The notes under the pieces were generated by a model. The model was not told the DNA's origin and made no database searches. It saw only the letters and a list, made by a program, of their open reading frames with translations. This document shows positions 1-64,000 of a stretch of DNA of 64,000 nucleotides, in pieces. The first letter of the stretch is position 1, and the number at the start of each line of letters is the position of its first letter. A program made the translations under genes and the position numbers. The stretch is from a virus, in IMG/VR virus record IMGVR_UViG_3300037231_000119, positions 1 to 64,000 of that record, one strand, 5' to 3'.

Positions 1-628
1 GTTTTAGGTGATACGGATGGCAGAAAAGGCTAACGATATTTGTTCTTTTAAGAACTGTCTGTTTTAGGTGATACGGATGGCAGAAAAGAAATAATGAACT
101 CTTTCTAAGACTTCTAGCTTGTTTTAGGTGATACGGATGGCAGAAAAGATGTCTGAACCTATTAAGAAACCCCCAGTTATGTTTTAGGTGATACGGATGG
201 CAGAAAAGATGATCAATCTCATCGACTGGGTCACCTATAGGTTTTAGGTGATACGGATGGCAGAAAAGTTTGGTAGGGTGGTAGATGCAACCGTGGCCGT
301 GTTTTAGGTGATACGGATGGCAGAAAAGAAAATGGAGTCTACTAAGAGCGCCTTGGGATCGTTTTAGGTGATACGGATGGCAGAAAAGAAGAAACATCAA
401 ATTATGGGTTCGCAGCCCCCGTTTTAGGTGATACGGATGGCGGAAAAGAGCAACTTGTGGGCTGGATTGGTTGGCGTAGGGTTTTAGGTGATACGGATGG
501 CAGAAAAGTTTCCTGGATCAACTTCTTAGTCGCGCTTTGTGTTTTAGGTGATACGGATGGCAGAAAAGAGCCAGCCATTGTTGATAAATGCTCTCTAAAC
601 GTTTTAGGTGATACGGATGGCAGAAAAG
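1..628. CRISPR. CRISPR array, 11 repeats of 28 bp, spacers 32 bp
   Basis: Eleven copies of a 28-bp repeat begin at 1, 61, 121 and every 60 bp to 601. The repeat starts GTTTTAGGTG and ends GGCAGAAAAG. Ten are identical; the eighth (421-448) has A to G at 442. The ten intervening 32-bp spacers are all different, and another 32 nt of unique sequence (629-660) follows the last repeat. The 28/32 geometry is that of type I-E/I-F arrays, but the repeat lacks the usual internal palindrome (only its TTTT and AAAA ends can pair), so no subtype is assigned. No cas gene lies in the window. The array starts exactly at base 1 and may continue upstream. Leader side is unknown. Confidence 0.93.
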
Positions 629-708
629 AGAATTGAATTGGATGAGAGCGGAAATGAAGTTGGTCATCAATGGATCGTTAAACAAGATTTGAAGTGGGAA
701 TAAGACAT

Positions 709-894
709 ATGGCACTCTTTGGACCCGACGAAAGATTCACCTGCATTAATTGCGAAGATCCATTCACGGATAAGAATGTTTTTACACATCTGGGCTGGAA
801 AGAGACGCGTATCAGCGGCATGTGCGAAAGGTGTTTCGATGCCTGGAGCTGGGCGTTTGAAGACGAAGAAGAAAGCTTTGGACTAGAGGAATGA
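709..894 (+). CDS. Small zinc-finger-like protein
   Basis: 61-aa acidic protein with two Cys pairs, CINC and CERC, about 28 residues apart: a likely zinc-binding pair. A GTG 15 nt upstream is in frame, but the ATG at 709 follows a GGAAT ribosome-binding sequence at 696-700 and is preferred. It is the first gene after the CRISPR array and starts a three-gene run in which each start lies within 2 nt of the previous stop. Function unknown. Confidence 0.7.
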   Translation: MALFGPDERFTCINCEDPFTDKNVFTHLGWKETRISGMCERCFDAWSWAFEDEEESFGLEE

Positions 895-895
895 T

Positions 896-1096
896 ATGAG
901 TGACGTACGATTTTGTTGGCTTTGCGGGAATAAGCTTTGGGGTAACCATAAAGAACATCTCGTGGTGGATAATTATACGAGAACTCTCCATAAAGCATGC
1001 GCCAAGGATATTAAGAAAGAATTTGATTACAAAAGGGATAAGGACGGGACGTATCATTCTATGGAGTGGGTTACGTCTGGATGGGGTACGTTTTGA
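896..1096 (+). CDS. Small Cys/His zinc-binding protein
   Basis: 66 aa. CWLCG at residues 7-11 and LHKAC further on give a C-x2-C...H-x2-C pattern typical of small treble-clef or zinc-ribbon phage proteins. Its ATG is 1 nt after the previous stop, so translational coupling is likely. No specific family recognised. Confidence 0.7.
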   Translation: MSDVRFCWLCGNKLWGNHKEHLVVDNYTRTLHKACAKDIKKEFDYKRDKDGTYHSMEWVTSGWGTF

Positions 1097-1097
1097 T

Positions 1098-1322
1098 ATG
1101 ACACTATCAGATGTAGGAAATGTCCTGTGTGACATATATGGGCATGAGTGGGCCGCAAAGGAAGACTGCGTAAATCATAAGGTCACAATTTATATTCCAA
1201 TTGCCTTCGACATTTCAATTTCCGATAGGTTATATTTAGTTAAGGCTGCCGGAGTTCTATTTGAAGTTAAAACTATGAGCTTCTTTATGAAATTTATTTG
1301 GAGGCGGCGGGGTTGGTTTTGA
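1098..1322 (+). CDS. Hypothetical protein
   Basis: 74 aa, starting MTLSDVGNVL and ending in a basic, aromatic tail. The reading frame is open further upstream, but that part overlaps the preceding gene out of frame; the ATG at 1098 shares the stop-T-ATG spacing of the previous junction. Not recognised. It converges on the tail operon that ends at 1326. Confidence 0.6.
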   Translation: MTLSDVGNVLCDIYGHEWAAKEDCVNHKVTIYIPIAFDISISDRLYLVKAAGVLFEVKTMSFFMKFIWRRRGWF

Positions 1323-1325
1323 AAT

Positions 1326-1757
1326 TTAGCTTAAGTCTAGCGGCCAAAACATAATTTGGCCAATAAATTCGACGCTAATGTGGTAGATCCCCTTGGCTTG
1401 GGCTGATTCTTTCACGCTCGTTATTTTCGCTTTCGTAACACTCCATAACGTTTCAGAAGTTGAACGATCTTCTAAACGAAGACTTACATAGTTGCTGGCA
1501 GCAATGTCCTGGAACAGAGGGCGAAGATTGACGGCCTGAACACCTCCAGAATTTTTTGTGCGAACGATTGTAAAACTTCCCTTAACTGAATTCTGTCCAC
1601 CGCCCGCAATTTCTTGGGGATACGGGCTGTTTATACCGTAGATCGAATACTCGCCAGAATCTTGACTTATATTAACACTCTGAGTAACTGGATAGATTTT
1701 ATTGTTACAATATAAGCGTACGAGGGCACTAGACACTATAATCGATTGTTGAGCCAT
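1326..1757 (-). CDS. Tail tube-like structural protein
   Basis: 143 aa, beta-rich, starting MAQQSIIVSS. Length and composition suit a tail tube, baseplate or sheath-initiator protein of the gp19/Hcp type. It is the most promoter-distal gene of the tail operon, ten bases after the 645-aa tail gene. The fold assignment is inference; structural role is supported by position. Confidence 0.55.
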   Translation of the reverse strand: MAQQSIIVSSALVRLYCNNKIYPVTQSVNISQDSGEYSIYGINSPYPQEIAGGGQNSVKGSFTIVRTKNSGGVQAVNLRPLFQDIAASNYVSLRLEDRSTSETLWSVTKAKITSVKESAQAKGIYHISVEFIGQIMFWPLDLS

Positions 1758-1767
1758 AAATTAAACC

Positions 1768-3705
1768 TCAGGGGCCATATACATAAGAAATTTCGTTAGC
1801 CCCTGGAGTGGGACTTTCCCAACCGCCTAAACCGATCGAATTTGGAAAAAGCACGGTGTATATAACTGTGACACCCGCTGCCGTAATCGTGTCAATCAAA
1901 TTCTGGGCATACACGCGACCGCTTGCCGTATCCGTTAAATATCCTTGATAGTAACTTCCATTGCTCGGTAAAGTAATTGGACTGTCCTGAATTACCAATA
2001 GCACTGAAGATCCGATAGGATGGTCCTGTTTGAGAAAATATGCGGGGCTGATAAGTAGTGTTCCACTACTGGGGGACGCGATGTATGGGATCGGACCTTC
2101 TTGATTTTCAGTTCCGTAACCAATGATGATATGCCCGGATGAATTTGGAAACCCGTCGCTACTAGCAACCGTAATTACGTGGCTCGTTTCGCCATTTACG
2201 TCTTCAGTTAGGGTAGTACTGGCGCCACCAACCACGAAACTTTGACTCGTGTCAAATATATAAGGCCCCAATGTTGTTGGTAAACTTGGTCCGGCATCTG
2301 CAACAGTAGAGGCCGTAACATTTGTCAAGGTAATTACGTTATCGCTTATAGTATATGTTAATAGAGGAATAGCGGCCATCAGCGCAACATAGGCCTCATT
2401 GGCAACGGTTGGTGCTGAATCACCGCTGCTAACATCAACCTCAACCCCAATAAAACCAGCAGGAGCCGGATCGGTATTCCCACCATCAACATTGAACCAA
2501 AAATAATACTGGAAACTTGGACCTTGATCATCTATTAAGTAGTACTCGCCAGCACCAGAAGCTGGCATGTCTACGGCCGCAGGAATAATGAATTGTGATA
2601 CTGGAGTTTCGGTTACTCCATGAAGATGCATTGATCCAATACGACTTCTCTTGATAACCTGGGTCGTAGCTGGCATAAAAATCTGTAGAATATTGGCTTC
2701 AGTTTGGTATACGGCGGCATAGTATTGCTTACTCAAAATAGTCTCTCGAGTAGGTGTATAGAAGAGAATGGCACTATCCGTACCTTGCACTACAATTCCA
2801 GTAGTTCCCGTAGGATTACTTATTTGAAAATACGCTATTCCTACAGCGCCTCCCTGAGAAGAAACGATAGGAAATGACCCTTCAAGATCCGAAGACGCAA
2901 AACCACCGCCAAAAATATTCACGTATTGAAGCGGCTCAACAACGCCAAGATCCGGATTTGCTCCACCAGTCCAAGTAAATCTGAGTAGGCCACCAGACTG
3001 ATTAGATATGGTCCATTGAGTTGAAAAGTTTCCACCCGCAGCAACTTGAGAAGGAAATAGGAAAACGTTTTGTGATCTGCCACCTAGGACTGTAACCGAT
3101 GAAGATGCCCCTATGGTATCTGAAACCAATTCGACATAGTTTCCATTACCGCTATTGTTTACTATCGCGCTTCCTGAAACTCCTAGATTGCTGAGTCCAA
3201 TTGAAATTGCGTTAGCGACCTCTTGAGCTGTGGCGGCAGCAATGCTTGTAAATTGAGCGGTAAAAAATGTGATAGTTTGAGTAGGAGTTCCGTCAAAATT
3301 AACTATGAGGGTGTCACCATCTTGCAGGGCATATGGCTCGATAGTTTGCGCGGAGGAATCGGCCTTAACGAATAGGTCTCCAAATACGGCGTCTAAAATA
3401 TTATTTATAAGATCTCTGACCTGTTTACGATTTTTGACTTGGATTCCAATTGTGCGAAAAATATCATCTGAAAGCCCAATTGTAGGGTCTCGAGTAATTC
3501 CGTAATTTGCCAGAAGCAGGTCCAAATAATTCCCTTGGGCGGTCACAACATACAAAGAATCGTTCACGGCCTGTACGGAATTGACCAGATACGCTGAGGG
3601 ATTAGAAAGTGCGCCAAGAACCGCGTTGACAACAGGTCCACGAATCGCGGGGTTTAAATATTGGCGTAAACGAACTGCTTCTTGTGCTGGTGTTGTTACG
3701 GCCAT
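1768..3705 (-). CDS. Baseplate/tail structural protein with shared WYNV-DPAP-type module
   Basis: 645 aa. The N-terminus (to about residue 110) resembles phage tail/baseplate-adaptor proteins. Around residues 395-440 it carries a module with YYFWFNVDGG followed by DPAPAGF and GVEV, also found in the 2616-aa and 543-aa proteins of this window. The rest is low-complexity beta-rich sequence. Its start codon is 1 nt from the stop of the giant upstream gene, so the two are probably coupled. Probably virion-associated. Confidence 0.7.
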   Translation of the reverse strand: MAVTTPAQEAVRLRQYLNPAIRGPVVNAVLGALSNPSAYLVNSVQAVNDSLYVVTAQGNYLDLLLANYGITRDPTIGLSDDIFRTIGIQVKNRKQVRDLINNILDAVFGDLFVKADSSAQTIEPYALQDGDTLIVNFDGTPTQTITFFTAQFTSIAAATAQEVANAISIGLSNLGVSGSAIVNNSGNGNYVELVSDTIGASSSVTVLGGRSQNVFLFPSQVAAGGNFSTQWTISNQSGGLLRFTWTGGANPDLGVVEPLQYVNIFGGGFASSDLEGSFPIVSSQGGAVGIAYFQISNPTGTTGIVVQGTDSAILFYTPTRETILSKQYYAAVYQTEANILQIFMPATTQVIKRSRIGSMHLHGVTETPVSQFIIPAAVDMPASGAGEYYLIDDQGPSFQYYFWFNVDGGNTDPAPAGFIGVEVDVSSGDSAPTVANEAYVALMAAIPLLTYTISDNVITLTNVTASTVADAGPSLPTTLGPYIFDTSQSFVVGGASTTLTEDVNGETSHVITVASSDGFPNSSGHIIIGYGTENQEGPIPYIASPSSGTLLISPAYFLKQDHPIGSSVLLVIQDSPITLPSNGSYYQGYLTDTASGRVYAQNLIDTITAAGVTVIYTVLFPNSIGLGGWESPTPGANEISYVYGP

Positions 3706-3706
3706 C

Positions 3707-6700
3707 TTATGATCCTATCAAGGTAACAACTATGTTGGACTGTTGGTTAATTACGAAAGCTTTTTGCCCCGTAACCAGTTTAATTTCGTCGTTTGCTACA
3801 GTGTACGCTGGACTTGTCAGAACTACTGAAGTTACACCGGGAATCGCCCTTACAGTCTCAACGATGCTACTCAAATCTAGACTTTGTCCGAGAGGATTGC
3901 TCAAAATGAGAGCGTAAACCGAACTTTGAATCTGAGAAGTAATCTGTGCAAAACTTACGCCGATATTAGTCCTAATAGAAAGAGCAATACTGACAGGCAA
4001 CAATAATGGTTCGCGAATAAAAATGTTGGTCCCGGCCGCATTAACCCCACTGTACGTGATTGCGTCTCGTGGATCGCCGTAAATGACCCTATTGGCTTGT
4101 CCAATCAATCCGGTATCATAGTTGTAAGCGTCCGTTCCAGTCTTAATGGTAACTGGGAAATTCAATTTTCCGAGTGCTGTCATTCCCACGTCTGCAGACA
4201 AGTTGATCTTATCAAACTGTGCTGAGGTGTTAAACGCGATATTGTTGAAAGTCAAAGATCCCGGATCCATCGCCGCATAAAGAACTTGTTTATATCCAGT
4301 ATAGGCCGTTCCTTCTTGCACTGAGAATGACACAAAGTTTCCAGCAAGGTTTGTGTTGAATTGTGTCGAGATGGTTCCTGTAATTATCGCCGTAGTAGGA
4401 TTCAAGACTTGAACTATGGTGTAAACTCCAGCATTCCCAGCGCCAACTACTGTTCCATTGACAACCAGTTTATCACCAGGAACGGTTGCATCATATGGGA
4501 AGAACTGAATTTGTGGGCGGCTAACAGAGAGGGTTACCGAAGAAAGTCCACTTTGAGTCACGCTAGTGGGATTGATTACGGTTAGGAATGTCATCTGTCC
4601 CGATTGCGTGACGGTGAAACTGAATGCGGCAGGCATCGAGACATCAACTGGGCTATTGGTAGCTGCGGGAACGGTAGCCGTTACAGTTACGACATTGGTT
4701 TGAGCTACATATGAGGAAGTCATGGCGGTCAGATGACCGTTGATGGCCGTATATGTTTCAGAAGCAACGGTAACAGCAGAATCAGAAGAATTGATAGCCA
4801 CTTCTATTCCCGTAAACCCACCAGGAGCAGGGTCGGTATTAGAGCCACCAGCAACATTATACCAAATGTAGTACTTATTGGCATTTCCACCGTTGTAAAG
4901 TTCAAAATAATCAGCTACTCCTGAAGAAGAGAAAGTAATTCCAGAAGGAAACGTGAATTGAACAACTTGCTGTTGGGAAGGTCCTGATTCGGTTACTACA
5001 AAGCTTCCTTGATTGGCAGTTTCAAATCCAGATCCGAAAGTTACGACATCTCCCGGCAGTACAGATCCCAACAAAGGAGCTGTTCCAACGCCAGTCCAAA
5101 CCAAGGTTTCTATCCCTCCTGCAGCCTCAACATTAAACTGAGTGGATGAACCATAACTAAAGCCCGTAACCGGATTAGTAACGCAAGTAACCTCTTCTTC
5201 CACGGTATCACTAGATAAGGGGAATTCTAGTTCTTTTGGATTCTCGTACCAAACACTATTTTGGTTTTCCCTAATAACTCTAAATTCACCCTGATTGAGT
5301 GGAGAGAATGGGGCCGATATGATTAGTGTATCGCCTTCTGAAACTGACGTAGTCGCAGTAAATTCTCCAGCAGTAACGATCGTGCCTGTTTCTGTAACCG
5401 CATTCGGATTATCAACCGTAAAGGATAGTCCGTTTGGAGCAACAGCAGACACTATGAACGTGCCATCATTTCCAGAATTAGCCAATCCTGTAATTGTGAT
5501 TATATCTCCGGGGGTCAAAGCCGCAAAGTTTGCATTATTGGCAACATCGGGCCCAGTCACCGTATTTATGGTGGTTATTTGACTTAGGGTTACTGCCCCG
5601 TTCAGTGCAATCAGACTACCATTAACAATTCCGCCAAGAGTGTTTGTTATGGAAGTATTGGCGACAATATTTCCTTCAAATGTTCCTGCATTTCCGGCAT
5701 TGATGGTCGCCGAAGAGCCGATGATCCAGAAAATGTCTGCAGCGGTGGCGCCGCCCGTGAGCGTAATCGTAGGGGTTCCACCAGCGCCAGTAGTCAGGGT
5801 AGAGGCCGTATAGATAATATACTGACCGGCACCATTGAAAGTGAGTGTTGCGGGACCAGAAGTAGCCAATGTTGCCGCACCGCTAGAGAACTTATAGGCT
5901 CCTGGCGTAAGTGTCTGACCATCTAATGCAGATGGAATAACTGTTCCTGCCAAACCTTGCGTCTGCATACTGGTAAAAGTAGATGATGCCGAGGATTGAG
6001 CAGTTGCTGCCGCCGCATTTCCTAGATTTGTTGCTCCTGAGACCGTAAATGTGCCAGTAACAGTGGAACCGGGACTTTCTCCTAAGTTTCCATTGATAAC
6101 GCTCGTACCGACACTGTTTGTGATTGCCGAACCTGCCAGGATTCCGTATGTGGCTGCGGTTCCCAATGGACTTGGTGGAGGAGCCGATGTAGGGCTCACA
6201 GAATAGGTACCATTTGAAGATACGTCTACTACCCAGCTTCCAGCATCATTGAAGTTTACCGCAGAGCTGAAGTTGGGAGAAGTTCCTACTCCATTCCAGC
6301 TTAAGCACGTGAGGGAGCCCTGTTTTTCTATTCTGAAAGTATTGCCTTCAATATTTAGTCCGCCTCTTGGAGAGCCAAAGTATCTTTGTCCCAGATCTTG
6401 ATTTAATAGCGTTACGGTTGATTGTCCAGCAATAGGGGTATTGCTAAGAACGGTAACGCTAGTATTGGCGGCGATTCCCGTATTCTTATTCTGAAAATTC
6501 TGAGCTTGAAGTCTAAACCATTGGTCGCTAGCTACGGCCTGACTAGCGATCTTATTGGCGGAAACTACCATCTCGTTATTGCCGATCAATTCACCAGAAG
6601 TCAGAATTGGGACAACATATTCGTTTCCACTACCACCAACTACTTGAATTGACCCTACAGACCCTATCGTATTGGTTGCGAGTTGCAACTTAGTTCCGCG

Positions 6701-9700
6701 ATCAGAAGTTTCAACAGTGCCAACGGTAGTAAATCCTGTTACGGCCAATATATTCCAGAAATCTTTAACCTGATCCGTGGTAGTTGGGATCAACATTACT
6801 TGATCTCCGGGAGTAAAGAATGAATATCCTGGAGCACTTGAATAAGAAAGGGGTTCTTTGAAAGTGAACTGTGGACTTCCAGAAACATTGGAACTAAAGA
6901 TCCAATTTACGCCGTCTTTCAGGGAGTAATTTTGCGTCGTAAACGAACTATCTTCAAAAGTGCTATTAGAAATAATTCCCGATCCATCCCCATTAACTAT
7001 AGTAGAAGTGAGATATTGACTTAAGTTCGCATTGACGTAGGTATTGATCGCCGAAGCAGTAGTTGGCGTAGAAACATAGAAATTCATTCCAGTAGCCACG
7101 GTTGTAACTGCGCCAGATTGTGCAATAGCCGTTCCAGTAGGCACCTGAACACTGAAAGATGTCGTGGTGGGCGTATATCCTACACCCATAGAGATGCGGA
7201 AAGTTCCGGTATTACTTACATTGAATCCGGTGCTAGTAGAAATATTTACAAATGCTCCGGATCCAAGGCCGACTGGAAGATTTGGGTTTGTTCCGGTTCC
7301 ATTCCAAGTATAAGTTACTTGATCAATTCCAGCCGTGGGAGTGTTGGAAGTAACAGTAACATTCCACTGTGTATTGGCGGCAATATTGGTAACTAGAGGC
7401 AATCCCGATATCAAACTGATTGCAATATTTACGGAGCCGTTAGTAGTTACGACTGAACTAATTGGTTGATTGGCAGAAGATGGATAAACATACGAGACAT
7501 TTATCATCTCACCACTACGACCCCAAACAGCGGATCTATAGAGAAGAGACGTGTTAGAATTTGATCCGGACAATACGTATTTCGCTTGCAGGAGAGCCTT
7601 GTAATTTGCGAAGAAATCCGTAGGCGTAGAAAAATTTGCAGCAAAGTTGGCATTTGTTCCAGCAGCTACGTCATAGGCATTAAAACTATAGTTGTTAGAT
7701 GGATAGGTGCTGTTTATTAAGGCCGCTCTAAAAAGAGGCATCGTATACGTTTCACCTACCGTATTATTGTCAACTATGGCCACTACCGTATCATTGAAGC
7801 CAAAGTCCAGAGGATTGGCCACGAAATATCTATCGGCAACCCTCAAACGTCTCACATCTGGATATACGGGAAGGATAGTAACAACGTCTCCTGAGAGGGC
7901 AGACATTTGCACGTTTTCCAAAGTGGGTTGTTCGTCGTCTATGAGTCCAGCACCAGTCGTAATTAGAGTAGTACCGTCGACGATAGTGCTCGTAACCGTA
8001 AAAAGAAGACCGTTGGTACTGTAAACCGCACCAGCTGTAGCATTTGCGGAATTGACCGTGAAAGTATATTGGGAAGGTTGTACCGGAACAGTATATGCTG
8101 TAAAGGAAATGGTCGCGTCTCCCGTTCCATTCACCAGTGTAAGAACTCCTGCAGATGGTCCGGAAGCTGGAACCGTTATGGTAGTCGCGGCACTGAGAGT
8201 AACTGCCCCATTGAGGGCTATAAGTCTTCCATTGACCGTTCCGCCGATGGTGTCAGTGATCGATGTATTGGCTAAGATAGTTCCTTGGAAGGTACCAGCG
8301 GATCCAGAGTTAATGGTGGCCGAGGAACCTACCAACCAATAAACGTTGGTTGCGAGTGCTCCGCCAGTTAGTGTAATGGTCGGAGTACCACCAGCACCAG
8401 TAACTAAAGTGGATGCGGTCTTAATGACGAAGACATCGGTCGAAGAACCACTTAAAGTGAGGGTGCCTGGACCAGATGCAGCCAAGGAAGCGGCGCCCGT
8501 ACTGTAGTATCCAGCGGTCAAAGTCTGACCATCTAAAACAGCCGAGATGGTAGTGGAAGAATGGGCCGATAGGGTGGTGTATACAGAAAGTGCATCCGTC
8601 TGCGCAGACATGGCGGTCGAGTCGTCATTATGAATGGTTCCAGTCACTGTCCATCCACCAGGAGTAATAGAAGTTCCTGGAGCAATCCCCACATCTCCAG
8701 TAATAACGCTTGAACCCGTATTTGTGATGGCCGAACCGGCTAAAATGGCAAACGGAGCTGAAGCGGTAAGTAGGCTACCACCACCACCGCCTGAAATTAT
8801 AGGCGTAACTCCGTATGGGTTCAGAAATTGGATCATCTCATTTGGATCAAATTGAGATAGGGACTCTGAAGAGGTGAAGTTAGTCAAATAGGAATAGGGA
8901 GGTTCAGCGTAGTTATCTGCGCTAATGGTAGAATGAAAGAATAGGGGGAGTTCTGAAGTTAAAGCCTGAGTTTCATAGAACGCGATAAGGGCAGTTTGGC
9001 TTGCACTATTAACGCCGCCAACGAAACCAAGAAGGGCCCCTGAAGCATCGGCCGTAACTACTACTATTTGACCTTCCGTATTTAGGGTATTTGTTACAAC
9101 CGTTATATTCGTATTATCAAAAACTCCAAAAGTAAGTTCATCCGTTTGGGATTGAAGTTCGCTGGCTATAACATCTAAGGTGCTCGTCCCTGCAGTGACC
9201 GTGAATTTCTGTGGTACGTTGGCAGTTCTAACCACTACAAATCCCTGAACAAAAGTGGCGTTCGAGACTGGAGTAGCAAGAGCATATTCAGCAGCAGTGA
9301 TTTTTATGTCTAGAGTAGATCCGGATTGCGCATGAACTCTTCCTTCCAACTGATCGGTCGTCGGAACTTGAGGGGACCAAACTATGACATAATCGCCAGG
9401 AATTACATTTGAGAAGGCAGAAGAAACATTGGAGGTAAATCTAACGATATTTGGGGAAACTAGCGATACGGACAAAAGAGATCCGGACTGGATAGTAGGA
9501 ATAACGACAGCATCTGTATCAATGGCGATCCAAATATGGGCATCGGTAGCCAGAGTTGCACTTCCTGAAGGGACCGATCCAGAATCAATATTCGCTTGGG
9601 TAATAAGTGTACCGGCAGAAAGAGAATCGCCTTTTACTAGGGCGCTAACCAATTCAATCTGGGCGGTGTTTCTGTCCAGGGTATACTGAGAAGCGACACC

Positions 9701-11557
9701 AGTAGAGGCGAGGTCTGAATTGTTAATCATCCCCTTTGTGATGAGAGAGGAAGGATTAGAGCCAGTGTTAATTACGGTAATCTGAGCCCTATCAACCGGT
9801 CCAAGATTACTTGAAAATTCGATAGTAGATCCTACGATAGATGCTGTAATTCCAGTAAGAAGGTCATTGAAAACATTAACCCATGCCTGTAAGCTATTTG
9901 ATGCGGCGGCGGTAGTATAGGTACCTTCGGCGATGAATTGGGCATTAGTGATAGTATAGGTTATGGGGGCCGTTCCATCTACTGAAAAGCTGAGCGTATC
10001 CCCTTGAGCTATCGTATTGGACCAAAGACTTTGTGGCTGTGTGAAGATAGAGGCGGTTGTACCATCTTCAATGAGAAGAATTCCATTTTTATAAAGACGT
10101 AAGGTCTCTTCTTTTTGTGAAGGAAATTGTAGGATTGTGTTTGCGTCTATAACCAGAGAACTGGCCGGAGTCGTGATCTGGATAACATTGGTAAGTTCAT
10201 CTGCCGGGCGAATAACAACGAATGTTCCATTACCAGCGGTAACGGCTTCATAGTTCAACGTCGTATCAAAGTTAATGCTGGCGCAGACCTCATAGGCGGT
10301 AGCGGAACCAGGATTGGCGAAGTCGGTGGAAGCAAAGGTGTGGTTGTAAGTAATATCGCCTACGATTACTGCCAGAACTTCTCCACCATTAAGATCGAAG
10401 GGTTCAGAAGCAACAGTTTGAAGGAGTGCCTTAGTGACAGAAGTCTGAGTTCCGCCTGTCACTAATTGAAAAAACTTTTCTCCGCCGAGTGCTGAATTAA
10501 CAATAGCTTCAATCGCAACTCCAGTATGGGTAGCTTCCAAAATTGCCCCATTATCGATATAGACCGTGGTATTGGTAGCGGAATTTAGAACGTCGGTGCT
10601 GACAATGGTGTCTGAACTGGTGGGACTTTGAACGCCCTTCAAAGCACTCTCGATCGCCGTGACAGTACCCAATCCAGTCGATGCTAAGGCATTCTGAACA
10701 CGAACTCTGAGTTGATTATCCGTCTCGAGATCTTGGCCAGTAGTTACGTCAAGCGGATTAGTGACTGAGGCATTAGGGAGTCCGGGAGGGTTACCAGAAA
10801 ATTCGGATATAGCGCCACCTGGAACGTTAGCTGCAGATCCAGGAAGAAGGGCTACGATTGGGACGTTAGTAACTGTGGTTTCTCCATCCAAAATAACGCC
10901 CTGCTGGGTAACAGAATATTGGATGTCAGCCGTAGTCCCAATGCCGGGAGAAATAACGATAGTGTTAACAGGGACGGTTCTAACTCCACCCTGAGATAAA
11001 ATAACGGTCTCTGAGATATTATGAAACTTGGTAGTATTAGACGAAAGAGTGATCGCGTAATAAGAACCAATCGGAGTAATCGCAGAATAGGCAATCGGGC
11101 CCTCTATATTGACACTGCCTCTTCCCAAGTACAAACTTCCTGTGGCGGGGAAAGAAGCGGCATTTGATACAAAGATAGTGGTCGAGCCCGGTATAGGAGG
11201 ATTTACGCCAGCATATATGAAAGTGGAGATTTTTTTGAAAGAGAGATCGACGACGGTAACTTGGCTGGTAGCGGTTACTGCTGGAAGAGGAGGTACGCCA
11301 TACTCGATGGCTAGATTTTGTAGGGCTGGGCCCTGAGCCCTTTGCAGGCTAAAATTCATGAGGATCTGGAAGACATCTCCGCTGGATCTCGCAACCATAA
11401 GGGCGACTAGCTGCATAAAGCTAGTATTCGCGGATCCAGTATTAAGATCATTGATTCCTAGCGTTGAACCATATGAAGAAAGCATTTGTCCAAGTATCTG
11501 TTCGTAACTAAGGGGCTGCGGAAGGCTCGAACTTGGGGGTGTAGGATTTGATGCCAT
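3707..11557 (-). CDS. Giant baseplate-J-like tail protein with two DUF3494 ice-binding-like domains
   Basis: 2616 aa, several times longer than usual baseplate J proteins. Residues 1-315 carry baseplate-J features: an N-terminal helical part and, near 260-315, NPLDVTTGQD followed by ESDxLRxR-like ETDNQLRVRV. The last 100 residues resemble the J C-terminus (IREPLLLPVS-type strand, then IETVRAIPGV-like VETVRAIPGV). Between them are repeated beta domains. Two (about 935-1130 and 1804-1995) have the DUF3494 pattern: ILAGSAITN, SALDGQTLTPG or VLDGQTLTAG, GAGGTPTITLTGG, WIIGSSATIN, GTFEGNIVAN, NGSLIALNGAVTLS. A WYNV-DPAP module lies near 2230. Read as a baseplate wedge expanded into surface-exposed adhesin-like domains. 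A late-promoter motif lies 23 nt upstream. Confidence 0.85.
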   Translation of the reverse strand: MASNPTPPSSSLPQPLSYEQILGQMLSSYGSTLGINDLNTGSANTSFMQLVALMVARSSGDVFQILMNFSLQRAQGPALQNLAIEYGVPPLPAVTATSQVTVVDLSFKKISTFIYAGVNPPIPGSTTIFVSNAASFPATGSLYLGRGSVNIEGPIAYSAITPIGSYYAITLSSNTTKFHNISETVILSQGGVRTVPVNTIVISPGIGTTADIQYSVTQQGVILDGETTVTNVPIVALLPGSAANVPGGAISEFSGNPPGLPNASVTNPLDVTTGQDLETDNQLRVRVQNALASTGLGTVTAIESALKGVQSPTSSDTIVSTDVLNSATNTTVYIDNGAILEATHTGVAIEAIVNSALGGEKFFQLVTGGTQTSVTKALLQTVASEPFDLNGGEVLAVIVGDITYNHTFASTDFANPGSATAYEVCASINFDTTLNYEAVTAGNGTFVVIRPADELTNVIQITTPASSLVIDANTILQFPSQKEETLRLYKNGILLIEDGTTASIFTQPQSLWSNTIAQGDTLSFSVDGTAPITYTITNAQFIAEGTYTTAAASNSLQAWVNVFNDLLTGITASIVGSTIEFSSNLGPVDRAQITVINTGSNPSSLITKGMINNSDLASTGVASQYTLDRNTAQIELVSALVKGDSLSAGTLITQANIDSGSVPSGSATLATDAHIWIAIDTDAVVIPTIQSGSLLSVSLVSPNIVRFTSNVSSAFSNVIPGDYVIVWSPQVPTTDQLEGRVHAQSGSTLDIKITAAEYALATPVSNATFVQGFVVVRTANVPQKFTVTAGTSTLDVIASELQSQTDELTFGVFDNTNITVVTNTLNTEGQIVVVTADASGALLGFVGGVNSASQTALIAFYETQALTSELPLFFHSTISADNYAEPPYSYLTNFTSSESLSQFDPNEMIQFLNPYGVTPIISGGGGGSLLTASAPFAILAGSAITNTGSSVITGDVGIAPGTSITPGGWTVTGTIHNDDSTAMSAQTDALSVYTTLSAHSSTTISAVLDGQTLTAGYYSTGAASLAASGPGTLTLSGSSTDVFVIKTASTLVTGAGGTPTITLTGGALATNVYWLVGSSATINSGSAGTFQGTILANTSITDTIGGTVNGRLIALNGAVTLSAATTITVPASGPSAGVLTLVNGTGDATISFTAYTVPVQPSQYTFTVNSANATAGAVYSTNGLLFTVTSTIVDGTTLITTGAGLIDDEQPTLENVQMSALSGDVVTILPVYPDVRRLRVADRYFVANPLDFGFNDTVVAIVDNNTVGETYTMPLFRAALINSTYPSNNYSFNAYDVAAGTNANFAANFSTPTDFFANYKALLQAKYVLSGSNSNTSLLYRSAVWGRSGEMINVSYVYPSSANQPISSVVTTNGSVNIAISLISGLPLVTNIAANTQWNVTVTSNTPTAGIDQVTYTWNGTGTNPNLPVGLGSGAFVNISTSTGFNVSNTGTFRISMGVGYTPTTTSFSVQVPTGTAIAQSGAVTTVATGMNFYVSTPTTASAINTYVNANLSQYLTSTIVNGDGSGIISNSTFEDSSFTTQNYSLKDGVNWIFSSNVSGSPQFTFKEPLSYSSAPGYSFFTPGDQVMLIPTTTDQVKDFWNILAVTGFTTVGTVETSDRGTKLQLATNTIGSVGSIQVVGGSGNEYVVPILTSGELIGNNEMVVSANKIASQAVASDQWFRLQAQNFQNKNTGIAANTSVTVLSNTPIAGQSTVTLLNQDLGQRYFGSPRGGLNIEGNTFRIEKQGSLTCLSWNGVGTSPNFSSAVNFNDAGSWVVDVSSNGTYSVSPTSAPPPSPLGTAATYGILAGSAITNSVGTSVINGNLGESPGSTVTGTFTVSGATNLGNAAAATAQSSASSTFTSMQTQGLAGTVIPSALDGQTLTPGAYKFSSGAATLATSGPATLTFNGAGQYIIYTASTLTTGAGGTPTITLTGGATAADIFWIIGSSATINAGNAGTFEGNIVANTSITNTLGGIVNGSLIALNGAVTLSQITTINTVTGPDVANNANFAALTPGDIITITGLANSGNDGTFIVSAVAPNGLSFTVDNPNAVTETGTIVTAGEFTATTSVSEGDTLIISAPFSPLNQGEFRVIRENQNSVWYENPKELEFPLSSDTVEEEVTCVTNPVTGFSYGSSTQFNVEAAGGIETLVWTGVGTAPLLGSVLPGDVVTFGSGFETANQGSFVVTESGPSQQQVVQFTFPSGITFSSSGVADYFELYNGGNANKYYIWYNVAGGSNTDPAPGGFTGIEVAINSSDSAVTVASETYTAINGHLTAMTSSYVAQTNVVTVTATVPAATNSPVDVSMPAAFSFTVTQSGQMTFLTVINPTSVTQSGLSSVTLSVSRPQIQFFPYDATVPGDKLVVNGTVVGAGNAGVYTIVQVLNPTTAIITGTISTQFNTNLAGNFVSFSVQEGTAYTGYKQVLYAAMDPGSLTFNNIAFNTSAQFDKINLSADVGMTALGKLNFPVTIKTGTDAYNYDTGLIGQANRVIYGDPRDAITYSGVNAAGTNIFIREPLLLPVSIALSIRTNIGVSFAQITSQIQSSVYALILSNPLGQSLDLSSIVETVRAIPGVTSVVLTSPAYTVANDEIKLVTGQKAFVINQQSNIVVTLIGS

Positions 11558-11579
11558 TTTAGGAGAAACCTCTTATAGA

Positions 11580-11594
11580 TAAGATTGAGGGTTT
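11580..11594 (-). promoter_or_regulatory. Late-promoter motif upstream of the giant baseplate gene
   Basis: Read on + this is TAAGATTGAGGGTTT; on the transcribed strand AAACCCTCAATCTTA. It is one of a family of near-identical motifs (also 14242, 21081, 34193, 57059, 63972) lying 16-51 nt upstream of - strand operons, here 23 nt before the start codon. Confidence 0.6.
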
Positions 11595-11616
11595 ATGATT
11601 CCCGTACCCGTATATA

Positions 11617-14226
11617 TCACATGTATGTAGGTAGTTGAAATGACACAGGAAAAATGCCTTGACCTTGTCCAGGTAGCTGAATTCCTAAGTTAATAACAGC
11701 ACTTGGTGGAGTCAAATTTACCTGCATTCCACTGATTCCACTAAAACGAGAGTCACTGGTGATCATGGCAACTATTTGAGAATATATCTGGGTTGCAGAA
11801 GTATCGGACACCATAGTTCCGGATTTGATGGGAAGGCCGAAATTAGGGTTCAGAAGAGATGTGCCCTGTGGAGTTGAAAATTTAAGTACCAGGGCCTGTA
11901 TTAGATTCGGAAGACCTGCCGCCAATCTGAAGTCTCCGGTATTAGTTGTAGCAATGTCCCCATCGGGTCCGAGCAACCAATCCACTTTCGATAGACCGAC
12001 TAGGTCAACATTAGCAACTGACGCCGGAATATTAATCTGGTCATCTACAGTAGTTGGCAAATCTGAGGGAATAAAAATTACATTCTGCGAGTTTACCGTT
12101 CCCGGCAGATACGCTTGAATATACGCTCCATCTGCAATAGTGAATACGTCGAGATTAGCCAATCCGTCTAGGGTAATTAGGAAACTGGTCTGAGAGAGTG
12201 GTGTAATATTTATGATAGTTCTAGCGGTACTTGGTTGTGTTGTGGAATTGATAAATACAGTCTGAGCCAGAAATAAGTCGAAATCATTTCCTACAACAAT
12301 ACTTCTACCGTCCGCATTGCTAAGTAGTGGAAGGACGAACCCCGACTCGTCGATATAGGGCTCTCTTAAGAAATTTAAAGTAGCTATCTCGAGCCATCTT
12401 TGTGGGTCACCGAGATATCTCATGGCAATTTGTTCCATCGTAAGACCGAATGGAACAGGGACTTGAATTTTTGAGTTCGATATATTAAATTCAATATTTG
12501 ATGTGGCGGCTAATGCAGCAACATATTCCATATTGTTAAGAATTTGATTATTATCTAGCTGATTTGTGGCCGTTAAAACATCATATGCTTGGACCAATTC
12601 ATAGAAGGCTACTAGAATGGAGTAGTCGTCCGCAGTCATAGGCTCATTGGTTACGATTGGCGCTGGCTGATTGAAAAGGGTGCTATAGTATGCATTTCCA
12701 GCACCAAAAGAGTTGGACAGCTGAGTACAAAGCGTTAGAATGGTCGCGCGCATAGCTTGCAAATTCGCAACCGTAAAATTACCAACATTTGTAAGTTCGG
12801 TCTGAAGTGCGTTCTGCTGTGCTGAATTCAAAGTGAGGTTGTTCACTGGAACTTGGCCAAAAAGAAGTGGATATTGGAGTGGATTTGCAAAGACTGCATT
12901 TGACGGATTCAGAGTTCCAGAAGCTATTGCGGAAGGGCCCAGTTGACCACCAGAAACAGCTGTAGTAGATAGGCCCTCACTATTTTGGTGCTGCAATTGT
13001 ATATTTTTAAGAGCGGTTATTGTCGTAGGATCCGTTGCGGCCGAACCAAACAGATTGTTCGGACTTACTGTGCTCAGGAAATTGGATATCGTACTCTGCG
13101 TATCTGTCGCAAGTTGGGCCGGAAGATCGCTAGCAGCAATGGCGACACCAGCCAATTGTTTTACGAAAATTCCAGTCTGCCTTATAATATTTAAAATATT
13201 GTCTACATCTGAACGAACCGATCCAATCAAATTATACGCGGCGGCAGCCGTATTCTGTGCAGCGCCTATAGTGTTCAATATGGTTTGGAGCGCTCCTGGA
13301 GAAAGCGGGGTAACTTGCAATGGGACATCTGCCAATGAGGCTCCAGAAAGATCGATTCTGCGCCAGGCCTTAAGCTGGAGATTGTAGTTAACTTCCATAG
13401 GCCTATTCTGGTTTTCCGACCACGTAAAGCCAACTGGCGTGACTACGAAACTTTGATTTTGCTTTGGTATGTCCAATACTAATCTGTAGGCCGCATTTGC
13501 CGGATTTCTTTTGGATTCAGCGTACTGTTCTAGAAACTGAGTCAGCATTATGGTTTGAAAATATCCAGTTCCCACCCCTCCGAATTCCGGACTGCTGGGA
13601 GCTTCAGTTTCGGGTCTTATAGTAACTGGTTTAGACGCCGCAGATCCTGTGGACAGAGTATTGAGGATAGATGTAAACTGCGTTGCCACATTTTGAGCGG
13701 ATGCTATAGTTCCACCAAATACTGACTGAAGAAGGCCTGGAGTTCCGGGGGGATTAACTATGGAGGGCCTACCGGGCCATACTCCAAAGGTTCCCTGGAT
13801 GGAGATGGCTTTGAAGCGAACTCCCGAATGTTCTTCTAAGACACCACGTAGAGTCGCAGACGTATTTATAGCATAAGAGTCCGTTATGGATAGCTGCTGC
13901 GGTGTTATGGGGAATCTTATCTCCCAAGCGTCAGTCATAGGAGTAAAGGCTAAGGTGCCGTTTCCTAAGGGATTAATAGATACCTGCGTAGGGGCGTTTC
14001 CACCCACAACCACGTTATTGACCGTATCCCAGACTATAAGCCTATAATGTAAGAGTTTGTCCCAAAGGGTGTCGTCAGGATCCAAAAATCTAAAGAATGG
14101 GCTTATTACATCCCCGCCAGTAAGGCTGCTCCATGGTAGCGGTGTGACCGTAGTGGCCGTATGTGGCGTAACCGTGGCACCTACGGATGGCCCAGAAATA
14201 CCTAGAGTTTGAAGAAGACTTGCCAT
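11617..14226 (-). CDS. Tail LysM-domain protein fused to gp25-like baseplate wedge
   Basis: 869 aa. Residues about 585-625 have a LysM-like segment (GLTMEQIAMRYLGDPQRWLE), typical of tail hub/spike-associated proteins. The C-terminal 100 residues look like the gp25/GpW baseplate wedge: ALVLKFSTPQGTSLLNPNFG followed by IxxxxxxxRF. These are usually two separate proteins, so this appears to be a fusion. The gene begins the sub-operon 11617-1326 behind its own late-promoter motif. Confidence 0.75.
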   Translation of the reverse strand: MASLLQTLGISGPSVGATVTPHTATTVTPLPWSSLTGGDVISPFFRFLDPDDTLWDKLLHYRLIVWDTVNNVVVGGNAPTQVSINPLGNGTLAFTPMTDAWEIRFPITPQQLSITDSYAINTSATLRGVLEEHSGVRFKAISIQGTFGVWPGRPSIVNPPGTPGLLQSVFGGTIASAQNVATQFTSILNTLSTGSAASKPVTIRPETEAPSSPEFGGVGTGYFQTIMLTQFLEQYAESKRNPANAAYRLVLDIPKQNQSFVVTPVGFTWSENQNRPMEVNYNLQLKAWRRIDLSGASLADVPLQVTPLSPGALQTILNTIGAAQNTAAAAYNLIGSVRSDVDNILNIIRQTGIFVKQLAGVAIAASDLPAQLATDTQSTISNFLSTVSPNNLFGSAATDPTTITALKNIQLQHQNSEGLSTTAVSGGQLGPSAIASGTLNPSNAVFANPLQYPLLFGQVPVNNLTLNSAQQNALQTELTNVGNFTVANLQAMRATILTLCTQLSNSFGAGNAYYSTLFNQPAPIVTNEPMTADDYSILVAFYELVQAYDVLTATNQLDNNQILNNMEYVAALAATSNIEFNISNSKIQVPVPFGLTMEQIAMRYLGDPQRWLEIATLNFLREPYIDESGFVLPLLSNADGRSIVVGNDFDLFLAQTVFINSTTQPSTARTIINITPLSQTSFLITLDGLANLDVFTIADGAYIQAYLPGTVNSQNVIFIPSDLPTTVDDQINIPASVANVDLVGLSKVDWLLGPDGDIATTNTGDFRLAAGLPNLIQALVLKFSTPQGTSLLNPNFGLPIKSGTMVSDTSATQIYSQIVAMITSDSRFSGISGMQVNLTPPSAVINLGIQLPGQGQGIFPVSFQLPTYM

Positions 14227-14241
14227 AGATTACCCTTAATA

Positions 14242-14256
14242 TAAGATTGTCGGTTT
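14242..14256 (-). promoter_or_regulatory. Late-promoter motif upstream of the LysM/gp25 gene
   Basis: + strand TAAGATTGTCGGTTT; transcribed strand AAACCGACAATCTTA, 16 nt before the start at 14226. Identical over 15 nt to the motif at 21081. It overlaps the divergent + strand promoter at 14247. Confidence 0.65.
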
Positions 14257-14275
14257 ATGCCTTATGTGATATAAA
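14247..14275 (+). promoter_or_regulatory. Sigma-70-like promoter, near-leaderless
   Basis: TTGTCG at 14247-14252, 17 nt, TATAAA at 14270-14275. The ATG of the lipoprotein gene begins only 5 nt later, so the transcript would be leaderless or nearly so. The -35 overlaps the opposing late-promoter motif, implying mutual interference. Confidence 0.55.
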
Positions 14276-14280
14276 GGGGT

Positions 14281-14853
14281 ATGAAACTCTCCAGATTCAC
14301 TCTAAACCTTCTTTTATTGGCTTTGACCGTGGCCTGCACCGTCAATATACGCACTATGGAGCGCTTTAAGCCTAGATATAAAGGCGTCGATCCTATTATT
14401 GCACCATTAGTCAATGAATACTTGGACTTAGCTAAAGATCGAGGTCTTAAGTTTAGGCATAAGGTGACGGTAGGATTCATGAATATTAAGGATTCTAATG
14501 TGATCGGGATGTGTCATTACGATGCGTTTTTTCGGGAAATCGATATTGATAGGAATTACTGGAATCATGCTTCAAAAATTAGTAGAGCTATACTCCTAAA
14601 ACATGAGCTAACTCATTGTTATTGCAACAGAAATCATGATTATAAGGGTATTCCATATAGTTCTACCGACGAGGATTTTGCCCTACACAAAGATTTTGGT
14701 ATGACGGGCCATATAACCCATAATACGGAAGGGTATTATGCTGATCGATGCGCCAAATCGATCATGTTTCCTAAGATCCTAACAGACGATTGCACTAAGG
14801 CACATTATGCGGATTACGAAGCTGAGATGTTCGATGGCTGCGAGGCTTGGTAA
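14281..14853 (+). CDS. Secreted HExxH metzincin-like lipoprotein
   Basis: 190 aa. A signal peptide ends in lipobox LTVAC (Cys19). HELTHCYCNRNH (His108, Glu109, His112, His119) gives a zinc-protease HExxH with a third His at +11, and SIMFP at 160-164 resembles the Met-turn of metzincins. The same pattern recurs in the 154-aa lipoprotein at 46138, so the two are paralogues. The third His is one residue later than in the classical HExxHxxGxxH. Probably a lipid-anchored periplasmic or surface protease/peptidase; substrate unknown. It lies in a + strand island inside the - strand tail block. Confidence 0.75.
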   Translation: MKLSRFTLNLLLLALTVACTVNIRTMERFKPRYKGVDPIIAPLVNEYLDLAKDRGLKFRHKVTVGFMNIKDSNVIGMCHYDAFFREIDIDRNYWNHASKISRAILLKHELTHCYCNRNHDYKGIPYSSTDEDFALHKDFGMTGHITHNTEGYYADRCAKSIMFPKILTDDCTKAHYADYEAEMFDGCEAW

Positions 14854-14856
14854 GTT

Positions 14857-15219
14857 ATGATGACTAGAGAAGAAAAAGAAGCTGTCCAACTTGTCTACAA
14901 TAGGCTTATCTCATCTGAGGAAGAGGATTGGAGTCAAATCGATGATATTTTGTATGAGTGCTCCTATTTAACGGATAGTGAATTGGTAACAGAATCCTCC
15001 ATAAAATACGTGGTGCATTCACAAGGCGTATTTCGTTGTTCCCAAGACCACCCAGCAGCCCATTGCATGGCTCCCAGATTTCTAGACGCGGTTGAGGCAA
15101 TTCTGGCTCTATATTGGCAAACTAAAGAGCTTCATACTAAAAATAAGTATATTTTGGAATACTATTTGACTATGACCGAACTTAGGATGCTGTTTATTGA
15201 ACCTTCAGGGGCCTTATAA
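14857..15219 (+). CDS. Hypothetical protein downstream of metzincin lipoprotein
   Basis: 120 aa, acidic and helical, starting MMTREEKEAV. Second gene of the two-gene + strand island, 3 nt after the lipoprotein stop. Its 3' end overlaps the convergent gene ending at 15194 by 26 bp. No signal peptide; not recognised. Confidence 0.65.
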   Translation: MMTREEKEAVQLVYNRLISSEEEDWSQIDDILYECSYLTDSELVTESSIKYVVHSQGVFRCSQDHPAAHCMAPRFLDAVEAILALYWQTKELHTKNKYILEYYLTMTELRMLFIEPSGAL

Positions 15220-15457
15220 TAAGTCCCGGCAAAAGATCTAACGCGTAAGTCCTATCCTTCTCCTCACCCGTCTTAATTAAGCTCAAAAGATTCTTAAGGT
15301 AAATTTTATACAATCTATCCGCCTCTTTTTTGGTGAATAGGTAGATCCCATCTTCCTGTACAAAGTCTCCACCTAGGACAACACAGAAACAACTCTTCTC
15401 CATAGTTGAGACTTCTTCGACGGTATATCCTTTATAGGGAGAGTTCTTTTTGGTCAT
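15194..15457 (-). CDS. Hypothetical protein in the tail operon
   Basis: 87 aa with N-terminal basic and central CFCVVLGGDF segment. Its ATG overlaps the stop of the upstream structural gene by one base (TAATG), so it is co-translated with the tail genes. Not recognised; possibly an assembly factor. Confidence 0.6.
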   Translation of the reverse strand: MTKKNSPYKGYTVEEVSTMEKSCFCVVLGGDFVQEDGIYLFTKKEADRLYKIYLKNLLSLIKTGEEKDRTYALDLLPGLIIRPLKVQ

Positions 15458-16050
15458 TACGATATTATCCCCGTTCCTACGCCAGTTCCGGGCCCAGTTG
15501 GAATTCCCGTGCCGCTAATAACTACCGCACCAGTTCCAGAAGATAGAATTCCGCTGCATATTCCATTTGCTATTGCATCTGAGAGATTGGTTCTATTTTT
15601 ACCATTGGCCCCCGATGACTGAAGTTGGGAATCAATATCTGATCCCATTACGGAAGCTGATACTGAAATACTTCCTACCACTATAGTTCCTGTTCCAATA
15701 AATACCGGAGAGTCTACCGTAGATAAAGTTGCTGCACTTCCAAGATAGGCCACTACGGCCGTCATTATAGCCTGCATCATCGGGGCCGCGTTCTTCCCCG
15801 TACTAGACATACTGGCTAGAGCTATTTCTTCCATAGAAGAAGCCGACAATCCGATTATTCCAATGCCCGTTCCGGTCCCCGCTCCAGTTATAGTACCTAC
15901 GTCTATGGTCGTGAAGGTTTGGCCAGTAATAGCCTCTATGATTCCGGTCGCAACAGCGGTACAAAACTTCTGGAGATTATTTCCTTTGGCACCCGCAGTT
16001 TGCATATTGGTTAGAATTAAGGATGCTAGGGCTGAGGGTGAAAGGGCCAC
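15457..16050 (-). CDS. Baseplate/tail structural protein with internal duplication
   Basis: 197 aa, starting at a GTG that follows directly on the previous stop (TAAGTG). Two halves repeat the pattern G(A/S)xGxNxxxxxxAxAxGI (residues about 19-37 and 147-166), suggesting an internal duplication. Gly/Thr/Ser-rich ends resemble virion proteins. Located between the spike and the LysM/gp25 gene. Confidence 0.6.
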   Translation of the reverse strand: MALSPSALASLILTNMQTAGAKGNNLQKFCTAVATGIIEAITGQTFTTIDVGTITGAGTGTGIGIIGLSASSMEEIALASMSSTGKNAAPMMQAIMTAVVAYLGSAATLSTVDSPVFIGTGTIVVGSISVSASVMGSDIDSQLQSSGANGKNRTNLSDAIANGICSGILSSGTGAVVISGTGIPTGPGTGVGTGIIS

Positions 16051-16914
16051 TTAAGCACCCGTTTTTACTGTGGCAAAACCCATTTGAGGTTCACCAAAAA
16101 TACTATCGATAACTGGAGATGAGATATCGGTAATCACATGGGCTTGATCACCATTTAAATCAACCTCTGCGGCCATGATAGATGTCTTACCTGAAGAGTT
16201 AATATTACAATCACCTCCAACCGTAATATTCGCATCTCCACTCGTAGTAATAGTCAGCTCCCCACTTTTAGCGGCCAAAATAGTAATGGTGGAATGGTTA
16301 AATTGGAAAGACCCGTCCGTTTGAATCTGGAATGTGGTGGGGCCTTGAGAGGGATCTGTTGGGGCTCCAGAACTATCAGTAGCTCCATTAAATGTGAGAG
16401 AGCAGGAACCATCATTGGCGATCTGGATATTGACGCCATTATATTCCCCTGCAAGTTGAGGGTCAGTGCTAGTTATCGTAGTGGGACGATCTGGATGGAT
16501 GAAATTTCCGATTACTATAGCCTTAGATCCGATATTATCCAAACATTGGATCATGACTATTGCCGCATCTTGACCTGCAAAATCTGGTGCATTCTTAGAT
16601 TGGTATGTTTGCGGTCGCAAGGTATATTCCAAGAAGTCGGCTATGGAGCCAAAACCCTGACTAGAAATGCAGTGTTTGTATAGGATCGAGGTGGTTCCCT
16701 TATTTTCATCCTGCTCAATGGTTTGAACGTCGTACTCTGTGCATAGACCATTTTGATTCGACGGATCATCGGCCGAATACGATTGAACTACAAATCCGGC
16801 CTTAATTCCAGTATTTTTATATGACCGATTAAACGCAGCAATGTTTTTCTCTCGACCCTGCACGCTAACAAGTCCATGAGGGAGAACCGTCCCGTTGGGC
16901 AGAATAGTACTCAT
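16051..16914 (-). CDS. Tail spike/baseplate puncturing protein (gpV/gp5-like)
   Basis: 287 aa. The N-terminal half is compatible with an OB-fold. The C-terminal half (about 200-265) has alternating beta repeats (GELTITTSGD, ANITVGGDCN, INSSGKTSIM) typical of a triple-stranded beta-helix spike, as in gpV and gp5 C. Its ATG overlaps the stop of the hub-like gene (ATGA). Function: membrane puncture at the tip of the tail. Confidence 0.7.
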   Translation of the reverse strand: MSTILPNGTVLPHGLVSVQGREKNIAAFNRSYKNTGIKAGFVVQSYSADDPSNQNGLCTEYDVQTIEQDENKGTTSILYKHCISSQGFGSIADFLEYTLRPQTYQSKNAPDFAGQDAAIVMIQCLDNIGSKAIVIGNFIHPDRPTTITSTDPQLAGEYNGVNIQIANDGSCSLTFNGATDSSGAPTDPSQGPTTFQIQTDGSFQFNHSTITILAAKSGELTITTSGDANITVGGDCNINSSGKTSIMAAEVDLNGDQAHVITDISSPVIDSIFGEPQMGFATVKTGA

Positions 16915-18794
16915 GAATCCCTCGTTGACTTACTTATAGAAGTATTTGTATTCGGTTGAACAAAAGACCTATCGCCAGCAGGGGGAATTTTGGTCGGATC
17001 GGGATTATTAGGCCTATATGTCACATCTTGGCTTTCAGACACCCCTGACAATATTTGGGCGTGATTGTAATCATTGGAGCGATCGTCATATGCGTTACTG
17101 TCAGTCATTTCATTATATCTGACACCACCCGAACTATTGGATATACTCATTCCATAACTAACTGCCACTGTGGTTCGAAAACTCTTAATTCCATTCTGCT
17201 GTATCATCGCATTATGACTTACTTGCTCTATATGGTATACGACCCCGTCAAATTGCAGATTATCTCCAACCGCTATAGGAGCCACTATTCCAACAAACTC
17301 TATGGTGCCACTCATTTTTAGATGACCGCCAATTAAAGCATCTCCCATTATTTTTGCCCAACCGGGAGACCTAAACGTTCCCTTATCTCCTATAAGGTCG
17401 AATTCGGAGGTTATTACCGAAGGTTTTAGACCATTCCTCTTCACGTCATCTATGTCGTAAACATAATTTTGTGAGGCGGTCTCTGATGAAATTGCAATTT
17501 CTGCCGGAAAGTTTACCGCACGACCGTAAAACTGCATGAAATTCAATCTTAGGGCCTCATCTCGTCCAAGATCGAAGCTAAACGCCAATGCTGGACTTAT
17601 ATTCCACCTTGGGAGGCTCATAAATCTAGTTACATTGTATCCACTTATGGTTTGAAAGTTGTCGGTAGTAAATGGGATCTGTCTCAGAACCATGGTTGGC
17701 ATCACGCTACCATTTGGTGCCAATCTGAAGCAGGTGTAAAGCTCATTCAGAGGGGCATTTGTAAATTGGTTCAATATCGCCCACGTTTGTGTTTGATTCC
17801 AATATTCTGGTTTGGTTACAGTTGCACCATCTACAGGAGTGCCTAAAATTATGAATCTGCTATCGTGTGTTGCTTTTGTGGGATCTGACAGCTGTATATT
17901 TGAGGGATTCATTCCCTGAGCTAAACTCTGTGCGTGGGCCGAATACGACTGTATGCCAAACATAAAGTTGTACACGTCTTTGGCTGCCTCTACAGTATCC
18001 AGCCCCAGTAAATTTCCTACTGCGTTGGGCATATAAAAATGCGTATTCGCGCTGAGTGGAGATATTCCGGTAGTCTTCCTGCCACTATCGGGAATTCCGG
18101 TTCCCACAAGGCTTTCGATGAGAAATTGCAATATTCCCTGTATTTTATTGAGGCCTTTATTGGTCTGTAAACTATTCCAATCTCTGCCCAGATTTGTAAG
18201 ATACAGCTCCAAATTCTGATCGGAAGTGTCATTTATTAGGTTGGGGTTAAAGTAAATATTATTGTTGAATTCGGTAAAAGCGTACCCTGTTATCTTAACC
18301 ATCAATCTTTTCGTTCCAGATGCTGGGTCTACTGAAAGTGTTTTTCTGACGCTTTGAACTTTATAAAATCCCTTGAACCCATCTTTTACCCGATTTATTG
18401 CTTGGGAATTTCTGGCTGCCTGGGCGACCCTTCTAGCCTCAGATTCCCAATTGAGCATATTTACGAACACGAAATCTCCAGGAGCTATCGCAGTTTCGTA
18501 ATTAATGTCTGTTACTAGAAGCGTTGCGCTCATGGTAGGAGTTAATGTCGATTTAGCGTCCGCTACCCCCAATTGAATACAATCACTTTCAACCACCAGG
18601 GGTTCTATTATGGTAGAATAATTGGAGGTTGACGTTGGCTCTGTTCTTAGGGTATCCCTCACTGCCCAGCGTAAGAAAGTTAGTACCCATGCCGGACTAG
18701 TCTGGTGTACGGCAGGCGATCCATTAACCGTTTCTTGGGGGCTAGTGGAATTAGGTACTATATTGTGAACAAATGCTGTTTTATTTGCGGACAT
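16911..18794 (-). CDS. Tail hub-like protein
   Basis: 627 aa, directly between tape measure and spike, the usual position of gp27/gpD-type hub proteins. Beta-rich, with a region near residues 500-545 (VGIVAPIAVGDNLQFDGVVY) resembling the hub barrel that supports the spike. The C-terminal 60 residues are disordered. Assignment rests mainly on synteny and length. Confidence 0.65.
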   Translation of the reverse strand: MSANKTAFVHNIVPNSTSPQETVNGSPAVHQTSPAWVLTFLRWAVRDTLRTEPTSTSNYSTIIEPLVVESDCIQLGVADAKSTLTPTMSATLLVTDINYETAIAPGDFVFVNMLNWESEARRVAQAARNSQAINRVKDGFKGFYKVQSVRKTLSVDPASGTKRLMVKITGYAFTEFNNNIYFNPNLINDTSDQNLELYLTNLGRDWNSLQTNKGLNKIQGILQFLIESLVGTGIPDSGRKTTGISPLSANTHFYMPNAVGNLLGLDTVEAAKDVYNFMFGIQSYSAHAQSLAQGMNPSNIQLSDPTKATHDSRFIILGTPVDGATVTKPEYWNQTQTWAILNQFTNAPLNELYTCFRLAPNGSVMPTMVLRQIPFTTDNFQTISGYNVTRFMSLPRWNISPALAFSFDLGRDEALRLNFMQFYGRAVNFPAEIAISSETASQNYVYDIDDVKRNGLKPSVITSEFDLIGDKGTFRSPGWAKIMGDALIGGHLKMSGTIEFVGIVAPIAVGDNLQFDGVVYHIEQVSHNAMIQQNGIKSFRTTVAVSYGMSISNSSGGVRYNEMTDSNAYDDRSNDYNHAQILSGVSESQDVTYRPNNPDPTKIPPAGDRSFVQPNTNTSISKSTRDS

Positions 18795-18797
18795 AAA

Positions 18798-21044
18798 TTA
18801 TTGAGAAGTGGGAGGTCCACCAGATCCGGTGGTGGTCTGGTTAGATGGAATTAGAGTGCTAGAAGATCCGTATAGATTCCTTTGCGCCGTATCTATAGCT
18901 GCCGCATTGCCGCCCTTCATGGCTGCTATTAAGGCGTTAACATTGGTAGTAAATATTGCCGTCTGTTTGGCAGTATTTACTATATCGCTCTGCATTTGGG
19001 TAAAAAGTTCATTAGCCATTCTAGACGTTTCGGCAAGAACTTTATTTGATTCATCTCCTGGTCGAACATTCTTATTAGATTCCGCATCTTCTTTTACTTG
19101 CTTCTGAAGAGCGGCCATATCTTGCCCGTTACCGGACGCGGCAGCTCTAGCTACCTGCAATCTAACTTTTTCATTAGCTCCAGAATAGTTGCCTTCCAAC
19201 CCTATTTCACCGGCAGCATTTCCTTCAGCAAGACCTAATTTATTCAACTGCTGACCGTAAAGATCCCCATTGGCCATTGGGCCTGTCACACCTTGTTGAG
19301 CACTCCTCAACCTGGCAACTGCTGCGTCAGTAGTGGGACTAATAAATTGAGATTTACCCAGAGCTTTGCCGTAGCTAGATACGATCTGACCAACGGACAT
19401 ACCGGACCTGGAGGCCATATCCTGAATAACTTGACTGTCTGGATTTACACCTTCTTGGCCCATTAAGGACAGCTTAGCTCTATCCCTTTCACTCAATTGC
19501 CCTAGCACCGCATCCCCTCGCATCTCCGCAGAACGCATAACCGCAGTTGGTCCAGACTGGAGTTTGGATTCACTTTGGTACATCTGGTATGCAGTCTTGC
19601 CAGCTTCCATACTGGCCATGGTATTGGGGCCGCCCATGAACTTGGAAAGCGTTCCCAGTATCTGATCCACACCAGCAGAAGAGGTTGCCGTTGATTGTCC
19701 AATAACACTGGACGCTATTTCTACGAATTTTCTATTCTCTTCTGTGAACTGAGAGCTATTAACACCAATCCTGGTTCCTTCGGCTTGGATGTTAATTAGG
19801 GCCTCTTTACTCATTTGAGAAGAGCCGAGTTGACCCGAAAGTGAGCCTATTGCTTGACCTGCGTTTGTAAGCCCAAACTGTCTTTGCATTTGTAGAGCAA
19901 AAGCGGCATTCCCACCTGAAGCTCGAGTTGAGCCTCCAGCACCCATAATGGCCGAGGACATCCCCATACCTTCTTCATTTTGGAATCCGGCACTGTTGAC
20001 TCCGCCAAGGAAGCCCATCATGCCTTGCTGACTCATTCCCATTTTTCTCTGGAAGTCTAAATCTCTTCTCCAATTTTTAAGATACGTGTTAGCAACTTCG
20101 GTTCTAATTTTACCTTGGGGACCGTTTCTAATTGCCTCTTCTTGTTGGGCTTGAATTTCAGCTTCTTCTCGCCTTCTTTTATTTTCCGATTCTTCATTGG
20201 TACCAGCAGATCCTAAACCAAGATAATTGATCATTTCTTGAGGATGGGTTACGTAACGAAAAGGAGAATTAATGTTGGCATTCTGGGTCTGTCTAGCTAT
20301 CCCAAAAGCTTGCGATCTTTGCTGAGCAAACATCGTATTTTCTAGACCACCGCCAGAAAATGCGCTGCTCAACAATTGACCGGCTTGTCCTTGCATATTG
20401 AAGCCATTGGCGCTTTCAGTTCTAGCCCTATTCTCTGCTTGAGCATAGAACTTTCTGATACCTTCTCCAGCTGCCATTCCAGCTATAGTGGTCGCAAGGG
20501 CTCCAATTGCCATGACAGGAACGCCCATTGCTCCGGCTAACCCCGATAAGGACGTAATGCCTCCCTTAGGCATACCAAAACCTGCAGCGCCTCCAACTCC
20601 AGTTCCACCTCCGGCGCCTCCGCCAGCGCCCATACCAGATGTCTTCTCCAACATCTTCTGCTGTCTTACTAGAGTGTCTTGCTGTTTTAAAAGTACGTTT
20701 CTTTCCGAAATAATACGATTTTTTTCTTTTTCGGTATTGTTGGCTCTCTCATTGTCCAGATTGTTCATCCTGAGGAGTCTAGCGTTGTCTTCCAATCTAC
20801 TTCTAGTAATTCTGAGGGCTTCTTGGTCAGTCTTATTTTTGGATTCCTGCGCTCTCGCAACTTGAGCAGTTTCATGGAACCTTTGTAATCCAGGCATATT
20901 AGAGGCCATGGAGGCTTTTGCAGCAGTAGGGGCGATCTTAAGCTTATCGGCATCCGATTGGATCTTTTTTATGAGATTTCCAAAGGCCCTTTCGATTTCG
21001 CTTGTGTCTGCGCCTATCTTAAGCTGAATTTTTTGATCGGCCAT
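18798..21044 (-). CDS. Tail tape measure protein
   Basis: 748 aa, helical. The start MADQKIQLKI-GADTSE is the common tape-measure opening. A Lys/Arg/Gln-rich coiled region (60-135) precedes a Gly/Ala hydrophobic stretch (about 140-190). At roughly 1.5 A per residue this would measure a tail near 110 nm. First gene of the tail block, behind a late-promoter motif. Confidence 0.8.
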   Translation of the reverse strand: MADQKIQLKIGADTSEIERAFGNLIKKIQSDADKLKIAPTAAKASMASNMPGLQRFHETAQVARAQESKNKTDQEALRITRSRLEDNARLLRMNNLDNERANNTEKEKNRIISERNVLLKQQDTLVRQQKMLEKTSGMGAGGGAGGGTGVGGAAGFGMPKGGITSLSGLAGAMGVPVMAIGALATTIAGMAAGEGIRKFYAQAENRARTESANGFNMQGQAGQLLSSAFSGGGLENTMFAQQRSQAFGIARQTQNANINSPFRYVTHPQEMINYLGLGSAGTNEESENKRRREEAEIQAQQEEAIRNGPQGKIRTEVANTYLKNWRRDLDFQRKMGMSQQGMMGFLGGVNSAGFQNEEGMGMSSAIMGAGGSTRASGGNAAFALQMQRQFGLTNAGQAIGSLSGQLGSSQMSKEALINIQAEGTRIGVNSSQFTEENRKFVEIASSVIGQSTATSSAGVDQILGTLSKFMGGPNTMASMEAGKTAYQMYQSESKLQSGPTAVMRSAEMRGDAVLGQLSERDRAKLSLMGQEGVNPDSQVIQDMASRSGMSVGQIVSSYGKALGKSQFISPTTDAAVARLRSAQQGVTGPMANGDLYGQQLNKLGLAEGNAAGEIGLEGNYSGANEKVRLQVARAAASGNGQDMAALQKQVKEDAESNKNVRPGDESNKVLAETSRMANELFTQMQSDIVNTAKQTAIFTTNVNALIAAMKGGNAAAIDTAQRNLYGSSSTLIPSNQTTTGSGGPPTSQ

Positions 21045-21080
21045 TTTCTTTCCCCAGATCCATTATAAAGCCACTACAGA

Positions 21081-21095
21081 TAAGATTGTCGGTTT
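21081..21095 (-). promoter_or_regulatory. Late-promoter motif upstream of the tape measure gene
   Basis: + strand TAAGATTGTCGGTTT, 37 nt upstream of the tape measure start and identical to the 14242 copy. A TGATATA-type element lies about 20 nt further upstream in both. Confidence 0.65.
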
Positions 21096-21132
21096 GGGCC
21101 TACTCCTCTATATCACCCATTCAATAAATTTC

Positions 21133-21161
21133 TTGACGAATTCCTTAATTTAAGCTACTTT
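21133..21161 (+). promoter_or_regulatory. Sigma-70-like promoter, leaderless gene start
   Basis: TTGACG at 21133-21138, 17 nt, TACTTT at 21156-21161, then 6 nt to the ATG at 21168. No ribosome-binding sequence fits in the 6 nt, so a leaderless mRNA is predicted. Confidence 0.55.
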
Positions 21162-21167
21162 GGTTAT

Positions 21168-21383
21168 ATGGCAATTAGTAAGAAAAGTAAAAAGAAGACT
21201 GTAAAGAAGAAGATTACCAAAAAGGTCAATAAGGTCGTAGACTTACAAGTACTTCATCTACGGACTCTCATTCAATACTGTTTGGGAGCCATGGACGGAA
21301 GAAGTGCGGTTTTGGACGATATCTTCCAGGTTCAAATAAATCGCCTACTCAACCAAATCGTAGAAATTGAGCAAAAACAATGA
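21168..21383 (+). CDS. Small lysine-rich protein
   Basis: 71 aa. The first 25 residues are almost all Lys, Ser, Thr and Val (MAISKKSKKKTVKKK...), followed by an acidic helix. Possibly nucleic-acid binding. First gene of a five-gene + strand operon; the next start overlaps its stop (ATGA). Function unknown. Confidence 0.65.
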   Translation: MAISKKSKKKTVKKKITKKVNKVVDLQVLHLRTLIQYCLGAMDGRSAVLDDIFQVQINRLLNQIVEIEQKQ

Positions 21384-21559
21384 CTTACCTTAAATCATAC
21401 GCAGAAACTCTCCTCGAGATAGGCAAAATGCTGAGTTTGATCTATATGGTAATGTCCTTTTTTATGGGTTCAGATGGCGCATCGTTCTTCATCTATCTAG
21501 CCATCGTATCTTCGGCGGTTGGTCCAGCGTCTTTATTTCTAGAGAGTGAGCGGAAATGA
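21380..21559 (+). CDS. Small membrane protein
   Basis: 59 aa with two hydrophobic segments (about 18-29 and 34-54). Both ends use ATGA overlaps, with the gene before and the PagL-like gene after, so it is translated as part of the operon. Function unknown. Confidence 0.65.
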   Translation: MTYLKSYAETLLEIGKMLSLIYMVMSFFMGSDGASFFIYLAIVSSAVGPASLFLESERK

Positions 21560-22044
21560 AACGTCTTATAGTTTTAGGATTCATGCTTTTGTCGGTTAAC
21601 GGTTGGGCTCAGGACGACCAAATTATCGTGGATGGTGGCGTTGGGGTTTTTCATAGTGCTGATAAGGGACTTTCAGAGACTAAGATGATCACAGTCGGGA
21701 TTCAAGAAGATTTGTGGTACGCCCTTAAGATGAGAGGTACCGGGGGCGCTTGGATCGATAACGCTGGAAATGGTCGTACCGGATCCGCTCTAGTTTCGGG
21801 TCAATTGGGATACGAGGTTAATAGTCACGGTCTTATTGGAAGCGTATTTTGCGGTCCCACCCTAATTAGCCACCCTGACCAACAACTTCTTGGCGGCTAT
21901 TTTGAGTTTATGGAAGATCTTCATTTAGGTATACAGGATGAACATGGAAGTTACATTGGTGTAATGTATCGTCACATTTCGGACGCTGGTTTGACCTCTG
22001 TAAATATTGGTAGAGATATCATAGGCTTAGAGATAAGGTGGTAA
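21556..22044 (+). CDS. PagL-like outer-membrane lipid A deacylase (candidate)
   Basis: 162 aa. A signal peptide (1-18, ending GWAQ) is followed by alternating beta strands and a C-terminal aromatic LEIRW, as in outer-membrane barrels. YRHISDAGL near the C-terminus matches the PagL active-site region: His140 and Ser142 are spaced like His126/Ser128 of Pseudomonas PagL, and Asp154 sits at the position of its catalytic Glu140 (+14). PagL removes the 3-O acyl chain of lipid A. In a phage this could change LPS after infection or block superinfection. The Asp for Glu substitution and SD for SN make activity uncertain. Confidence 0.6.
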   Translation: MKRLIVLGFMLLSVNGWAQDDQIIVDGGVGVFHSADKGLSETKMITVGIQEDLWYALKMRGTGGAWIDNAGNGRTGSALVSGQLGYEVNSHGLIGSVFCGPTLISHPDQQLLGGYFEFMEDLHLGIQDEHGSYIGVMYRHISDAGLTSVNIGRDIIGLEIRW

Positions 22045-22047
22045 TAT

Positions 22048-22539
22048 ATGAAAGTAAAATTTAAGAAGTTACACGATCTAGCCGTTCTTCCCTCGTATGC
22101 TAAACCTGGCGACGCGGGAATGGACATTACGACTATAGAAGATGGCTCAATGATTAGATCTGAAAATGGTCAAGATCTCTGGTATTATGTTCGCTACAAA
22201 ACGGGATTGGCTGTCGAGATTCCGGAGGGTTTTGTTGGACTGCTATTTCCAAGATCGTCTATTAGTAAGTATGCTTTATTTTCCTCAAATGCGGTTGCCG
22301 TGATCGATAGCGGATATCGTGGGGAAATGGAATGCAGATTTAAGATAGATGCGGGAATTGTCTCCGATTCTAGATTCTGTATGCCCAATCCAGCAGTTTA
22401 TAAGAAGGGCGATCGTATTGGCCAATTGGTAATTCTACCGTATCCGATTATTGAGCCTGAGTTTGTGGACGAACTTTCTACAAGCGAGCGTGGTACTGGT
22501 GGTTTCGGTAGCAGTAATATTAAGAAGGAGTCGGTATGA
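22048..22539 (+). CDS. dut: dUTPase (trimeric, dUTP diphosphatase)
   Basis: 163 aa, full length. The five trimeric dUTPase motifs are present in order: DAGMD, PRSSIS, VIDSGYRGE, GDRIGQLVI and RGTGGFGSS. Converts dUTP to dUMP and pyrophosphate in the cytoplasm, lowering uracil incorporation and supplying dTTP synthesis. Lies 3 nt after the PagL-like gene and overlaps the next gene by ATGA. Confidence 0.95.
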   Translation: MKVKFKKLHDLAVLPSYAKPGDAGMDITTIEDGSMIRSENGQDLWYYVRYKTGLAVEIPEGFVGLLFPRSSISKYALFSSNAVAVIDSGYRGEMECRFKIDAGIVSDSRFCMPNPAVYKKGDRIGQLVILPYPIIEPEFVDELSTSERGTGGFGSSNIKKESV

Positions 22540-22928
22540 ATAGAAATCTAATTACTGTCGATATGATTAAGGGAAAGAAGAATAGGTTTAAGGTCGGTCA
22601 GAAGGTTAAGGCCAAGCTAAATCTAGCTAAAGAACACGTTGAACATCTGGTGTCATTCTACGGCGTTAAATTTGGTGAAAACATAGGAAAAGAGATTCGC
22701 GAACAGGATCTAGAAGAAGTCTACAATTGGATCGGATCATACCTTTCAAAAAATCCACCCGTGGGCGTAGTTTCTTCATATGGTGAGCATGAAATGGATG
22801 AGGATTACGCATTCAATGATAAGAAATTCGTATGGGTAGAGTTTAAATTTAAGAGTGGTTTTAAGTTGGGAACCTACGTATCAGAGAAATATCTGACGGC
22901 CGTAAAGACTAAATCTCGAAAGAAATAG
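22536..22928 (+). CDS. Hypothetical protein
   Basis: 130 aa, basic, starting MNRNLITVDM. No motif recognised. Last gene of the dut operon; its final 20 bp overlap the end of the convergent phosphoesterase gene, with no terminator between them. Confidence 0.65.
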   Translation: MNRNLITVDMIKGKKNRFKVGQKVKAKLNLAKEHVEHLVSFYGVKFGENIGKEIREQDLEEVYNWIGSYLSKNPPVGVVSSYGEHEMDEDYAFNDKKFVWVEFKFKSGFKLGTYVSEKYLTAVKTKSRKK

Positions 22929-23568
22929 GTGCGTTAACGGGCCTGTAATTTTCGTCGCAAATACTGGCATTCACGAAAAGGATGTTGTCCTCTTTGTGGG
23001 TGCCGTACGATTCGTGAATATGGCCAAAAATATGAGCGCTGGGCTTAACTTCAAGAACCTTCTTTAGAAGTTGTGGGCATCCAACGTGCCTAACGCCCAT
23101 TTCTCCCTTAGCACCATCATATTCTGGGAACCAATCCAAAATATATTTCGGAGGACCATGGGTTACCAGGATGTCGATGTTATCGGGAATTCTATCCCAG
23201 TGTTTCTGGATTTCTTCGCCGGGATAGCGGTTCCAAGCCCAATCACAGAAAAAGGGGGTAATTGCGGATGTCCAAATTCTTAGGCCTTCGATCTCAACAA
23301 GTCCTTCATCCATAAAATGGACTCTGGGACAAGCCTCTTCAGCTATCTGTTTAGATAGGGAGAAGTTCTTTTCGACCTGCTTTTCGTGATTACCGTTTAA
23401 AGAAATTATATTCCTTGCGGGCTGCTTGTTTAACCACTTATGAAAGTCTTTAACGACATGCGGCTCGCCTCGGAAACTGTAGTCCCCTGCAGAAATGAGT
23501 ATGTCACACTCTGGAATAATGAGCTTGTTCCACTTGCAGTGAGTATCCGATATTGCACAAATTTTCAT
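22909..23568 (-). CDS. Calcineurin-like metallophosphoesterase
   Basis: 219 aa. Metal-binding motifs in order: SDTH (Asp8, His10), SAGD, NGNHE, THGPP and FGHIHE, the complete signature of the family. Catalyses phosphodiester or phosphomonoester hydrolysis with two metal ions; the substrate cannot be read from sequence. It is the last gene of the large - strand block 38671-22909. Confidence 0.9.
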   Translation of the reverse strand: MKICAISDTHCKWNKLIIPECDILISAGDYSFRGEPHVVKDFHKWLNKQPARNIISLNGNHEKQVEKNFSLSKQIAEEACPRVHFMDEGLVEIEGLRIWTSAITPFFCDWAWNRYPGEEIQKHWDRIPDNIDILVTHGPPKYILDWFPEYDGAKGEMGVRHVGCPQLLKKVLEVKPSAHIFGHIHESYGTHKEDNILFVNASICDENYRPVNAPISFEI

Positions 23569-23659
23569 AAATTATTCCTAAAAATGGGTGAGGAATTGAG
23601 CCTCATTCTCCTAGTAACAAGCTAGGGCTTCATCCTATTAAAAGCTTCCCAAAAACTAA

Positions 23660-23866
23660 CTAACGTTTCCTATTGGCGTCGAAAATCTTGGGTACTTTTT
23701 CTGCAGCCATTTGCATGTCAAGATCTCCAGGATAGTGTTTTAAGCAATTATATGCGCGTTTGCGAATACTGGAATGTATTCGCGGAGTTTTCTTCGGATC
23801 GAGAAGGTCCCTCATAAACTCTCTGGCGTATTCTACGGCCCTATATTTCTCGTCTGGTAAACTCAT
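23660..23866 (-). CDS. BPSL0761-like small protein
   Basis: 68 aa: MSLPDEKYRAVEYAREFMRD, then an RK-rich helix and LKHYPG. This pattern of an N-terminal PDE-R helix and a C-terminal HYP is that of the small BPSL0761-type family found in phages and proteobacteria. Function unknown. Its ATG overlaps the upstream stop (ATGA). Confidence 0.65.
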   Translation of the reverse strand: MSLPDEKYRAVEYAREFMRDLLDPKKTPRIHSSIRKRAYNCLKHYPGDLDMQMAAEKVPKIFDANRKR

Positions 23867-24138
23867 CCAATCCTCCTTAGCCCAAAATCTGGCATATTCT
23901 CTGGGGCACCTTTAATCGTACTGTATCCATAAAACTTTATCAATCTCTTAATCATTACAACCAGTTCTGGCGTAAAACCGATCTCTTCAGCCAAATAGAA
24001 CCCCAAAACTACATTCGCCGTATGAATCGCTGGTGAGGTCACACAAATGATCTCCAATACGTCCTTAACCGTAGCTATATCATACGCCCTAATAATTTCT
24101 TTCTTCTGCACTCTATACGAATCTAGATCTATAAGCAT
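23863..24138 (-). CDS. Hypothetical protein
   Basis: 91 aa, helical, starting MLIDLDSYRV. Followed by the BPSL0761-like gene with an ATGA overlap. No motif recognised. Confidence 0.6.
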   Translation of the reverse strand: MLIDLDSYRVQKKEIIRAYDIATVKDVLEIICVTSPAIHTANVVLGFYLAEEIGFTPELVVMIKRLIKFYGYSTIKGAPENMPDFGLRRIG

Positions 24139-24147
24139 TATATCATA

Positions 24148-24300
24148 CTACCTTGGATTGAGCAGTTCGTCAAGCCCAATAGGATGAATTATGACTGGAT
24201 TGTCAATTATGGCGTAGTAACTATGGTACAGAACAAGGCCTAAAAGGAGTGCCCAGACTAAAAATACGAAAATGATGGGTTTTGTATTGGAACTATTCAT
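24148..24300 (-). CDS. Small single-span membrane protein
   Basis: 50 aa. One hydrophobic helix (residues 8-25, PIIFVFLVWALLLGLVLY) with a short N-terminal and a 25-residue C-terminal part. Its start overlaps the end of the upstream gene by 8 bp, supporting translation. Possibly a membrane effector; function unknown. Confidence 0.6.
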   Translation of the reverse strand: MNSSNTKPIIFVFLVWALLLGLVLYHSYYAIIDNPVIIHPIGLDELLNPR

Positions 24301-24538
24301 CTTTTTGCTCTTCGACTTCTTCACCTAAAGCTTCAAATAGTTTATGTAGGTGAATTTCACTATCATCAATAATATACTCCCTAAAATTGCTACGAGCTTC
24401 TTCAGTTGTAAGTCTTCCTAACGACCATTCTTTACATATGATGCAGATAAATAACTCCTTAAAAATCCCAATTTTTCTTATCGTCTGGAAAGTCTGGACT
24501 TCCCTCGTAAGTATCGATCTTTGTTCTCTGTAGGTCAA
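24293..24538 (-). CDS. Hypothetical protein, start uncertain
   Basis: Open for 81 codons from ATG 24538, but that start overlaps the upstream zinc-ribbon gene by 80 bp. A strong AAGGAG lies near 24454, about 25 codons in, with no ATG, GTG or TTG close behind it; a rare start codon there is possible. The C-terminal 50 residues are acidic and end EEQKDE, like neighbours that end AKDE/TKDE. Confidence 0.45.
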   Translation of the reverse strand: MTYREQRSILTREVQTFQTIRKIGIFKELFICIICKEWSLGRLTTEEARSNFREYIIDDSEIHLHKLFEALGEEVEEQKDE

Positions 24539-24650
24539 CTACTTTTATATTTGTATCCTTGCACTTCGAACACTGGGAATCGTCCTTACCGATATAGTTA
24601 GTTTCCCAAGAAAAGTTACAATACCAACAAGTTAGCTCAAACTTGTTCAT
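24459..24650 (-). CDS. Small zinc-ribbon protein
   Basis: 63 aa from MNKFEL, with CWYC and CSKC about 20 residues apart: a zinc ribbon. An in-frame ATG 12 nt upstream is less likely, since 24650 is inside the end of the preceding gene in the usual overlap style. Confidence 0.6.
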   Translation of the reverse strand: MNKFELTCWYCNFSWETNYIGKDDSQCSKCKDTNIKVVDLQRTKIDTYEGSPDFPDDKKNWDF

Positions 24651-24975
24651 TATCGAAACCAAAAGAAAGAATAAGTTCCCACCCTAGAGTGTCCCTTAAT
24701 TGACAGACTAAGAGGCAAAACTCGGAGTCATTCTTCATTTGAACCAAAATAGGTGCCATGAAGTATCCAGGACATAACTCTTCGGCCTTCTTAAGAAGCT
24801 TATCGCCCTCTTCTTCCATATGGACTTCATACCAATCATGAGCTAGGCAAACCATAGCCTTGGCCACCGTTAGTGGGGGTAATACAGACTTACGGTCATT
24901 AAGCCACGCCTGTAAAAGCAGGATCTCACTAATGATTCTACGATCCTTATCTGGAATATCCCCATAAGGCGTCAT
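24637..24975 (-). CDS. Hypothetical protein
   Basis: 112 aa, helical, with PxxxVAKAMVCLAHDWY in the middle. Overlaps genes on both sides (ATGA with the upstream gene). Not recognised. Confidence 0.6.
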   Translation of the reverse strand: MTPYGDIPDKDRRIISEILLLQAWLNDRKSVLPPLTVAKAMVCLAHDWYEVHMEEEGDKLLKKAEELCPGYFMAPILVQMKNDSEFCLLVCQLRDTLGWELILSFGFDNEQV

Positions 24976-25220
24976 GACAGTTCGATAGTCTCTGAAAGAA
25001 ACTTGATTTTGCCATGCACGTCTTGTACCAAGTAATCAATCCAGCTTCCGGTATTTTGGGCAAGATGGTCTGGCCATTTGGCCTGGAAGAGCTTAATGAA
25101 TGTATTGGCGTGTTTGAGACTCGAGAACTTTTTGATCTTTGGTTCACAGTTGAGAACATACATGAGAAGATGGTAACTCTTAGTCTTATTGGCAGTTTTC
25201 TTATTTGTAGTCTTTTTCAT
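24972..25220 (-). CDS. Hypothetical protein next to ribonucleotide reductase
   Basis: 82 aa, N-terminus Lys/Thr-rich. The ATG at 25220 overlaps the stop of the reductase gene as TTATGA, so this start is preferred to the ATG 9 nt upstream. Not recognised. Confidence 0.6.
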   Translation of the reverse strand: MKKTTNKKTANKTKSYHLLMYVLNCEPKIKKFSSLKHANTFIKLFQAKWPDHLAQNTGSWIDYLVQDVHGKIKFLSETIELS

Positions 25221-26842
25221 AATCCACACACTCCATTAATGCATTCGCGTTCTTGTTCCTCAAAGACCTTACCTTCATCTGCCAAAGCCTCTTCGAGACT
25301 AACTCTGGTCAGTGGCTGCCCACCTCTAGAACCATCGGGATAAACAGTGAACCCCCTTAGACGCTTTGCATATTTAAGTAGAGTGTCTGCATTTTTTTCG
25401 TAATTAGATTCATTGTTTTCTTTAGATCCCCAGCTTTCCATATTGCAGGTACTGGAAATCGACATATCAACATAATTCTGAACATCGGCTTGGAACTTCA
25501 CTCGCTGTTTAAAGGTTAGGTCCCCAGAGTCTTTAATGTTTTCGAGCTTGACTCCTTGTTCGAGAAGTCTCTTGACGGATCCATCAACCACATACTGGAA
25601 CATCCACTTACCGTCTTTGAAATAGCGCCTCTTGTAGGCCTTGCAAAATAGTGGCTCAATGCCGGTAGTGCTCTCTGCTATGATCCCAATGGTGCCCGTG
25701 GGGGCAATCGCCCTAACACCCTTGGGAACGGAGACTCCTAGCTGTTTAGCGCCCATAAATGCGGCAGAGTCGCTCTCTTGTTCATATATTGATAGGAACT
25801 TGTGGAGTTCTGGGGTTACTTCGTAGTTTTGACCTTTTGCCATCAACCATTCATGAATTCCACCGAGGCCGAGTCCAATACGATTATTCTTGATCCCTAC
25901 TTCCTTGATTTTAGGGGTAGGAATATCGCTATAAATACCTCCACAAAGAAGGAAAAGTGTCGCGTACTTGGTAGATTCGGCCAGATCTTTCTTATCTTTC
26001 ATCCGATTAAGCCAAAGAGTTCCTAAGTTGCACTTATCTGAATCATCTTCGCTCGTTACTTCACAGCATGCGTTTCGCAAACTCTCGTTATCCTTACGAA
26101 AATTGAAGCTCATTCCTGGTTCTGCAGTAGAGAAGGCCTGTTTGCAGTTCTCAAGCCAAACTTTAGAGGCAAGTTCGTGTTTGGGATGGTCAGAATTTTC
26201 AATCGCAATGAAAAATTCCGTATCGTAAATAACTGAAATATTGGTTAGCTCCATAGCAACTGGAAATGTGAAGTCGTTGAGTTTAGCGGCTTTGATTTCT
26301 GGAGAATAGTCCTTGAAATGAATAAATTTGAAAACATCGGGATGCGACCAAGAAAGTCCGGCCCAAATTGCCGAGCGTCTTTGTCCACCCTGCATAATAA
26401 ATCTACCAGATTCGTTCGTCATTTGCATCAAAGCTAGGGGCCCCGTAGACTTACCGCCCGTACGACGAATAATCGCACCCTCTTCCCTAAGTCTAGTGTA
26501 GTCTACTCCAATGCCGCCCCCAGTCATAAGGGAGGCCGTAGTCTTATGCATAAGCTCTGCCCAGGATTCACGACTATCTTCGGCACGGAAGAGAAAACAA
26601 TTATTTACCTGATGAAACTCCCTACCGGCAGAATAAAGATACCGGCCACCGGGAATAAACTTTCTTTCTAAGATAGTATTGTAGATTTTTTCCTTAGTTT
26701 TTGTATCCAGAAGCTGCGAACAAACGGCCTCGGTAACTCGCTTGGCCGTATCTGCCCATGTTTCTATTCCGTCTTTGGAATATTTCTGGATATAAATGTC
26801 ATGTGGGAACTTGCTGGAAAATACGTCGAACTCTTTTTTCAT
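25217..26842 (-). CDS. nrdJ: Class II (adenosylcobalamin-dependent) ribonucleotide reductase
   Basis: 541 aa, compact. Signature residues: FIPGGRYLY (62-70), NCFLF (Cys82), TGGGIGVDYTRLRE (107-120), CNLGTL (Cys271, redox pair with Cys82), APTGTIG (380-386), STCNMESWG, and a C-terminal C-x4-C (534, 539) that re-reduces the active site. Class II enzymes reduce ribonucleotides aerobically or anaerobically using B12 and need no NrdB; none is seen here. Supplies dNTPs for phage replication and pairs functionally with dut. Overlaps both neighbours by ATGA. Confidence 0.9.
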   Translation of the reverse strand: MKKEFDVFSSKFPHDIYIQKYSKDGIETWADTAKRVTEAVCSQLLDTKTKEKIYNTILERKFIPGGRYLYSAGREFHQVNNCFLFRAEDSRESWAELMHKTTASLMTGGGIGVDYTRLREEGAIIRRTGGKSTGPLALMQMTNESGRFIMQGGQRRSAIWAGLSWSHPDVFKFIHFKDYSPEIKAAKLNDFTFPVAMELTNISVIYDTEFFIAIENSDHPKHELASKVWLENCKQAFSTAEPGMSFNFRKDNESLRNACCEVTSEDDSDKCNLGTLWLNRMKDKKDLAESTKYATLFLLCGGIYSDIPTPKIKEVGIKNNRIGLGLGGIHEWLMAKGQNYEVTPELHKFLSIYEQESDSAAFMGAKQLGVSVPKGVRAIAPTGTIGIIAESTTGIEPLFCKAYKRRYFKDGKWMFQYVVDGSVKRLLEQGVKLENIKDSGDLTFKQRVKFQADVQNYVDMSISSTCNMESWGSKENNESNYEKNADTLLKYAKRLRGFTVYPDGSRGGQPLTRVSLEEALADEGKVFEEQERECINGVCGL

Positions 26843-27165
26843 TGGACTTCCTTTTTAGTAATCTGCTGTAGTTCTTCTTTCAACTTTAAGCCATTTGCCT
26901 TCATCTGTCTATCAAAATAAACGGTCATGAAGGCACAATTTACAAAGGCCGAAACGAAACAAAACCATTCCCAAGTGCTATCATCAACATCTTCCATGAT
27001 TTTGTGGCCTAGGAGCTGGCTGATAAAATTAACTAGGAATAGGCCACCAATAAGCTTAGCAACCGCAAGAAACATACCAAGTCTTGATTTGGACATGGCC
27101 TTCTTGGCTTTGGCTTGTTGTTCTGGGGTAAGCTCATTCCAATTTTTGAGATCGTCGTCATTCAT
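26839..27165 (-). CDS. Two-span membrane protein
   Basis: 108 aa. Hydrophobic segments at about 31-52 (MFLAVAKLIGGLFLVNFISQ) and 67-83, with charged ends. ATGA overlap with nrdJ. Unknown function. Confidence 0.6.
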   Translation of the reverse strand: MNDDDLKNWNELTPEQQAKAKKAMSKSRLGMFLAVAKLIGGLFLVNFISQLLGHKIMEDVDDSTWEWFCFVSAFVNCAFMTVYFDRQMKANGLKLKEELQQITKKEVQ

Positions 27166-27451
27166 CGGAATATTCCTTCTTTAGGTCAGCAACCAGTTTA
27201 TCTAGAGCTTCCTGGCCGTTATATACGGCGTACCAGTCCATCATAGTTACCAGATTGGCCACTGCGCTCTCTTGGGAGAATAGGATCTCGGTTGCCTTTT
27301 CTTGGTGTGGCGCCTTCTCATAAACGGTCAACATATCGGAAGTCGTAGAATACTCCCAGAAGAAATCGACATTGGCCCACTTAGCACCATAGCATCCGGG
27401 AGGATAGGTCTCTAGCTTGAATTGATAAATTTTGCCCTTCCATGTAGCCAT
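27158..27451 (-). CDS. Hypothetical protein
   Basis: 97 aa, starting MATWKGKIYQ; soluble, Tyr/Trp-rich N-terminus. Overlaps the next gene by 8 bp. Not recognised. Confidence 0.6.
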   Translation of the reverse strand: MATWKGKIYQFKLETYPPGCYGAKWANVDFFWEYSTTSDMLTVYEKAPHQEKATEILFSQESAVANLVTMMDWYAVYNGQEALDKLVADLKKEYSDE

Positions 27452-27454
27452 AGT

Positions 27455-27676
27455 TTAATCCCACCAATTTCTGAGATGTCCATTAACATCTTCTTTCGAT
27501 TTCAAAAATACAGGGGATTCTTGATCTCCAACTTGTTCGCCACTATGATTAATGCAGCGCTTATCGGCACAATAATACCAATAATCACAGTATTTTTCGG
27601 TGGGCTGTGTAACAACCACAAATCCGTCACACTCTTCACAGATGCCGAATTTACATATCCAACTTAATTTCTTCAT
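27455..27676 (-). CDS. Small Cys-rich protein
   Basis: 73 aa from MKKLSW, with AAGG ahead of the ATG. CKFGICEECDG then CDYWYYCADKRC suggests a zinc site. It ends LRNWWD, the same C-terminal NWWD as the next gene upstream, reflecting a short duplicated 3' end. Confidence 0.6.
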   Translation of the reverse strand: MKKLSWICKFGICEECDGFVVVTQPTEKYCDYWYYCADKRCINHSGEQVGDQESPVFLKSKEDVNGHLRNWWD

Positions 27677-27681
27677 TGCCT

Positions 27682-28269
27682 TCAATCCCACCAGTTACGC
27701 ATATACTTATGCAGAATGTCAAACATCCATTTCTCTTCCCTTTTGGTCTTCTTATCTGTAGCCGCATAGGAAGCTAGACGGTCCGCCAAACACTGAACTT
27801 CGTCTTCAGGAGTCTTTATATTGGCATAAGTTGAATGCCATTGGGAGTTTCCCTTATCCCCATAAGGAGTTGTCCAATGCCTATACTTACCCCACTTTTT
27901 CTCAATGCGATCGAACGCCACTGAGTCGTAGTTATCGTCTTTAAGTCTGCCTGAAAGCTTAATGGCTAAATCCAAAGCTTTCAAGTCCTTGGGGTCATGG
28001 ATGGAATGACCATTATCTAGACAAACTTTGATTCGTTTAAGCTTATATTCGATAATGGCAAACATGGAATGGCCATCAAAATCAAAGTCGTTATGGAATA
28101 CATTTACGTACCACTGATACAATCTCTTGGCCTGGAAAATAGGGTTTCCGAAGTATTTCCAAGTGAGGTCGTAATACCAATCGGCTACAGGAGTTTGGAT
28201 CCACCAAAGATAGAGCTTTGAGGAGGGTTTGGAATGCGTAGGGTCTTTAAGGGCTTTGGATTGAAACAT
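27682..28269 (-). CDS. Hypothetical phage protein
   Basis: 195 aa from MFQSKA, chosen because it follows the previous stop with GGAAATAAA before the ATG. Trp/Tyr-rich, with conserved-looking HDFDFDGHSM and DNGHSIHDPKDLKALD. Resembles uncharacterised phage proteins; no function assigned. Ends MRNWWD. Confidence 0.65.
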   Translation of the reverse strand: MFQSKALKDPTHSKPSSKLYLWWIQTPVADWYYDLTWKYFGNPIFQAKRLYQWYVNVFHNDFDFDGHSMFAIIEYKLKRIKVCLDNGHSIHDPKDLKALDLAIKLSGRLKDDNYDSVAFDRIEKKWGKYRHWTTPYGDKGNSQWHSTYANIKTPEDEVQCLADRLASYAATDKKTKREEKWMFDILHKYMRNWWD

Positions 28270-28277
28270 TTTATTTC

Positions 28278-28556
28278 CTAACCTAGAACTTCTTCTATCA
28301 GACGTTTTACCCAATTATTCTCCGAGGAGACACATTTTAGTTTTTGAAGCGCCTCTTTCATTTTGAAATTCTCCTCCAGAATCCTGTGTCTGTCGGCCAT
28401 CATAGCATTGTAGCCCCTGAGATCGGATTGGAGTTTTTCGATCTCCGCGTCTCGGGAGGCGAGTGTCTTGTGAAGTACGTCACGCTCATTCTCTGCCAGT
28501 TTTCTCATGCAGCAATTCGCATAGCCGTCCTGTTTCTTGCAGTCACAATTACTCAT
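28278..28556 (-). CDS. Coiled-coil protein with N-terminal Cys cluster
   Basis: 92 aa. MSNCDCKKQDGYANCCMRKL holds four Cys, then a heptad-rich coiled coil with ASRDAEIEKLQ, a motif shared with the paralogous genes at 29044 and 29408. Probably one of a duplicated set. Confidence 0.6.
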   Translation of the reverse strand: MSNCDCKKQDGYANCCMRKLAENERDVLHKTLASRDAEIEKLQSDLRGYNAMMADRHRILEENFKMKEALQKLKCVSSENNWVKRLIEEVLG

Positions 28557-28869
28557 CTTTCGCCCCTCCCTCGCGCTCCGCGAGCTTTGCCTTAACCCTG
28601 TCGTGCAGTATGTAATTTACTAAGTCCTCGCGATGTGGCGCGTCTCCGTACTTGTCCATTCCAGCCATGTGCGAGTCTCTTATTTCGATCTTGAGCATCT
28701 CCAGCGCCGCCGCCACGCCCTGGTCGAAGCCGAAGGAGGCGCCATCAAACCAATCCTCTTTTGCATTATCATTATTTTCTTGATAACTCTTAACTGTAAG
28801 TGGCCACATAAAGTCAGCGTATTTTTCCGCCTCTTCTCGCGCGAGTTTATTGAATTCTTCTTTAGTCAT
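28549..28869 (-). CDS. Hypothetical protein
   Basis: 106 aa, charged, ending GGAKDE. Codon GC content looks higher than in its neighbours. Overlaps both neighbours by 4-8 bp. Not recognised. Confidence 0.6.
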   Translation of the reverse strand: MTKEEFNKLAREEAEKYADFMWPLTVKSYQENNDNAKEDWFDGASFGFDQGVAAALEMLKIEIRDSHMAGMDKYGDAPHREDLVNYILHDRVKAKLAEREGGAKDE

Positions 28870-29051
28870 TTCTTCTTTCCCCTATTGGCCATAATCTTCT
28901 TAACGTAATCCTGGAGCTTATTGGGATCCGCTCTCTCATCAACCAAAATAAATGCGAACCTCTCTACTGCGTCAATTGGATCTTCAATCTCCAACATATG
29001 GACCAAAAATTCCTGTTCATCGCGATTTAGGTATATTTTTCCGTCACTCAT
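28866..29051 (-). CDS. Small acidic protein
   Basis: 61 aa from MSDGKIYLNRDEQEF. Longer in-frame upstream sequence belongs to the next gene's region; this ATG follows its last codons in the same way as at 29415. Not recognised. Confidence 0.6.
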   Translation of the reverse strand: MSDGKIYLNRDEQEFLVHMLEIEDPIDAVERFAFILVDERADPNKLQDYVKKIMANRGKKK

Positions 29052-29415
29052 CTTTGGTCTCTTCCTGAGGTTCTTTGAGGGCTTGGCGGGCGATCCTTTG
29101 ATTGATGAATAAGTGGTGATCCAGAATTTCGTTATTTTCCTCATCACTATTGCACAATTCAGTTCCATATGTGGGTTTCGCTACGACCTCAAGCGCCCCT
29201 CGATACCGCTCGCAGCGGGCTTTCAGCTCCTTATTCCCTTCTACGACTCTCTCGTGCATCCAGCTCGGAATCCTCTCCTGTGATTCCTGAGTGAGCCGGG
29301 CAATCTCCGCGTCTCTGGAAGCGAGGACGGCCCTAAGATTACTTGCTGCGGATTGCTCGCTTTCCAAATAGCCACGAAGGTCGTCACATTTAGCACAATC
29401 GTTCCAGTCACTCAT
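29044..29415 (-). CDS. Coiled-coil protein, paralogue of neighbour
   Basis: 123 aa from MSDWND. CAKC near the N-terminus, coiled coil with LASRDAEIARL, and C-terminus ARQALKEPQEETKDE nearly identical to that of the 224-aa neighbour. A tandem duplication produced both. Confidence 0.6.
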   Translation of the reverse strand: MSDWNDCAKCDDLRGYLESEQSAASNLRAVLASRDAEIARLTQESQERIPSWMHERVVEGNKELKARCERYRGALEVVAKPTYGTELCNSDEENNEILDHHLFINQRIARQALKEPQEETKDE

Positions 29416-30082
29416 CTTTGGTCTCTTCCTGAGGCTCTTTGAGAGCATTGCGGGCAATCTTAGTGTCGGTCGCCAATACAGTAGCGCAAGAGGCGTGATC
29501 GATAGCTAACCAATATCCCTCTTTCTCGTGACGAGGCCTGTGCTTTGATGCAATCGATTCAAGGGCTTCTTTATACCGACTACATTGGGCTTTCAGAGTC
29601 TTATTCTCCGATATGGAAAGCTCTGCAATGCGCTCCCATGTGTCGTCATTCTTAGAATCGCGATACTGAATATTGGCAAAAAGATTCTCGTTTGCTTTCT
29701 TCAACCACTTCACCTCCACTAGAAGTTCCTGGTTCTGAATAACAATGCGCCCGTTTTGTTCTTCCATCTCTGAAAGCTCTTTCTTCAGCGCCCCAACCTC
29801 AACCCTCGCCTGCGCCCAGTTCTTTTCCCATTCATGCGCGGCGGTTTTGTATGAGTCGCGTTCGGTAATGAGCCTCATCCGTTCCGACTCAAGTCGCAGC
29901 ACATGCTCCGCGTGCATTTTGTCGCGGTCCTCCAGGGTGGCTCTGAGCGCGTCTATCTCATCCAGAAGCTCCGCGACTTCCTTGGATAGGAGCCCGGCCG
30001 TCACGCAGCCGCATGATGGACATTCGTCGAATTCTTCAGGCATGGGCTTCCCTCTTCTGATCTCGCCTATTTTAACTTCCAT
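29408..30082 (-). CDS. Coiled-coil protein with N-terminal zinc-like motif
   Basis: 224 aa from MEVKIGEIRR. CPSCGC at the N-terminus, then a long coiled coil (about 30-170) and the C-terminal IARNALKEPQEETKDE shared with its neighbour. Possibly a virion or scaffold-associated protein; unknown. Confidence 0.6.
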   Translation of the reverse strand: MEVKIGEIRRGKPMPEEFDECPSCGCVTAGLLSKEVAELLDEIDALRATLEDRDKMHAEHVLRLESERMRLITERDSYKTAAHEWEKNWAQARVEVGALKKELSEMEEQNGRIVIQNQELLVEVKWLKKANENLFANIQYRDSKNDDTWERIAELSISENKTLKAQCSRYKEALESIASKHRPRHEKEGYWLAIDHASCATVLATDTKIARNALKEPQEETKDE

Positions 30083-30266
30083 CTTTCGCCCCTTCTTGAC
30101 CTTCAACACAGACTACTGATTCTTCTGGCTCATCATCGAAAGCACCCGCTTCAAGTAGACAATCAAAACACGCTTTATTCCCATCTTCGTCTAGCAATTG
30201 GGTTCCATTATAATCAAAGTAGGCGAGTGCATCATTGCAAATGTGACAAATCATATTCTTAGCCAT
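30072..30266 (-). CDS. Small zinc-ribbon protein
   Basis: 64 aa from MAKNMICHIC. CHIC and CFDC are 28 residues apart. Start lies within the final codons of the upstream 46-aa gene (8 bp overlap). Confidence 0.6.
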   Translation of the reverse strand: MAKNMICHICNDALAYFDYNGTQLLDEDGNKACFDCLLEAGAFDDEPEESVVCVEGQEGAKDGS

Positions 30267-30399
30267 AATTAAACGTGAGTCCTTCCTTTGTATCGAAGAT
30301 GGATTTTCCACCCTGTATTAGCACTAACTTAACCTTACGCGACTTCTTAGGACAAAACAAGATAAAAGCAAAGATTAGGAGGAATATCTCGAGAACCAT
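30259..30399 (-). CDS. Small membrane protein
   Basis: 46 aa. Hydrophobic N-terminus (MVLEIFLLIFAFILFC), then basic residues: one membrane helix with cytoplasmic tail. Overlaps both neighbours by 1-8 bp, which supports expression. Confidence 0.55.
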   Translation of the reverse strand: MVLEIFLLIFAFILFCPKKSRKVKLVLIQGGKSIFDTKEGLTFNYG

Positions 30400-30881
30400 T
30401 ACTTCTTCTTAGAAGGCTTTTTGGACTTCTTATCCTTTGGGGCATCTTCAAACATTTGCTCCAAAAGAGATTTGACTTTCTTAGTTTTATTAGACTTCTT
30501 GGTCTTTTTTGTTGGTTTCTTGACTGACTTCTTTTTGGACTTCTTGGCAGGTTTGAGACTATCCCCGAATTTATCGAACTTGGGTTTAGGCTCATCTGTA
30601 GACATGGGAACTGGACCAAACTCGCACGGTCCATTGCACTCGGGACAGTTTTCTGGATACTGATCGATATCAAATCCGCCATTATGCACAGGAAGATCTC
30701 CACTAACAGTCTCGGGAAGGTCGTATCGATCATTTGTGGACCATGGCTCGTCTGCGTCGGGTTTATAGGTATCTGGACCCGCATCTGGCGCCATTTCAGC
30801 GGAGGTCCAACCAGTCAATGCGTAACTAAGGGTGCCAAAGATAACAAAACAGATCACGACTCCAAGCAAATAATAACTCAT
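30399..30881 (-). CDS. Membrane-anchored protein with Lys-rich tail
   Basis: 160 aa from MSYYLLGVVICFVIFGTLSY, an N-terminal membrane segment. An acidic stretch with CPECNGPC follows. Residues about 110-160 are repeated Lys/Ser/Thr/Pro, like histone H1 tails. Might tether DNA or the membrane; function unknown. Confidence 0.6.
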   Translation of the reverse strand: MSYYLLGVVICFVIFGTLSYALTGWTSAEMAPDAGPDTYKPDADEPWSTNDRYDLPETVSGDLPVHNGGFDIDQYPENCPECNGPCEFGPVPMSTDEPKPKFDKFGDSLKPAKKSKKKSVKKPTKKTKKSNKTKKVKSLLEQMFEDAPKDKKSKKPSKKK

Positions 30882-30882
30882 T

Positions 30883-31101
30883 TTAGAGGCCCTCCAGGAC
30901 CAACATTCGAACATTTCCTTCTTCATCGTCTACACAAAGATATCCAGCTTTGGTATTAACCCAGATAATTTTATTGGTTTCTGGGGTGCCCTGTGCAGCA
31001 ATGATTTCCCATCGGCCACGCAATTGATTGGTGGGACGACGATCTCGATCAAAAGTAAGATAAACTGTATTGTCGGTTCTGACTCTAAGACTCCACATCA
31101 T
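30883..31101 (-). CDS. Hypothetical protein
   Basis: 72 aa, starting MMWSLRVRTDNT. ATGA overlap with the stop of the 255-aa gene. Not recognised. Confidence 0.6.
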   Translation of the reverse strand: MMWSLRVRTDNTVYLTFDRDRRPTNQLRGRWEIIAAQGTPETNKIIWVNTKAGYLCVDDEEGNVRMLVLEGL

Positions 31102-31865
31102 GCACTCTCCTTTGTAAATAGGTCACACCATTTGTCGTGTTTGTGGGAATTGACTGAATGGGCGCCACATCCACACTTCCTAGTTGGTTCCGAACTTACG
31201 TTAATCTTGACATCCGCATATTCCAATGTTGGCATTTGTACGCCATTAATATAGACAGTGGCATTGGAGGGAGTATTTGAGATAGTATTGGGACCGCCAC
31301 TAATAGCGAGTAGTTGAGCGGAAAGACCGAAAATTCCAAATCTGTCCTTAATCACAGTATCGTTCTCCCATGCAAGGTTGCAGTTTTGGAGCAATTCTTG
31401 ATAGGAAGAGGACTTTGATGGGCTATAGGGGCTTCCTAGAGCAAAGAAAAATATCGTATAGTAGCCCATATTGCACGTATAGCTCCAATAATAACTAGTA
31501 GGGAGCTGGGCGGCAACTTGATTCAGAAAGGTGGACTGGTCAATCTTTGGGAATACTGGGGTTGGAATAGATGGACTGGAGGGAATGAGGGTGTTAGTTA
31601 CGTTACCAGTTAATGCTTGAGCTGCGGAAGTACTGGTTAATTGGGCGAAAGAATTGTCAGAATCTTTAATAACGCACCCAGATTCCCAGATATGAGAGAC
31701 ATTGGCTAATTTCCACGTAATGTCGTTTCTTGATTCCGCCAAAGTATCCAGCGCGAATATGTAGTCTCGTGCGCCCAATATCCCAATATAAGTCTGGGAA
31801 TACATACGTTTATGTGAATTTTTGATCCAGACCGTACTTCTGAAATAAGCTCCTGTGCAGTTCAT
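31098..31865 (-). CDS. Hypothetical protein with C-terminal CxCG-HxxWCD motif
   Basis: 255 aa. Its N-terminal three quarters are not recognised. The end reads CGCGAHSVNSHKHDKWCD, a Cys/His motif also seen at the end of the 70-aa protein at 38459. In phages this motif often sits on small regulatory or virion proteins and probably binds zinc. Confidence 0.6.
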   Translation of the reverse strand: MNCTGAYFRSTVWIKNSHKRMYSQTYIGILGARDYIFALDTLAESRNDITWKLANVSHIWESGCVIKDSDNSFAQLTSTSAAQALTGNVTNTLIPSSPSIPTPVFPKIDQSTFLNQVAAQLPTSYYWSYTCNMGYYTIFFFALGSPYSPSKSSSYQELLQNCNLAWENDTVIKDRFGIFGLSAQLLAISGGPNTISNTPSNATVYINGVQMPTLEYADVKINVSSEPTRKCGCGAHSVNSHKHDKWCDLFTKESA

Positions 31866-31867
31866 AT

Positions 31868-32431
31868 TTAAAGGCTATCCGAAGAAGGTGGATTTGTCAA
31901 TTTCTTTCTTGGACCAGATAAGTCTTTTGAGCTTTTCCCTTTGTGGCATTTATAACATAAAATCTGGACGCCCTCTAGACCAACAGATAAGGGAGAATTG
32001 CCCTTATAGATACACTCCTTATGGTCCACTTCGGGCCGATAGCCTTTCTCGCATTTCTGCTTAAGTCTTTTCATTAGGGACCAATTAAACTCGGTCCTAA
32101 AGTTGGTTGGTTTACCATAGATTCGGCCATTAATTAGGAGCTGTTCGATCAGGGGTACGTAATCATGTTGGCATAAGGCACACCTGAAGTCTTGTCTAAC
32201 CAATAGGTAGAATAGGGACTCCTCGTGCTGGGGCCGGAAATGCGCTTTAGCACTAAGGGAGCAATCTCTACCACAGTACTTTTTACCCTTTACTTTCGTG
32301 GAGTTGCACCATGCGCACATCTTGATGCCATCAATAACAATGGTCTTAATTTTATCTAGGGCCTCATATCGATTGGTGCAGCTTTTGATTAAATCTATGG
32401 CGATGGGGTTGAGGGGAAGCTTGAGGATCAT
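31868..32431 (-). CDS. HNH endonuclease with zinc-finger N-terminus
   Basis: 187 aa. CAWCNS and KKYCGRDC near residues 39-56 form a zinc finger. CALCQ, VDHKECIYKG and ILCYKCHKGKSSKDL are the treble-clef HNH core (His of DHKE as general base, two Cys pairs for zinc). Cleaves DNA, probably a homing-type or packaging-related nuclease. Confidence 0.8.
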   Translation of the reverse strand: MILKLPLNPIAIDLIKSCTNRYEALDKIKTIVIDGIKMCAWCNSTKVKGKKYCGRDCSLSAKAHFRPQHEESLFYLLVRQDFRCALCQHDYVPLIEQLLINGRIYGKPTNFRTEFNWSLMKRLKQKCEKGYRPEVDHKECIYKGNSPLSVGLEGVQILCYKCHKGKSSKDLSGPRKKLTNPPSSDSL

Positions 32432-32454
32432 ATGATAAGATATATCACAATAAA

Positions 32455-32486
32455 CAAAAAGCGCCCAACTAATTAAAGTTGGACGC
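32455..32486 (-). terminator. Rho-independent terminator after the 543-aa tail protein
   Basis: A 10-bp stem (32461-32470 with 32477-32486, one G-U) around a 6-nt AT loop, followed on the - strand by five U. It lies 33 bp after the stop of the tail gene and before the HNH gene, so it separates the two transcripts. Confidence 0.8.
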
Positions 32487-32518
32487 CTTTCAAATTCATC
32501 CTACCGTGGGTAAGTAAA

Positions 32519-34150
32519 TTAAGTGATTACGTAGGCGGCAGAACCAACTTGAGAAGTAGCCTGACCAGCCAGAATAGCGATCGCCTGAACCGTCTCACTA
32601 GCACTCACAGTGATGGGTCCAGTATAGAGAGTGCTATGGACAGTAGGAGTCGATCCATTGACGCTGAAGTAAATAGCCGCTCCAACGGTTCCACTACTGA
32701 TCGTTACAGTTTGCGACGCAGGATAAGATCCGCCAAGAGGACTGAAGGCTGGACGAGCTACCTGAGAGGAAACAGGAAGCAATACGGTCGTAACTACCGC
32801 ACCGTTGGAGCTGGAGAATGCTTCAGCCATAACTGGAGTCTCAGGTCCAGTAGAAGGCGCTACAACGGCCGTCGCCGCACTCAAAGTGACCGCACCCGTA
32901 AGAGCAATCAGGGAACCGTTAACCGTTCCACCTTCAGTAACCGTGATACTATCTTCAGCAATGACATTACCGTAAAAAGTAGCGCCAGCGCTTGCCACAC
33001 TCTGATTGATGGTAGCTGAAGAGCCGACGATCCAATAGATACTTGTATTAGAAGCCGTTGCACCACCAGTGAACACCATAGTTGGAACGTCCGTACTACC
33101 AGAAGCCCCCGTTAACAACGTCGATGGTGAGTACAAGATATACGTACCGGCACCATTGAAGGTGAGAGTGCTATGCCCAGATGTCAACGACAATCCGAAA
33201 CTAGTGGCAGATTGATAGTTGCCAGGAGTTAGGGTTTGACCACCAAGTTCAGCGGCAATCGTGGTACCGGCCAACCCTAGGGTCTGTTTAGCTGTGAACG
33301 AAGCTTGAGCTGCAGTTTGAGCGCTGGACGCGACACCATCAGCAATGTGCTCTCCGCCAGAATAGACAGCTGGTGGAAAACCAGTAATGGATGTACCAGG
33401 ATAAATGCCCAGATCTCCAGTCAATACGCTGTTACCCGTATTTGTAACCGCTGAGGCTCCCAAGACAGCGAAGGCGCCCATCCCACCCGAAGTAGCATTC
33501 ATAGCTAATACCGTTTTAGCAGCTACCTGTGCGGCGGTATCTCCAGAAAGGATCGTAACCTCGATCCCCGTAAACCCAGCAGGGGCTGGATCCGTATTAG
33601 AACCACCGGAAACATTGTACCATACGTAGTACGAGTTAGAGTTTCCTCCGGTATAGATTTTAAAGTATTCGCCAGCACCGGTAGAAGCGAAGGCAGAACC
33701 CGCAGGGAACGTCATAACATCGTATTGTTGAAGCGCTGGCCCTACAAAGTTAACCGCAAATGAAAATCCCGCAGGCATCGTGACATTCATCGGACTTGAA
33801 TTTGCGAACCCATTAGGGTAAGCATTTGGAGCAACATTGGGGAGAAAGTTTGGATAGCCAGGAACCTGGACGCCGCCAGCTAGATTGGCCAAGACGGAAG
33901 CCAGAGCCGAATCGGGCATGCTGAAGCCATCTTTCAAAAACTGAGTATCGCGCACCGAAAGGCTATATGTACCCAAAATACAGGCCTGAATATTTGAGGC
34001 CACGTCTGGCTCCGTGGCATCACTCAATCGAGTAAAATCGATGGTGGAAAGGACGGTGCCGTTTTGGATGGCCGAAATCAGATTATTACCGGAAGTTGTA
34101 CTCCCCATACCGCTAATAAGATATGATTGTGCTTCTAAAGAAATTGACAT
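32519..34150 (-). CDS. Tail-associated protein with DUF3494 and chitobiase-C-like domains
   Basis: 543 aa. Residues 1-110: phage-type N-terminus. About 165-210: YYVWYNVSGG...DPAPAGF module shared with the baseplate proteins. About 225-430: DUF3494 ice-binding-like domain (VLGASAVTN, ELGGQTLTPG, WIVGSSATIN, NGSLIALTGAVTLS). About 465-543: beta domain like the chitobiase/hexosaminidase C-terminal repeat (FSPLGGSYPASQTVTIS, IYFSVNGSTPT, LYTGPITVSASETVQAIA). Such domains mediate surface adhesion. Monocistronic, between a late-promoter motif and a terminator. Confidence 0.85.
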   Translation of the reverse strand: MSISLEAQSYLISGMGSTTSGNNLISAIQNGTVLSTIDFTRLSDATEPDVASNIQACILGTYSLSVRDTQFLKDGFSMPDSALASVLANLAGGVQVPGYPNFLPNVAPNAYPNGFANSSPMNVTMPAGFSFAVNFVGPALQQYDVMTFPAGSAFASTGAGEYFKIYTGGNSNSYYVWYNVSGGSNTDPAPAGFTGIEVTILSGDTAAQVAAKTVLAMNATSGGMGAFAVLGASAVTNTGNSVLTGDLGIYPGTSITGFPPAVYSGGEHIADGVASSAQTAAQASFTAKQTLGLAGTTIAAELGGQTLTPGNYQSATSFGLSLTSGHSTLTFNGAGTYILYSPSTLLTGASGSTDVPTMVFTGGATASNTSIYWIVGSSATINQSVASAGATFYGNVIAEDSITVTEGGTVNGSLIALTGAVTLSAATAVVAPSTGPETPVMAEAFSSSNGAVVTTVLLPVSSQVARPAFSPLGGSYPASQTVTISSGTVGAAIYFSVNGSTPTVHSTLYTGPITVSASETVQAIAILAGQATSQVGSAAYVIT

Positions 34151-34192
34151 TTAAGACTCCTAGTGTTTTTTGACCCTTATGTGGGCTGATTA

Positions 34193-34206
34193 TAAGATTG
34201 GCTGAA
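34193..34206 (-). promoter_or_regulatory. Late-promoter motif upstream of the DUF3494 tail gene
   Basis: + strand TAAGATTGGCTGAA; - strand TTCAGCCAATCTTA followed by TAAT. 43 nt before the start at 34150; same sequence as the 57059 copy. Confidence 0.6.
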
Positions 34207-34234
34207 CTCGGACAGTTATAGTAACTACTTGATT

Positions 34235-34393
34235 TTATTCACTTTCATCTTTTGGCTCTGGCACTATACATACCATGATCCAAAATCCTACGGTGGGACG
34301 ATCGGATAGGCCATAGTAAGCATGGCAGGCTTCTCCGGTAGGATAGCCCGTCTCTGGATTTAATTCTAGCCAATAATGGTCTGGGTAAGTCAT
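34235..34393 (-). CDS. Small hypothetical protein
   Basis: 52 aa: MTYPDHYWLELNPETGYPTG then CHAYYGLSDRPTV. Clean start 41 nt downstream of the gene at 34434 and ends before the 34193 promoter. Not recognised, but the conserved-looking composition favours a real gene. Confidence 0.5.
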   Translation of the reverse strand: MTYPDHYWLELNPETGYPTGEACHAYYGLSDRPTVGFWIMVCIVPEPKDESE

Positions 34394-34433
34394 TTGTCGT
34401 CCTCTAGGTGACATTCTTAGTCACATACTAGTC

Positions 34434-34646
34434 CTATAGCTTCTTAACTATCATTTTGGGGGTAGATTCGGACTCTACCGTGAAACTCTTATTGCAATGT
34501 TCGCAAGTAAAAGAACCCTCAAATTCCATATCATCAATGGGATCTATACCAAAACGATACGTGTTCATATATCCAGGCTTCTTTTGGTCTGAAGTCTCCT
34601 CACCACAATGAGGACAATCAATTAAAAGAGTGTCATAACAGCCCAT
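34434..34646 (-). CDS. Small zinc-ribbon protein
   Basis: 70 aa. CPHCG and CEHCN are 37 residues apart: a zinc ribbon of the kind found in many phage regulators. Directly abuts the upstream gene. Confidence 0.65.
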   Translation of the reverse strand: MGCYDTLLIDCPHCGEETSDQKKPGYMNTYRFGIDPIDDMEFEGSFTCEHCNKSFTVESESTPKMIVKKL

Positions 34647-34844
34647 TTAAGATCCTTCCGATAGAGTGTCTTTACTCATTGGGGTTAGGCCTAGATCTTC
34701 TCTAACGCAATTCAATAGTTCAAATCCGAGATCGACCATATTAACTCCTCCTGGATTATGTATGGCGGCAAGAAGTTCTATCTCGAATGTCTTGATACCA
34801 CCCTCAGTCCAATGCCTAATAGGCACGATCTTCCGTAAGTCCAT
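34647..34844 (-). CDS. Hypothetical protein
   Basis: 65 aa, starting MDLRKIVPIRHWTEGG. Stop abuts the next start with no gap. Not recognised. Confidence 0.55.
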   Translation of the reverse strand: MDLRKIVPIRHWTEGGIKTFEIELLAAIHNPGGVNMVDLGFELLNCVREDLGLTPMSKDTLSEGS

Positions 34845-34846
34845 AA

Positions 34847-35038
34847 TTATTTTTTCTCTGTAAGACCAGCCGCCTTAGCCTCTTCAAGCTTAGCATTAAC
34901 CATAGCAAGTTCCCTACTGAGAAACTGGCGATATGAGGTCTCCCGATTCAAATGCTTTCCAGGAAGATTCTTATCCTGGAGCTTATTCTTGGTATCATTG
35001 GCGTACTTAGTCAAACTGGCGAACTTTTCTTTAGTCAT
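34847..35038 (-). CDS. Small coiled-coil protein
   Basis: 63 aa, charged helical, starting MTKEKFASLT. Preceded by GGAG-like AGGAGACC 6 nt before the ATG. Not recognised. Confidence 0.6.
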   Translation of the reverse strand: MTKEKFASLTKYANDTKNKLQDKNLPGKHLNRETSYRQFLSRELAMVNAKLEEAKAAGLTEKK

Positions 35039-35083
35039 ATTGGTCTCCTATGGGTTATAAGCTATCCTACATTCCTTCTTATG

Positions 35084-35314
35084 TCAAGATACTTCTTCCT
35101 CTCCTAAACTCTCAATGTCTTTTGTGGGAATTTCCAGCCACGAATAAGCTTCCGGGTCCATAGAAATAATCATTTCTCGAGCTGCTATAAAACCAGCCTT
35201 ATACAAATCCATTGCAAATTCCAACTCAATTTGTACTGGACGATTCCCGAAATCCAAAGTTACTAGGCCTGAATTTAGAGCTGCCTCTCGGGCTAATTGA
35301 TCAATTTTCTTCAT
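35084..35314 (-). CDS. Hypothetical protein
   Basis: 76 aa, starting MKKIDQLARE; helical with FAMDLYKAGFIAAREM, similar in style to other small phage proteins with a DLYKAG-type helix. Three bases after the previous gene. Confidence 0.6.
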   Translation of the reverse strand: MKKIDQLAREAALNSGLVTLDFGNRPVQIELEFAMDLYKAGFIAAREMIISMDPEAYSWLEIPTKDIESLGEEEVS

Positions 35315-35317
35315 AAT

Positions 35318-35848
35318 TTATTCCTCTACACAGGTAATAGGCCTGTTATTGTATACATGAAATTTCTCAATTGCCAATTCGGCCTGATTTATAGCGCTCT
35401 GCTCGTCCGGAGCATAAACTTTTACCTTAGATTCGTATGAAGATCCTACACAATCCCAAATTGGATTATTGAATGAATCCGAGGGTATAGATGAACATCC
35501 GGTTAGGAAAAGACCTAAGATAAAAACCTTTACCTTAACAAAGACGGACGCCTTCTTTGGAGTTTCCCACTTCTTATGGAATGGATTTGCCAAACAAAAC
35601 TCCTGAGTACATTGGCCTTCATTATTAAGAAGGGTTTCGCACATACAGCAATTACAAATAATGATTTCTGATCTTGGATTTGGACAAACTAGTCTTCCCT
35701 CGTATACTTTACCAAAAAAATCGATGCCTGCTTCTGTAATTACACCATCCCTTAGTACCCATCCATAATCTGGGTGGAACATGTGTTCGGCTGGTCCCAT
35801 GTTGAGAGCGGATTGTATTGCCGCTTGTTCAACTTCTTCTTCGGTCAT
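35318..35848 (-). CDS. Zinc-binding protein with internal lipobox-like segment
   Basis: 176 aa from MTEEEVEQAA (an in-frame ATG 84 nt upstream lies in the preceding gene). CNCCMCETLL...CTQEFC near residues 80-105 looks metal binding. Then KVFILGLFLTGCSS, a hydrophobic segment ending in a perfect lipobox, and a soluble domain with NQAELAIEKFHV. It reads like a cytoplasmic gene joined to a lipoprotein without a start codon between them. Either a single-span protein or a fusion. Confidence 0.55.
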   Translation of the reverse strand: MTEEEVEQAAIQSALNMGPAEHMFHPDYGWVLRDGVITEAGIDFFGKVYEGRLVCPNPRSEIIICNCCMCETLLNNEGQCTQEFCLANPFHKKWETPKKASVFVKVKVFILGLFLTGCSSIPSDSFNNPIWDCVGSSYESKVKVYAPDEQSAINQAELAIEKFHVYNNRPITCVEE

Positions 35849-35850
35849 AC

Positions 35851-36186
35851 TTAAGCCTTCTTCGTATCGCAATGTGCACAATATTCGTATTTGGTCCAAC
35901 CGGAATCGTAGGTCTTCCAGGAATGGTCGCAACTCTTTGAAACTACTGGAAGTTCCATAAGATCTTCTTCATTGAAAACAGAGGTATGTCTCATGCGATT
36001 ATATTCTGTGGCATTAGAACCATTAGGAGCGATCTGAAAAAGAAAATCGTCGTGATCGTAACTAACATTATACGTTACGGCCTCAATATCCGGATATCTC
36101 ATGACATGCCACCCGGTAACAACGCCTTCCTTGTTGAGGGGTTTAATAAAAACTTTCTCCATCACACTAAATTTAGTCACAATCAT
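35851..36186 (-). CDS. Hypothetical protein with C-terminal zinc finger
   Basis: 111 aa. Ends CDHSWKTYDSG...YEYCAHCDTKK, a C-x-H...C-x2-C zinc-ribbon common at the end of phage proteins. ATGA overlap with the upstream gene. Confidence 0.6.
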   Translation of the reverse strand: MIVTKFSVMEKVFIKPLNKEGVVTGWHVMRYPDIEAVTYNVSYDHDDFLFQIAPNGSNATEYNRMRHTSVFNEEDLMELPVVSKSCDHSWKTYDSGWTKYEYCAHCDTKKA

Positions 36187-36407
36187 ACTTCCTCCTCTGT
36201 CGCTTCTCTAAAATCCTGAGGGTGCGTCAACCAAACAACCTCACCAGAATGCTTGATAACGGCGCAATGCCCTGGAGCATTAGGGATGTCGCCCAAATAT
36301 AAAACGCTTTCGCCGATCTTAATGAGACCATCTTTGTAAGCTTCCGGATGTTCCTTGCCATAAGGGGGTTCAAATATTACTATTGACAACTTCTTAAGTT
36401 TTTTCAT
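36183..36407 (-). CDS. Hypothetical protein
   Basis: 74 aa from MKKLKKLSIVIFEPPYGKE. Beta-rich. Start chosen at 36407, since the upstream ATG lacks any ribosome-binding sequence. Not recognised. Confidence 0.55.
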   Translation of the reverse strand: MKKLKKLSIVIFEPPYGKEHPEAYKDGLIKIGESVLYLGDIPNAPGHCAVIKHSGEVVWLTHPQDFREATEEEV

Positions 36408-36443
36408 TTTACTCCCATAGAATCGCACAAAAGTATACCAATG

Positions 36444-36827
36444 TCAAACCTTTATTACTTCAAAACACTTAATCTCGCAAAGAGGGACGTAATAGCCCGT
36501 ATCTTCATGGACATATCGACCCCTAGAGATGAAATTTTCGATGCACCGTTCAGCCTTATCCCTAGACGAATCCTTATCTAAATAATATTGTCCTAACCAA
36601 TCAATTTCGCAAGTTGGTTCAAATGTGGAGGACATAACAATCTCGCCACCTTTTGTTTTCACTTTAACTCTAAACTTTGGCTTCAGATTTTGTTCGGCCA
36701 ACCAGTCTTTTTGCTTTTTAACGAGAGCTTCCATTTCCTTCTTACTGGTCTTTCTGTCAGAAAGAATTGCCCACATGAAAAAGGCTGGAATTGCCATAAA
36801 TAGAGTAAGCACGTATCCATTAGTCAT
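36444..36827 (-). CDS. Membrane-anchored hypothetical protein
   Basis: 127 aa. N-terminal hydrophobic segment (LTLFMAIPAFFMWAILS), then a charged soluble domain with FISRGRYVHEDTGYYVPL. Overlaps the upstream gene by 8 bp. Unknown. Confidence 0.6.
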   Translation of the reverse strand: MTNGYVLTLFMAIPAFFMWAILSDRKTSKKEMEALVKKQKDWLAEQNLKPKFRVKVKTKGGEIVMSSTFEPTCEIDWLGQYYLDKDSSRDKAERCIENFISRGRYVHEDTGYYVPLCEIKCFEVIKV

Positions 36828-37146
36828 TAATAAGCTCCTTTGCTCTCTCCATCCAATAGTCCCTATTTAGGGACCTCACTCCGGTTGTAGGCCATTCCAC
36901 AATATCTATAAGTGCCGAGAGAACTTTTACCAACTCGTCTCTTCGTTCTGCAACCAATCCTAAGACTCCAGATTCGTCATCTCTTTGGCCAGTAGCAATG
37001 AAAAGTTGGTATTCGAGGTCTATAACGTGCTTTTCTAGATCCCTAATGCGCTCGAATGGACCTGGCTTATTGGGGTTGTAATTTGTCCGGACTGATTCCA
37101 CAATGCATGAGTGGCAAGAGAAAAATTCTTGATGTGGACACTTCAT
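36820..37146 (-). CDS. Hypothetical protein with N-terminal Cys motif
   Basis: 108 aa from MKCPHQEFFSCHSC, giving C-x6-C-x2-C; then a helical region. Reached 2 nt after the previous stop. Possible zinc binding. Confidence 0.6.
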   Translation of the reverse strand: MKCPHQEFFSCHSCIVESVRTNYNPNKPGPFERIRDLEKHVIDLEYQLFIATGQRDDESGVLGLVAERRDELVKVLSALIDIVEWPTTGVRSLNRDYWMERAKELIND

Positions 37147-37148
37147 AT

Positions 37149-37511
37149 TCAGCTCCAAATACCCTTCCTATATCCACTAACCCTATTTACCTTTAGGAAC
37201 TCTCTGACTTTATTATACTCTGACAGTTTTAATACCATTCCCTTACCGTCGAAACGTATAATAGAAGCGTGAATTTCGGACTTGGTACCACGATCGAAAT
37301 ATGACTGTGGCCATCTAGACGTATGTTCCCATTTCTTCTTATGAAACTCCTTCATAAATTGGTCAAAGGTGCCATATCCCCAAACATCAGAGTGATTGAT
37401 TGTCATCTCCTTATGAACTTTTGATTCAGTGTCGAGATAGGCATTGACGATGACCATTAGGAAAATGGCGACTAGGGAAAGGACGGCGATTGGTAATATG
37501 TAGTGCGTCAT
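37149..37511 (-). CDS. Membrane-anchored hypothetical protein
   Basis: 120 aa from MTHYILPIAVLSLVAIFLMV, one N-terminal membrane helix. The start is fixed by the promoter at 37518-37546, which lies inside the longer reading frame; the ATG at 37511 is 6 nt after the -10. First gene of the - strand series below it. Confidence 0.6.
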   Translation of the reverse strand: MTHYILPIAVLSLVAIFLMVIVNAYLDTESKVHKEMTINHSDVWGYGTFDQFMKEFHKKKWEHTSRWPQSYFDRGTKSEIHASIIRFDGKGMVLKLSEYNKVREFLKVNRVSGYRKGIWS

Positions 37512-37517
37512 AGTATG

Positions 37518-37546
37518 ACCATAACTCAAAGTTTTTGGGGTGTCAA
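37518..37546 (-). promoter_or_regulatory. Sigma-70-like promoter, leaderless start
   Basis: - strand TTGACA (37546-37541), 17 nt, TATGGT (37523-37518), then 6 nt to the ATG at 37511. A perfect consensus -35 with exact spacing; the start codon would be at or next to +1. Confidence 0.65.
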
Positions 37547-37635
37547 TAAGTATTTTGTATTGCAAGTTAAGACACAGTTTGTGCTATAAGTTGTGCTTTA
37601 ACTTTATAGCTAGGGATAAAGATGAGTAATTTCGA

Positions 37636-37680
37636 ATACTTGTAAAATACGGTCCGATACTTGTTATTTCATACAAGTAT
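37636..37680. repeat. Operator-like repeat ATACTTGT
   Basis: ATACTTGT occurs at 37636-37643 and 37657-37664, and its exact inverse ACAAGTAT at 37673-37680; the last two form an 8-bp palindrome with an 8-nt loop. The 280-bp gap 37512-37790 has no credible gene. A regulator binding site is likely, but no repressor gene can be tied to it. Confidence 0.5.
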
Positions 37681-37790
37681 GATCTGGTTCTGGATCATTT
37701 TACGTTTCATGGTCCACAAATCATCGTGGAATGATACCCTTCACGCCATACACATAACCTAAACTCTTGGTTTATCACTATCTAAGTAAT

Positions 37791-38462
37791 TCATTTTAAA
37801 TATACCCCTTCAAGAGCCCTAAGGACTAGTTCTGCGTCTTCCCAAGAGATTTGATACTTACCTTGAATTACGATTCCGTTCCGCATACAATCTAAAGAAA
37901 GCCCCGAAACAGTACATCCAGAAATGGAATCCCTGGTAAGATCCGCCAAGGCATTCATCAAAGGGATGGGATCAAATGACCAATTAGTACCGATGCAAAG
38001 AAAACTGTCCTTCAACTCGACCTTCCATGGCTTATTATCTGGATTATCTCTACAGTCGTAACCTTCCTTTGGGCCAACATAAAAGGGTGCGAAGGTGGGT
38101 TTTGGATTTTGGCGATAAACCGAATAGCCTTTGTAAGGATTGGAGGAAAAATTGTACCATTGGCTGTCATCATCGTTATTATGTTTTCGCTGTACTTTAT
38201 CTGTATATTGTGACAGGAGAAGATGTTCGGCTTTTATGCCCGCATTCGCGGTTGCAATTAGGGATTCAAGATCAGACTCTTCCTTGACCAATTCGAACCG
38301 ACTGACATCTACGCTAATATCTGCCGAAGTCATTTCAACGAAATCCATGTCGTTTTCGTAAACTGCAGAGACTGTAAAGGTCTCTCCGGGATGACCAGTA
38401 AAAGAACCATCGATTGAATCTCCAATACAAACTACCTTATCACCTACCTTGAATTTAGTCAT
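37791..38462 (-). CDS. Hypothetical protein
   Basis: 223 aa. N-terminus MTKFKVGDKVVCIG resembles KOW/SH3-like small barrels of phage proteins. The C-terminal half has WSFDPIPLMNALADLTRD. ATGA overlap with the 70-aa upstream gene. Function unknown. Confidence 0.6.
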   Translation of the reverse strand: MTKFKVGDKVVCIGDSIDGSFTGHPGETFTVSAVYENDMDFVEMTSADISVDVSRFELVKEESDLESLIATANAGIKAEHLLLSQYTDKVQRKHNNDDDSQWYNFSSNPYKGYSVYRQNPKPTFAPFYVGPKEGYDCRDNPDNKPWKVELKDSFLCIGTNWSFDPIPLMNALADLTRDSISGCTVSGLSLDCMRNGIVIQGKYQISWEDAELVLRALEGVYLK

Positions 38463-38671
38463 TTTATATTCTCCAACTTATAAATATCACACCAATCAGA
38501 GTGATTGGCGAATCCATGGGTTTCTTTTCCGCACTCGCAGATTGGGACTAAAATGGGAGTTCTGAAGGAAGGTCCGGCCCCCTCTATACTCTTACGAAAC
38601 GCTTCTCGAAACCACTCGATATCGACCAAATCTGGTGTAACGCTAAAGTTGCCAATAATTAAAGTGCCCAT
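38459..38671 (-). CDS. Small protein with CxCG-HSDWCD motif
   Basis: 70 aa. C-terminal CECGKETHGFANHSDWCDIY is a Cys/His motif found in many phage proteins and at the end of the 255-aa protein at 31098. GAGGT precedes its start. First gene of the large - strand block. Confidence 0.65.
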   Translation of the reverse strand: MGTLIIGNFSVTPDLVDIEWFREAFRKSIEGAGPSFRTPILVPICECGKETHGFANHSDWCDIYKLENIK

Positions 38672-38781
38672 AAATTACCTCAAAATTTGTAAGTGGGTAG
38701 GGCGCTACTCCTACTATTGGATATTCAGTGGTATTACCCATATCGCCTACGATTGCGTGTCTCTAGAGAAGGTACGTTGAC

Positions 38782-38828
38782 GCGGCGTCCACCGAATCCG
38801 TCTTCCTGTCCTCAGCTTTCCACGCCGC
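38782..38828. other. GC-rich inverted repeat in divergent intergenic region
   Basis: GCGGCGT (38782-38788) and ACGCCGC (38822-38828) form a 7-bp stem around 33 nt. It is much more GC-rich than its surroundings. It lies in the 480-bp gap 38672-39153, which otherwise holds a promoter and the duplicated 187-bp element. Confidence 0.4.
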
Positions 38829-38930
38829 CACTTACTTAAATAAGGTCTCATAGATTAACCAAGGGGTCAAGGGAATTTTTGGACGGATCTGTCCTTGGAA
38901 GGCTTTATTCTTAAATTTAGGCCAAAATCG

Positions 38931-39117
38931 TAAACTAAAACAGTTGAAAACCAAAATCCTCAATGAAATCAACAAACACTTAAAAGAATACTTGGATAAA
39001 CCAAAGAAGAGAAAGATGACTCTTATCTATCATGGCTAAGAGCAATTAATACAAACTATTATTGGTTAATAGTAAAATAAATTATTAGTTTTGGTTAAAA
39101 TACATAAAAAGAAAGAA
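38931..39117. repeat. Duplicated intergenic element, copy A
   Basis: About 187 bp matching 55553-55739. The first 70 bp are identical, the rest about three-quarters identical, ending in both with GGTTAAAATACATAAAA. Each copy lies in a divergent intergenic region just upstream of a + strand sigma-70-like promoter. The identical part could encode KLKQLKTKILNEINKHLK and onward, but neither copy has a start codon. Possible origin, regulatory or RNA element. Confidence 0.75.
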
Positions 39118-39118
39118 C

Positions 39119-39147
39119 TGGACAGAGGAAACGAGGTGTGAGATGGT
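39119..39147 (+). promoter_or_regulatory. Sigma-70-like promoter, leaderless start
   Basis: TGGACA, 17 nt, GATGGT, then 6 nt to the ATG at 39154. Weaker hexamers than the other three leaderless sites, but identical spacing. Confidence 0.45.
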
Positions 39148-39153
39148 GAAAGT

Positions 39154-39387
39154 ATGAAAAACAAGCAAATGCGAATTGACGGTCTTATTAAGCGCCTGCA
39201 AACCGTCCGGAAGAAATATGGGAACGTGCCCGTGAACACTTTGGACTATACTGAGTTGGAAAGCAATGGTGAGATTGTCTCCGCTCCCATTTCCTTTTGT
39301 TTTGTAGAAGATGAAGGTGGGAGTCTAAGCGAGCTTCAGATTATCAATATGTCTTTGGCTCAAGATCTAGATCCCTGGAATAATTGA
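39154..39387 (+). CDS. Hypothetical protein
   Basis: 77 aa, starting MKNKQMRIDGLIKRLQ; helical N-terminus and GGSLSELQIINMSLAQ near the C-terminus. Such DGLIKRLQ-type openings are common in small phage proteins. First gene of the 39154-40684 operon. Confidence 0.65.
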   Translation: MKNKQMRIDGLIKRLQTVRKKYGNVPVNTLDYTELESNGEIVSAPISFCFVEDEGGSLSELQIINMSLAQDLDPWNN

Positions 39388-39394
39388 GGAATAT

Positions 39395-39640
39395 ATGAAC
39401 TTAGTAGCAATTGCACTATTGTGCCAAGTAACTGGGGTCGCACAGGGCCATAGGCAGAGGGATCCGACCTATGATGAAATTCAAACGACACAACAATCGT
39501 GCCAAAAGTACTATGTGAAGTGCTGGAATAATAAGCGTGAAGAGCAACTTAAGAATGCCGCAAAAGGTGGAAAGTTAACCCAGGATCAGATTTACGATTC
39601 AGACGCCTTCCTAGCCCAATGTGTATTGGAGAGACCGTGA
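39395..39640 (+). CDS. Small secreted Cys-containing protein
   Basis: 81 aa. Short hydrophobic start MNLVAIALLCQVTGVAQG resembles a signal peptide, with Cys at 10. The rest is charged with three Cys. Possibly periplasmic. Its stop overlaps the next start as GTGA. Confidence 0.5.
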   Translation: MNLVAIALLCQVTGVAQGHRQRDPTYDEIQTTQQSCQKYYVKCWNNKREEQLKNAAKGGKLTQDQIYDSDAFLAQCVLERP

Positions 39641-39861
39641 CCTACATCTTAAAGACTTTATTGGGGCTATTCGCCGTATCATTACTATTGGCGGCACTTT
39701 ATAAGACTGCTTATTTTATTGGAGGGCTATATGATCCAACAGATATGACCAATCGAATCGAAGGGGGAATATTTACTCTGATCGTTGCACCATTTCTGAT
39801 TCGAGGACTCTATTGTGTAGGAAGTGATATTTGGGGATTGATTCGGGGAGAAGTGTTCTAA
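39637..39861 (+). CDS. Two-span membrane protein
   Basis: 74 aa from GTG 39637, chosen for its GTGA overlap with the previous stop (an ATG 18 nt upstream is also in frame). Hydrophobic segments at about 5-25 and 44-60. Unknown function. Confidence 0.55.
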   Translation: MTYILKTLLGLFAVSLLLAALYKTAYFIGGLYDPTDMTNRIEGGIFTLIVAPFLIRGLYCVGSDIWGLIRGEVF

Positions 39862-40121
39862 TGGGATGTTCTTGTCATATCGATCCTCCGTGTAACTATT
39901 GCACCGAACTTTACGAATGCATGGGGTGGGAATTAATTCAGACTACAAAAGTTCCCGGATCGTATATGACATGTCTGGTTTGGAATTATTATCAAGCAAA
40001 TCAAGCATTTAACTGTCTATTCGCACCCTCTCCAATTTTGTGCCTTGACGCGAATAAGATGACCATGAGATATTGTAACTCGTTGATGGAAGCTAAAGAA
40101 TTTTACGAGGAGACTATATGA
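39861..40121 (+). CDS. Small Cys-rich protein
   Basis: 86 aa from MGCSCHIDPPCNYC: a dense N-terminal Cys/His cluster, probably metal binding. TAATG overlap with the previous stop and ATGA with the integrase. Unknown function. Confidence 0.6.
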   Translation: MGCSCHIDPPCNYCTELYECMGWELIQTTKVPGSYMTCLVWNYYQANQAFNCLFAPSPILCLDANKMTMRYCNSLMEAKEFYEETI

Positions 40122-40684
40122 AAGGCGCTAGACCGCTTACAGACCAAGAAATTCAGGGAGTTCTCAATGATCTCAAGACTTTACGGGACAAAGCTCTACT
40201 GATCCTTGGCTGCAAAACGGGCCTCCGTATCTCAGAAATGCTTTCTCTCACATGGGGAGACGTTATGGAGCACGGATCCATTGGGGATTATGTGACGGTC
40301 CAAAAGAAGAACACAAAGGGTAAGATCGAATCGAAGACTCTACCTCTGGGACCAACGATCAAGGAAGCTCTCAGAACCTATCATGAATCCATTAGACCCA
40401 TTGACCTCACTCAACCCCTTTTCAAGTCCACTCAATCCAATAAGTCGATTACTCGAGCCCAAGCCCATAACGTGCTCAAGGATGCCTTCAGGAGCCAAAA
40501 GTTGACTGGGAACTGTTCGACCCATTCCTGTCGAAAGAGCTATGCCCAAAGGATCCACAAAGCCTTAGGGGAGAAGATCGAGATGACACAGGTAGCTCTC
40601 TGTCACCGGAGCCTCTCAAGCACGCAGTCCTATATTTCCGTTGATAGGGAAGCCGTGGAGAAGGCGATTGTGGGGTTGGGATAA
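40118..40684 (+). CDS. int: Tyrosine recombinase, catalytic domain only
   Basis: 188 aa, shorter than the usual 300-400. All catalytic residues are seen: Arg37 (TGLRISEML), Lys in the beta-hairpin near 69-73, HSCR (His136, Arg139), CHRS (His163) and Tyr172 (TQSYI). The N-terminal arm/core-binding domain is missing. Catalyses strand exchange; may serve phage integration, resolution of multimers or cassette exchange. A tRNA-like sequence lies 510 bp downstream. ATGA overlap with the upstream gene. Confidence 0.85.
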   Translation: MKGARPLTDQEIQGVLNDLKTLRDKALLILGCKTGLRISEMLSLTWGDVMEHGSIGDYVTVQKKNTKGKIESKTLPLGPTIKEALRTYHESIRPIDLTQPLFKSTQSNKSITRAQAHNVLKDAFRSQKLTGNCSTHSCRKSYAQRIHKALGEKIEMTQVALCHRSLSSTQSYISVDREAVEKAIVGLG

Positions 40685-40718
40685 TGAATCCCCGGAGCGC
40701 AGCGACCAGACGGGCAGA

Positions 40719-40994
40719 TCACCGTAATTCACTATCGCAAGAAAGTTCGGAATAATAAACAGTGCCATCTGTTAGGGTGATCTGACATCCCTCGCTCAAC
40801 CGCTTCTTACAGGACTTGAACGTATTAGCTAATTCTAACTTACATGGATGGTAATCAAACTGCTCATACTCCTTCACTAATTTTACGTCTAAGTGCTTGG
40901 AATACTTCTGTATTGGAGCGCATTGTAATGCAAAATCGCTAAAATGACCAACGTTGGAACAAAACATCGTAGCTACGGCGAAGAAAGTGTTCAT
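40719..40994 (-). CDS. Hypothetical secreted Cys-rich protein
   Basis: 91 aa. Hydrophobic N-terminus (MNTFFAVATMFCSNVGHFS) may be a signal peptide; six Cys in total. ATGA overlap with the upstream 60-aa gene. Unknown. Confidence 0.55.
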   Translation of the reverse strand: MNTFFAVATMFCSNVGHFSDFALQCAPIQKYSKHLDVKLVKEYEQFDYHPCKLELANTFKSCKKRLSEGCQITLTDGTVYYSELSCDSELR

Positions 40995-41173
40995 GTCTTC
41001 TCCACCAGGCTTTCAACTCTTTCCATAGAAAGCTCCTCTAACTCCTCATCGTTGTATTCACGCCCGTTATCGAAGTTATTTTGGGCATCTTCTAGGTCAA
41101 CACCATCAACCCAGGCCTTCTTACGGACTTTTGCAATGTAGGTGACTTGAAATTTCTTAATAGTTCCGGTCAT
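40991..41173 (-). CDS. Small acidic hypothetical protein
   Basis: 60 aa: MTGTIKKFQVTYIAKVRKKA, then acidic DAQNNFDNGREYNDEELEE. This layout (beta-hairpin, then DA..NF..GxxxDxE) is typical of small phage proteins. Lies 21 bp after the tRNA-like gene. Confidence 0.6.
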   Translation of the reverse strand: MTGTIKKFQVTYIAKVRKKAWVDGVDLEDAQNNFDNGREYNDEELEELSMERVESLVEKT

Positions 41174-41194
41174 TTAGTTCTCCAAAAGTTTAGC

Positions 41195-41292
41195 GTAGTG
41201 GGCCAGGGATTCGAACCCCGGACCCAACCTGTTCTAGGATGGGAATCGAACCCATCGGGGCAGTGCTAACTGCAGTACCGGACACCCACTAC
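41195..41292 (-). tRNA. tRNA-like sequence with two T-arm hairpins
   Basis: 98 nt bounded by a perfect 8-bp stem (41195-41202 with 41285-41292). Two T-arm-like hairpins are present on the - strand: GGGTTCGATTCCC and GGGGTTCGAATCCC. Read as one class II tRNA, the first hairpin would be the anticodon arm with loop TTCGATT (CGA, Ser), CCT-AGAAC-AGG the variable arm, but position 37 would be a pyrimidine and no normal D-loop GG fits. Alternatively the 3' ends of two tRNAs are joined. No CCA is encoded. Could be an attachment-site relic near the recombinase. Confidence 0.5.
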
Positions 41293-41358
41293 GTTAAATA
41301 GAAGCTACCATGAAGGGGGAGGCAGAGTCAAATGAAAAATAAGGGCAAAGATTATTTA

Positions 41359-41387
41359 TTGACGCTAGCCATAAGCTGTGATAGGTT
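41359..41387 (+). promoter_or_regulatory. Sigma-70-like promoter of the structured RNA
   Basis: TTGACG at 41359-41364, 17 nt, TAGGTT at 41382-41387. Same -35 and spacing as other promoters in the window. No open frame starts downstream on +, so the product is probably the RNA from about 41394. Confidence 0.5.
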
Positions 41388-41393
41388 AACTAT

Positions 41394-41645
41394 ATAGCGG
41401 CGCCGAAAGCCAATGGGAAAGCAAGCTACGAAACCAAAGGCCGATTCCAGCAACCTGCGAACGTGGGTTGGGTAGGTGACCGTAAATGAGTGGGCTGGCA
41501 GATGTGACTGCCAGGGTCTTCCGGAAGCACTATCCAGGGCGGAAGTTAAATAGGTATGAGGCGCGAGCCTAGGGGTAAATCGAGAATCCCTACCCACTAA
41601 AATTTAATGTCCCGGGCCGAAGGCCAAAGGGGCTACGGGATTGAA
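41394..41645 (+). ncRNA. Candidate large structured non-coding RNA
   Basis: About 250 nt without a usable reading frame but dense in secondary structure. Long-range stem TGGGTAGG (41469-41476) with CCTACCCA (41589-41596) encloses hairpins CTGGCAG/CTGCCAG (41495-41501/41508-41514), CTTCCGGAAG (41518-41527) and AGGC-GCGA-GCCT (41559-41570, a GNRA tetraloop). A 3' stem TCCCG/CGGGA (41610-41614/41636-41640) holds GGCC-GAA-GGCC. The 5' part is A/G-rich single strand between short helices. A promoter lies just upstream. Not recognised as RNase P, tmRNA or a group I intron. The ornate phage RNAs GOLLD and ROOL, often near tRNAs, are the closest analogy. The exact ends are uncertain. Confidence 0.5.
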
Positions 41646-41654
41646 TTGGCGAGC

Positions 41655-42635
41655 TTATAGGCGGCCCATTCTTCGGTCAATGAGATTGCATTTATTACAC
41701 CAATTACCTCCCTTAAGGTGATTTCCATCAATTTTTAATTTATGTCCTCGTTTGCAGTCAATGCTGTACTTATGGTATTGCGTTCCCAAATAAACTGTAT
41801 CTTCTAAAACGCCACCTTTGGATTCCACTATATCCTTCAGTTCTTTCAACCTATCGTCATGTTCACTGCGGTACACCTTCTTCAGATCAATTTCAATGGG
41901 TCTTTTAACATCAAGGCTAATTCCAAATTCGCCCAACCTATTGAAGATAAGGGCTTCTAGGTCGCTTTTATCGAGTTTGGGGCCAAAAGTAGGTATTACG
42001 ATTAAATTAATTCCATTTTCGTTACAGAGTTCTACTTTCTTGCAGTCGTTATCTTGAAGAGTTTTTAGTTGTTTCTGGCCGCCCCAACTTTTAATGGCCT
42101 TATAGTGCTGTCTTCCTTGATATTCGAATGCGAGTTTTAATTCCTCATTATAACCATCTAATTCTAATCCTTTCAGCCACTTAGGGTACTTGGTTGGGAA
42201 CGGTTTACCGAAAATGGCTTCTAACATCGCCCTACAATAAGCTTCTCCAAAATAAATCTTGCATTCTGGGCACCAACTACCGCGTATTATATTCCGGGGC
42301 GTTGCGGACCAGACGTGCTTCTGTGGGCACTCGAAATCCATTTTGGTGTGATTACCGATATACTTATCCGACAGCGTAATACCACCACGTTCTTTAGCTA
42401 AGTTACTAATCCTTTCGAACTGTTCTTCTTTATTAAGAATGTGGTCCCTAGCGAGAGGAGCTTCTTTCACAATACGTTCCACAAAACCATGTTGGTGAAT
42501 GGAGGCGTGTAAGGAACCATCTTTTTTACGAAGCTCTTTTAGGCTAGTAAACTTACGCGCTTCTTTTAGACAATTGTCGTAATTTTTCAAATAGCCTGAG
42601 GGTCGAGGCCCCAACTGTATTGTATTTATTGGCAT
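41655..42635 (-). CDS. Zinc-ribbon PD-(D/E)XK-type (homing) endonuclease
   Basis: 326 aa from MPINTIQLGP. GNHTKMDFECPQKHVW...SWCPEC is the treble-clef repeat seen in many environmental and phage proteins; a second copy (CKRGHKLKIDGNHLKGGNWC) lies at the C-terminus. Between them ELDGYN and FEYQGRQHY fit a nuclease core of the Vsr/EDxHD class, followed by CKKVELCNENGINLIVIP. Free-standing homing endonuclease is the best guess. No ribosome-binding sequence is seen; an upstream ATG at 42653 is also possible. Confidence 0.7.
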   Translation of the reverse strand: MPINTIQLGPRPSGYLKNYDNCLKEARKFTSLKELRKKDGSLHASIHQHGFVERIVKEAPLARDHILNKEEQFERISNLAKERGGITLSDKYIGNHTKMDFECPQKHVWSATPRNIIRGSWCPECKIYFGEAYCRAMLEAIFGKPFPTKYPKWLKGLELDGYNEELKLAFEYQGRQHYKAIKSWGGQKQLKTLQDNDCKKVELCNENGINLIVIPTFGPKLDKSDLEALIFNRLGEFGISLDVKRPIEIDLKKVYRSEHDDRLKELKDIVESKGGVLEDTVYLGTQYHKYSIDCKRGHKLKIDGNHLKGGNWCNKCNLIDRRMGRL

Positions 42636-43090
42636 ATAAAATATATGTATCATATGTCTGCATAAATAGGAAGGATTTTTGGCACGATTTCTATATAAAA
42701 ATTTTTAGTGAAATCAGGGGGTTAGGACGGACCAATTTAGGGCTTAAATTTTAGGAAAAATAAAATTTATTTAGTGATATCAGGCACTTAGAATAAATGT
42801 AGTATCATGGGCCTTTACTTTCCCATACCCTAATAGACACTGCCTTGAGGGAATTATGTCAATCATTTCATATAGTTACGTTGAATTTGTGTGATCAAAC
42901 TTTATACATATACACCATATGACACATAGGTATACTGTCATTCTACTAACAGGGGTCGTGACACATGGACGCCCATGCAAGGTTGATGCCTGGAGACAGC
43001 TCGCTATAGGCGCGCCACGCATTGTATGCACTCCTATGACTCCCGATGCCTCAAGTCGTCTCATATGGCATCGTGGCGCGTCTAATGGGT

Positions 43091-43130
43091 TATAGTTGGA
43101 CGGTCGATTCCTATAGTTGGGCTATAGTTG
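43091..43130. repeat. Iteron-like TATAGTTG repeats
   Basis: TATAGTTG at 43091, 43112 and 43123, with degenerate TTATAG/TTATAT copies to about 43180. Spacing 21 and 11 bp, about one or two helical turns, as in replication iterons. Confidence 0.45.
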
Positions 43131-43391
43131 AGGGGCGCGGGCTTATAGCCATGGCGTCACGCTTATATTGGGTTATACATATCCCCAAAACGTCAAACGA
43201 CTTTTACAGCTAAGTCCATAAAACTATTGAGTTTTGATTTTGAGACGTACCCGGATGCGGGTGGCAGTTGAGATGGTAGACGCAACAAAGCGTCACGCTG
43301 ATATGAGTCAGGCGACGCGGTTTGACTTTTATTTTTGTTACACTAAGGAATAGGGCCACCCAAACCGATCGAAAAATGGGGTGGCCCGTAG

Positions 43392-43406
43392 TAAAGATTG
43401 TCGATC
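43392..43406 (-). promoter_or_regulatory. Weak match to late-promoter motif
   Basis: + strand TAAAGATTGTCGATC, one A longer than the main motif. No - strand gene starts within 700 bp, so it may drive a non-coding transcript across the palindromic region. AAAGAT/ATCTTT also makes it a small hairpin. Confidence 0.3.
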
Positions 43407-43485
43407 TTTTATACAAACGTATTGATCTTAGACGCGTTACTAATGACACACTTTAATGATTTCACATAGTTACGGCGCAATAGTT

Positions 43486-43501
43486 TGGCCTACCCATTGC
43501 A
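43486..43501 (+). promoter_or_regulatory. Sigma-54-like promoter 1
   Basis: TGGCCTACCCATTGCA: GG and GC separated by exactly 10 nt, as required by RpoN (consensus TGGCACG-N4-TTGCW). The start codon of the gene follows 11 nt downstream. Preceded by TTTCACATAGTTACGGCG, which recurs before other sites of this set. Confidence 0.6.
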
Positions 43502-43512
43502 GTTACCCTCTC

Positions 43513-44013
43513 ATGGGAACACACTTTGAAACTGAAGTCTGCTCTAGATGCCATGGTTCAGGTAAATACTCCTTTTGCGAGCGATACGCCGACCGTTGTT
43601 TTAAATGTGCCGGTCAAACGGTCGTGCTGACTAAACGCGGCGCCGCAGCTAAGACCTATCTCGAAACATTGTGCTCTAAACCCGCTAGCTCCCTCATGGT
43701 TGGAGATCGTATTTCTAGAAATAGTGTGACTTATGGCGGTTCTGTGTATTCCTACATCGCAACCGTGACCAAAGTTGAGGATGCTAACGATTCCCAGTCT
43801 GGCACGGTTATTGATGGTCAAACCGTTTGGACTAATAACAAAAATGTCTGCATAACAACGGAACATCCTAAGTATGGCATTGTGGGCCTGATATGCTCCC
43901 CAGATAGTCTCGTTAGGACATATCCTGTTGATAACGCTGCTAAAATCGCTATGGCATTGGAATATCAGGCAAAATTGACTAAACAAGGCAAACCGCGAAA
44001 GGTCTCTATATGA
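43513..44013 (+). CDS. Zinc-finger protein (DnaJ-type CxxCxGxG)
   Basis: 166 aa from MGTHFETEVCSRCHGSGKYS. CSRCHGSG and CFKC form a DnaJ-like zinc module; the rest is beta-rich and unrecognised. The frame is open 57 nt further upstream, but that part contains the sigma-54-like promoter, so the ATG at 43513 is chosen. Ends in an ATGA overlap. Confidence 0.6.
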   Translation: MGTHFETEVCSRCHGSGKYSFCERYADRCFKCAGQTVVLTKRGAAAKTYLETLCSKPASSLMVGDRISRNSVTYGGSVYSYIATVTKVEDANDSQSGTVIDGQTVWTNNKNVCITTEHPKYGIVGLICSPDSLVRTYPVDNAAKIAMALEYQAKLTKQGKPRKVSI

Positions 44014-44274
44014 AAACCCGATTTAGTACGATCGAACAAGTTTGGGAAGCGATTGAGAACGGTAAAGAAGTTTTTTGGTGCAATGACTCCTACCATCTCA
44101 CAATAGAGAACCCATCTCACAATAGAGAACCTATCTCCCTTCAGTGACACATTTACCTTGAAAGATGGCAAGTTGCTTAGAGTTACCTATATTGAGAACT
44201 ACTTTGGGTCTCTCCTACTAAAATCAGAGATTCCAAAGCTATACTGCTATGGCCCTATAAAGATGGTTGCCTAA
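44010..44274 (+). pseudogene. Gene broken by a 19-bp tandem duplication
   Basis: From ATG 44010 the frame runs 45 codons to a TGA at 44147. At 44094-44112 and 44113-44131 the same 19 bp (starting CATCTCACAATAG) occur in tandem. Removing one copy restores an 81-aa frame that ends at 44274 (PFSDTFTLKDGKLL...IKMVA). So the duplication shifts the frame. It may be a recent mutation or a reversible on/off switch. Confidence 0.7.
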
Positions 44275-44344
44275 GTCTTTTACACTGTATACTAGTTCTA
44301 CGGTTATTTTACTTCAGATTTCAATAGTTTCGCGTACTTATCTT

Positions 44345-44360
44345 TGGCACGCTGTTAGCA
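44345..44360 (+). promoter_or_regulatory. Sigma-54-like promoter 2
   Basis: TGGCACGCTGTTAGCA, with perfect TGGCACG and GC at the right spacing. 47 nt upstream of the ATG at 44407. Preceded by TTTCAATAGTTTCGCG, like site 1. Confidence 0.65.
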
Positions 44361-44406
44361 TTACCTAGTACCGTACAGATTGAAAAACAAACTAGGAGAA
44401 CTCAAT

Positions 44407-44535
44407 ATGACAATTCAAATTGGTGATTTATACCCAGTTGGGATGATTTTTACAACTGACGATGGTCGTATGTATATCGCTGACGGCAGCTATAGACGCG
44501 AAAAAGACGAGACTCCGATGGGAACGAAGGACTAG
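44407..44535 (+). CDS. Small hypothetical protein
   Basis: 42 aa: MTIQIGDLYPVGMIFTTDDG, a small beta protein. TAGGAG precedes the start. First gene after sigma-54-like site 2. Not recognised. Confidence 0.5.
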   Translation: MTIQIGDLYPVGMIFTTDDGRMYIADGSYRREKDETPMGTKD

Positions 44536-44571
44536 TATGAAATTATCAAAGTATGACAAGAGGTATTGAAT

Positions 44572-44646
44572 ATGAAACCCCAAACACTCATAGTTTATAC
44601 GACTCTCCTAATAACTGCCCTAATCGACCTAATGGCGCGGAGTTAA
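44572..44646 (+). CDS. 24-aa membrane microprotein
   Basis: MKPQTLIVYTTLLITALIDL and four more residues: a single hydrophobic helix. AAGAGG lies 8 nt before the ATG and it ends 3 nt before the next gene. A 10-codon frame precedes it (44537-44569). Short, so tentative. Confidence 0.4.
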   Translation: MKPQTLIVYTTLLITALIDLMARS

Positions 44647-44649
44647 TTT

Positions 44650-44985
44650 ATGACTATCAAGAAATACATACAAGTGTGTGATCCTGGACATGGTTGGCTG
44701 AAAGTACCTAGGGCAGACTATGACGCTAGCGGTTTCAAGGCTAGCTCCTTCAGTTATCAATCGGATAATAGTAAGTACATCTACCTTGAGGAGGATTGTG
44801 ACCTATACGGGTTTTTGAAGGCGGCCGGTCTCCTAATGCCTTTCAATGGCTCATGGGCTATTGATAGATCTAAAGTCGAGATAGCCTATAAGCATGTTAA
44901 TAAAACTTCGATTAGGGATATGCGTCCTATCTCCCTAATGACTAGGGCGGAATATGAAAGTCGATTTAAAACCTTGAATCTCTAA
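44650..44985 (+). CDS. Hypothetical protein
   Basis: 111 aa. CDPGHGWLKVP near the N-terminus is shared by small proteins of other phages and plasmids (GPGHGWLxVP type). GGAG precedes the start. Function unknown. Confidence 0.65.
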   Translation: MTIKKYIQVCDPGHGWLKVPRADYDASGFKASSFSYQSDNSKYIYLEEDCDLYGFLKAAGLLMPFNGSWAIDRSKVEIAYKHVNKTSIRDMRPISLMTRAEYESRFKTLNL

Positions 44986-45000
44986 ACTGAAAGGATTAAT

Positions 45001-45279
45001 ATGATGAAACAAGACGAATTTATTAATTTCAATAGTTCTAAGGGTTTCCATTGGTTTGATAAAGGAAGCATGGCATTTTTTAGGTCTAGGGTATCTAATT
45101 GGGATTCTATCTCGGGACTATTCATTAGCTCCGAACGCGGTCCTAATGGCGGTCGTGCCTATTCCATTCGAAAGGCTGACTTTGAGACTGGGAATGTTTC
45201 GACTATCGGTAAATTCCAGGCTTATGATTCTATTGGATCGGCCAAGACTGCTTTGAGACGCTTATTGCGAAATGGTTAA
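45001..45279 (+). CDS. Hypothetical protein
   Basis: 92 aa, starting MMKQDEFINF with AAAGGA 6 nt upstream. Basic C-terminus SAKTALRRLLRNG. Not recognised. The last gene before sigma-54-like site 3. Confidence 0.6.
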   Translation: MMKQDEFINFNSSKGFHWFDKGSMAFFRSRVSNWDSISGLFISSERGPNGGRAYSIRKADFETGNVSTIGKFQAYDSIGSAKTALRRLLRNG

Positions 45280-45348
45280 CTATTAATCACTGTCTACTAG
45301 TTCTACACTTAATTGGCTTCGTATCCCTGATTTTATTAGCTTTTATCT

Positions 45349-45364
45349 TGGCCCTTCGATTGCA
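45349..45364 (+). promoter_or_regulatory. Sigma-54-like promoter 3
   Basis: TGGCCCTTCGATTGCA, 34 nt upstream of the HicA-like gene. It lies in a 44-bp block (45329-45372) that is repeated exactly at 47903-47946. Confidence 0.7.
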
Positions 45365-45397
45365 ATACTATAGAACCATATATAGGAGACTTCGAAA

Positions 45398-45595
45398 ATG
45401 AAACCGCTTAAACTAAATGAATTGATTAAGTTACTCGAGTCTAATGGCTTCACCCTGATTCGCTCTAATGGTCACATGGTGTACGCAAATGGTATCGTGA
45501 GACTTGCCCTTGCCCACCAGCGCGTTGTTTCCCCTGGAATCATGAGGGAAGCAATGAGGGCTATTAAGATGGTTCAGATCGGGAAGGTTGCTTGA
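45398..45595 (+). CDS. hicA: HicA-like mRNA interferase
   Basis: 65 aa, family length. KLNELIKLLESNGFTLIRSN, then GHMVY with the presumed catalytic His26, and LALAHQRVVSPGIMREAMRA, the HicA double-stranded-RBD-like fold. HicA cleaves mRNA; it is normally paired with HicB. No HicB-like gene is adjacent. A promoter element of the sigma-54 type lies just upstream. Confidence 0.7.
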   Translation: MKPLKLNELIKLLESNGFTLIRSNGHMVYANGIVRLALAHQRVVSPGIMREAMRAIKMVQIGKVA

Positions 45596-45648
45596 TATGC
45601 TCGTATTTATTGTTGAAATCGTACCAACTAAAGAATCGAAAGGATTGT

Positions 45649-45822
45649 ATGGCTAAAAATCAATATGCCATTTTTGACTGGGCCGGCAATAGGCACGATA
45701 CCCTTGGTACTTTCGAATGCTTTGAATCGGCTTGGGACTTCATTTTGGGCGATTTAACCGATAGACTATCTCTAATTGAGGAAGACTATCAGGACTACTA
45801 CGTGGAGAGGGTTTCAATATGA
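45649..45822 (+). CDS. Small acidic hypothetical protein
   Basis: 57 aa from MAKNQYAIFD (AAAGGA 6 nt before the ATG); Trp/Asp-rich, ending YYVERVSI. Resembles small phage proteins of the form YAIFDWAGN...; not HicB. ATGA overlap with the next gene. A 19-codon frame at 45597 precedes it. Confidence 0.55.
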   Translation: MAKNQYAIFDWAGNRHDTLGTFECFESAWDFILGDLTDRLSLIEEDYQDYYVERVSI

Positions 45823-45890
45823 TCACGACTTTGCTAGTTATTACCTATATCTCTTTAACTGTATTGGTTTATGACGTCTCAACTTCTTGA
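45819..45890 (+). CDS. 23-aa membrane microprotein
   Basis: MITTLLVITYISLTVLVYDV plus three residues; one hydrophobic helix. ATGA overlap with the previous gene; ends 10 nt before the next start. Similar in style to the 44572 microprotein. Confidence 0.4.
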   Translation: MITTLLVITYISLTVLVYDVSTS

Positions 45891-45900
45891 AAGGATTTAT

Positions 45901-46128
45901 ATGACCACAACTACCTATATTGTTAAGTTTACTAAGCATTTCGTTTCTGGCTCTCTTAGAGGATTGACCTATGATACCGAAGTTACCTATCCAAATTTGG
46001 ATGCCGCGTCTCGCCATGTGTCATTCTGTCATGATCACTTAACTAAACCAGTTAAGGCTTTTGGTGGGTCAAACTATACCTGCCATAGTGCTCGAATTGT
46101 GCCTGTAACTCGACGTTGCGAGGAATAA
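45901..46128 (+). CDS. Small hypothetical protein
   Basis: 75 aa from MTTTTYIVKFTKHF, with GAAAGGA before the start. Cys/His in the C-terminal half. Not recognised. Confidence 0.6.
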   Translation: MTTTTYIVKFTKHFVSGSLRGLTYDTEVTYPNLDAASRHVSFCHDHLTKPVKAFGGSNYTCHSARIVPVTRRCEE

Positions 46129-46137
46129 AAGTGATCT

Positions 46138-46602
46138 ATGGGACACATAACCTTGCTAGTATTCATTCTCCTATTCTCATGTGGTCAAAATCCAAACGTG
46201 GCACCTATTCAGGCCGTAACGGTCGATCCTGCTTTACAGCCATACTTTGACGCATTCCAAACGACTATCGGTTATCCCTCAACTGGCATCAATGGTCAAT
46301 TTTCCGATACTGAATCGAATCCAAACCCATTAGGCGAAACTATTGGGGAATGCACTATCTATAGCGATGGCATTCGGACTATCCAAATTGACTCTTCGTT
46401 TTGGGCTTCTGCCGATGAATCTGAAAGGACACAGATCGTTTTTCACGAAATTGGGCACTGCGCCTTGAATTTACAGCATATTGTGAGTGAGTTACCTAGT
46501 GGTTGTCCTACTAGCATTATGTATCCGTATACGTTTGGGGATAACCCATGTTATGCGTCTAACCTGACCTACTATTTTAATGAACTTGCTTCACATAGAT
46601 AA
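46138..46602 (+). CDS. Secreted metzincin-like lipoprotein, paralogue of 14281
   Basis: 154 aa. Signal peptide with lipobox LLFSC (Cys15). HEIGHCALNLQH (His103, Glu104, His107, His114) and SIMYP (126-130) repeat the spacing of the 190-aa protein: HExxHCxxNxxH, then SIM(F/Y)P, then a Cys. Predicted zinc metallopeptidase anchored in the outer membrane or periplasm. Ends the small-gene group before sigma-54-like site 4. Confidence 0.75.
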   Translation: MGHITLLVFILLFSCGQNPNVAPIQAVTVDPALQPYFDAFQTTIGYPSTGINGQFSDTESNPNPLGETIGECTIYSDGIRTIQIDSSFWASADESERTQIVFHEIGHCALNLQHIVSELPSGCPTSIMYPYTFGDNPCYASNLTYYFNELASHR

Positions 46603-46694
46603 GACTCGTATAACTTTCATACAATCGTATAGTTCTTAATCAGGCATTCAAGACACACTTCTAATGAATTCGCATACTTGCGCTATCTATTCCT

Positions 46695-46710
46695 TGGCCC
46701 TTACTTTGCA
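46695..46710 (+). promoter_or_regulatory. Sigma-54-like promoter 4
   Basis: TGGCCCTTACTTTGCA, 38 nt upstream of the ATG at 46748. GG-N10-GC spacing conserved; upstream ATTCGCATACTTGCGC resembles the element before sites 1 and 2. Confidence 0.65.
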
Positions 46711-46747
46711 ATACTAATCATAACCGAACTCTAGAAAGGAATTCGAA

Positions 46748-46900
46748 ATGGAACTCTCAACTAAGATGTTTATGGTTTACGAAATTGCCTACCTCATGGG
46801 CAATAAGCATCTTGACCTGCCCAAAGCTCATAGACTGGCTAGCAACTTCTCGGATGCTGAATTGAATCGAATCTATAATGCTCTTATCAAAAGGAACTAA
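46748..46900 (+). CDS. Small helical protein
   Basis: 50 aa: MELSTKMFMV, ending NALIKRN. GAAAGGA upstream. Its 3' end (CTATAATGCTCTTATC...) is copied as the leader before the gene at 47563. Not recognised. Confidence 0.5.
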   Translation: MELSTKMFMVYEIAYLMGNKHLDLPKAHRLASNFSDAELNRIYNALIKRN

Positions 46901-46901
46901 T

Positions 46902-47507
46902 ATGATTACCAAAATTGACCTATCTATGAGCAGTATTGACCGCAATGAAATTTATGCGTCATTGGATTCTAAAGCTATCCTCGAAAAGTTTGAATTGCAT
47001 GACGTCAATAAGCTTTTAGAGGATAATGAGGATATTTATTGGACCGGCGAAGCTGAAAAGTATCTAAATGAGACTTTAGGCCTTGAAGTTGTTTGGAGCG
47101 GCAATACCTATAACCATGAGTCAGATCTAACCGATATCATGCAATGGGCCATTATGGCACCTAAAGGCTCTGAACTCTATTCAGACGGCATTCTATTGGT
47201 TCAATTACATCATGGTGGCGACGCACGCGGTAACTATGGGAGTGTCAAGGCATACAAATGGGAAGGAGAAGACACATTCTTCTTTCTAGACACGGTCGTG
47301 GGGTGGTATATTACCGATTTGGAAGGTGAAAGACTCGAAACCAATTTAACTCGGCGTTTCGAATCGGGATATTCTCAAAATCCCACATATGAACTCAATA
47401 AGCATATCGTCAAAATTATTGAAATCAGTGAAGAATCGGCCAAAATTGAATTGGATGATGGCACGGTATGCAATATCAGTCCCGAACATTCGGCTAACTG
47501 GGCTTAA
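46902..47507 (+). CDS. Hypothetical acidic protein
   Basis: 201 aa from MITKIDLSMS (AAAAGGAACTAAT before the start). Soluble, acidic, with LVQLHHGGDARGNYG in the middle: resembles uncharacterised phage proteins. Function unknown. Confidence 0.65.
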   Translation: MITKIDLSMSSIDRNEIYASLDSKAILEKFELHDVNKLLEDNEDIYWTGEAEKYLNETLGLEVVWSGNTYNHESDLTDIMQWAIMAPKGSELYSDGILLVQLHHGGDARGNYGSVKAYKWEGEDTFFFLDTVVGWYITDLEGERLETNLTRRFESGYSQNPTYELNKHIVKIIEISEESAKIELDDGTVCNISPEHSANWA

Positions 47508-47562
47508 TCCGAAAAGTGAATTTTAAGGGGAATCTATAGTGCTCTTATCAAAAGGAACTAAT

Positions 47563-47682
47563 ATGTTTAATAAGAAGCTGTATAAGTTTATGATCAATGG
47601 TAAGAGATACTATACATGCGCCTATTCCGCCGATCAAGCATGGTTCTTCATTCAATGGCGCATTGAAAATGGTAACCCATAA
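47563..47682 (+). CDS. 39-aa hypothetical protein
   Basis: MFNKKLYKFMINGKRYYTCA, then aromatic residues. Leader 47533-47565 duplicates 46871-46904, including the AAAAGGAACTAATATG start region. Such duplication of a working translation start suggests a recently assembled gene. Confidence 0.45.
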   Translation: MFNKKLYKFMINGKRYYTCAYSADQAWFFIQWRIENGNP

Positions 47683-47683
47683 T

Positions 47684-47845
47684 ATGCAAGTTAGAATTAG
47701 TTCTAATATATGTGATCTATCGGGAGTAGGGCTTGAGTACCTGCTAGACGACTCAGGATCTATTAGGGCGGTCTTTTGGAATGGCAATATAGATGGTTGC
47801 GAGACGATTCAGGGCAATTCAGAGATAACCAAGGGTGTTGCTTAA
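47684..47845 (+). CDS. Small hypothetical protein
   Basis: 53 aa from MQVRISSNIC, 1 nt after the previous stop. Acidic beta-rich. Not recognised. Last gene before sigma-54-like site 5. Confidence 0.5.
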   Translation: MQVRISSNICDLSGVGLEYLLDDSGSIRAVFWNGNIDGCETIQGNSEITKGVA

Positions 47846-47922
47846 CTGTCTAAGGTTTTCAATCCGTATAAAAGATATACGGCATTCTTTTACTGCATAC
47901 ACGATTTTATTAGCTTTTATCT

Positions 47923-47938
47923 TGGCCCTTCGATTGCA
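47923..47938 (+). promoter_or_regulatory. Sigma-54-like promoter 5
   Basis: TGGCCCTTCGATTGCA, identical to site 3 as part of a 44-bp duplicated block (47903-47946). The ATG at 47952 is only 13 nt downstream, so the leader is very short. Confidence 0.7.
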
Positions 47939-47951
47939 ATACTATATAACC

Positions 47952-48107
47952 ATGAGAACGATAGAAATAACCTACAAGATCAAGGGAGAATTGAAAGAAT
48001 CGAGTTACAACGTTCGGACTAGTGGGGAAGCGATTAGGCTCCTTCTAAGCGGTCTGTCTAGACGTGATAAACTCAGTTTCAAAATAGTCAAAATATCAAT
48101 GATTTGA
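47952..48107 (+). CDS. Small basic protein
   Basis: 51 aa from MRTIEITYKIKGELKE; predicted beta-beta-alpha. An open frame upstream is discounted, since it contains the promoter. Not recognised. Confidence 0.5.
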   Translation: MRTIEITYKIKGELKESSYNVRTSGEAIRLLLSGLSRRDKLSFKIVKISMI

Positions 48108-48116
48108 AAGGATTAT

Positions 48117-48314
48117 ATGGCCAAGATTATCGATTTAAAGACTCGGGAAGTGTTAGCTGATCTGCCAGTAAAGTTGACTAGTCGCGTAGTGACTCTTTGG
48201 GCATCTCCTAAGAAATTCAACTTGTATGCCATTGCCGTGACTTCCTTCGGTGCATCTACATATCTGGGAAATATAACGGGTCCCATCAAAACGATTACAA
48301 AGAAAGTAGGATAA
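48117..48314 (+). CDS. Small basic hypothetical protein
   Basis: 65 aa, starting MAKIIDLKTREVLADLPVKL, with GAAAGGATTAT before the start. Not recognised. Confidence 0.6.
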   Translation: MAKIIDLKTREVLADLPVKLTSRVVTLWASPKKFNLYAIAVTSFGASTYLGNITGPIKTITKKVG

Positions 48315-48315
48315 T

Positions 48316-48876
48316 GTGTTGAAACTTAAAAAGACTTATGAATTTGAAAAAATTGGCTTGAATGAAGTAATCGGATTGAAAGTTGCAATGGAAGAAGTTT
48401 TGCAACCAATTGTGAACCATCTAGAGCGGTCAATTCATTGGATTGATGATCTTAAGTTTTCCGAGACTGAGTACCGCTCTAGGGATGGTTTTATACCCTA
48501 TGAGTCAAATTGCGGTGGAATGGAATTGTGCGAGATTATCCCAAAGTGTGAGGAATATAACTTTTCATTCCTAGAATTTGGGGAATGTGACGAATGCAAT
48601 GGTGAAACGCAATGCGGTTATGAAGGTATGGAGTGTGCGGGCGATTCGGAGGGCCATAATGATGCTAAGTTGCGCGTATGGCTTAAGTTCGAAGGTATTG
48701 AGAATGGTATCATGAGTTTCTATCTCGTTCTATCTGGCGGCAATGGAGATGCGCCATACTTCAGGGAGAAGTCTTCTACTACATACTTTGAAAGTGAATT
48801 CAAAGCTTGCTCACTTGAGGCATTCAAACGAATCGCAACGGGGCATGTTGCCGAACTATTGAAGGTAATGAAGTAA
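48316..48876 (+). CDS. Hypothetical protein, GTG start
   Basis: 186 aa from GTG 48316, 1 nt after the previous stop. CDECNGETQCGYEGMEC in the middle is a possible metal site. The C-terminus contains FYLVLSGGNGDAPYFRE. Not recognised. Confidence 0.6.
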   Translation: MLKLKKTYEFEKIGLNEVIGLKVAMEEVLQPIVNHLERSIHWIDDLKFSETEYRSRDGFIPYESNCGGMELCEIIPKCEEYNFSFLEFGECDECNGETQCGYEGMECAGDSEGHNDAKLRVWLKFEGIENGIMSFYLVLSGGNGDAPYFREKSSTTYFESEFKACSLEAFKRIATGHVAELLKVMK

Positions 48877-48904
48877 TTCAAAAGTGAATTTTTGAAAGGA
48901 ATAT

Positions 48905-49435
48905 ATGAATAAAGAAATCAAAGCATTGAACAATAAATTGGCCAACATTTCAGATAACGAATTTGCGATCAAACAAGAATTGCAACTGGCCTGGAATAAA
49001 GTGTTTGACGATATGAGTGTCCTTCGTGATGCAATTACCAAAGTTGAAGCGTCCAATGAGTACACTTGGGAGTCTAGAGGCGAGGATATTTGTTCCTGGA
49101 TTCGATTCGATACTAAGTCTTTTGATGATTGTGCTGAGTATCTGAAAGAATACTTGAGGAATGAACATTACGTCGAAATTGACTTCGAAAACGATGCTTT
49201 GTTGTATTCCATGGGTCCATCTATTATCATCAATGAGGATGGTGACGTCCTAGATCAAGACGGCGATAAATGGTTCATCAATAAGGATGATTATCGAGAC
49301 GAGGATTCTGGCGACTTGAATGAAGGTAAACGAAATGAATTGATTGAAGCTTATATGGAAAAAACGGGTTGCTATCCTGGAGTATTCCGCACCGACCGTC
49401 ATGGCAATGTTTTTGCGGTCAGTACTAAAGCCTGA
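48905..49435 (+). CDS. Hypothetical acidic protein
   Basis: 176 aa. Coiled N-terminus (MNKEIKALNNKLANISDNE), acidic middle and C-terminus with FRTDRHGNVF. Preceded by a variant of the AAGTGAATTTT leader cassette. Not recognised. Confidence 0.65.
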   Translation: MNKEIKALNNKLANISDNEFAIKQELQLAWNKVFDDMSVLRDAITKVEASNEYTWESRGEDICSWIRFDTKSFDDCAEYLKEYLRNEHYVEIDFENDALLYSMGPSIIINEDGDVLDQDGDKWFINKDDYRDEDSGDLNEGKRNELIEAYMEKTGCYPGVFRTDRHGNVFAVSTKA

Positions 49436-49464
49436 AAAGTGAATTTTAAGGAGAACTAAACTAT

Positions 49465-49695
49465 ATGAACCACTACTTTACATTGTTTTTCACTGAAGAC
49501 TATGAGCCAACTGATCAAGAGATACATTACTTTGAAGCCTTTACAGGTCGGGAGATAGGTGTAGGAGATGGATTCATTAATGTGTATACGATTGACGAGA
49601 CCATCATAAAAGACTTGATCGATATTATCGGCGAATTCTACATCAGTGAAGTTAGTCCTGCTTTGACCGTAGAAGTGAATTTTAAGGAGAATTGA
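49465..49695 (+). CDS. Small acidic protein
   Basis: 76 aa from MNHYFTLFFTEDYE. Its last residues VEVNFKEN are encoded by a leader cassette. Start lies 11 nt after AAGGAG. Not recognised. Confidence 0.6.
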   Translation: MNHYFTLFFTEDYEPTDQEIHYFEAFTGREIGVGDGFINVYTIDETIIKDLIDIIGEFYISEVSPALTVEVNFKEN

Positions 49696-49696
49696 T

Positions 49697-49894
49697 ATGT
49701 ATACATTTATTGTTCTAGTAACCGATGAACCGATGCAGTCCTTCACAAGTGTAGTATCAGCTATTGATTATGCGGCCAGACATGTCTATCTGCCAGTGGA
49801 AAAAGGGCGTGCTTGTTGTAAGGCGCTTAATGAGGGAAGACCATATGCATATAGTTATGGATTTAAAGAAGTAGAAATTAGAGTGGAGAATTGA
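49697..49894 (+). CDS. Small hypothetical protein
   Basis: 65 aa, MYTFIVLVTDEPMQSFTSVV. Start preceded by the cassette. Ends in a further EVEIRVEN, so the repeated cassette end is again in coding sequence. Not recognised. Confidence 0.6.
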   Translation: MYTFIVLVTDEPMQSFTSVVSAIDYAARHVYLPVEKGRACCKALNEGRPYAYSYGFKEVEIRVEN

Positions 49895-49895
49895 T

Positions 49896-50048
49896 ATGAC
49901 CGCATTCGTAATCGGCTTAGGTATTGTCTGGCTAGTAACCGCCTTATCGGGAAAGGATTTCAAAGTCACGGGCTTTGGAGGCATCCTCCTCGCTATAGGT
50001 ATCTGTTATGGACTGGGATCTTTAGTTCTACTTCTTTTAAAGAGGTAG
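49896..50048 (+). CDS. Small two-span membrane protein
   Basis: 50 aa. Hydrophobic helices at about 3-17 and 28-48 around a short polar loop, and a basic LKR end. Ribosome-binding GGAG 8 nt upstream. Holin-sized, but not linked to lysis genes. Confidence 0.5.
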   Translation: MTAFVIGLGIVWLVTALSGKDFKVTGFGGILLAIGICYGLGSLVLLLLKR

Positions 50049-50127
50049 GTGTATAGCAGATTAACAGCCGACAATAAGTTACCCGAAAAGTGAATTTCAG
50101 CATCCAATAATTTCAAGTACTTAAGCT

Positions 50128-50143
50128 TGGCACAACAATAGCA
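50128..50143 (+). promoter_or_regulatory. Sigma-54-like promoter 6
   Basis: TGGCACAACAATAGCA, 29 nt upstream of the ATG at 50172; GG-N10-GC conserved. Preceded by TTTCAAGTACTTAAGC. Confidence 0.6.
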
Positions 50144-50171
50144 ATAGATAGTAATAAGAGGTAATTTAAAA

Positions 50172-50582
50172 ATGCGATCACTACGGTCAAATCTAGTTCT
50201 GGTATCGGCCTACGGTTCTAAACTCTCGAATGAGCAAAATCATGCCAACCATGAGAAGGCCATTGAAATGCTTGAGAGAGACAACGTTCGATTCCAGGTA
50301 GTCAATGGAGTCTATAAGGGAGCCAAGGAGCTTGTATTCCTAATGGCTAGCACTGACACTGATACACATGACCAAAATGTGACGACCGCTTATATGTTAG
50401 GGCACTTGTTTAATCAAGAGAGTCTACTTGAAGTTCATAACGACAATACGGCGGTACTTCACTACTTGGGAGGCGAGAGCGTTAGCCTTGGGAAGTTTCA
50501 GGAAGTTAGTGAATTTGAAGCTTTGAGTCACGATTCATATACGCATGAGCCAGTATTGGATCGATATTTTGTGGTTAAGTAA
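50172..50582 (+). CDS. Hypothetical protein, DUF3293-like
   Basis: 136 aa. The pattern LVSAYGSKLS-N-N...A, GVYKGAKE, then a Leu/His-rich end resembles DUF3293-type phage proteins (VSAxRxxxSxxxN, GxYxGxxExS). Function unknown. First gene behind sigma-54-like site 6. Confidence 0.5.
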   Translation: MRSLRSNLVLVSAYGSKLSNEQNHANHEKAIEMLERDNVRFQVVNGVYKGAKELVFLMASTDTDTHDQNVTTAYMLGHLFNQESLLEVHNDNTAVLHYLGGESVSLGKFQEVSEFEALSHDSYTHEPVLDRYFVVK

Positions 50583-50603
50583 TTAAAACTTAAGGAGAAT
50601 AGT

Positions 50604-51584
50604 ATGAGTATTAAGGGGTTCAAAGCAATGAGTGCAGATATGACCTGCCGTGAGTTTAAATTCAAAGTAGGTAAAACCTATACTACCGATACGGTTACTA
50701 TGTGTTCTAGCGGGTTTCATTTTTGTGAGAATGCGTTTGATGTATACAATTACTATCCTAAGAGCGTCAATACGGTCGTATGTGAAATAGAAGCGTTAGG
50801 TGAAGTTCTTAAAGAGGGAGATAAAAGCGCAACTAATAAAATTAAGATCATTAGAAAATTAACAGAAACCGATTTACTTAATCTTTGGATTAAACGAACG
50901 AACTCGGGCTATGGGAACTCGGGCAATAGGAACTCGGGCGATTGGAACTCGGGCGATTGGAACTCGGGCTATGGGAACTCGGGCAATAGGAACTCGGGCG
51001 ATGGGAACTCGGGCGATTGGAACTCGGGCAATAGGAACTCGGGCAATAGGAACTCGGGCGATGGGAACTCGGGCGATTGGAACTCGGGCAATAGGAACTC
51101 GGGCTATGGGAACTCGGGCAATAGGAACTCGGGCTATGGGAACTCGGGCAATAGGAACTCGGGCGATTGGAACTCGGGCGATGGGAACTCGGGCTATTTT
51201 AATACAACTATTCCAGTTTATCTCTTCAATAAGCCATCCACTATGGTCTACTCGGAGGAATTTGAAAATCGTATTAGAGGCTTATCTGTCAAGCCTATTC
51301 TTGAATGGGTTGGAATGGACACTATGACTGAGGAAGAAAAAACGATTTACCCATCCCACAAAACTACAGGCGGATTCCTACGTAAAACAGATAGGTTCGA
51401 CTGGCGCTATCTGACCAATGAAGATAAGGAATTCATTAAGGCACTTCCAAATTTCGATGATAGCTTGTTTAAACAAATCAGTAATGGTGTCAGTCTTTCA
51501 GATAATGTGGAAGTTACTATTAATGGTAAAACTAAAACTATCTCCAAGGCTAAGGCTATTGAGATGGGGTTAATCGAAGAATAG
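50604..51584 (+). CDS. DUF7666-like protein with 20 NSGxx pentapeptide repeats
   Basis: 326 aa. Residues 1-95 match a common phage domain (KGFKAMSADMTCREF, VGKTY, CSSGFHFCENAFDVYNYY, VVCEIEALGEV). At 100-199 come 20 perfect pentapeptides NSG-(YG, NR, DW, DG), the last YF. The C-terminal 125 residues are unrelated, with FDWRYLTNEDKEFIKALP. Pentapeptide repeats fold as right-handed beta-helices that can mimic DNA. The repeat array is coded by a 15-bp tandem unit. Confidence 0.8.
   Translation: MSIKGFKAMSADMTCREFKFKVGKTYTTDTVTMCSSGFHFCENAFDVYNYYPKSVNTVVCEIEALGEVLKEGDKSATNKIKIIRKLTETDLLNLWIKRTNSGYGNSGNRNSGDWNSGDWNSGYGNSGNRNSGDGNSGDWNSGNRNSGNRNSGDGNSGDWNSGNRNSGYGNSGNRNSGYGNSGNRNSGDWNSGDGNSGYFNTTIPVYLFNKPSTMVYSEEFENRIRGLSVKPILEWVGMDTMTEEEKTIYPSHKTTGGFLRKTDRFDWRYLTNEDKEFIKALPNFDDSLFKQISNGVSLSDNVEVTINGKTKTISKAKAIEMGLIEE
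50901..51200 (+). repeat. 15-bp tandem repeat coding NSGxx pentapeptides
   Basis: Twenty units of AACTCGGGC plus two variable codons. Only four codon pairs are used (TAT-GGG, AAT-AGG, GAT-TGG, GAT-GGG) besides the terminal TAT-TTT. Fixed codons are 100 percent identical, a sign of recent expansion. Unit loss or gain keeps frame. Confidence 0.95.
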
Positions 51585-51629
51585 GGTCAGAAGTGATTTT
51601 TAACAAAAGTGAATTTTAAGGGGAATGGT

Positions 51630-52007
51630 ATGTTGAAGAAGAATGCAATGAGATGGGTTAAGGCTTTGAGATCTGGTAAGTATAAACAGGGAGATCAATT
51701 TTTAATGAGGGGAGATGAAGACTCAGTCCATAGATTTTGTTGCCTCGGGGTATTGGCAGCCATCAATGGAGTTGAGGTTGAACCAGACGATCGTCAGGCT
51801 CTTGATAACGGCTTGCATGTGGACTGTGACCTCGCCACCGAAGCGGGAAGAATCTATAAGCTCGATGAATATAACAACCGTTTTCCAATTAAACTGAAGG
51901 TGGGAGGAAAACTGTGGTCTTACCAATCGTTGGCGGATGCTAATGATAGTGGTGCAAGTTTTAAGGTCATCGCAACTTGGATTGAAAAGAACTATAGGTT
52001 AATTTAG
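51630..52007 (+). CDS. Conserved phage protein with CCLGVL motif
   Basis: 125 aa from MLKKNAMRWV, after the cassette AAGGGG. WVKALRSGKYKQG, HRFCCLGVLAAI, LADANDSGASFKVIATWIEK form a pattern known from many phages (LNDxxxxSFxxIAxxIE). Function unknown. Confidence 0.7.
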   Translation: MLKKNAMRWVKALRSGKYKQGDQFLMRGDEDSVHRFCCLGVLAAINGVEVEPDDRQALDNGLHVDCDLATEAGRIYKLDEYNNRFPIKLKVGGKLWSYQSLADANDSGASFKVIATWIEKNYRLI

Positions 52008-52053
52008 TTCCAGAAGTGAATTTTCAGCGTCGATAAACAATAAGAAGGAAAAT

Positions 52054-52806
52054 ATGAATAACGGTATTAAGTTGATCTTGATCTTGGTTGGATGTGTTGT
52101 GTTGAATGGCTGCGGTGGGAGTCAAGGTAATACGGGCGCAACGGGAGCACAAGGCAATGACGGAGCGGTCGGCGCAACTGGTGTAACCGGTCCTACGGCA
52201 TCTCCTAGTCCAACGGCAACCGAGTCAGCTGCTCAAGTATTGGTTGATGAAGTTAATGCTTCTAGGGAGTTACAAGGACAAGCTCCATTCACTTCCGGTC
52301 TTGCTTGTACGGTCCAAGCAGTTGGATCTGGCCAATGGTTGTCGGCTTCTAGTCCCGGGTACGTCGCCTTGACTGCGGCACAACAGACAGCGGAGGGTAT
52401 TATTACGGTTCTGGCCGGTTCTAAGTCCTATCCCTATCTGTTCACCGGCTCGTTTGACCAGGTTAATAGCGGTCCAGGGGCCAACAGCCTATTGCCAACG
52501 GCCTTGCAACCACTATTCTTGGCCAATAACTATAAGATCGGCTGTAATGGTCAACTTGTGATTACTCAAGCTGGATACTATACGTTGGATATGAACAGCG
52601 ATGATGGATCGATCCTAACCATTGACGGTGTTCAGGTCATCAATAATGACGGTAACCATGCCATGACTGATGGAACGGGCGTATACTTCTTTACTGAGGC
52701 AGTCCATACGTTTAGCTTGCTCTATGCTCAATCTGGTGGTGGTAACTTTGGATTGGTGCTTCAGTCTAATGGCACGGTTCTCGATGGTTCGTTGTTCTAT
52801 CATTAA
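52054..52806 (+). CDS. Lipoprotein with collagen-like stretch and PA14 domain
   Basis: 250 aa. Signal peptide with lipobox LNGC (Cys20). Residues 21-48 are collagen-like GxY triplets (GNTGATGAQGNDGAVGATG), then a Pro/Thr/Ser linker. Residues about 125-247 match PA14: AGYYTLDMNSDDGSILTIDG, then VHTFSLLYAQSGGGNFGL. PA14 binds carbohydrates. Predicted host-surface lipoprotein made during infection, displaying a sugar-binding domain on a stalk. Monocistronic, followed by a terminator. Confidence 0.8.
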   Translation: MNNGIKLILILVGCVVLNGCGGSQGNTGATGAQGNDGAVGATGVTGPTASPSPTATESAAQVLVDEVNASRELQGQAPFTSGLACTVQAVGSGQWLSASSPGYVALTAAQQTAEGIITVLAGSKSYPYLFTGSFDQVNSGPGANSLLPTALQPLFLANNYKIGCNGQLVITQAGYYTLDMNSDDGSILTIDGVQVINNDGNHAMTDGTGVYFFTEAVHTFSLLYAQSGGGNFGLVLQSNGTVLDGSLFYH

Positions 52807-52817
52807 TAGTTAAGGCG

Positions 52818-52855
52818 CCCCATATGTGATTTTAGGGTTGCATATGGGATTTTTT
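52818..52855 (+). terminator. Rho-independent terminator after the PA14 lipoprotein
   Basis: Perfect 8-bp stem CCCATATG (52819-52826) / CATATGGG (52841-52848), 14-nt loop, followed by ATTTTTT. Confidence 0.8.
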
Positions 52856-52885
52856 ATAAAAGTGAATTTTAACAAAGGAGTTTAT

Positions 52886-53203
52886 ATGAATAAGATCTTG
52901 ATCGGCTTGTCTTTCTTGGTAATGTCCTGTGGTTCTGGTTCCTCTAGTCCATTCGCCCCTTCTTGTCAGACGGGTCAGTTACTTGGATATGACAATCAAT
53001 GCTATTCCTGTAATACCGGTACCCCAGAATACGCATCGGGGGAATTTGGATACTGTAGTTCCATAAATTCTGGGGGAGTTACTTGTTGTTCTACGGAATT
53101 CTGGAACTATAATAACATTACTTGTGAGCCAAGAACCCCATGGTTGTGTTCGGATGCACTATGCCACTCTTCAAATATTGGAGTTTGTGTTTATCTTCCA
53201 TGA
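52886..53203 (+). CDS. Cys-rich lipoprotein
   Basis: 105 aa from MNKILIGLSF; lipobox VMSC (Cys15). The mature part holds about 13 Cys (CQTG, CYSC, TCCST, CEPR, CSDALCHSS, CVYLP), probably disulphide-bonded. Start fixed by AAAGGAG 7 nt upstream. Secreted surface protein; function unknown. Confidence 0.7.
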   Translation: MNKILIGLSFLVMSCGSGSSSPFAPSCQTGQLLGYDNQCYSCNTGTPEYASGEFGYCSSINSGGVTCCSTEFWNYNNITCEPRTPWLCSDALCHSSNIGVCVYLP

Positions 53204-53229
53204 GAAGTGAATTTTAAGGAGAATTCTAT

Positions 53230-53451
53230 ATGACCAAATATGAAGAAAGTCAACAAGCTAAAAGAATTCTGGCCGGTCAGTTTTATGCCGCTCCACCATA
53301 TGAAGGATGGGCTAAGCTTTATGTGGACGCCGAACGTGGTATTCCAAAGGCTTGGTATAACGATTTCATTGACGAATTGGTTAGTGAAGATGTGCACTAC
53401 AGACATCAGCTTGAGGAGTCGGTGAGATATTTTGGGGTGCATTGGGTATGA
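53230..53451 (+). CDS. Small hypothetical protein
   Basis: 73 aa, MTKYEESQQAKRILAGQF, with a cassette AAGGAG before the start. Not recognised. Overlaps the next start (ATGA). Confidence 0.6.
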   Translation: MTKYEESQQAKRILAGQFYAAPPYEGWAKLYVDAERGIPKAWYNDFIDELVSEDVHYRHQLEESVRYFGVHWV

Positions 53452-53660
53452 CAGACGTAGTTTTTAGGGCAGACTTAGAACCAATGAGCTGTTCAACTTG
53501 TAATGTTCCTCTGAAGAAAGCTTCATATGTTCCAGGAAACCATGGACTTTATTGTAATATATGTGTTGAATTCGTGGAAGAAATTGAAGAAGAGGGGGAG
53601 CAAGAAATTGTGGAAGATAGTGGGGTTGTGCCAGAAGTGAATTTTGAGGAGGCAGTATGA
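53448..53660 (+). CDS. Zinc-ribbon protein with acidic tail
   Basis: 70 aa from MTDVVFRADL. CSTCN and CNIC are about 22 residues apart; then Glu-rich EEIEEEGEQE. Its last codons (VPEVNFEEAV) are coded by a cassette copy. ATGA overlap on both sides. Confidence 0.6.
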   Translation: MTDVVFRADLEPMSCSTCNVPLKKASYVPGNHGLYCNICVEFVEEIEEEGEQEIVEDSGVVPEVNFEEAV

Positions 53661-53863
53661 AAAGTGTTTTTCTGGTAGAGTCAGGAGAGAGATATGAGGG
53701 ATCGGTTGTTATAGGAGTTTATAGATCCCGAGGCGGTGTTGTTCAGGCAGCGATGGATGAACAGGAGGATCACGAAGGAAAATGGGTTAAGAACAATCAC
53801 TCTTCTTATTGAACCAATGGATCCGACTATGTGCGCATAACTGAAATTGACGTTGAGGAGTAA
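53657..53863 (+). pseudogene. Small protein gene with in-frame TGA
   Basis: 51 codons to TGA at 53810-53812, then the same frame stays open for 16 more codons (TNGSDYVRITEIDVEE) to TAA at 53863, 3 nt before the next gene. The tail looks like the natural C-terminus of phage proteins of the form MKxVFLVESGE...YxxITExDVEE. The TGA may be a nonsense mutation or be read through. Confidence 0.55.
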
Positions 53864-53866
53864 AAT

Positions 53867-54055
53867 ATGGATTTTGTTAATGGAGATACTGTGATCATGA
53901 AGTCTGGTGGACCTACTATGATCGTTATAGATGAAAACACAAAGTATGGTTATGTAACCTGCGCATGGTTTGATAGAAATGGTGAAGTTCATCAAAATAA
54001 CTTTCTTCCCATTACATTGGAAAAATATAGGCGCCCAAGGCCAGGTCCAAGATGA
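53867..54055 (+). CDS. DUF2158-like small protein
   Basis: 62 aa: NGDTVIMKSGGPTMIVID, then CAWFDRNG...NFLPITLEKY, matching the short DUF2158/YodC family pattern (GDxVxLKSGGPxMTV, CxWF). Function unknown. ATGA overlap with the next gene. Confidence 0.8.
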   Translation: MDFVNGDTVIMKSGGPTMIVIDENTKYGYVTCAWFDRNGEVHQNNFLPITLEKYRRPRPGPR

Positions 54056-54150
54056 GTGCGCCAGGACCAACCAAGTTAGATAGGCAAATGGCCCATGTAT
54101 GTTTTCTATTGTCGATTGTGATTTTTGTGATAGTGTGGAAACTGAAATGA
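54052..54150 (+). CDS. 32-aa membrane protein
   Basis: Hydrophilic first 13 residues, then a helix AHVCFLLSIVIFVIVW. ATGA overlap with the DUF2158-like gene. Tentative because short. Confidence 0.45.
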   Translation: MSAPGPTKLDRQMAHVCFLLSIVIFVIVWKLK

Positions 54151-54157
54151 GTAATTT

Positions 54158-54325
54158 ATGAAATATTTGAAAGTGATTTTGCAGCCAATTAAAATTAAGG
54201 GTGACTTGGATGATGAAACCCAACTACAGCAGGATGTGTATGAGAAAGTAATGAATATGATCGAGTCGGAAACATTGTCGTTCCAGGTGGACGACGAGGA
54301 AGAGGAAGACGACTGTGACTTCTAA
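54158..54325 (+). CDS. Small protein with acidic tail
   Basis: 55 aa: MKYLKVILQPIKIKGDLDDE, ending in EEEEDDCDF. Overlaps the next gene by 11 bp. Not recognised. Confidence 0.5.
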   Translation: MKYLKVILQPIKIKGDLDDETQLQQDVYEKVMNMIESETLSFQVDDEEEEDDCDF

Positions 54326-54536
54326 TATTTCAATGTTGGAATTTTACCGAATGCTTGAAGAGCACGACTGGTACTTTACCATGTCGGATGACAGAAGTGT
54401 TTATCTTAGGGGAAGCCGAGAGGAATCGGAACTAAAAGCTATTTCTAGCAGTTCTCCTGAACGTAAGGCTCTTTATGATGAGTACTATTCCTATCAGTGG
54501 AAGGGTACTGAAAAGCCAGCTAAGCCTCTATTCTAA
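54315..54536 (+). CDS. Conserved phage protein (DWxxxMSDD type)
   Basis: 73 aa from GTG 54315, or 67 aa from ATG 54333. DWYFTMSDDRSVYLRG is a pattern seen in many phage proteins (DWFYxMSDD...WLRG), then SSPERKALYDEYYSY. Function unknown. Overlaps the end of the convergent gene by 4 bp. Confidence 0.65.
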   Translation: MTSNISMLEFYRMLEEHDWYFTMSDDRSVYLRGSREESELKAISSSSPERKALYDEYYSYQWKGTEKPAKPLF

Positions 54537-55012
54537 AAGCCTTCTTTATTGGCTTCAGCTTTTCCATCAATCTCTTCTAAGTTGCCGAAATCCATCCCAC
54601 CTGACTTAGGTAGTGGCTTAGATTCGGCTTTCTTAATTTCAGCTTGGATGGTTTCCTGCGTAGGCCTTTTCTTTTTAGCCGCTCTGGCAATCTCTCTATT
54701 AAGTACGGCGTCAACCATTTGCTCTTCTTCCTCCTTACTTACGCGACGATAGGTTGGATCTTTGATCAGGTAGAGTTTCTCGAGGAGGTCTTCCCCTTCT
54801 TGCTCAATAATGGATGGATGGTACTTATCTTCATACAGCGCCTGTAAGACCATCATAGGATCTAGCTCGTTCATAACCACATGAAGAGCGGTATGGAATT
54901 GGACGCTATACTGGCGACAGCGAATTCTCCACACAGAATCTGGAGTGGGATCGAGACATGCGTTGATTGCTTTGAGTTCGCAATACTCAAATAGGGAGAA
55001 GAAGTCGATCAT
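54533..55012 (-). CDS. Hypothetical protein, possible tail assembly factor
   Basis: 159 aa. Helical N-terminus with LCELKAI-like EYCELKAINACLDP and a charged, disordered C-terminus. Two-gene unit with 55025, far from the tape measure. Length and character fit a tail assembly chaperone but this is a guess. Confidence 0.55.
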   Translation of the reverse strand: MIDFFSLFEYCELKAINACLDPTPDSVWRIRCRQYSVQFHTALHVVMNELDPMMVLQALYEDKYHPSIIEQEGEDLLEKLYLIKDPTYRRVSKEEEEQMVDAVLNREIARAAKKKRPTQETIQAEIKKAESKPLPKSGGMDFGNLEEIDGKAEANKEGF

Positions 55013-55024
55013 AGTAGGGGCCCA

Positions 55025-55471
55025 TTACTCAGCAGCCTTCTGAAGAAGTGCCTCAGCCTTAGCTATTGATTTAGTTAAGATCTCCTCACGTTCTTTAGAA
55101 ATCTTATCTTTGAACATAGTCTCGGCACGATCGCTTGCGTCAAGAACCAATTTGATGATCTGAAGGTCCCCTATGTTTCCTGCGATGCCCCCCGGTTCTT
55201 GGGATGCGGATGTCCAAAAAGGTGGGGCCTTAATAATAAGCTGGTTGAGACGACTAAGAGCGTAAGCTAAGTTAATTTCCGTCTCACTGGCCAACATCGC
55301 AAACTGTCCGAGATAGCTCCTATACTCCCTACCAGCATGAAGAAGTTCTGTGGGATTGAGATAGGTGCGAAATACGAAGGTCCCAGTGTATGTTCCACCT
55401 ACCTCCGAATCAGTTTTTGGCATAACCCAAGTAGCCGTTGAACCTTCTAAACGAATATCATTGTTGTTCAA
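55025..55471 (-). CDS. Hypothetical protein, possible tail assembly factor
   Basis: 148 aa. Beta-rich N-terminus (GTYTGTFVFRTYLNPTELLH), then helices. RLNQLIIKAPPFW in the middle. Belongs to the same family style as proteins preceding tape measures in other phages. Transcribed from the promoter at 55499. Confidence 0.55.
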   Translation of the reverse strand: MNNNDIRLEGSTATWVMPKTDSEVGGTYTGTFVFRTYLNPTELLHAGREYRSYLGQFAMLASETEINLAYALSRLNQLIIKAPPFWTSASQEPGGIAGNIGDLQIIKLVLDASDRAETMFKDKISKEREEILTKSIAKAEALLQKAAE

Positions 55472-55498
55472 AATAAACCCCTCAATCCTTATTTACAA

Positions 55499-55527
55499 TA
55501 TATCACGGAACTGTGACCTGACGGCAA
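55499..55527 (-). promoter_or_regulatory. Sigma-70-like promoter
   Basis: - strand TTGCCG (55527-55522), 17 nt, GATATA (55504-55499), 28 nt before the start at 55471. Moderate match. Confidence 0.4.
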
Positions 55528-55552
55528 ATCCCCGAATTAAACCTATAAATTG

Positions 55553-55739
55553 TAAACTAAAACAGTTGAAAACCAAAATCCTCAATGAAATCAACAAACA
55601 CTTAAAAGAATACTTGGATAAATCAAGAGAAAGAAAACTTACTCTTCTTCTATCATGAGAAACAACCAAAGCTACAAACTATTTTACATAAACAGTAAAA
55701 TAAATTTCTTTCCTTGGTTAAAATACATAAAAGAAAGAA
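55553..55739. repeat. Duplicated intergenic element, copy B
   Basis: Second copy of the 38931-39117 element. Base 55553-55622 is identical to copy A; later parts differ mainly by short changes. Ends GGTTAAAATACATAAAAGAAAG, just before a + strand promoter. Fills the 345-bp gap between divergent genes. Confidence 0.75.
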
Positions 55740-55764
55740 GGCAGCTAGAAAATCAAATTTTCGC

Positions 55765-55793
55765 TTGACCATCTTCTCGAGAGTTGATATGGT
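55765..55793 (+). promoter_or_regulatory. Sigma-70-like promoter
   Basis: TTGACC, 17 nt, TATGGT, then 23 nt to ATG 55817 with AAGGAG in between. A normal-leader counterpart of the leaderless sites. Confidence 0.6.
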
Positions 55794-55816
55794 ACTAATT
55801 AAGGAGTAACTGAATT

Positions 55817-56059
55817 ATGAACAACCTTTACGAGATCGGTCCAGACCTCTTTGAAGTCCACTCAAGCCGCCCTACAGCTGTCTACAAGGGCACGCAGCTT
55901 CAAACCTTAGTCTATTGCGTCCAAGTGCTCAAAGTCGATCCAGAACAACTACAGTTCGCTATGATAGATATGATTCAGAAGGATCACAACAGCGCGGACT
56001 TTGGTATTCTTGGAACATTCCTGTATAGTTTTAATAGATATGAAAAGAAGGCTTCCTAA
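55817..56059 (+). CDS. Hypothetical protein
   Basis: 80 aa: MNNLYEIGPDLFEVHSSRPT, with AAGGAG upstream. Not recognised. First of a four-gene + unit. Confidence 0.65.
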   Translation: MNNLYEIGPDLFEVHSSRPTAVYKGTQLQTLVYCVQVLKVDPEQLQFAMIDMIQKDHNSADFGILGTFLYSFNRYEKKAS

Positions 56060-56060
56060 T

Positions 56061-56270
56061 ATGTTTAGACCAATGGAACTCTGGCGGCATCGTAATTGCT
56101 TAGATATCGATATCTTAGTACTCAAGATACAGTTTCAACATAGTGATTATGTTATGGCCAAGGTTAAATACTGGAATCGACACTATAAGGTATTTTCTTG
56201 GGCTGACCCAGAAACGGTTAAGATCTTGAGAAGTGATTTCAGTAAGTGGACCTTGGTGGAAGAAGCATGA
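56061..56270 (+). CDS. Small hypothetical protein
   Basis: 69 aa from MFRPMELWRHRN, 1 nt after the previous stop. Trp-rich. ATGA overlap downstream. Not recognised. Confidence 0.6.
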   Translation: MFRPMELWRHRNCLDIDILVLKIQFQHSDYVMAKVKYWNRHYKVFSWADPETVKILRSDFSKWTLVEEA

Positions 56271-56410
56271 GTGTAGAATTGATCAAAACTGAATCAAAAC
56301 CATGTGTTAGATGTGGCTGCAAGGATTTTAAGGTGATCTTGGGAGCTAAGGCTTGTGTTGAATGCCTTACTTATATTCCTAAAGAATTAGTGCGTGATAT
56401 AAGAAAGTAG
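56267..56410 (+). CDS. Small zinc-ribbon protein
   Basis: 47 aa with CVRCGC and CVEC 13 residues apart, a zinc ribbon. ATGA overlap with the upstream gene. Confidence 0.6.
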   Translation: MSVELIKTESKPCVRCGCKDFKVILGAKACVECLTYIPKELVRDIRK

Positions 56411-56418
56411 GAGTATCT

Positions 56419-56664
56419 ATGGAAAACATGAAGACTTTGACCGTTCATTGCTATGCAGAAGATCCAACTCAAGAACGGAGGGTTACCATGAGGCTTGCCC
56501 TTATTACCGTTATTGCAGCAGCCACGGAAGATACTGTGATTAGTGGAAAGCCTCGTAGGATAGTTACGGTGATGTTTATGGATGGCGCCAGCCTGGATGT
56601 AGTGCTCGATCATTCTGATTTGACCATGTTGGAAGAAGCAATTGGGTCTTACTGTTTTGAATAG
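56419..56664 (+). CDS. Hypothetical protein
   Basis: 81 aa, starting MENMKTLTVH; beta-rich with a short Ala-rich segment. AGGAG precedes it. Not recognised. A 14-bp palindrome (AATAGTCGACTATT) covers its stop at the convergent junction. Confidence 0.6.
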   Translation: MENMKTLTVHCYAEDPTQERRVTMRLALITVIAAATEDTVISGKPRRIVTVMFMDGASLDVVLDHSDLTMLEEAIGSYCFE

Positions 56665-56668
56665 TCGA

Positions 56669-57040
56669 CTATTTTGAATCGACGAGCTTCACCAAAAGCT
56701 CCAGCATGGACTTAGTAGAAGCGGCCAAATCTTCCCTAAGTTCTTGAATTCGTTGACCTAATACTCTAACTTCCGCATTGTACGTATCTTTTACGTGTGT
56801 AAATTCGTTTGTTACGATTTGTTTTTGAGTTTCTAATTCAACTTCTAACTTTTTTATCTTGTCTTCCAATAAGACAGACACCTTAGCCACTTCTTCTTTG
56901 GCCTGATCTAGGATAGACTCTCTGTATTTCTCTCTCTTAATAGCCATCCCAAGCGTAACATGGCGATATGATGTATAAATCATGCCACCTGTGGTGGCTA
57001 TAGCTGCTATAATTCCGGTTGCGGTGCCTATATCGATCAT
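56669..57040 (-). CDS. Membrane-anchored coiled-coil protein
   Basis: 123 aa from MIDIGTATG. N-terminal membrane segment (about 5-24), then a long coiled coil (35-115). A longer frame to 57082 contains the promoter motif, so the ATG at 57040 (AGGGA upstream) is chosen. May act with the lysis genes next to it; function unknown. Confidence 0.6.
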   Translation of the reverse strand: MIDIGTATGIIAAIATTGGMIYTSYRHVTLGMAIKREKYRESILDQAKEEVAKVSVLLEDKIKKLEVELETQKQIVTNEFTHVKDTYNAEVRVLGQRIQELREDLAASTKSMLELLVKLVDSK

Positions 57041-57058
57041 ATGGTGTATCCCTTCGAG

Positions 57059-57072
57059 TAAGATTGGCTGAA
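57059..57072 (-). promoter_or_regulatory. Late-promoter motif
   Basis: + strand TAAGATTGGCTGAA, 19 nt upstream of the start at 57040. Same sequence as the 34193 motif. It sets the start of the gene. Confidence 0.6.
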
Positions 57073-57108
57073 AATAGGTCATGATATAGTAAGGGATAGG
57101 GGATTTAT

Positions 57109-57381
57109 ATGGAGACTAAAGAAGAAGGTTTTTTCGATTTTTTGCTAGGCTACAGGAAGACTCTGGCTTGGGTTGCCATGTTTGCGATTTCAATAGTTTT
57201 CCGCCTTAAGGGGTATATTGACGGAGGCCAATTTGTGGACCTATCTAAAGCCACTTTTTTGGGATTCATAACTGGTAACTTGGGTGAACATCTCGGGAAC
57301 CTAGGACAGGCCTATTTTAATAGTAAGGCCGGAGCGGCTGTAGAAGCTAAGGCTATCGCTGAGGTTAAAAATGTCATCTAA
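57109..57381 (+). CDS. Holin-like membrane protein
   Basis: 90 aa. Hydrophobic segment TLAWVAMFAISIVFRLKGY (16-34) and a second weaker one (46-62). Ends with an Ala/Lys tail. Start of a three-gene + group that resembles a lysis cassette. Overlaps the next gene by 11 bp. Confidence 0.55.
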   Translation: METKEEGFFDFLLGYRKTLAWVAMFAISIVFRLKGYIDGGQFVDLSKATFLGFITGNLGEHLGNLGQAYFNSKAGAAVEAKAIAEVKNVI

Positions 57382-57673
57382 ACTGTCCCTCCTCTGGGCA
57401 TACATTAAGGCCGAACTCTCTGACATCTGGGCCAAAAGTAAGATGTGGATTATTGCAGGGGCAAGTCTTATTATCTATTTGAAATGGCGTCAGATTAAGG
57501 AAGCTCTTATTGTAAGAGCCGGAAATAAAGAGATTCAGCAGTCTAATGCACAAGACAAAGATCTTTCGGTAGCTGAGACCACGGCCAATGCTAGCGCTGA
57601 AGCGATCATTAAGTCTGCAGATGCCTTGCCAGCTAGCGAACCGGCCGTCGATGACAATTGGAATACCAAATGA
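57371..57673 (+). CDS. Holin/anchor-like membrane protein
   Basis: 100 aa. One membrane segment (MWIIAGASLIIYLKW, about 25-40) and an Ala/Glu-rich C-terminus. ATGA overlap with the next gene. Probably part of the lysis group, as holin, anti-holin or inner spanin. Confidence 0.5.
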   Translation: MSSKLSLLWAYIKAELSDIWAKSKMWIIAGASLIIYLKWRQIKEALIVRAGNKEIQQSNAQDKDLSVAETTANASAEAIIKSADALPASEPAVDDNWNTK

Positions 57674-58062
57674 AAAAACTTATTGTTAGCCTTCTTCTAC
57701 TCTGCACTTTTTCAAATTTAGCTTTCGCCGATTGCGATTGGAAGACCGGCATTGTTCCTGGTCCCAATAAGACCTTTGTGTATTCAGAGGCGTGCCATTT
57801 AGCCGTGGGAAAACTGGTTCAAGATTCGACCGTTAAAGACCAGCAGATTCTGGATTACAAACAGGCTATTTCACTTAAAGATCTTGCTCTAACAAATTCC
57901 GACGCTCGTGTGGCTATGTGGGAAAAAAGTTCTTTAGATCAAATGGATAGGCTTACCAAGATTGATTCAGAGCAGAAACACAATGACTTTCTATATTTTG
58001 GATTGGGAATTCTTAGCGCTGTGGCGGTTGGTTTCGCAACCGCAAAATTGGTGGGTAAATGA
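57670..58062 (+). CDS. Secreted spanin-like protein
   Basis: 130 aa from MKKLIVSLLLL; signal peptide cleaved after ALAFA-type LAFAD (about 21). Two Cys, a helical middle, and a C-terminal membrane segment LYFGLGILSAVAVGFATAKL. The two-ended layout fits a unimolecular spanin that links the membranes. Converges with the NlpC/P60-like gene. Confidence 0.5.
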   Translation: MKKLIVSLLLLCTFSNLAFADCDWKTGIVPGPNKTFVYSEACHLAVGKLVQDSTVKDQQILDYKQAISLKDLALTNSDARVAMWEKSSLDQMDRLTKIDSEQKHNDFLYFGLGILSAVAVGFATAKLVGK

Positions 58063-58569
58063 TCAGCCCCTAACGGGTAGGGAAGCCACAATTTTATACA
58101 GATCCGCTGGCGCTAAATTTGCTACTGGTTGAGTGATCTTAACCCCCTCGTAGTTCTCTAGAATATAAGCGACCATTTCCGAACAGAAGTCAGACGACTG
58201 ATCATACTGAAAAGGATTGCTTATTTTAATTCCCACTAATTGTCCCAAACGAACTAGAGCCATACCTAGAATCCCACTAATGCTGTAAGGTTTACCTAAT
58301 TGATTTATGGCAAATTGTAATAGAGCCTTCTTATCCTTAATGGGGAAGGCAAATTCCTTATAAATATTCTCTTTTGTATCGAAAAGAGGTTCGCCTATGA
58401 AGTTAACCACTAATCCACTTGCCTGTATTACTATATTTTCACTTAGCCCGTTCAATTGGACCCGGATATAGGAATGCGAGAACGGCGACCAGTACGCCAA
58501 GCGAATCAGCCATGAAAATGGAGCAAACCAAGCAGCCGGTTTTGAAAATCCTATTACGATTGAGTCCAT
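58063..58569 (-). CDS. NlpC/P60-like (permuted papain-fold) enzyme
   Basis: 168 aa. A His at 32 (SPFSHSYIRV) precedes the Cys at 129 (SSDFCSEMVAYIL), the order of permuted NlpC/P60 enzymes such as YiiX. Could cleave peptidoglycan, cleave lipid-linked amides, or act as the lysis or tail-associated peptidase. No signal peptide. Between the fibre operon and lysis genes. Confidence 0.65.
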   Translation of the reverse strand: MDSIVIGFSKPAAWFAPFSWLIRLAYWSPFSHSYIRVQLNGLSENIVIQASGLVVNFIGEPLFDTKENIYKEFAFPIKDKKALLQFAINQLGKPYSISGILGMALVRLGQLVGIKISNPFQYDQSSDFCSEMVAYILENYEGVKITQPVANLAPADLYKIVASLPVRG

Positions 58570-58571
58570 GT

Positions 58572-59087
58572 CTAACTCCCCGGATTGGCCGTAGGGACGA
58601 TGCCCAGGTATGCCTGTATTTGATTTAAGTAACTATAAAGAATAGAATTAGTCACAAAAGGAGATAGGGCCGTTTTTATCGAGCTTGTATCTGCAATCAT
58701 AGTATTGATTTCGGTGATAGCGGCATATAGAGATCCAGTTTGAAGATAATAGGCTAAGGTTTGAGCATAGGTCGCCACCGCAATAGTTTTTCCCGACTGT
58801 GTAATTCCAGCTAACATATTTTGTGTCGCGAACTGTAGGGACATATTAGCTCCAAAATATTGCGCTTGCTGTAATATATCTGAAACTATTTCAGTTTCGG
58901 ACATAGATGCGCTAACAGGCGCTGTGAAAACGACATTATCTGTAGTAGTCCAGCCCGTGGTGGGCTGAGGAGATGTATTTGTTATATCGACTAAAATATA
59001 TTGTGAACCAGGATTCCATGCCGATACGCCATCCCAAGTTGCCGTACTGATTACCACACCATTTTGAATAATAGCAATAGTTTTCAT
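58572..59087 (-). CDS. Tail fibre-associated protein
   Basis: 171 aa. N-terminus MKTIAIIQNGVVISTATWDG is typical of short proteins following tail fibres (assembly or tip proteins). Alanine/serine-rich helical C-terminus. 2 nt from both neighbours. Confidence 0.6.
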   Translation of the reverse strand: MKTIAIIQNGVVISTATWDGVSAWNPGSQYILVDITNTSPQPTTGWTTTDNVVFTAPVSASMSETEIVSDILQQAQYFGANMSLQFATQNMLAGITQSGKTIAVATYAQTLAYYLQTGSLYAAITEINTMIADTSSIKTALSPFVTNSILYSYLNQIQAYLGIVPTANPGS

Positions 59088-59089
59088 AT

Positions 59090-62000
59090 TTACTCCTGCC
59101 AGGTTATGATCATATTTCCAGGATTGCCAGGGGATCCCGCTCCACCATTTCCACCCGCTGAACCCGTACTCGCAAGACTTCCCCCGCCGCCGCCACCGCC
59201 GCCACCAATTCCACCTTCGCCCGCATTGACTACGACGGAGGCCTGGCTTGCAGCGCTTATTCCTGCTGCTCCAGAAGCCCCGCCATTTCCACCCTTTCCA
59301 CCAATGGATAGTGTGACATTGCCAGCAAGATAGTCGGTACCACTGGACGGTGCGCCCGCTCCACCTCCTCCACCTCCCAAAGATCCGCCGCCCGTTGAAG
59401 CGGCTGGGTTTCCACCGCTGATTGCAAAAGGAGAGTTCCTTTGCGTAATGTTATTGGGAAGGATTCCCGCCGCATTTGTTAGGCCGCCAGCTCCACTTAC
59501 CGCCCCATTTCCGCCATATAAACCAGGTCTAGAACCCGCTGCTGCACCTATAGTCGATAGGGAACCTCCTCCTCCACCAAATCCCTCAACTGTACCGACC
59601 CAGGTATACGTATTCCCAGAAATAGCAAAAGTCGTATTGCCTCCCTGTCCACCAATAGTTCCAACGGTACCCGTAGCACCGGCCGCATTAGCCACGGCTC
59701 CAGCGCCACCCGCTCCACTGGTTCCGGCAGCTCCGATGGTAATAGTCGCGGTTGCACCAGGAACAACCGTGAGCGTAACCGGAGTGGATATTGCCGAGGG
59801 CGCGCTCCCCCCGCCGCCGCCCCCAGCAGCACCTGCCGCTGTTGATCCACCACCTCCTCCACCTCCTCCCGATCCTCCACCTGTACCGCCCCGCCCCGTC
59901 GCTGTGATGTTCGTAACTCCAGCAGGTATAATAAAAGAACCACTTGAAGCAAAAGATGCACTTGCTAGGTTGGACGAAGCTGAAACTTTCCACCAGTTCG
60001 TCCCATCGCTTTGGAACGCATAATTCCCGTAATTCGCATAAAGCTTTACTGGGATGGTAGATGCTTGGCCCTCTATTGTTTCCGTTCCAAATGGCGCAAC
60101 GGTCAATTGATTGGTCCCCAATGCCCCACCAACATCCTTAATGCGGAATATTTGTCCAGTTGTGGTCGTAGGATTTGGGAGAGTAACAGTGAATGCTCCA
60201 CCAGACGTATTTACGAAGACCGTTGCATTAGTTGCCGTAATAGCATAAGCGGAAGTTTTTGTAGAAACTAAAGCTGACTGTCCAGTTCCACCATTAGAGA
60301 ATGCAACGACACCAGTTACATTAGATGCGGTCCCGGTTATAGATCCGCTGGGAATAACATAATCGGTACCAGCGATGGCAGCACTAATCGCCGTGCCATT
60401 GCCCTTCAGTATACCTGTGATAGAGGTCGATAAAGTAATCGCAGGCGTGGTTGTAGAAGTGGCAACAGTTCCCGTAAATCCATTTGCGGATACCACTGAA
60501 ACGGAAGTAACTGTTCCGGAAGTAGCGGGAGCGGCCCAAACAGGAACTCCACCAGAAACTGTTAAAACATTACCTGTAGATCCGATAGGAAGTCTAGCAG
60601 CCGTAGGAGTTGAATTCTCATAAACTAAATCACCAACCGTAGTCATCGGGCTTAAGGCATCAAAAGCCGCATTGGGCGTTGTTTGACCAGTTCCTCCGGT
60701 TGCAATTGGTAAAACTCCCGACACTGCTGTCGTAAGAGAAATAGCTGCGGCCACTACATTCTTGCTTGCATCAAGCTGAAGAGGTAGTGACGCGGTAAGA
60801 GTAGGCAATACAATAGTTCCACCAAAAGAACTGGGGGCTGTACCGCTCTGGTTAATGAAATAATTTCCAGAATAGGTGACATTATCAGATATGAAAGCAG
60901 TATTTGTTCCTCCAGAGAGGGCTCCGAACTGGATAAGATTCTTATATCCAGTGATCGCTGTGGAATCGGCTGTAAATAGTAATGCCGCATAATCAAACGC
61001 TAGAGTCCCAGTTCCAGTGAGCGTCACCGGCTGGGCAAGGATACTAGCTATTTGCTGACCCGTATTTGTATTTGTATAAGTTGAACCTGACGGAACATTA
61101 AAAGATAATTGCGTGTGAATACATCCAATGGATCCGGTATCGGACGTAGTAGCTGTAATTGCTCTTACCAATGAAATCTTGCTTCCAATAAAACTCTGGG
61201 TGTTAGTTGTATTGCCCGAAATAGTAAGGCTGCTATTTAGACCAAAATAAGCTCCACCCGTCAAAGGCGACGCAAGCGCGGATTTCAGGGTGATCGTTTC
61301 CGTTCCAGCACCTATTGGCACGTTAGTTCCGATACGAAGTGCGATATTGGTGTTATCCCAGAAGAAGTTCGCATTGTTTTGAGTGAGGGCTGTCCCATTA
61401 GAGAAAATAACAGAACCCGCCGTTAAGGCAGAGCTGTTACCTGTACCACCATTACTTATACCTAGAGTTCCGGTAGTCTGGGTAAGAGGAAGGCTCAAAG
61501 CTGATAAGGTAACCAATGTACTATTTGTTGTGGTAGTTATGTCAGACGCAGTTCCCGTAGTATTCTGATTTAATATTGGTATATCACCAGAAACAAGTAA
61601 TCTAAAGGTGGGTTCTGCGGATCTTCCCCCTACAGGTCCTGCGAATACTGAGTGCTGGTTTTGATCATCAAGGGCAAAATTTAATGTACCGGAATTAGTT
61701 ACCGGACTGCCGGTGATAGTATAGATGGGGAGAGCACTTATATCTGCAAGGGCAACAGAAGTTACCGTTCCACTTCCTGGAGCTGCAGGTGTAACCCATG
61801 CAGGAATACCTCCAGAAACAGTCAATACTTGACCAGTAGAACCAACGACTAATCGGACATTGTGCGTACCGTCATAATAAAGCGTGTCGCCAGCGGTAGT
61901 CAGGGGAGAAAGAGCGTCAAAAGCGGAAGTTTGCGTAGTTTGACCTGTGCCACCATTTGCAATTGCGATCGCTGTTCCATTCCAAACACCAGAAGTAATC

Positions 62001-63211
62001 GTACCAACACCAGTCAGGCTAGAACCTATAACTGTACTATTCAGGGTAGTACCAGAAAGTGTTCCAGCAGGAGCAACTACCACATTGCCACTCGCAGCGG
62101 TAATAAGGCCCTTAGCATTAACCGTGAAAGAAGGGATAGATGTACTAGAACCGAAGGGTCCAACATTGGAGTTGACAGTGGCAAGCGTAAGAGCCGCAGA
62201 TCCAGGACCTGAAGCAGTACCATCACCCGTAAGAGCTGTAATGTAGCTACCTGCTGCTTGTTTTCCATTGAAGGTTGTGAAGTTGGCACTCGTTAAGTAT
62301 CCATTCTGGCTGGCAGATGCTGCGGCTTGAGCAATAGTTACTGGGCTTGCGCCTATAACCGCTCCAGTACCGTTGGTGATAGTGATGCCGTCAGTTCCAG
62401 CATCTGTAAGGTTGGTGATTGATAGGGCTGCTTGCTTGCCGTTAAAGGTGTTCCAGTCAGTTGAAGAAAGATACCCATCTTCAGATGTAGTGGCTTGCTG
62501 GACCGTGATATTTGGAGTAGATCCCCCAGAACTAAACAAGGGGCTTGTGGCAGTTACACTCGTAACACTAGAGCCGCCTATGGTATTGATTTGTCCCTGT
62601 ATTTTTTCAAAAGCTCCCAATACGGAGTCTGTGGCCGCAACCGGCGTATCTGCCCCCACAGCATAACCCGTCAATAACTTACCAGTAACTACAGAAGAAG
62701 TGATCGAAGTAGCTGACTGAGTCCCCGTTACATCACCTGACAGGGATCCAGTAAAAGAAGATGAAGAGCCTGATACATTTCCGGTAATATTCGCAGTAAT
62801 TATTCCCGCTGAAAAATTTCCACTTGAATCTCTTTCTACTAAGCTGCTAGCCGTATCACTTGAAGTAGCGTTACTAACTTTCGTAGCAGCTGTATTGAAA
62901 GTTGACCAATCGGTAGCACTAAGGTATCCATCAACTGAAACAGTTGCCTCTGGGATAGATATATTACTCAAACTTTCTTGAAGAGGTGCTGATACTGTTA
63001 GTCCGCTTCCATCGGCCAATAGTTGCCAATAGGTAGTATTTGTAGGTAAATTTCCGGTAGTGGTTTGTATGGCTATGTAACTATTCCCCAGATAACTTAC
63101 GGAATTTCCCACGGTATATGTTGTGGCTGGATTGTAAGCGCCCATTGGAACTATATTACCAAAATTAATAATTACGGGAGTGTCTAAGAGCTTGACTATA
63201 TTAACGGACAT
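59090..63211 (-). CDS. Long tail fibre with glycine-rich tip
   Basis: 1373 aa. N-terminus (about 1-70) with PAxxYxxGxxVxYxGxxYxA-like PATTYTVGNSVSYLGNSYIA, a fibre repeat. Middle: repeated SxVxxGVLPIATGGTGQTT, TGILKGNGTAIS, and DGYLSxxDWxTFN units typical of tail fibres. C-terminal about 250 residues are Gly-rich (poly-Gly runs), like the polyglycine-II tip domains that bind receptors in T4-like adhesins. Host recognition. Confidence 0.85.
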   Translation of the reverse strand: MSVNIVKLLDTPVIINFGNIVPMGAYNPATTYTVGNSVSYLGNSYIAIQTTTGNLPTNTTYWQLLADGSGLTVSAPLQESLSNISIPEATVSVDGYLSATDWSTFNTAATKVSNATSSDTASSLVERDSSGNFSAGIITANITGNVSGSSSSFTGSLSGDVTGTQSATSITSSVVTGKLLTGYAVGADTPVAATDSVLGAFEKIQGQINTIGGSSVTSVTATSPLFSSGGSTPNITVQQATTSEDGYLSSTDWNTFNGKQAALSITNLTDAGTDGITITNGTGAVIGASPVTIAQAAASASQNGYLTSANFTTFNGKQAAGSYITALTGDGTASGPGSAALTLATVNSNVGPFGSSTSIPSFTVNAKGLITAASGNVVVAPAGTLSGTTLNSTVIGSSLTGVGTITSGVWNGTAIAIANGGTGQTTQTSAFDALSPLTTAGDTLYYDGTHNVRLVVGSTGQVLTVSGGIPAWVTPAAPGSGTVTSVALADISALPIYTITGSPVTNSGTLNFALDDQNQHSVFAGPVGGRSAEPTFRLLVSGDIPILNQNTTGTASDITTTTNSTLVTLSALSLPLTQTTGTLGISNGGTGNSSALTAGSVIFSNGTALTQNNANFFWDNTNIALRIGTNVPIGAGTETITLKSALASPLTGGAYFGLNSSLTISGNTTNTQSFIGSKISLVRAITATTSDTGSIGCIHTQLSFNVPSGSTYTNTNTGQQIASILAQPVTLTGTGTLAFDYAALLFTADSTAITGYKNLIQFGALSGGTNTAFISDNVTYSGNYFINQSGTAPSSFGGTIVLPTLTASLPLQLDASKNVVAAAISLTTAVSGVLPIATGGTGQTTPNAAFDALSPMTTVGDLVYENSTPTAARLPIGSTGNVLTVSGGVPVWAAPATSGTVTSVSVVSANGFTGTVATSTTTPAITLSTSITGILKGNGTAISAAIAGTDYVIPSGSITGTASNVTGVVAFSNGGTGQSALVSTKTSAYAITATNATVFVNTSGGAFTVTLPNPTTTTGQIFRIKDVGGALGTNQLTVAPFGTETIEGQASTIPVKLYANYGNYAFQSDGTNWWKVSASSNLASASFASSGSFIIPAGVTNITATGRGGTGGGSGGGGGGGGSTAAGAAGGGGGGSAPSAISTPVTLTVVPGATATITIGAAGTSGAGGAGAVANAAGATGTVGTIGGQGGNTTFAISGNTYTWVGTVEGFGGGGGSLSTIGAAAGSRPGLYGGNGAVSGAGGLTNAAGILPNNITQRNSPFAISGGNPAASTGGGSLGGGGGGAGAPSSGTDYLAGNVTLSIGGKGGNGGASGAAGISAASQASVVVNAGEGGIGGGGGGGGGSLASTGSAGGNGGAGSPGNPGNMIITWQE

Positions 63212-63921
63212 TATGAATACCCCAATGAAGTTCTATTGTTCCATATATTTGTAAAACTAGCAGATCCATTTGCATACAAAACGCTTGTCATTTCTGAAAT
63301 TTCGACGATTTTAATTATTTGCCATACTGCCGCGCTTGCAACAGATCCAGGGAGTGCTTCCCCCACATAAGTGGTATTGGGAACCGAACTGTCTATTAAA
63401 TAGATGTAATTTGGACCGGGAGCGACGTTGACTGATCCATCTGGATTGACGACCATAGTATTGCCGCCCTCGACGATCGACACGTCTCCTATAGATACAG
63501 TCCCGTCAAAAGTTATGGGGAGGGGGTTCGAATTGCTATAGCCATTACCATACGGATCTACGGGACGAACTCTCCAGGCATCGATAGGATCGGTTTCGTA
63601 GGTAGCCTGAAGTCGGGCCTCCGTTGGGACAGTTGATTTATTTTGCATTTCAGCCGAGATGCGAGAGCCAGAAGTAACAGTGAACGCACTTAGGTCCACA
63701 TTGTGATCTGCACCACCTTTGGTGAGACCAACCCAAAGAGTATTTTTATCCACCACTCTTTTAACATAAACTGTGAGCTGGATAGGCGTATTATTTACGA
63801 GGGTGGCCTGCATACTAAAGAAAAAACCTGCAGTATCAGTAACTTGGAGTACGCCTTCGGTGGTACCATCAGATATGAGTAATACTGGAGGGACTGCATC
63901 CCATTGCCGCTCGTTAGCCAT
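63211..63921 (-). CDS. Tail/virion structural protein
   Basis: 236 aa, MANERQWDAVPPVLLISDGT; beta-rich with GTVSIGDVSIVEGGNT. It is the first gene of the fibre operon, its stop shares a base with the fibre start, and it has a late-promoter motif upstream. Probably a fibre-attachment protein. Confidence 0.6.
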   Translation of the reverse strand: MANERQWDAVPPVLLISDGTTEGVLQVTDTAGFFFSMQATLVNNTPIQLTVYVKRVVDKNTLWVGLTKGGADHNVDLSAFTVTSGSRISAEMQNKSTVPTEARLQATYETDPIDAWRVRPVDPYGNGYSNSNPLPITFDGTVSIGDVSIVEGGNTMVVNPDGSVNVAPGPNYIYLIDSSVPNTTYVGEALPGSVASAAVWQIIKIVEISEMTSVLYANGSASFTNIWNNRTSLGYS

Positions 63922-63971
63922 AAAACCATTTCCATGCCCATAAAACGATCAACCATATGATCGAGTTACAG

Positions 63972-63985
63972 TAAAGATTGGCTAA
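63972..63985 (-). promoter_or_regulatory. Late-promoter motif variant
   Basis: + strand TAAAGATTGGCTAA, with one additional A compared with the other copies, 51 nt before the start at 63921. A CGATCA/TGATCG hairpin lies between. Confidence 0.5.
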
Positions 63986-64000
63986 TTTTAGGTAACGGGA

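What the first reader, a model, noticed from the sequence alone, without database searches (positions are those of the whole stretch)
41359..41645. Candidate new structured RNA with its own promoter
A 250-nt region has a long-range 8-bp helix, several perfect hairpins, one GNRA loop and A/G-rich joints, and no gene. It lies between a tRNA-like gene and a nuclease gene, a neighbourhood known for ornate phage RNAs. It does not fit the RNA families I can recall.
Basis: partly seen in the sequence, partly recalled or inferred. Interest (0 to 1): 0.8.

Follow-up and report, generated by a model that had tools for sequence, protein, structure and literature searches.

The report
New structured noncoding RNA in phages
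A 207-base stretch of a large soil-type bacteriophage encodes an intricately folded RNA with its own promoter; a cousin in another phage keeps the same fold through matching base changes, so it is real, matches no catalogued RNA family, and has an unknown job.

Summary
Folding energy alone does not support it (z -0.65 to -0.97). A homologue found in another phage contig does (L080 = G011, IMG/VR 3300014501_000019). The two copies share 167 of 202 bases (83%), while the neighbouring integrase gene shares 60% at the DNA level. A fold computed from the window copy alone predicts 53 pairs testable in the relative; 52 still pair, including 9 of 9 pairs in which both bases changed. Structure-slide controls collapse from 100% to 29-51% paired. 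The G-U pairs and the promoter place the RNA on the + strand. The promoter is conserved almost only at its functional positions.

The RNA is 41393-41599: a three-way-junction 5' domain and a more conserved, multibranched 3' domain. No Rfam 15 family matches, including GOLLD, ROOL and HEARO. It is noncoding, and was not found in ten related phages or 395 bacterial genomes. Only two copies are known.

My best reading is a trans-acting phage RNA whose conserved 3' domain binds an unidentified partner. Rivals are a 5' leader of a downstream gene, or an orphan guide-RNA scaffold: it shares a 13/14-base motif with the phage's own type V tracrRNA candidate.

The parts
41359..41387 (+). Promoter: -35 TTGACG 41359-41364, 17-nt spacer, extended -10 TGTG 41377-41380, -10 TAGGTT 41382-41387
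   Evidence: At the same distance from the RNA in the homologue (TTGACT-17-GAATCT with TGTG). 12 of 34 positions are identical and 11 of them are TTGAC, TGTG, -10 position 2 and -10 position 6. The consensus scan did not call it.
41393..41599 (+). Structured RNA (predicted start near 41393; end of conservation at 41599)
   Evidence: Homologue L080 2985-3214 (-): 167/202 identical; CM R1, built from these two, scores 267 and 283 bits.
41397..41483 (+). Domain 1: helix A 41397-41404/41475-41483 (bulge A41479) closing a three-way junction of arm B/C and hairpin D
   Evidence: One two-sided compensatory change in A (GC to AU); same fold predicted independently for both copies.
41409..41441 (+). 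Arm B/C: GCC 41409-41411/GGC 41439-41441, symmetric AA/AA internal loop, UGG 41414-41416/CCA 41434-41436
   Evidence: The third pair of C is G-C here and C-G in L080 (UGC/GCA), read by hand because MAFFT puts a gap there; the other pairs are invariant.
41451..41470 (+). Hairpin D, 8 bp, loop GAAC 41459-41462
   Evidence: Six of eight pairs changed on both sides and still pair; loop identical.
41489..41598 (+). Domain 2: closing helix K AGUGGG 41489-41494/CCCACU 41593-41598 around a multibranch junction
   Evidence: 100/111 identical; one G-C to G-U change in K; conserved unpaired strand UAAAUAGGUAUGAG.
41495..41514 (+). Hairpin E, 7 bp, loop AUGUGA
   Evidence: Two two-sided compensatory changes and one G-C to G-U.
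41518..41545 (+). Stem F CUUCCG/CGGAAG with 16-nt conserved loop
   Evidence: Invariant stem, so neither for nor against; predicted in both copies.
41559..41570 (+). Hairpin G AGGC-GCGA-GCCU (GNRA-type loop)
   Evidence: Weak: its loop-closing pair becomes A-G in L080 (C41562 to A); an alternative pairing is predicted there.
41571..41591 (+). Stem H AGGGGU/AUCCCU with loop AAAUCGAGA; loop AAUCG could pair with CGAUU 41442-41446
   Evidence: Stem and loop invariant in both copies; the pseudoknot is an untested suggestion.

Best explanation
A new family of stand-alone phage noncoding RNA. Host RNA polymerase (sigma-70 type) transcribes it from a dedicated promoter. The roughly 207-nt transcript folds into two domains: a 5' three-way junction whose hairpin sequences drift while their pairing is kept, and a 3' multibranched domain whose single-stranded, purine-rich strands are nearly frozen. 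I think the 3' domain is the recognition surface that binds one specific partner in trans (a host or phage protein, or an RNA) during infection, with the 5' domain as a structural support. Shown: conservation, compensatory base changes, strand, conserved promoter positions. Inferred: transcription, binding, acting in trans. The partner is not identified.
For: Homologue with 9 of 9 two-sided changes preserving pairs. G-U pairs fit only the + strand: 46/46 pairs on + in both copies, 41 and 40 of 46 on -. RNA identity 83% against 60% for the neighbouring integrase DNA, and almost no similarity in the flanks. Promoter conserved almost only at functional positions. Downstream sequence differs completely between the two copies, and upstream genes are arranged differently (integrase on the + strand 0.7 kb upstream here, divergent 0.1 kb away in L080), which favours an RNA acting independently of its neighbours. 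No Rfam match.
Against: Only two copies known, both from one phage clade. No transcript data. No intrinsic terminator found directly after the RNA in either copy. In L080 an ORF with a good Shine-Dalgarno sequence starts shortly after the RNA, as after a cis-acting leader. No partner is identified; TROVE/Ro60 and reverse transcriptase are absent from G000, G003 and the held part of G011.
Confidence: 0.6

Rival explanations
1. A cis-acting 5' leader (riboswitch or protein-binding leader). In L080 it controls the 74-codon cysteine-rich ORF that follows it; in the window that gene has been lost and replaced by nuclease-gene debris.
For: In L080 a ribosome binding site and ATG follow shortly after the RNA. 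GGGUAGG 41470-41476 is perfectly complementary to CCUACCC 41589-41595, so a switch between two structures is possible. No terminator was found between RNA and gene.
Against: The downstream ORF has no Pfam domain and only a marginal PHROG hit, and no homologue in G000 or the other relatives. In the window the RNA remains 83% conserved although no such gene follows. The region of the proposed alternative helix is invariant, so untested.
Confidence: 0.2
2. An orphan guide-RNA scaffold (tracrRNA or omega-RNA like) for a Cas12f/TnpB-type nuclease: the conserved scaffold ends sharply after CCCAYUA and is followed by non-conserved, guide-like sequence.
For: The same phage encodes a Cas12f/u4-like nuclease, Cas1, a 28-nt-repeat array and its own tracrRNA candidate. 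The RNA and that tracrRNA candidate share CCGUAAAU(G/U)AGUGG, 13 of 14 bases; in 1.15 Mb of these phages GTAAATNAGTGG occurs only in these RNAs.
Against: The match is weak (shuffle P = 0.023, BLAST E = 0.06, and noticed by eye first). The RNA has no conserved anti-repeat to the array repeat. Homologues of the genes flanking the CRISPR-Cas locus are contiguous in G011, so G011 lacks it at that place, and PF07282 finds no such nuclease in the held 62 kb of G011. The putative guides match nothing else convincingly.
Confidence: 0.1
3. A degenerate group I intron or other self-cutting ribozyme associated with the neighbouring homing endonuclease.
For: Nested GCC-AA-UGS/SCA-AA-GGC resembles P4-J4/5-P5, and helix A lies where P3 would (comparison from general knowledge); a nuclease gene is adjacent.
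Against: No Rfam intron match. No P7-type pairing after P6 seen by eye. The RNA has its own promoter and no exon context; the nuclease gene is on the opposite strand and absent next to the L080 copy.
Confidence: 0.05
4. A DNA element (recombination site for the nearby tyrosine recombinase, or replication/packaging site) rather than an RNA.
For: The integrase gene is within 1 kb in both copies.
Against: The wobble pairs kept by substitution make sense only for RNA from the + strand. A related phage has the integrase but not the element.
Confidence: 0.04

Closest known systems
GOLLD and ROOL phage RNAs (PMC12286853)
   Same: Structured phage-encoded RNAs without known function, often near tRNA genes, no assigned protein partner.
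   Different: No Rfam match; about 207 nt against more than 800 nt for many GOLLD RNAs; the single tRNA-like neighbour is not a tRNA island; multimerisation unknown.
Cas12f tracrRNA / TnpB omega-RNA scaffolds (PMC10097598)
   Same: Similar size class, multi-stem, sharp 3' boundary; one 13/14-base motif shared with the phage's own tracrRNA candidate.
   Different: No adjacent nuclease gene on the same strand, no conserved anti-repeat, pseudoknot next to a guide not demonstrated.
HEARO (IscB-associated RNA)
   Same: Structured RNA beside an HNH-type nuclease gene.
   Different: No Rfam match; the nuclease here is convergent, is not shown to be IscB, and is not adjacent in the homologue.
Cis-regulatory leaders / riboswitches
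   Same: Multibranched junction closed by a terminal helix, and in L080 directly upstream of a ribosome binding site.
   Different: No conserved downstream gene; none of the Rfam riboswitch models matches.

Membership tests
GOLLD / ROOL / HEARO / any Rfam 15 family | Match to the family covariance model | tested here: not met
   No match at gathering threshold in the window; E up to 5 gives only chance hits on both copies.
Structured noncoding RNA (general) | Compensatory base changes in homologues | tested here: met
   9 two-sided changes, all pairs kept; slid structures drop to 29-51% paired.
Structured noncoding RNA (general) | Folding energy below shuffled sequence | tested here: not met
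   z -0.65 to -0.97 for + strand.
Structured noncoding RNA (general) | Expressed transcript | not testable with these tools
   Only promoter conservation is available.
Cas12f tracrRNA | Anti-repeat complementary to the CRISPR repeat | tested here: not met
   Best pairings fall at different places in the two copies and are scattered; the phage's tracrRNA candidate lies at 161.9-162.1 kb.
TnpB omega-RNA | Nuclease gene linked to the RNA | tested here: not met
   PF07282 only at 160.5 kb of G000, with its own tracrRNA candidate; none in the held 62 kb of G011.
TnpB omega-RNA | Pseudoknot next to a 3' guide | not tested
   Needs structural probing or more homologues.
Group I intron | Match to the intron model and P3/P7 core | tested here: not met
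   No Rfam match; no P7-type pairing found by eye.
tRNA / tmRNA | ARAGORN or Rfam match | tested here: not met
Cis-regulatory leader | Same downstream gene in homologues | tested here: not met
   The ORF after L080's RNA has no homologue in G000; the window has nuclease-gene debris there.

The most novel reading that the evidence does not exclude
The RNA is an orphan guide-RNA scaffold related to the phage's own miniature type V tracrRNA: a free-standing RNA that phages carry to load, redirect or block Cas12f/TnpB-type nucleases.
Probability: 0.1. Interest if true: 0.85.

Novelty: new variant of a known kind. Interest (0 to 1): 0.6.

Why it matters
Phage-encoded structured RNAs are few, and the ones that are understood have revealed unexpected biology (RNA cages, guide RNAs, anti-CRISPR RNAs). 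This adds a compact family with a comparatively supported fold, a promoter and a covariance model, so it can be made, probed and used for pull-downs at once. It also shows that a structure invisible to folding-energy tests can be verified from one distant homologue.

Tried and rejected
1. Folding energy: not significant on either strand.

2. Direct BLASTN of phages and plasmids, with either copy: nothing relevant.

3. Exact-pattern scans of viral contigs: only L086, the same contig as L080; the other loci are unrelated (checked in 57, 66, 67, 75). Genome contigs: 10 unrelated loci.

4. Covariance model over ten related phages, Mx1 and 395 genomes of one phylum: no further copy; the 11-bit hit in G004 lies in a predicted gene. 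The diverged noncoding region of G003 does not match.

5. The 3' hairpin GGCCGAAGGCC as part of the RNA: rejected; it is shared with the 3' end of an HNH gene in G003.

6. tracrRNA of the phage's own array: rejected as such. Ro60-type Y RNA and retron: no TROVE or reverse transcriptase gene in G000, G003 or the held part of G011.

7. Relatives of the flanking nuclease and integrase in viral contigs: scans gave nothing; the integrase in INPHARED finds only distant integrases. Relatives of the Cas12f-like protein in 398 genomes, for comparing tracrRNAs: too distant to use.

Full report
The window is bases 1-64000 of a 162,446-base IMG/VR phage record whose nearest cultured relative found is Myxococcus phage Mx1, at 28% protein identity. 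The finding concerns the 481-base gene-free gap 41174-41654, at 51% G+C against 44% for the record.

Check of the observation. All described elements are present. Rfam 15 gives no match at gathering thresholds over the whole window, and only chance hits at permissive E-values around the region. Folding energy is not better than shuffled sequence (z -0.86, -0.65, -0.97), so the single sequence alone does not prove structure.

Homologue. BLASTN found nothing. A scan using back-translated stretches of the meaningless minus-strand reading frame found one locus, L080, in a 62-kb contig. The aligned RNAs are 83% identical (167/202), the flanks are not, and the neighbouring integrase gene is 60% identical at the DNA level. 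The contig belongs to the same phage clade, with many proteins 60-90% identical.

Structure. The fold computed from the window copy alone predicts 53 pairs testable in L080: 52 remain standard, including all nine with both bases changed. Two null models reach this in none of 20,000 trials and in a fraction of 0.00015. With the curated 46-pair structure all pairs form in both copies, nine with two-sided changes; sliding partners by 1-3 columns lowers pairing to 29-51%. Independent folds of the trimmed copies share the architecture A, B, D, E, F, H and K. The third pair of helix C (G-C here, C-G in L080) is a further compensatory change that the automatic alignment hides. Invariant helices (F, H, most of K) are predicted but not tested by variation. 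Hairpin G, with the GNRA loop, is the weakest part.

Strand and promoter. Five and six G-U pairs occur in the two copies; read from the minus strand they would be mismatches (46/46 against 41 and 40 of 46). Upstream, 34 bases align without gaps at 12 positions, 11 of them being TTGAC, TGTG, and positions 2 and 6 of the -10 hexamer. The consensus scan does not call this promoter, so conservation, not consensus strength, is the argument.

Context. In the window the RNA lies between a tRNA-like element and a convergent treble-clef nuclease gene, 0.7 kb downstream of a tyrosine recombinase. In L080 it is divergent from the recombinase homologue and followed by a small ORF with a Shine-Dalgarno sequence. 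G003 has the recombinase but no copy of the RNA. Its 62-base match at 41615-41676 is the 3' end of an HNH gene and the adjoining hairpin; in the window this survives as a remnant in another frame of the present nuclease gene (reading by eye).

Function. I infer a trans-acting RNA, because the promoter is dedicated and neither neighbour is kept. The 3' domain is 90% identical (100/111) against 74% (67/91) for the 5' domain, with conserved unpaired strands, which suggests a binding surface. A cis leader is possible from the L080 arrangement. A guide-RNA scaffold is a lead, because the phage carries a type V CRISPR-Cas locus (Cas12f/u4-like nuclease, Cas1, a small ORF in the Cas2 position, a tracrRNA-like region, an array across the record's ends) and its tracrRNA candidate shares CCGUAAAU(G/U)AGUGG with this RNA. 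That similarity has P about 0.02, was noticed by eye first, and has no supporting anti-repeat.

Limits. Two copies only, one clade, no expression data. The survey of 395 bacterial genomes covers one phylum that is not known to be the host's.

Noticed in passing
window 1-628 and G000 159246-162446 (L030 15246-18446): A phage-encoded type V CRISPR-Cas locus: Cas12f/u4-like 511-aa nuclease, Cas1 (e-like), an 89-aa ORF in the Cas2 position (no family match), a tracrRNA-like region with terminator, and an array of 28-nt repeats (GTTTTAGGTGATACGGATGGCAGAAAAG) with 32-nt spacers spanning the record's ends.
   Followed up: partly
window 1-127 and G000 162320-162446: The record's ends overlap by 127 identical bases, so the assembly is circular or terminally redundant.
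   Followed up: no
window 41200-41297 (-); L018 around 1405-1510 (+); G007 near 46854 (-): tRNA-like elements with an acceptor-type stem and two T-arm-like hairpins (GGTTCGATTCC-type), seen in three related phages; ARAGORN does not call the one in the window.
   Followed up: partly
L023 1523-1960 (G003 159322-159760): At the corresponding place next to the recombinase and HNH gene, a different gene-free region with a TTGACA-16-TATCCT promoter-like site on the - strand, a CACC-GAAA-GGTG hairpin and GC-rich hairpins; possibly another unknown RNA. No credible Rfam match, no match to model R1.
   Followed up: partly
window 41613-41676: Remnant of an endonuclease-VII/HNH gene 3' end (frame reading TEEWAAYKLANSIP) overlapping the end of the present, different nuclease gene, suggesting replacement of one mobile nuclease by another beside the RNA.
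   Followed up: partly
window 38925-39117 and 55547-55739: A 195-column duplication, 84% identical, in two gene-free regions of the same phage.
   Followed up: no
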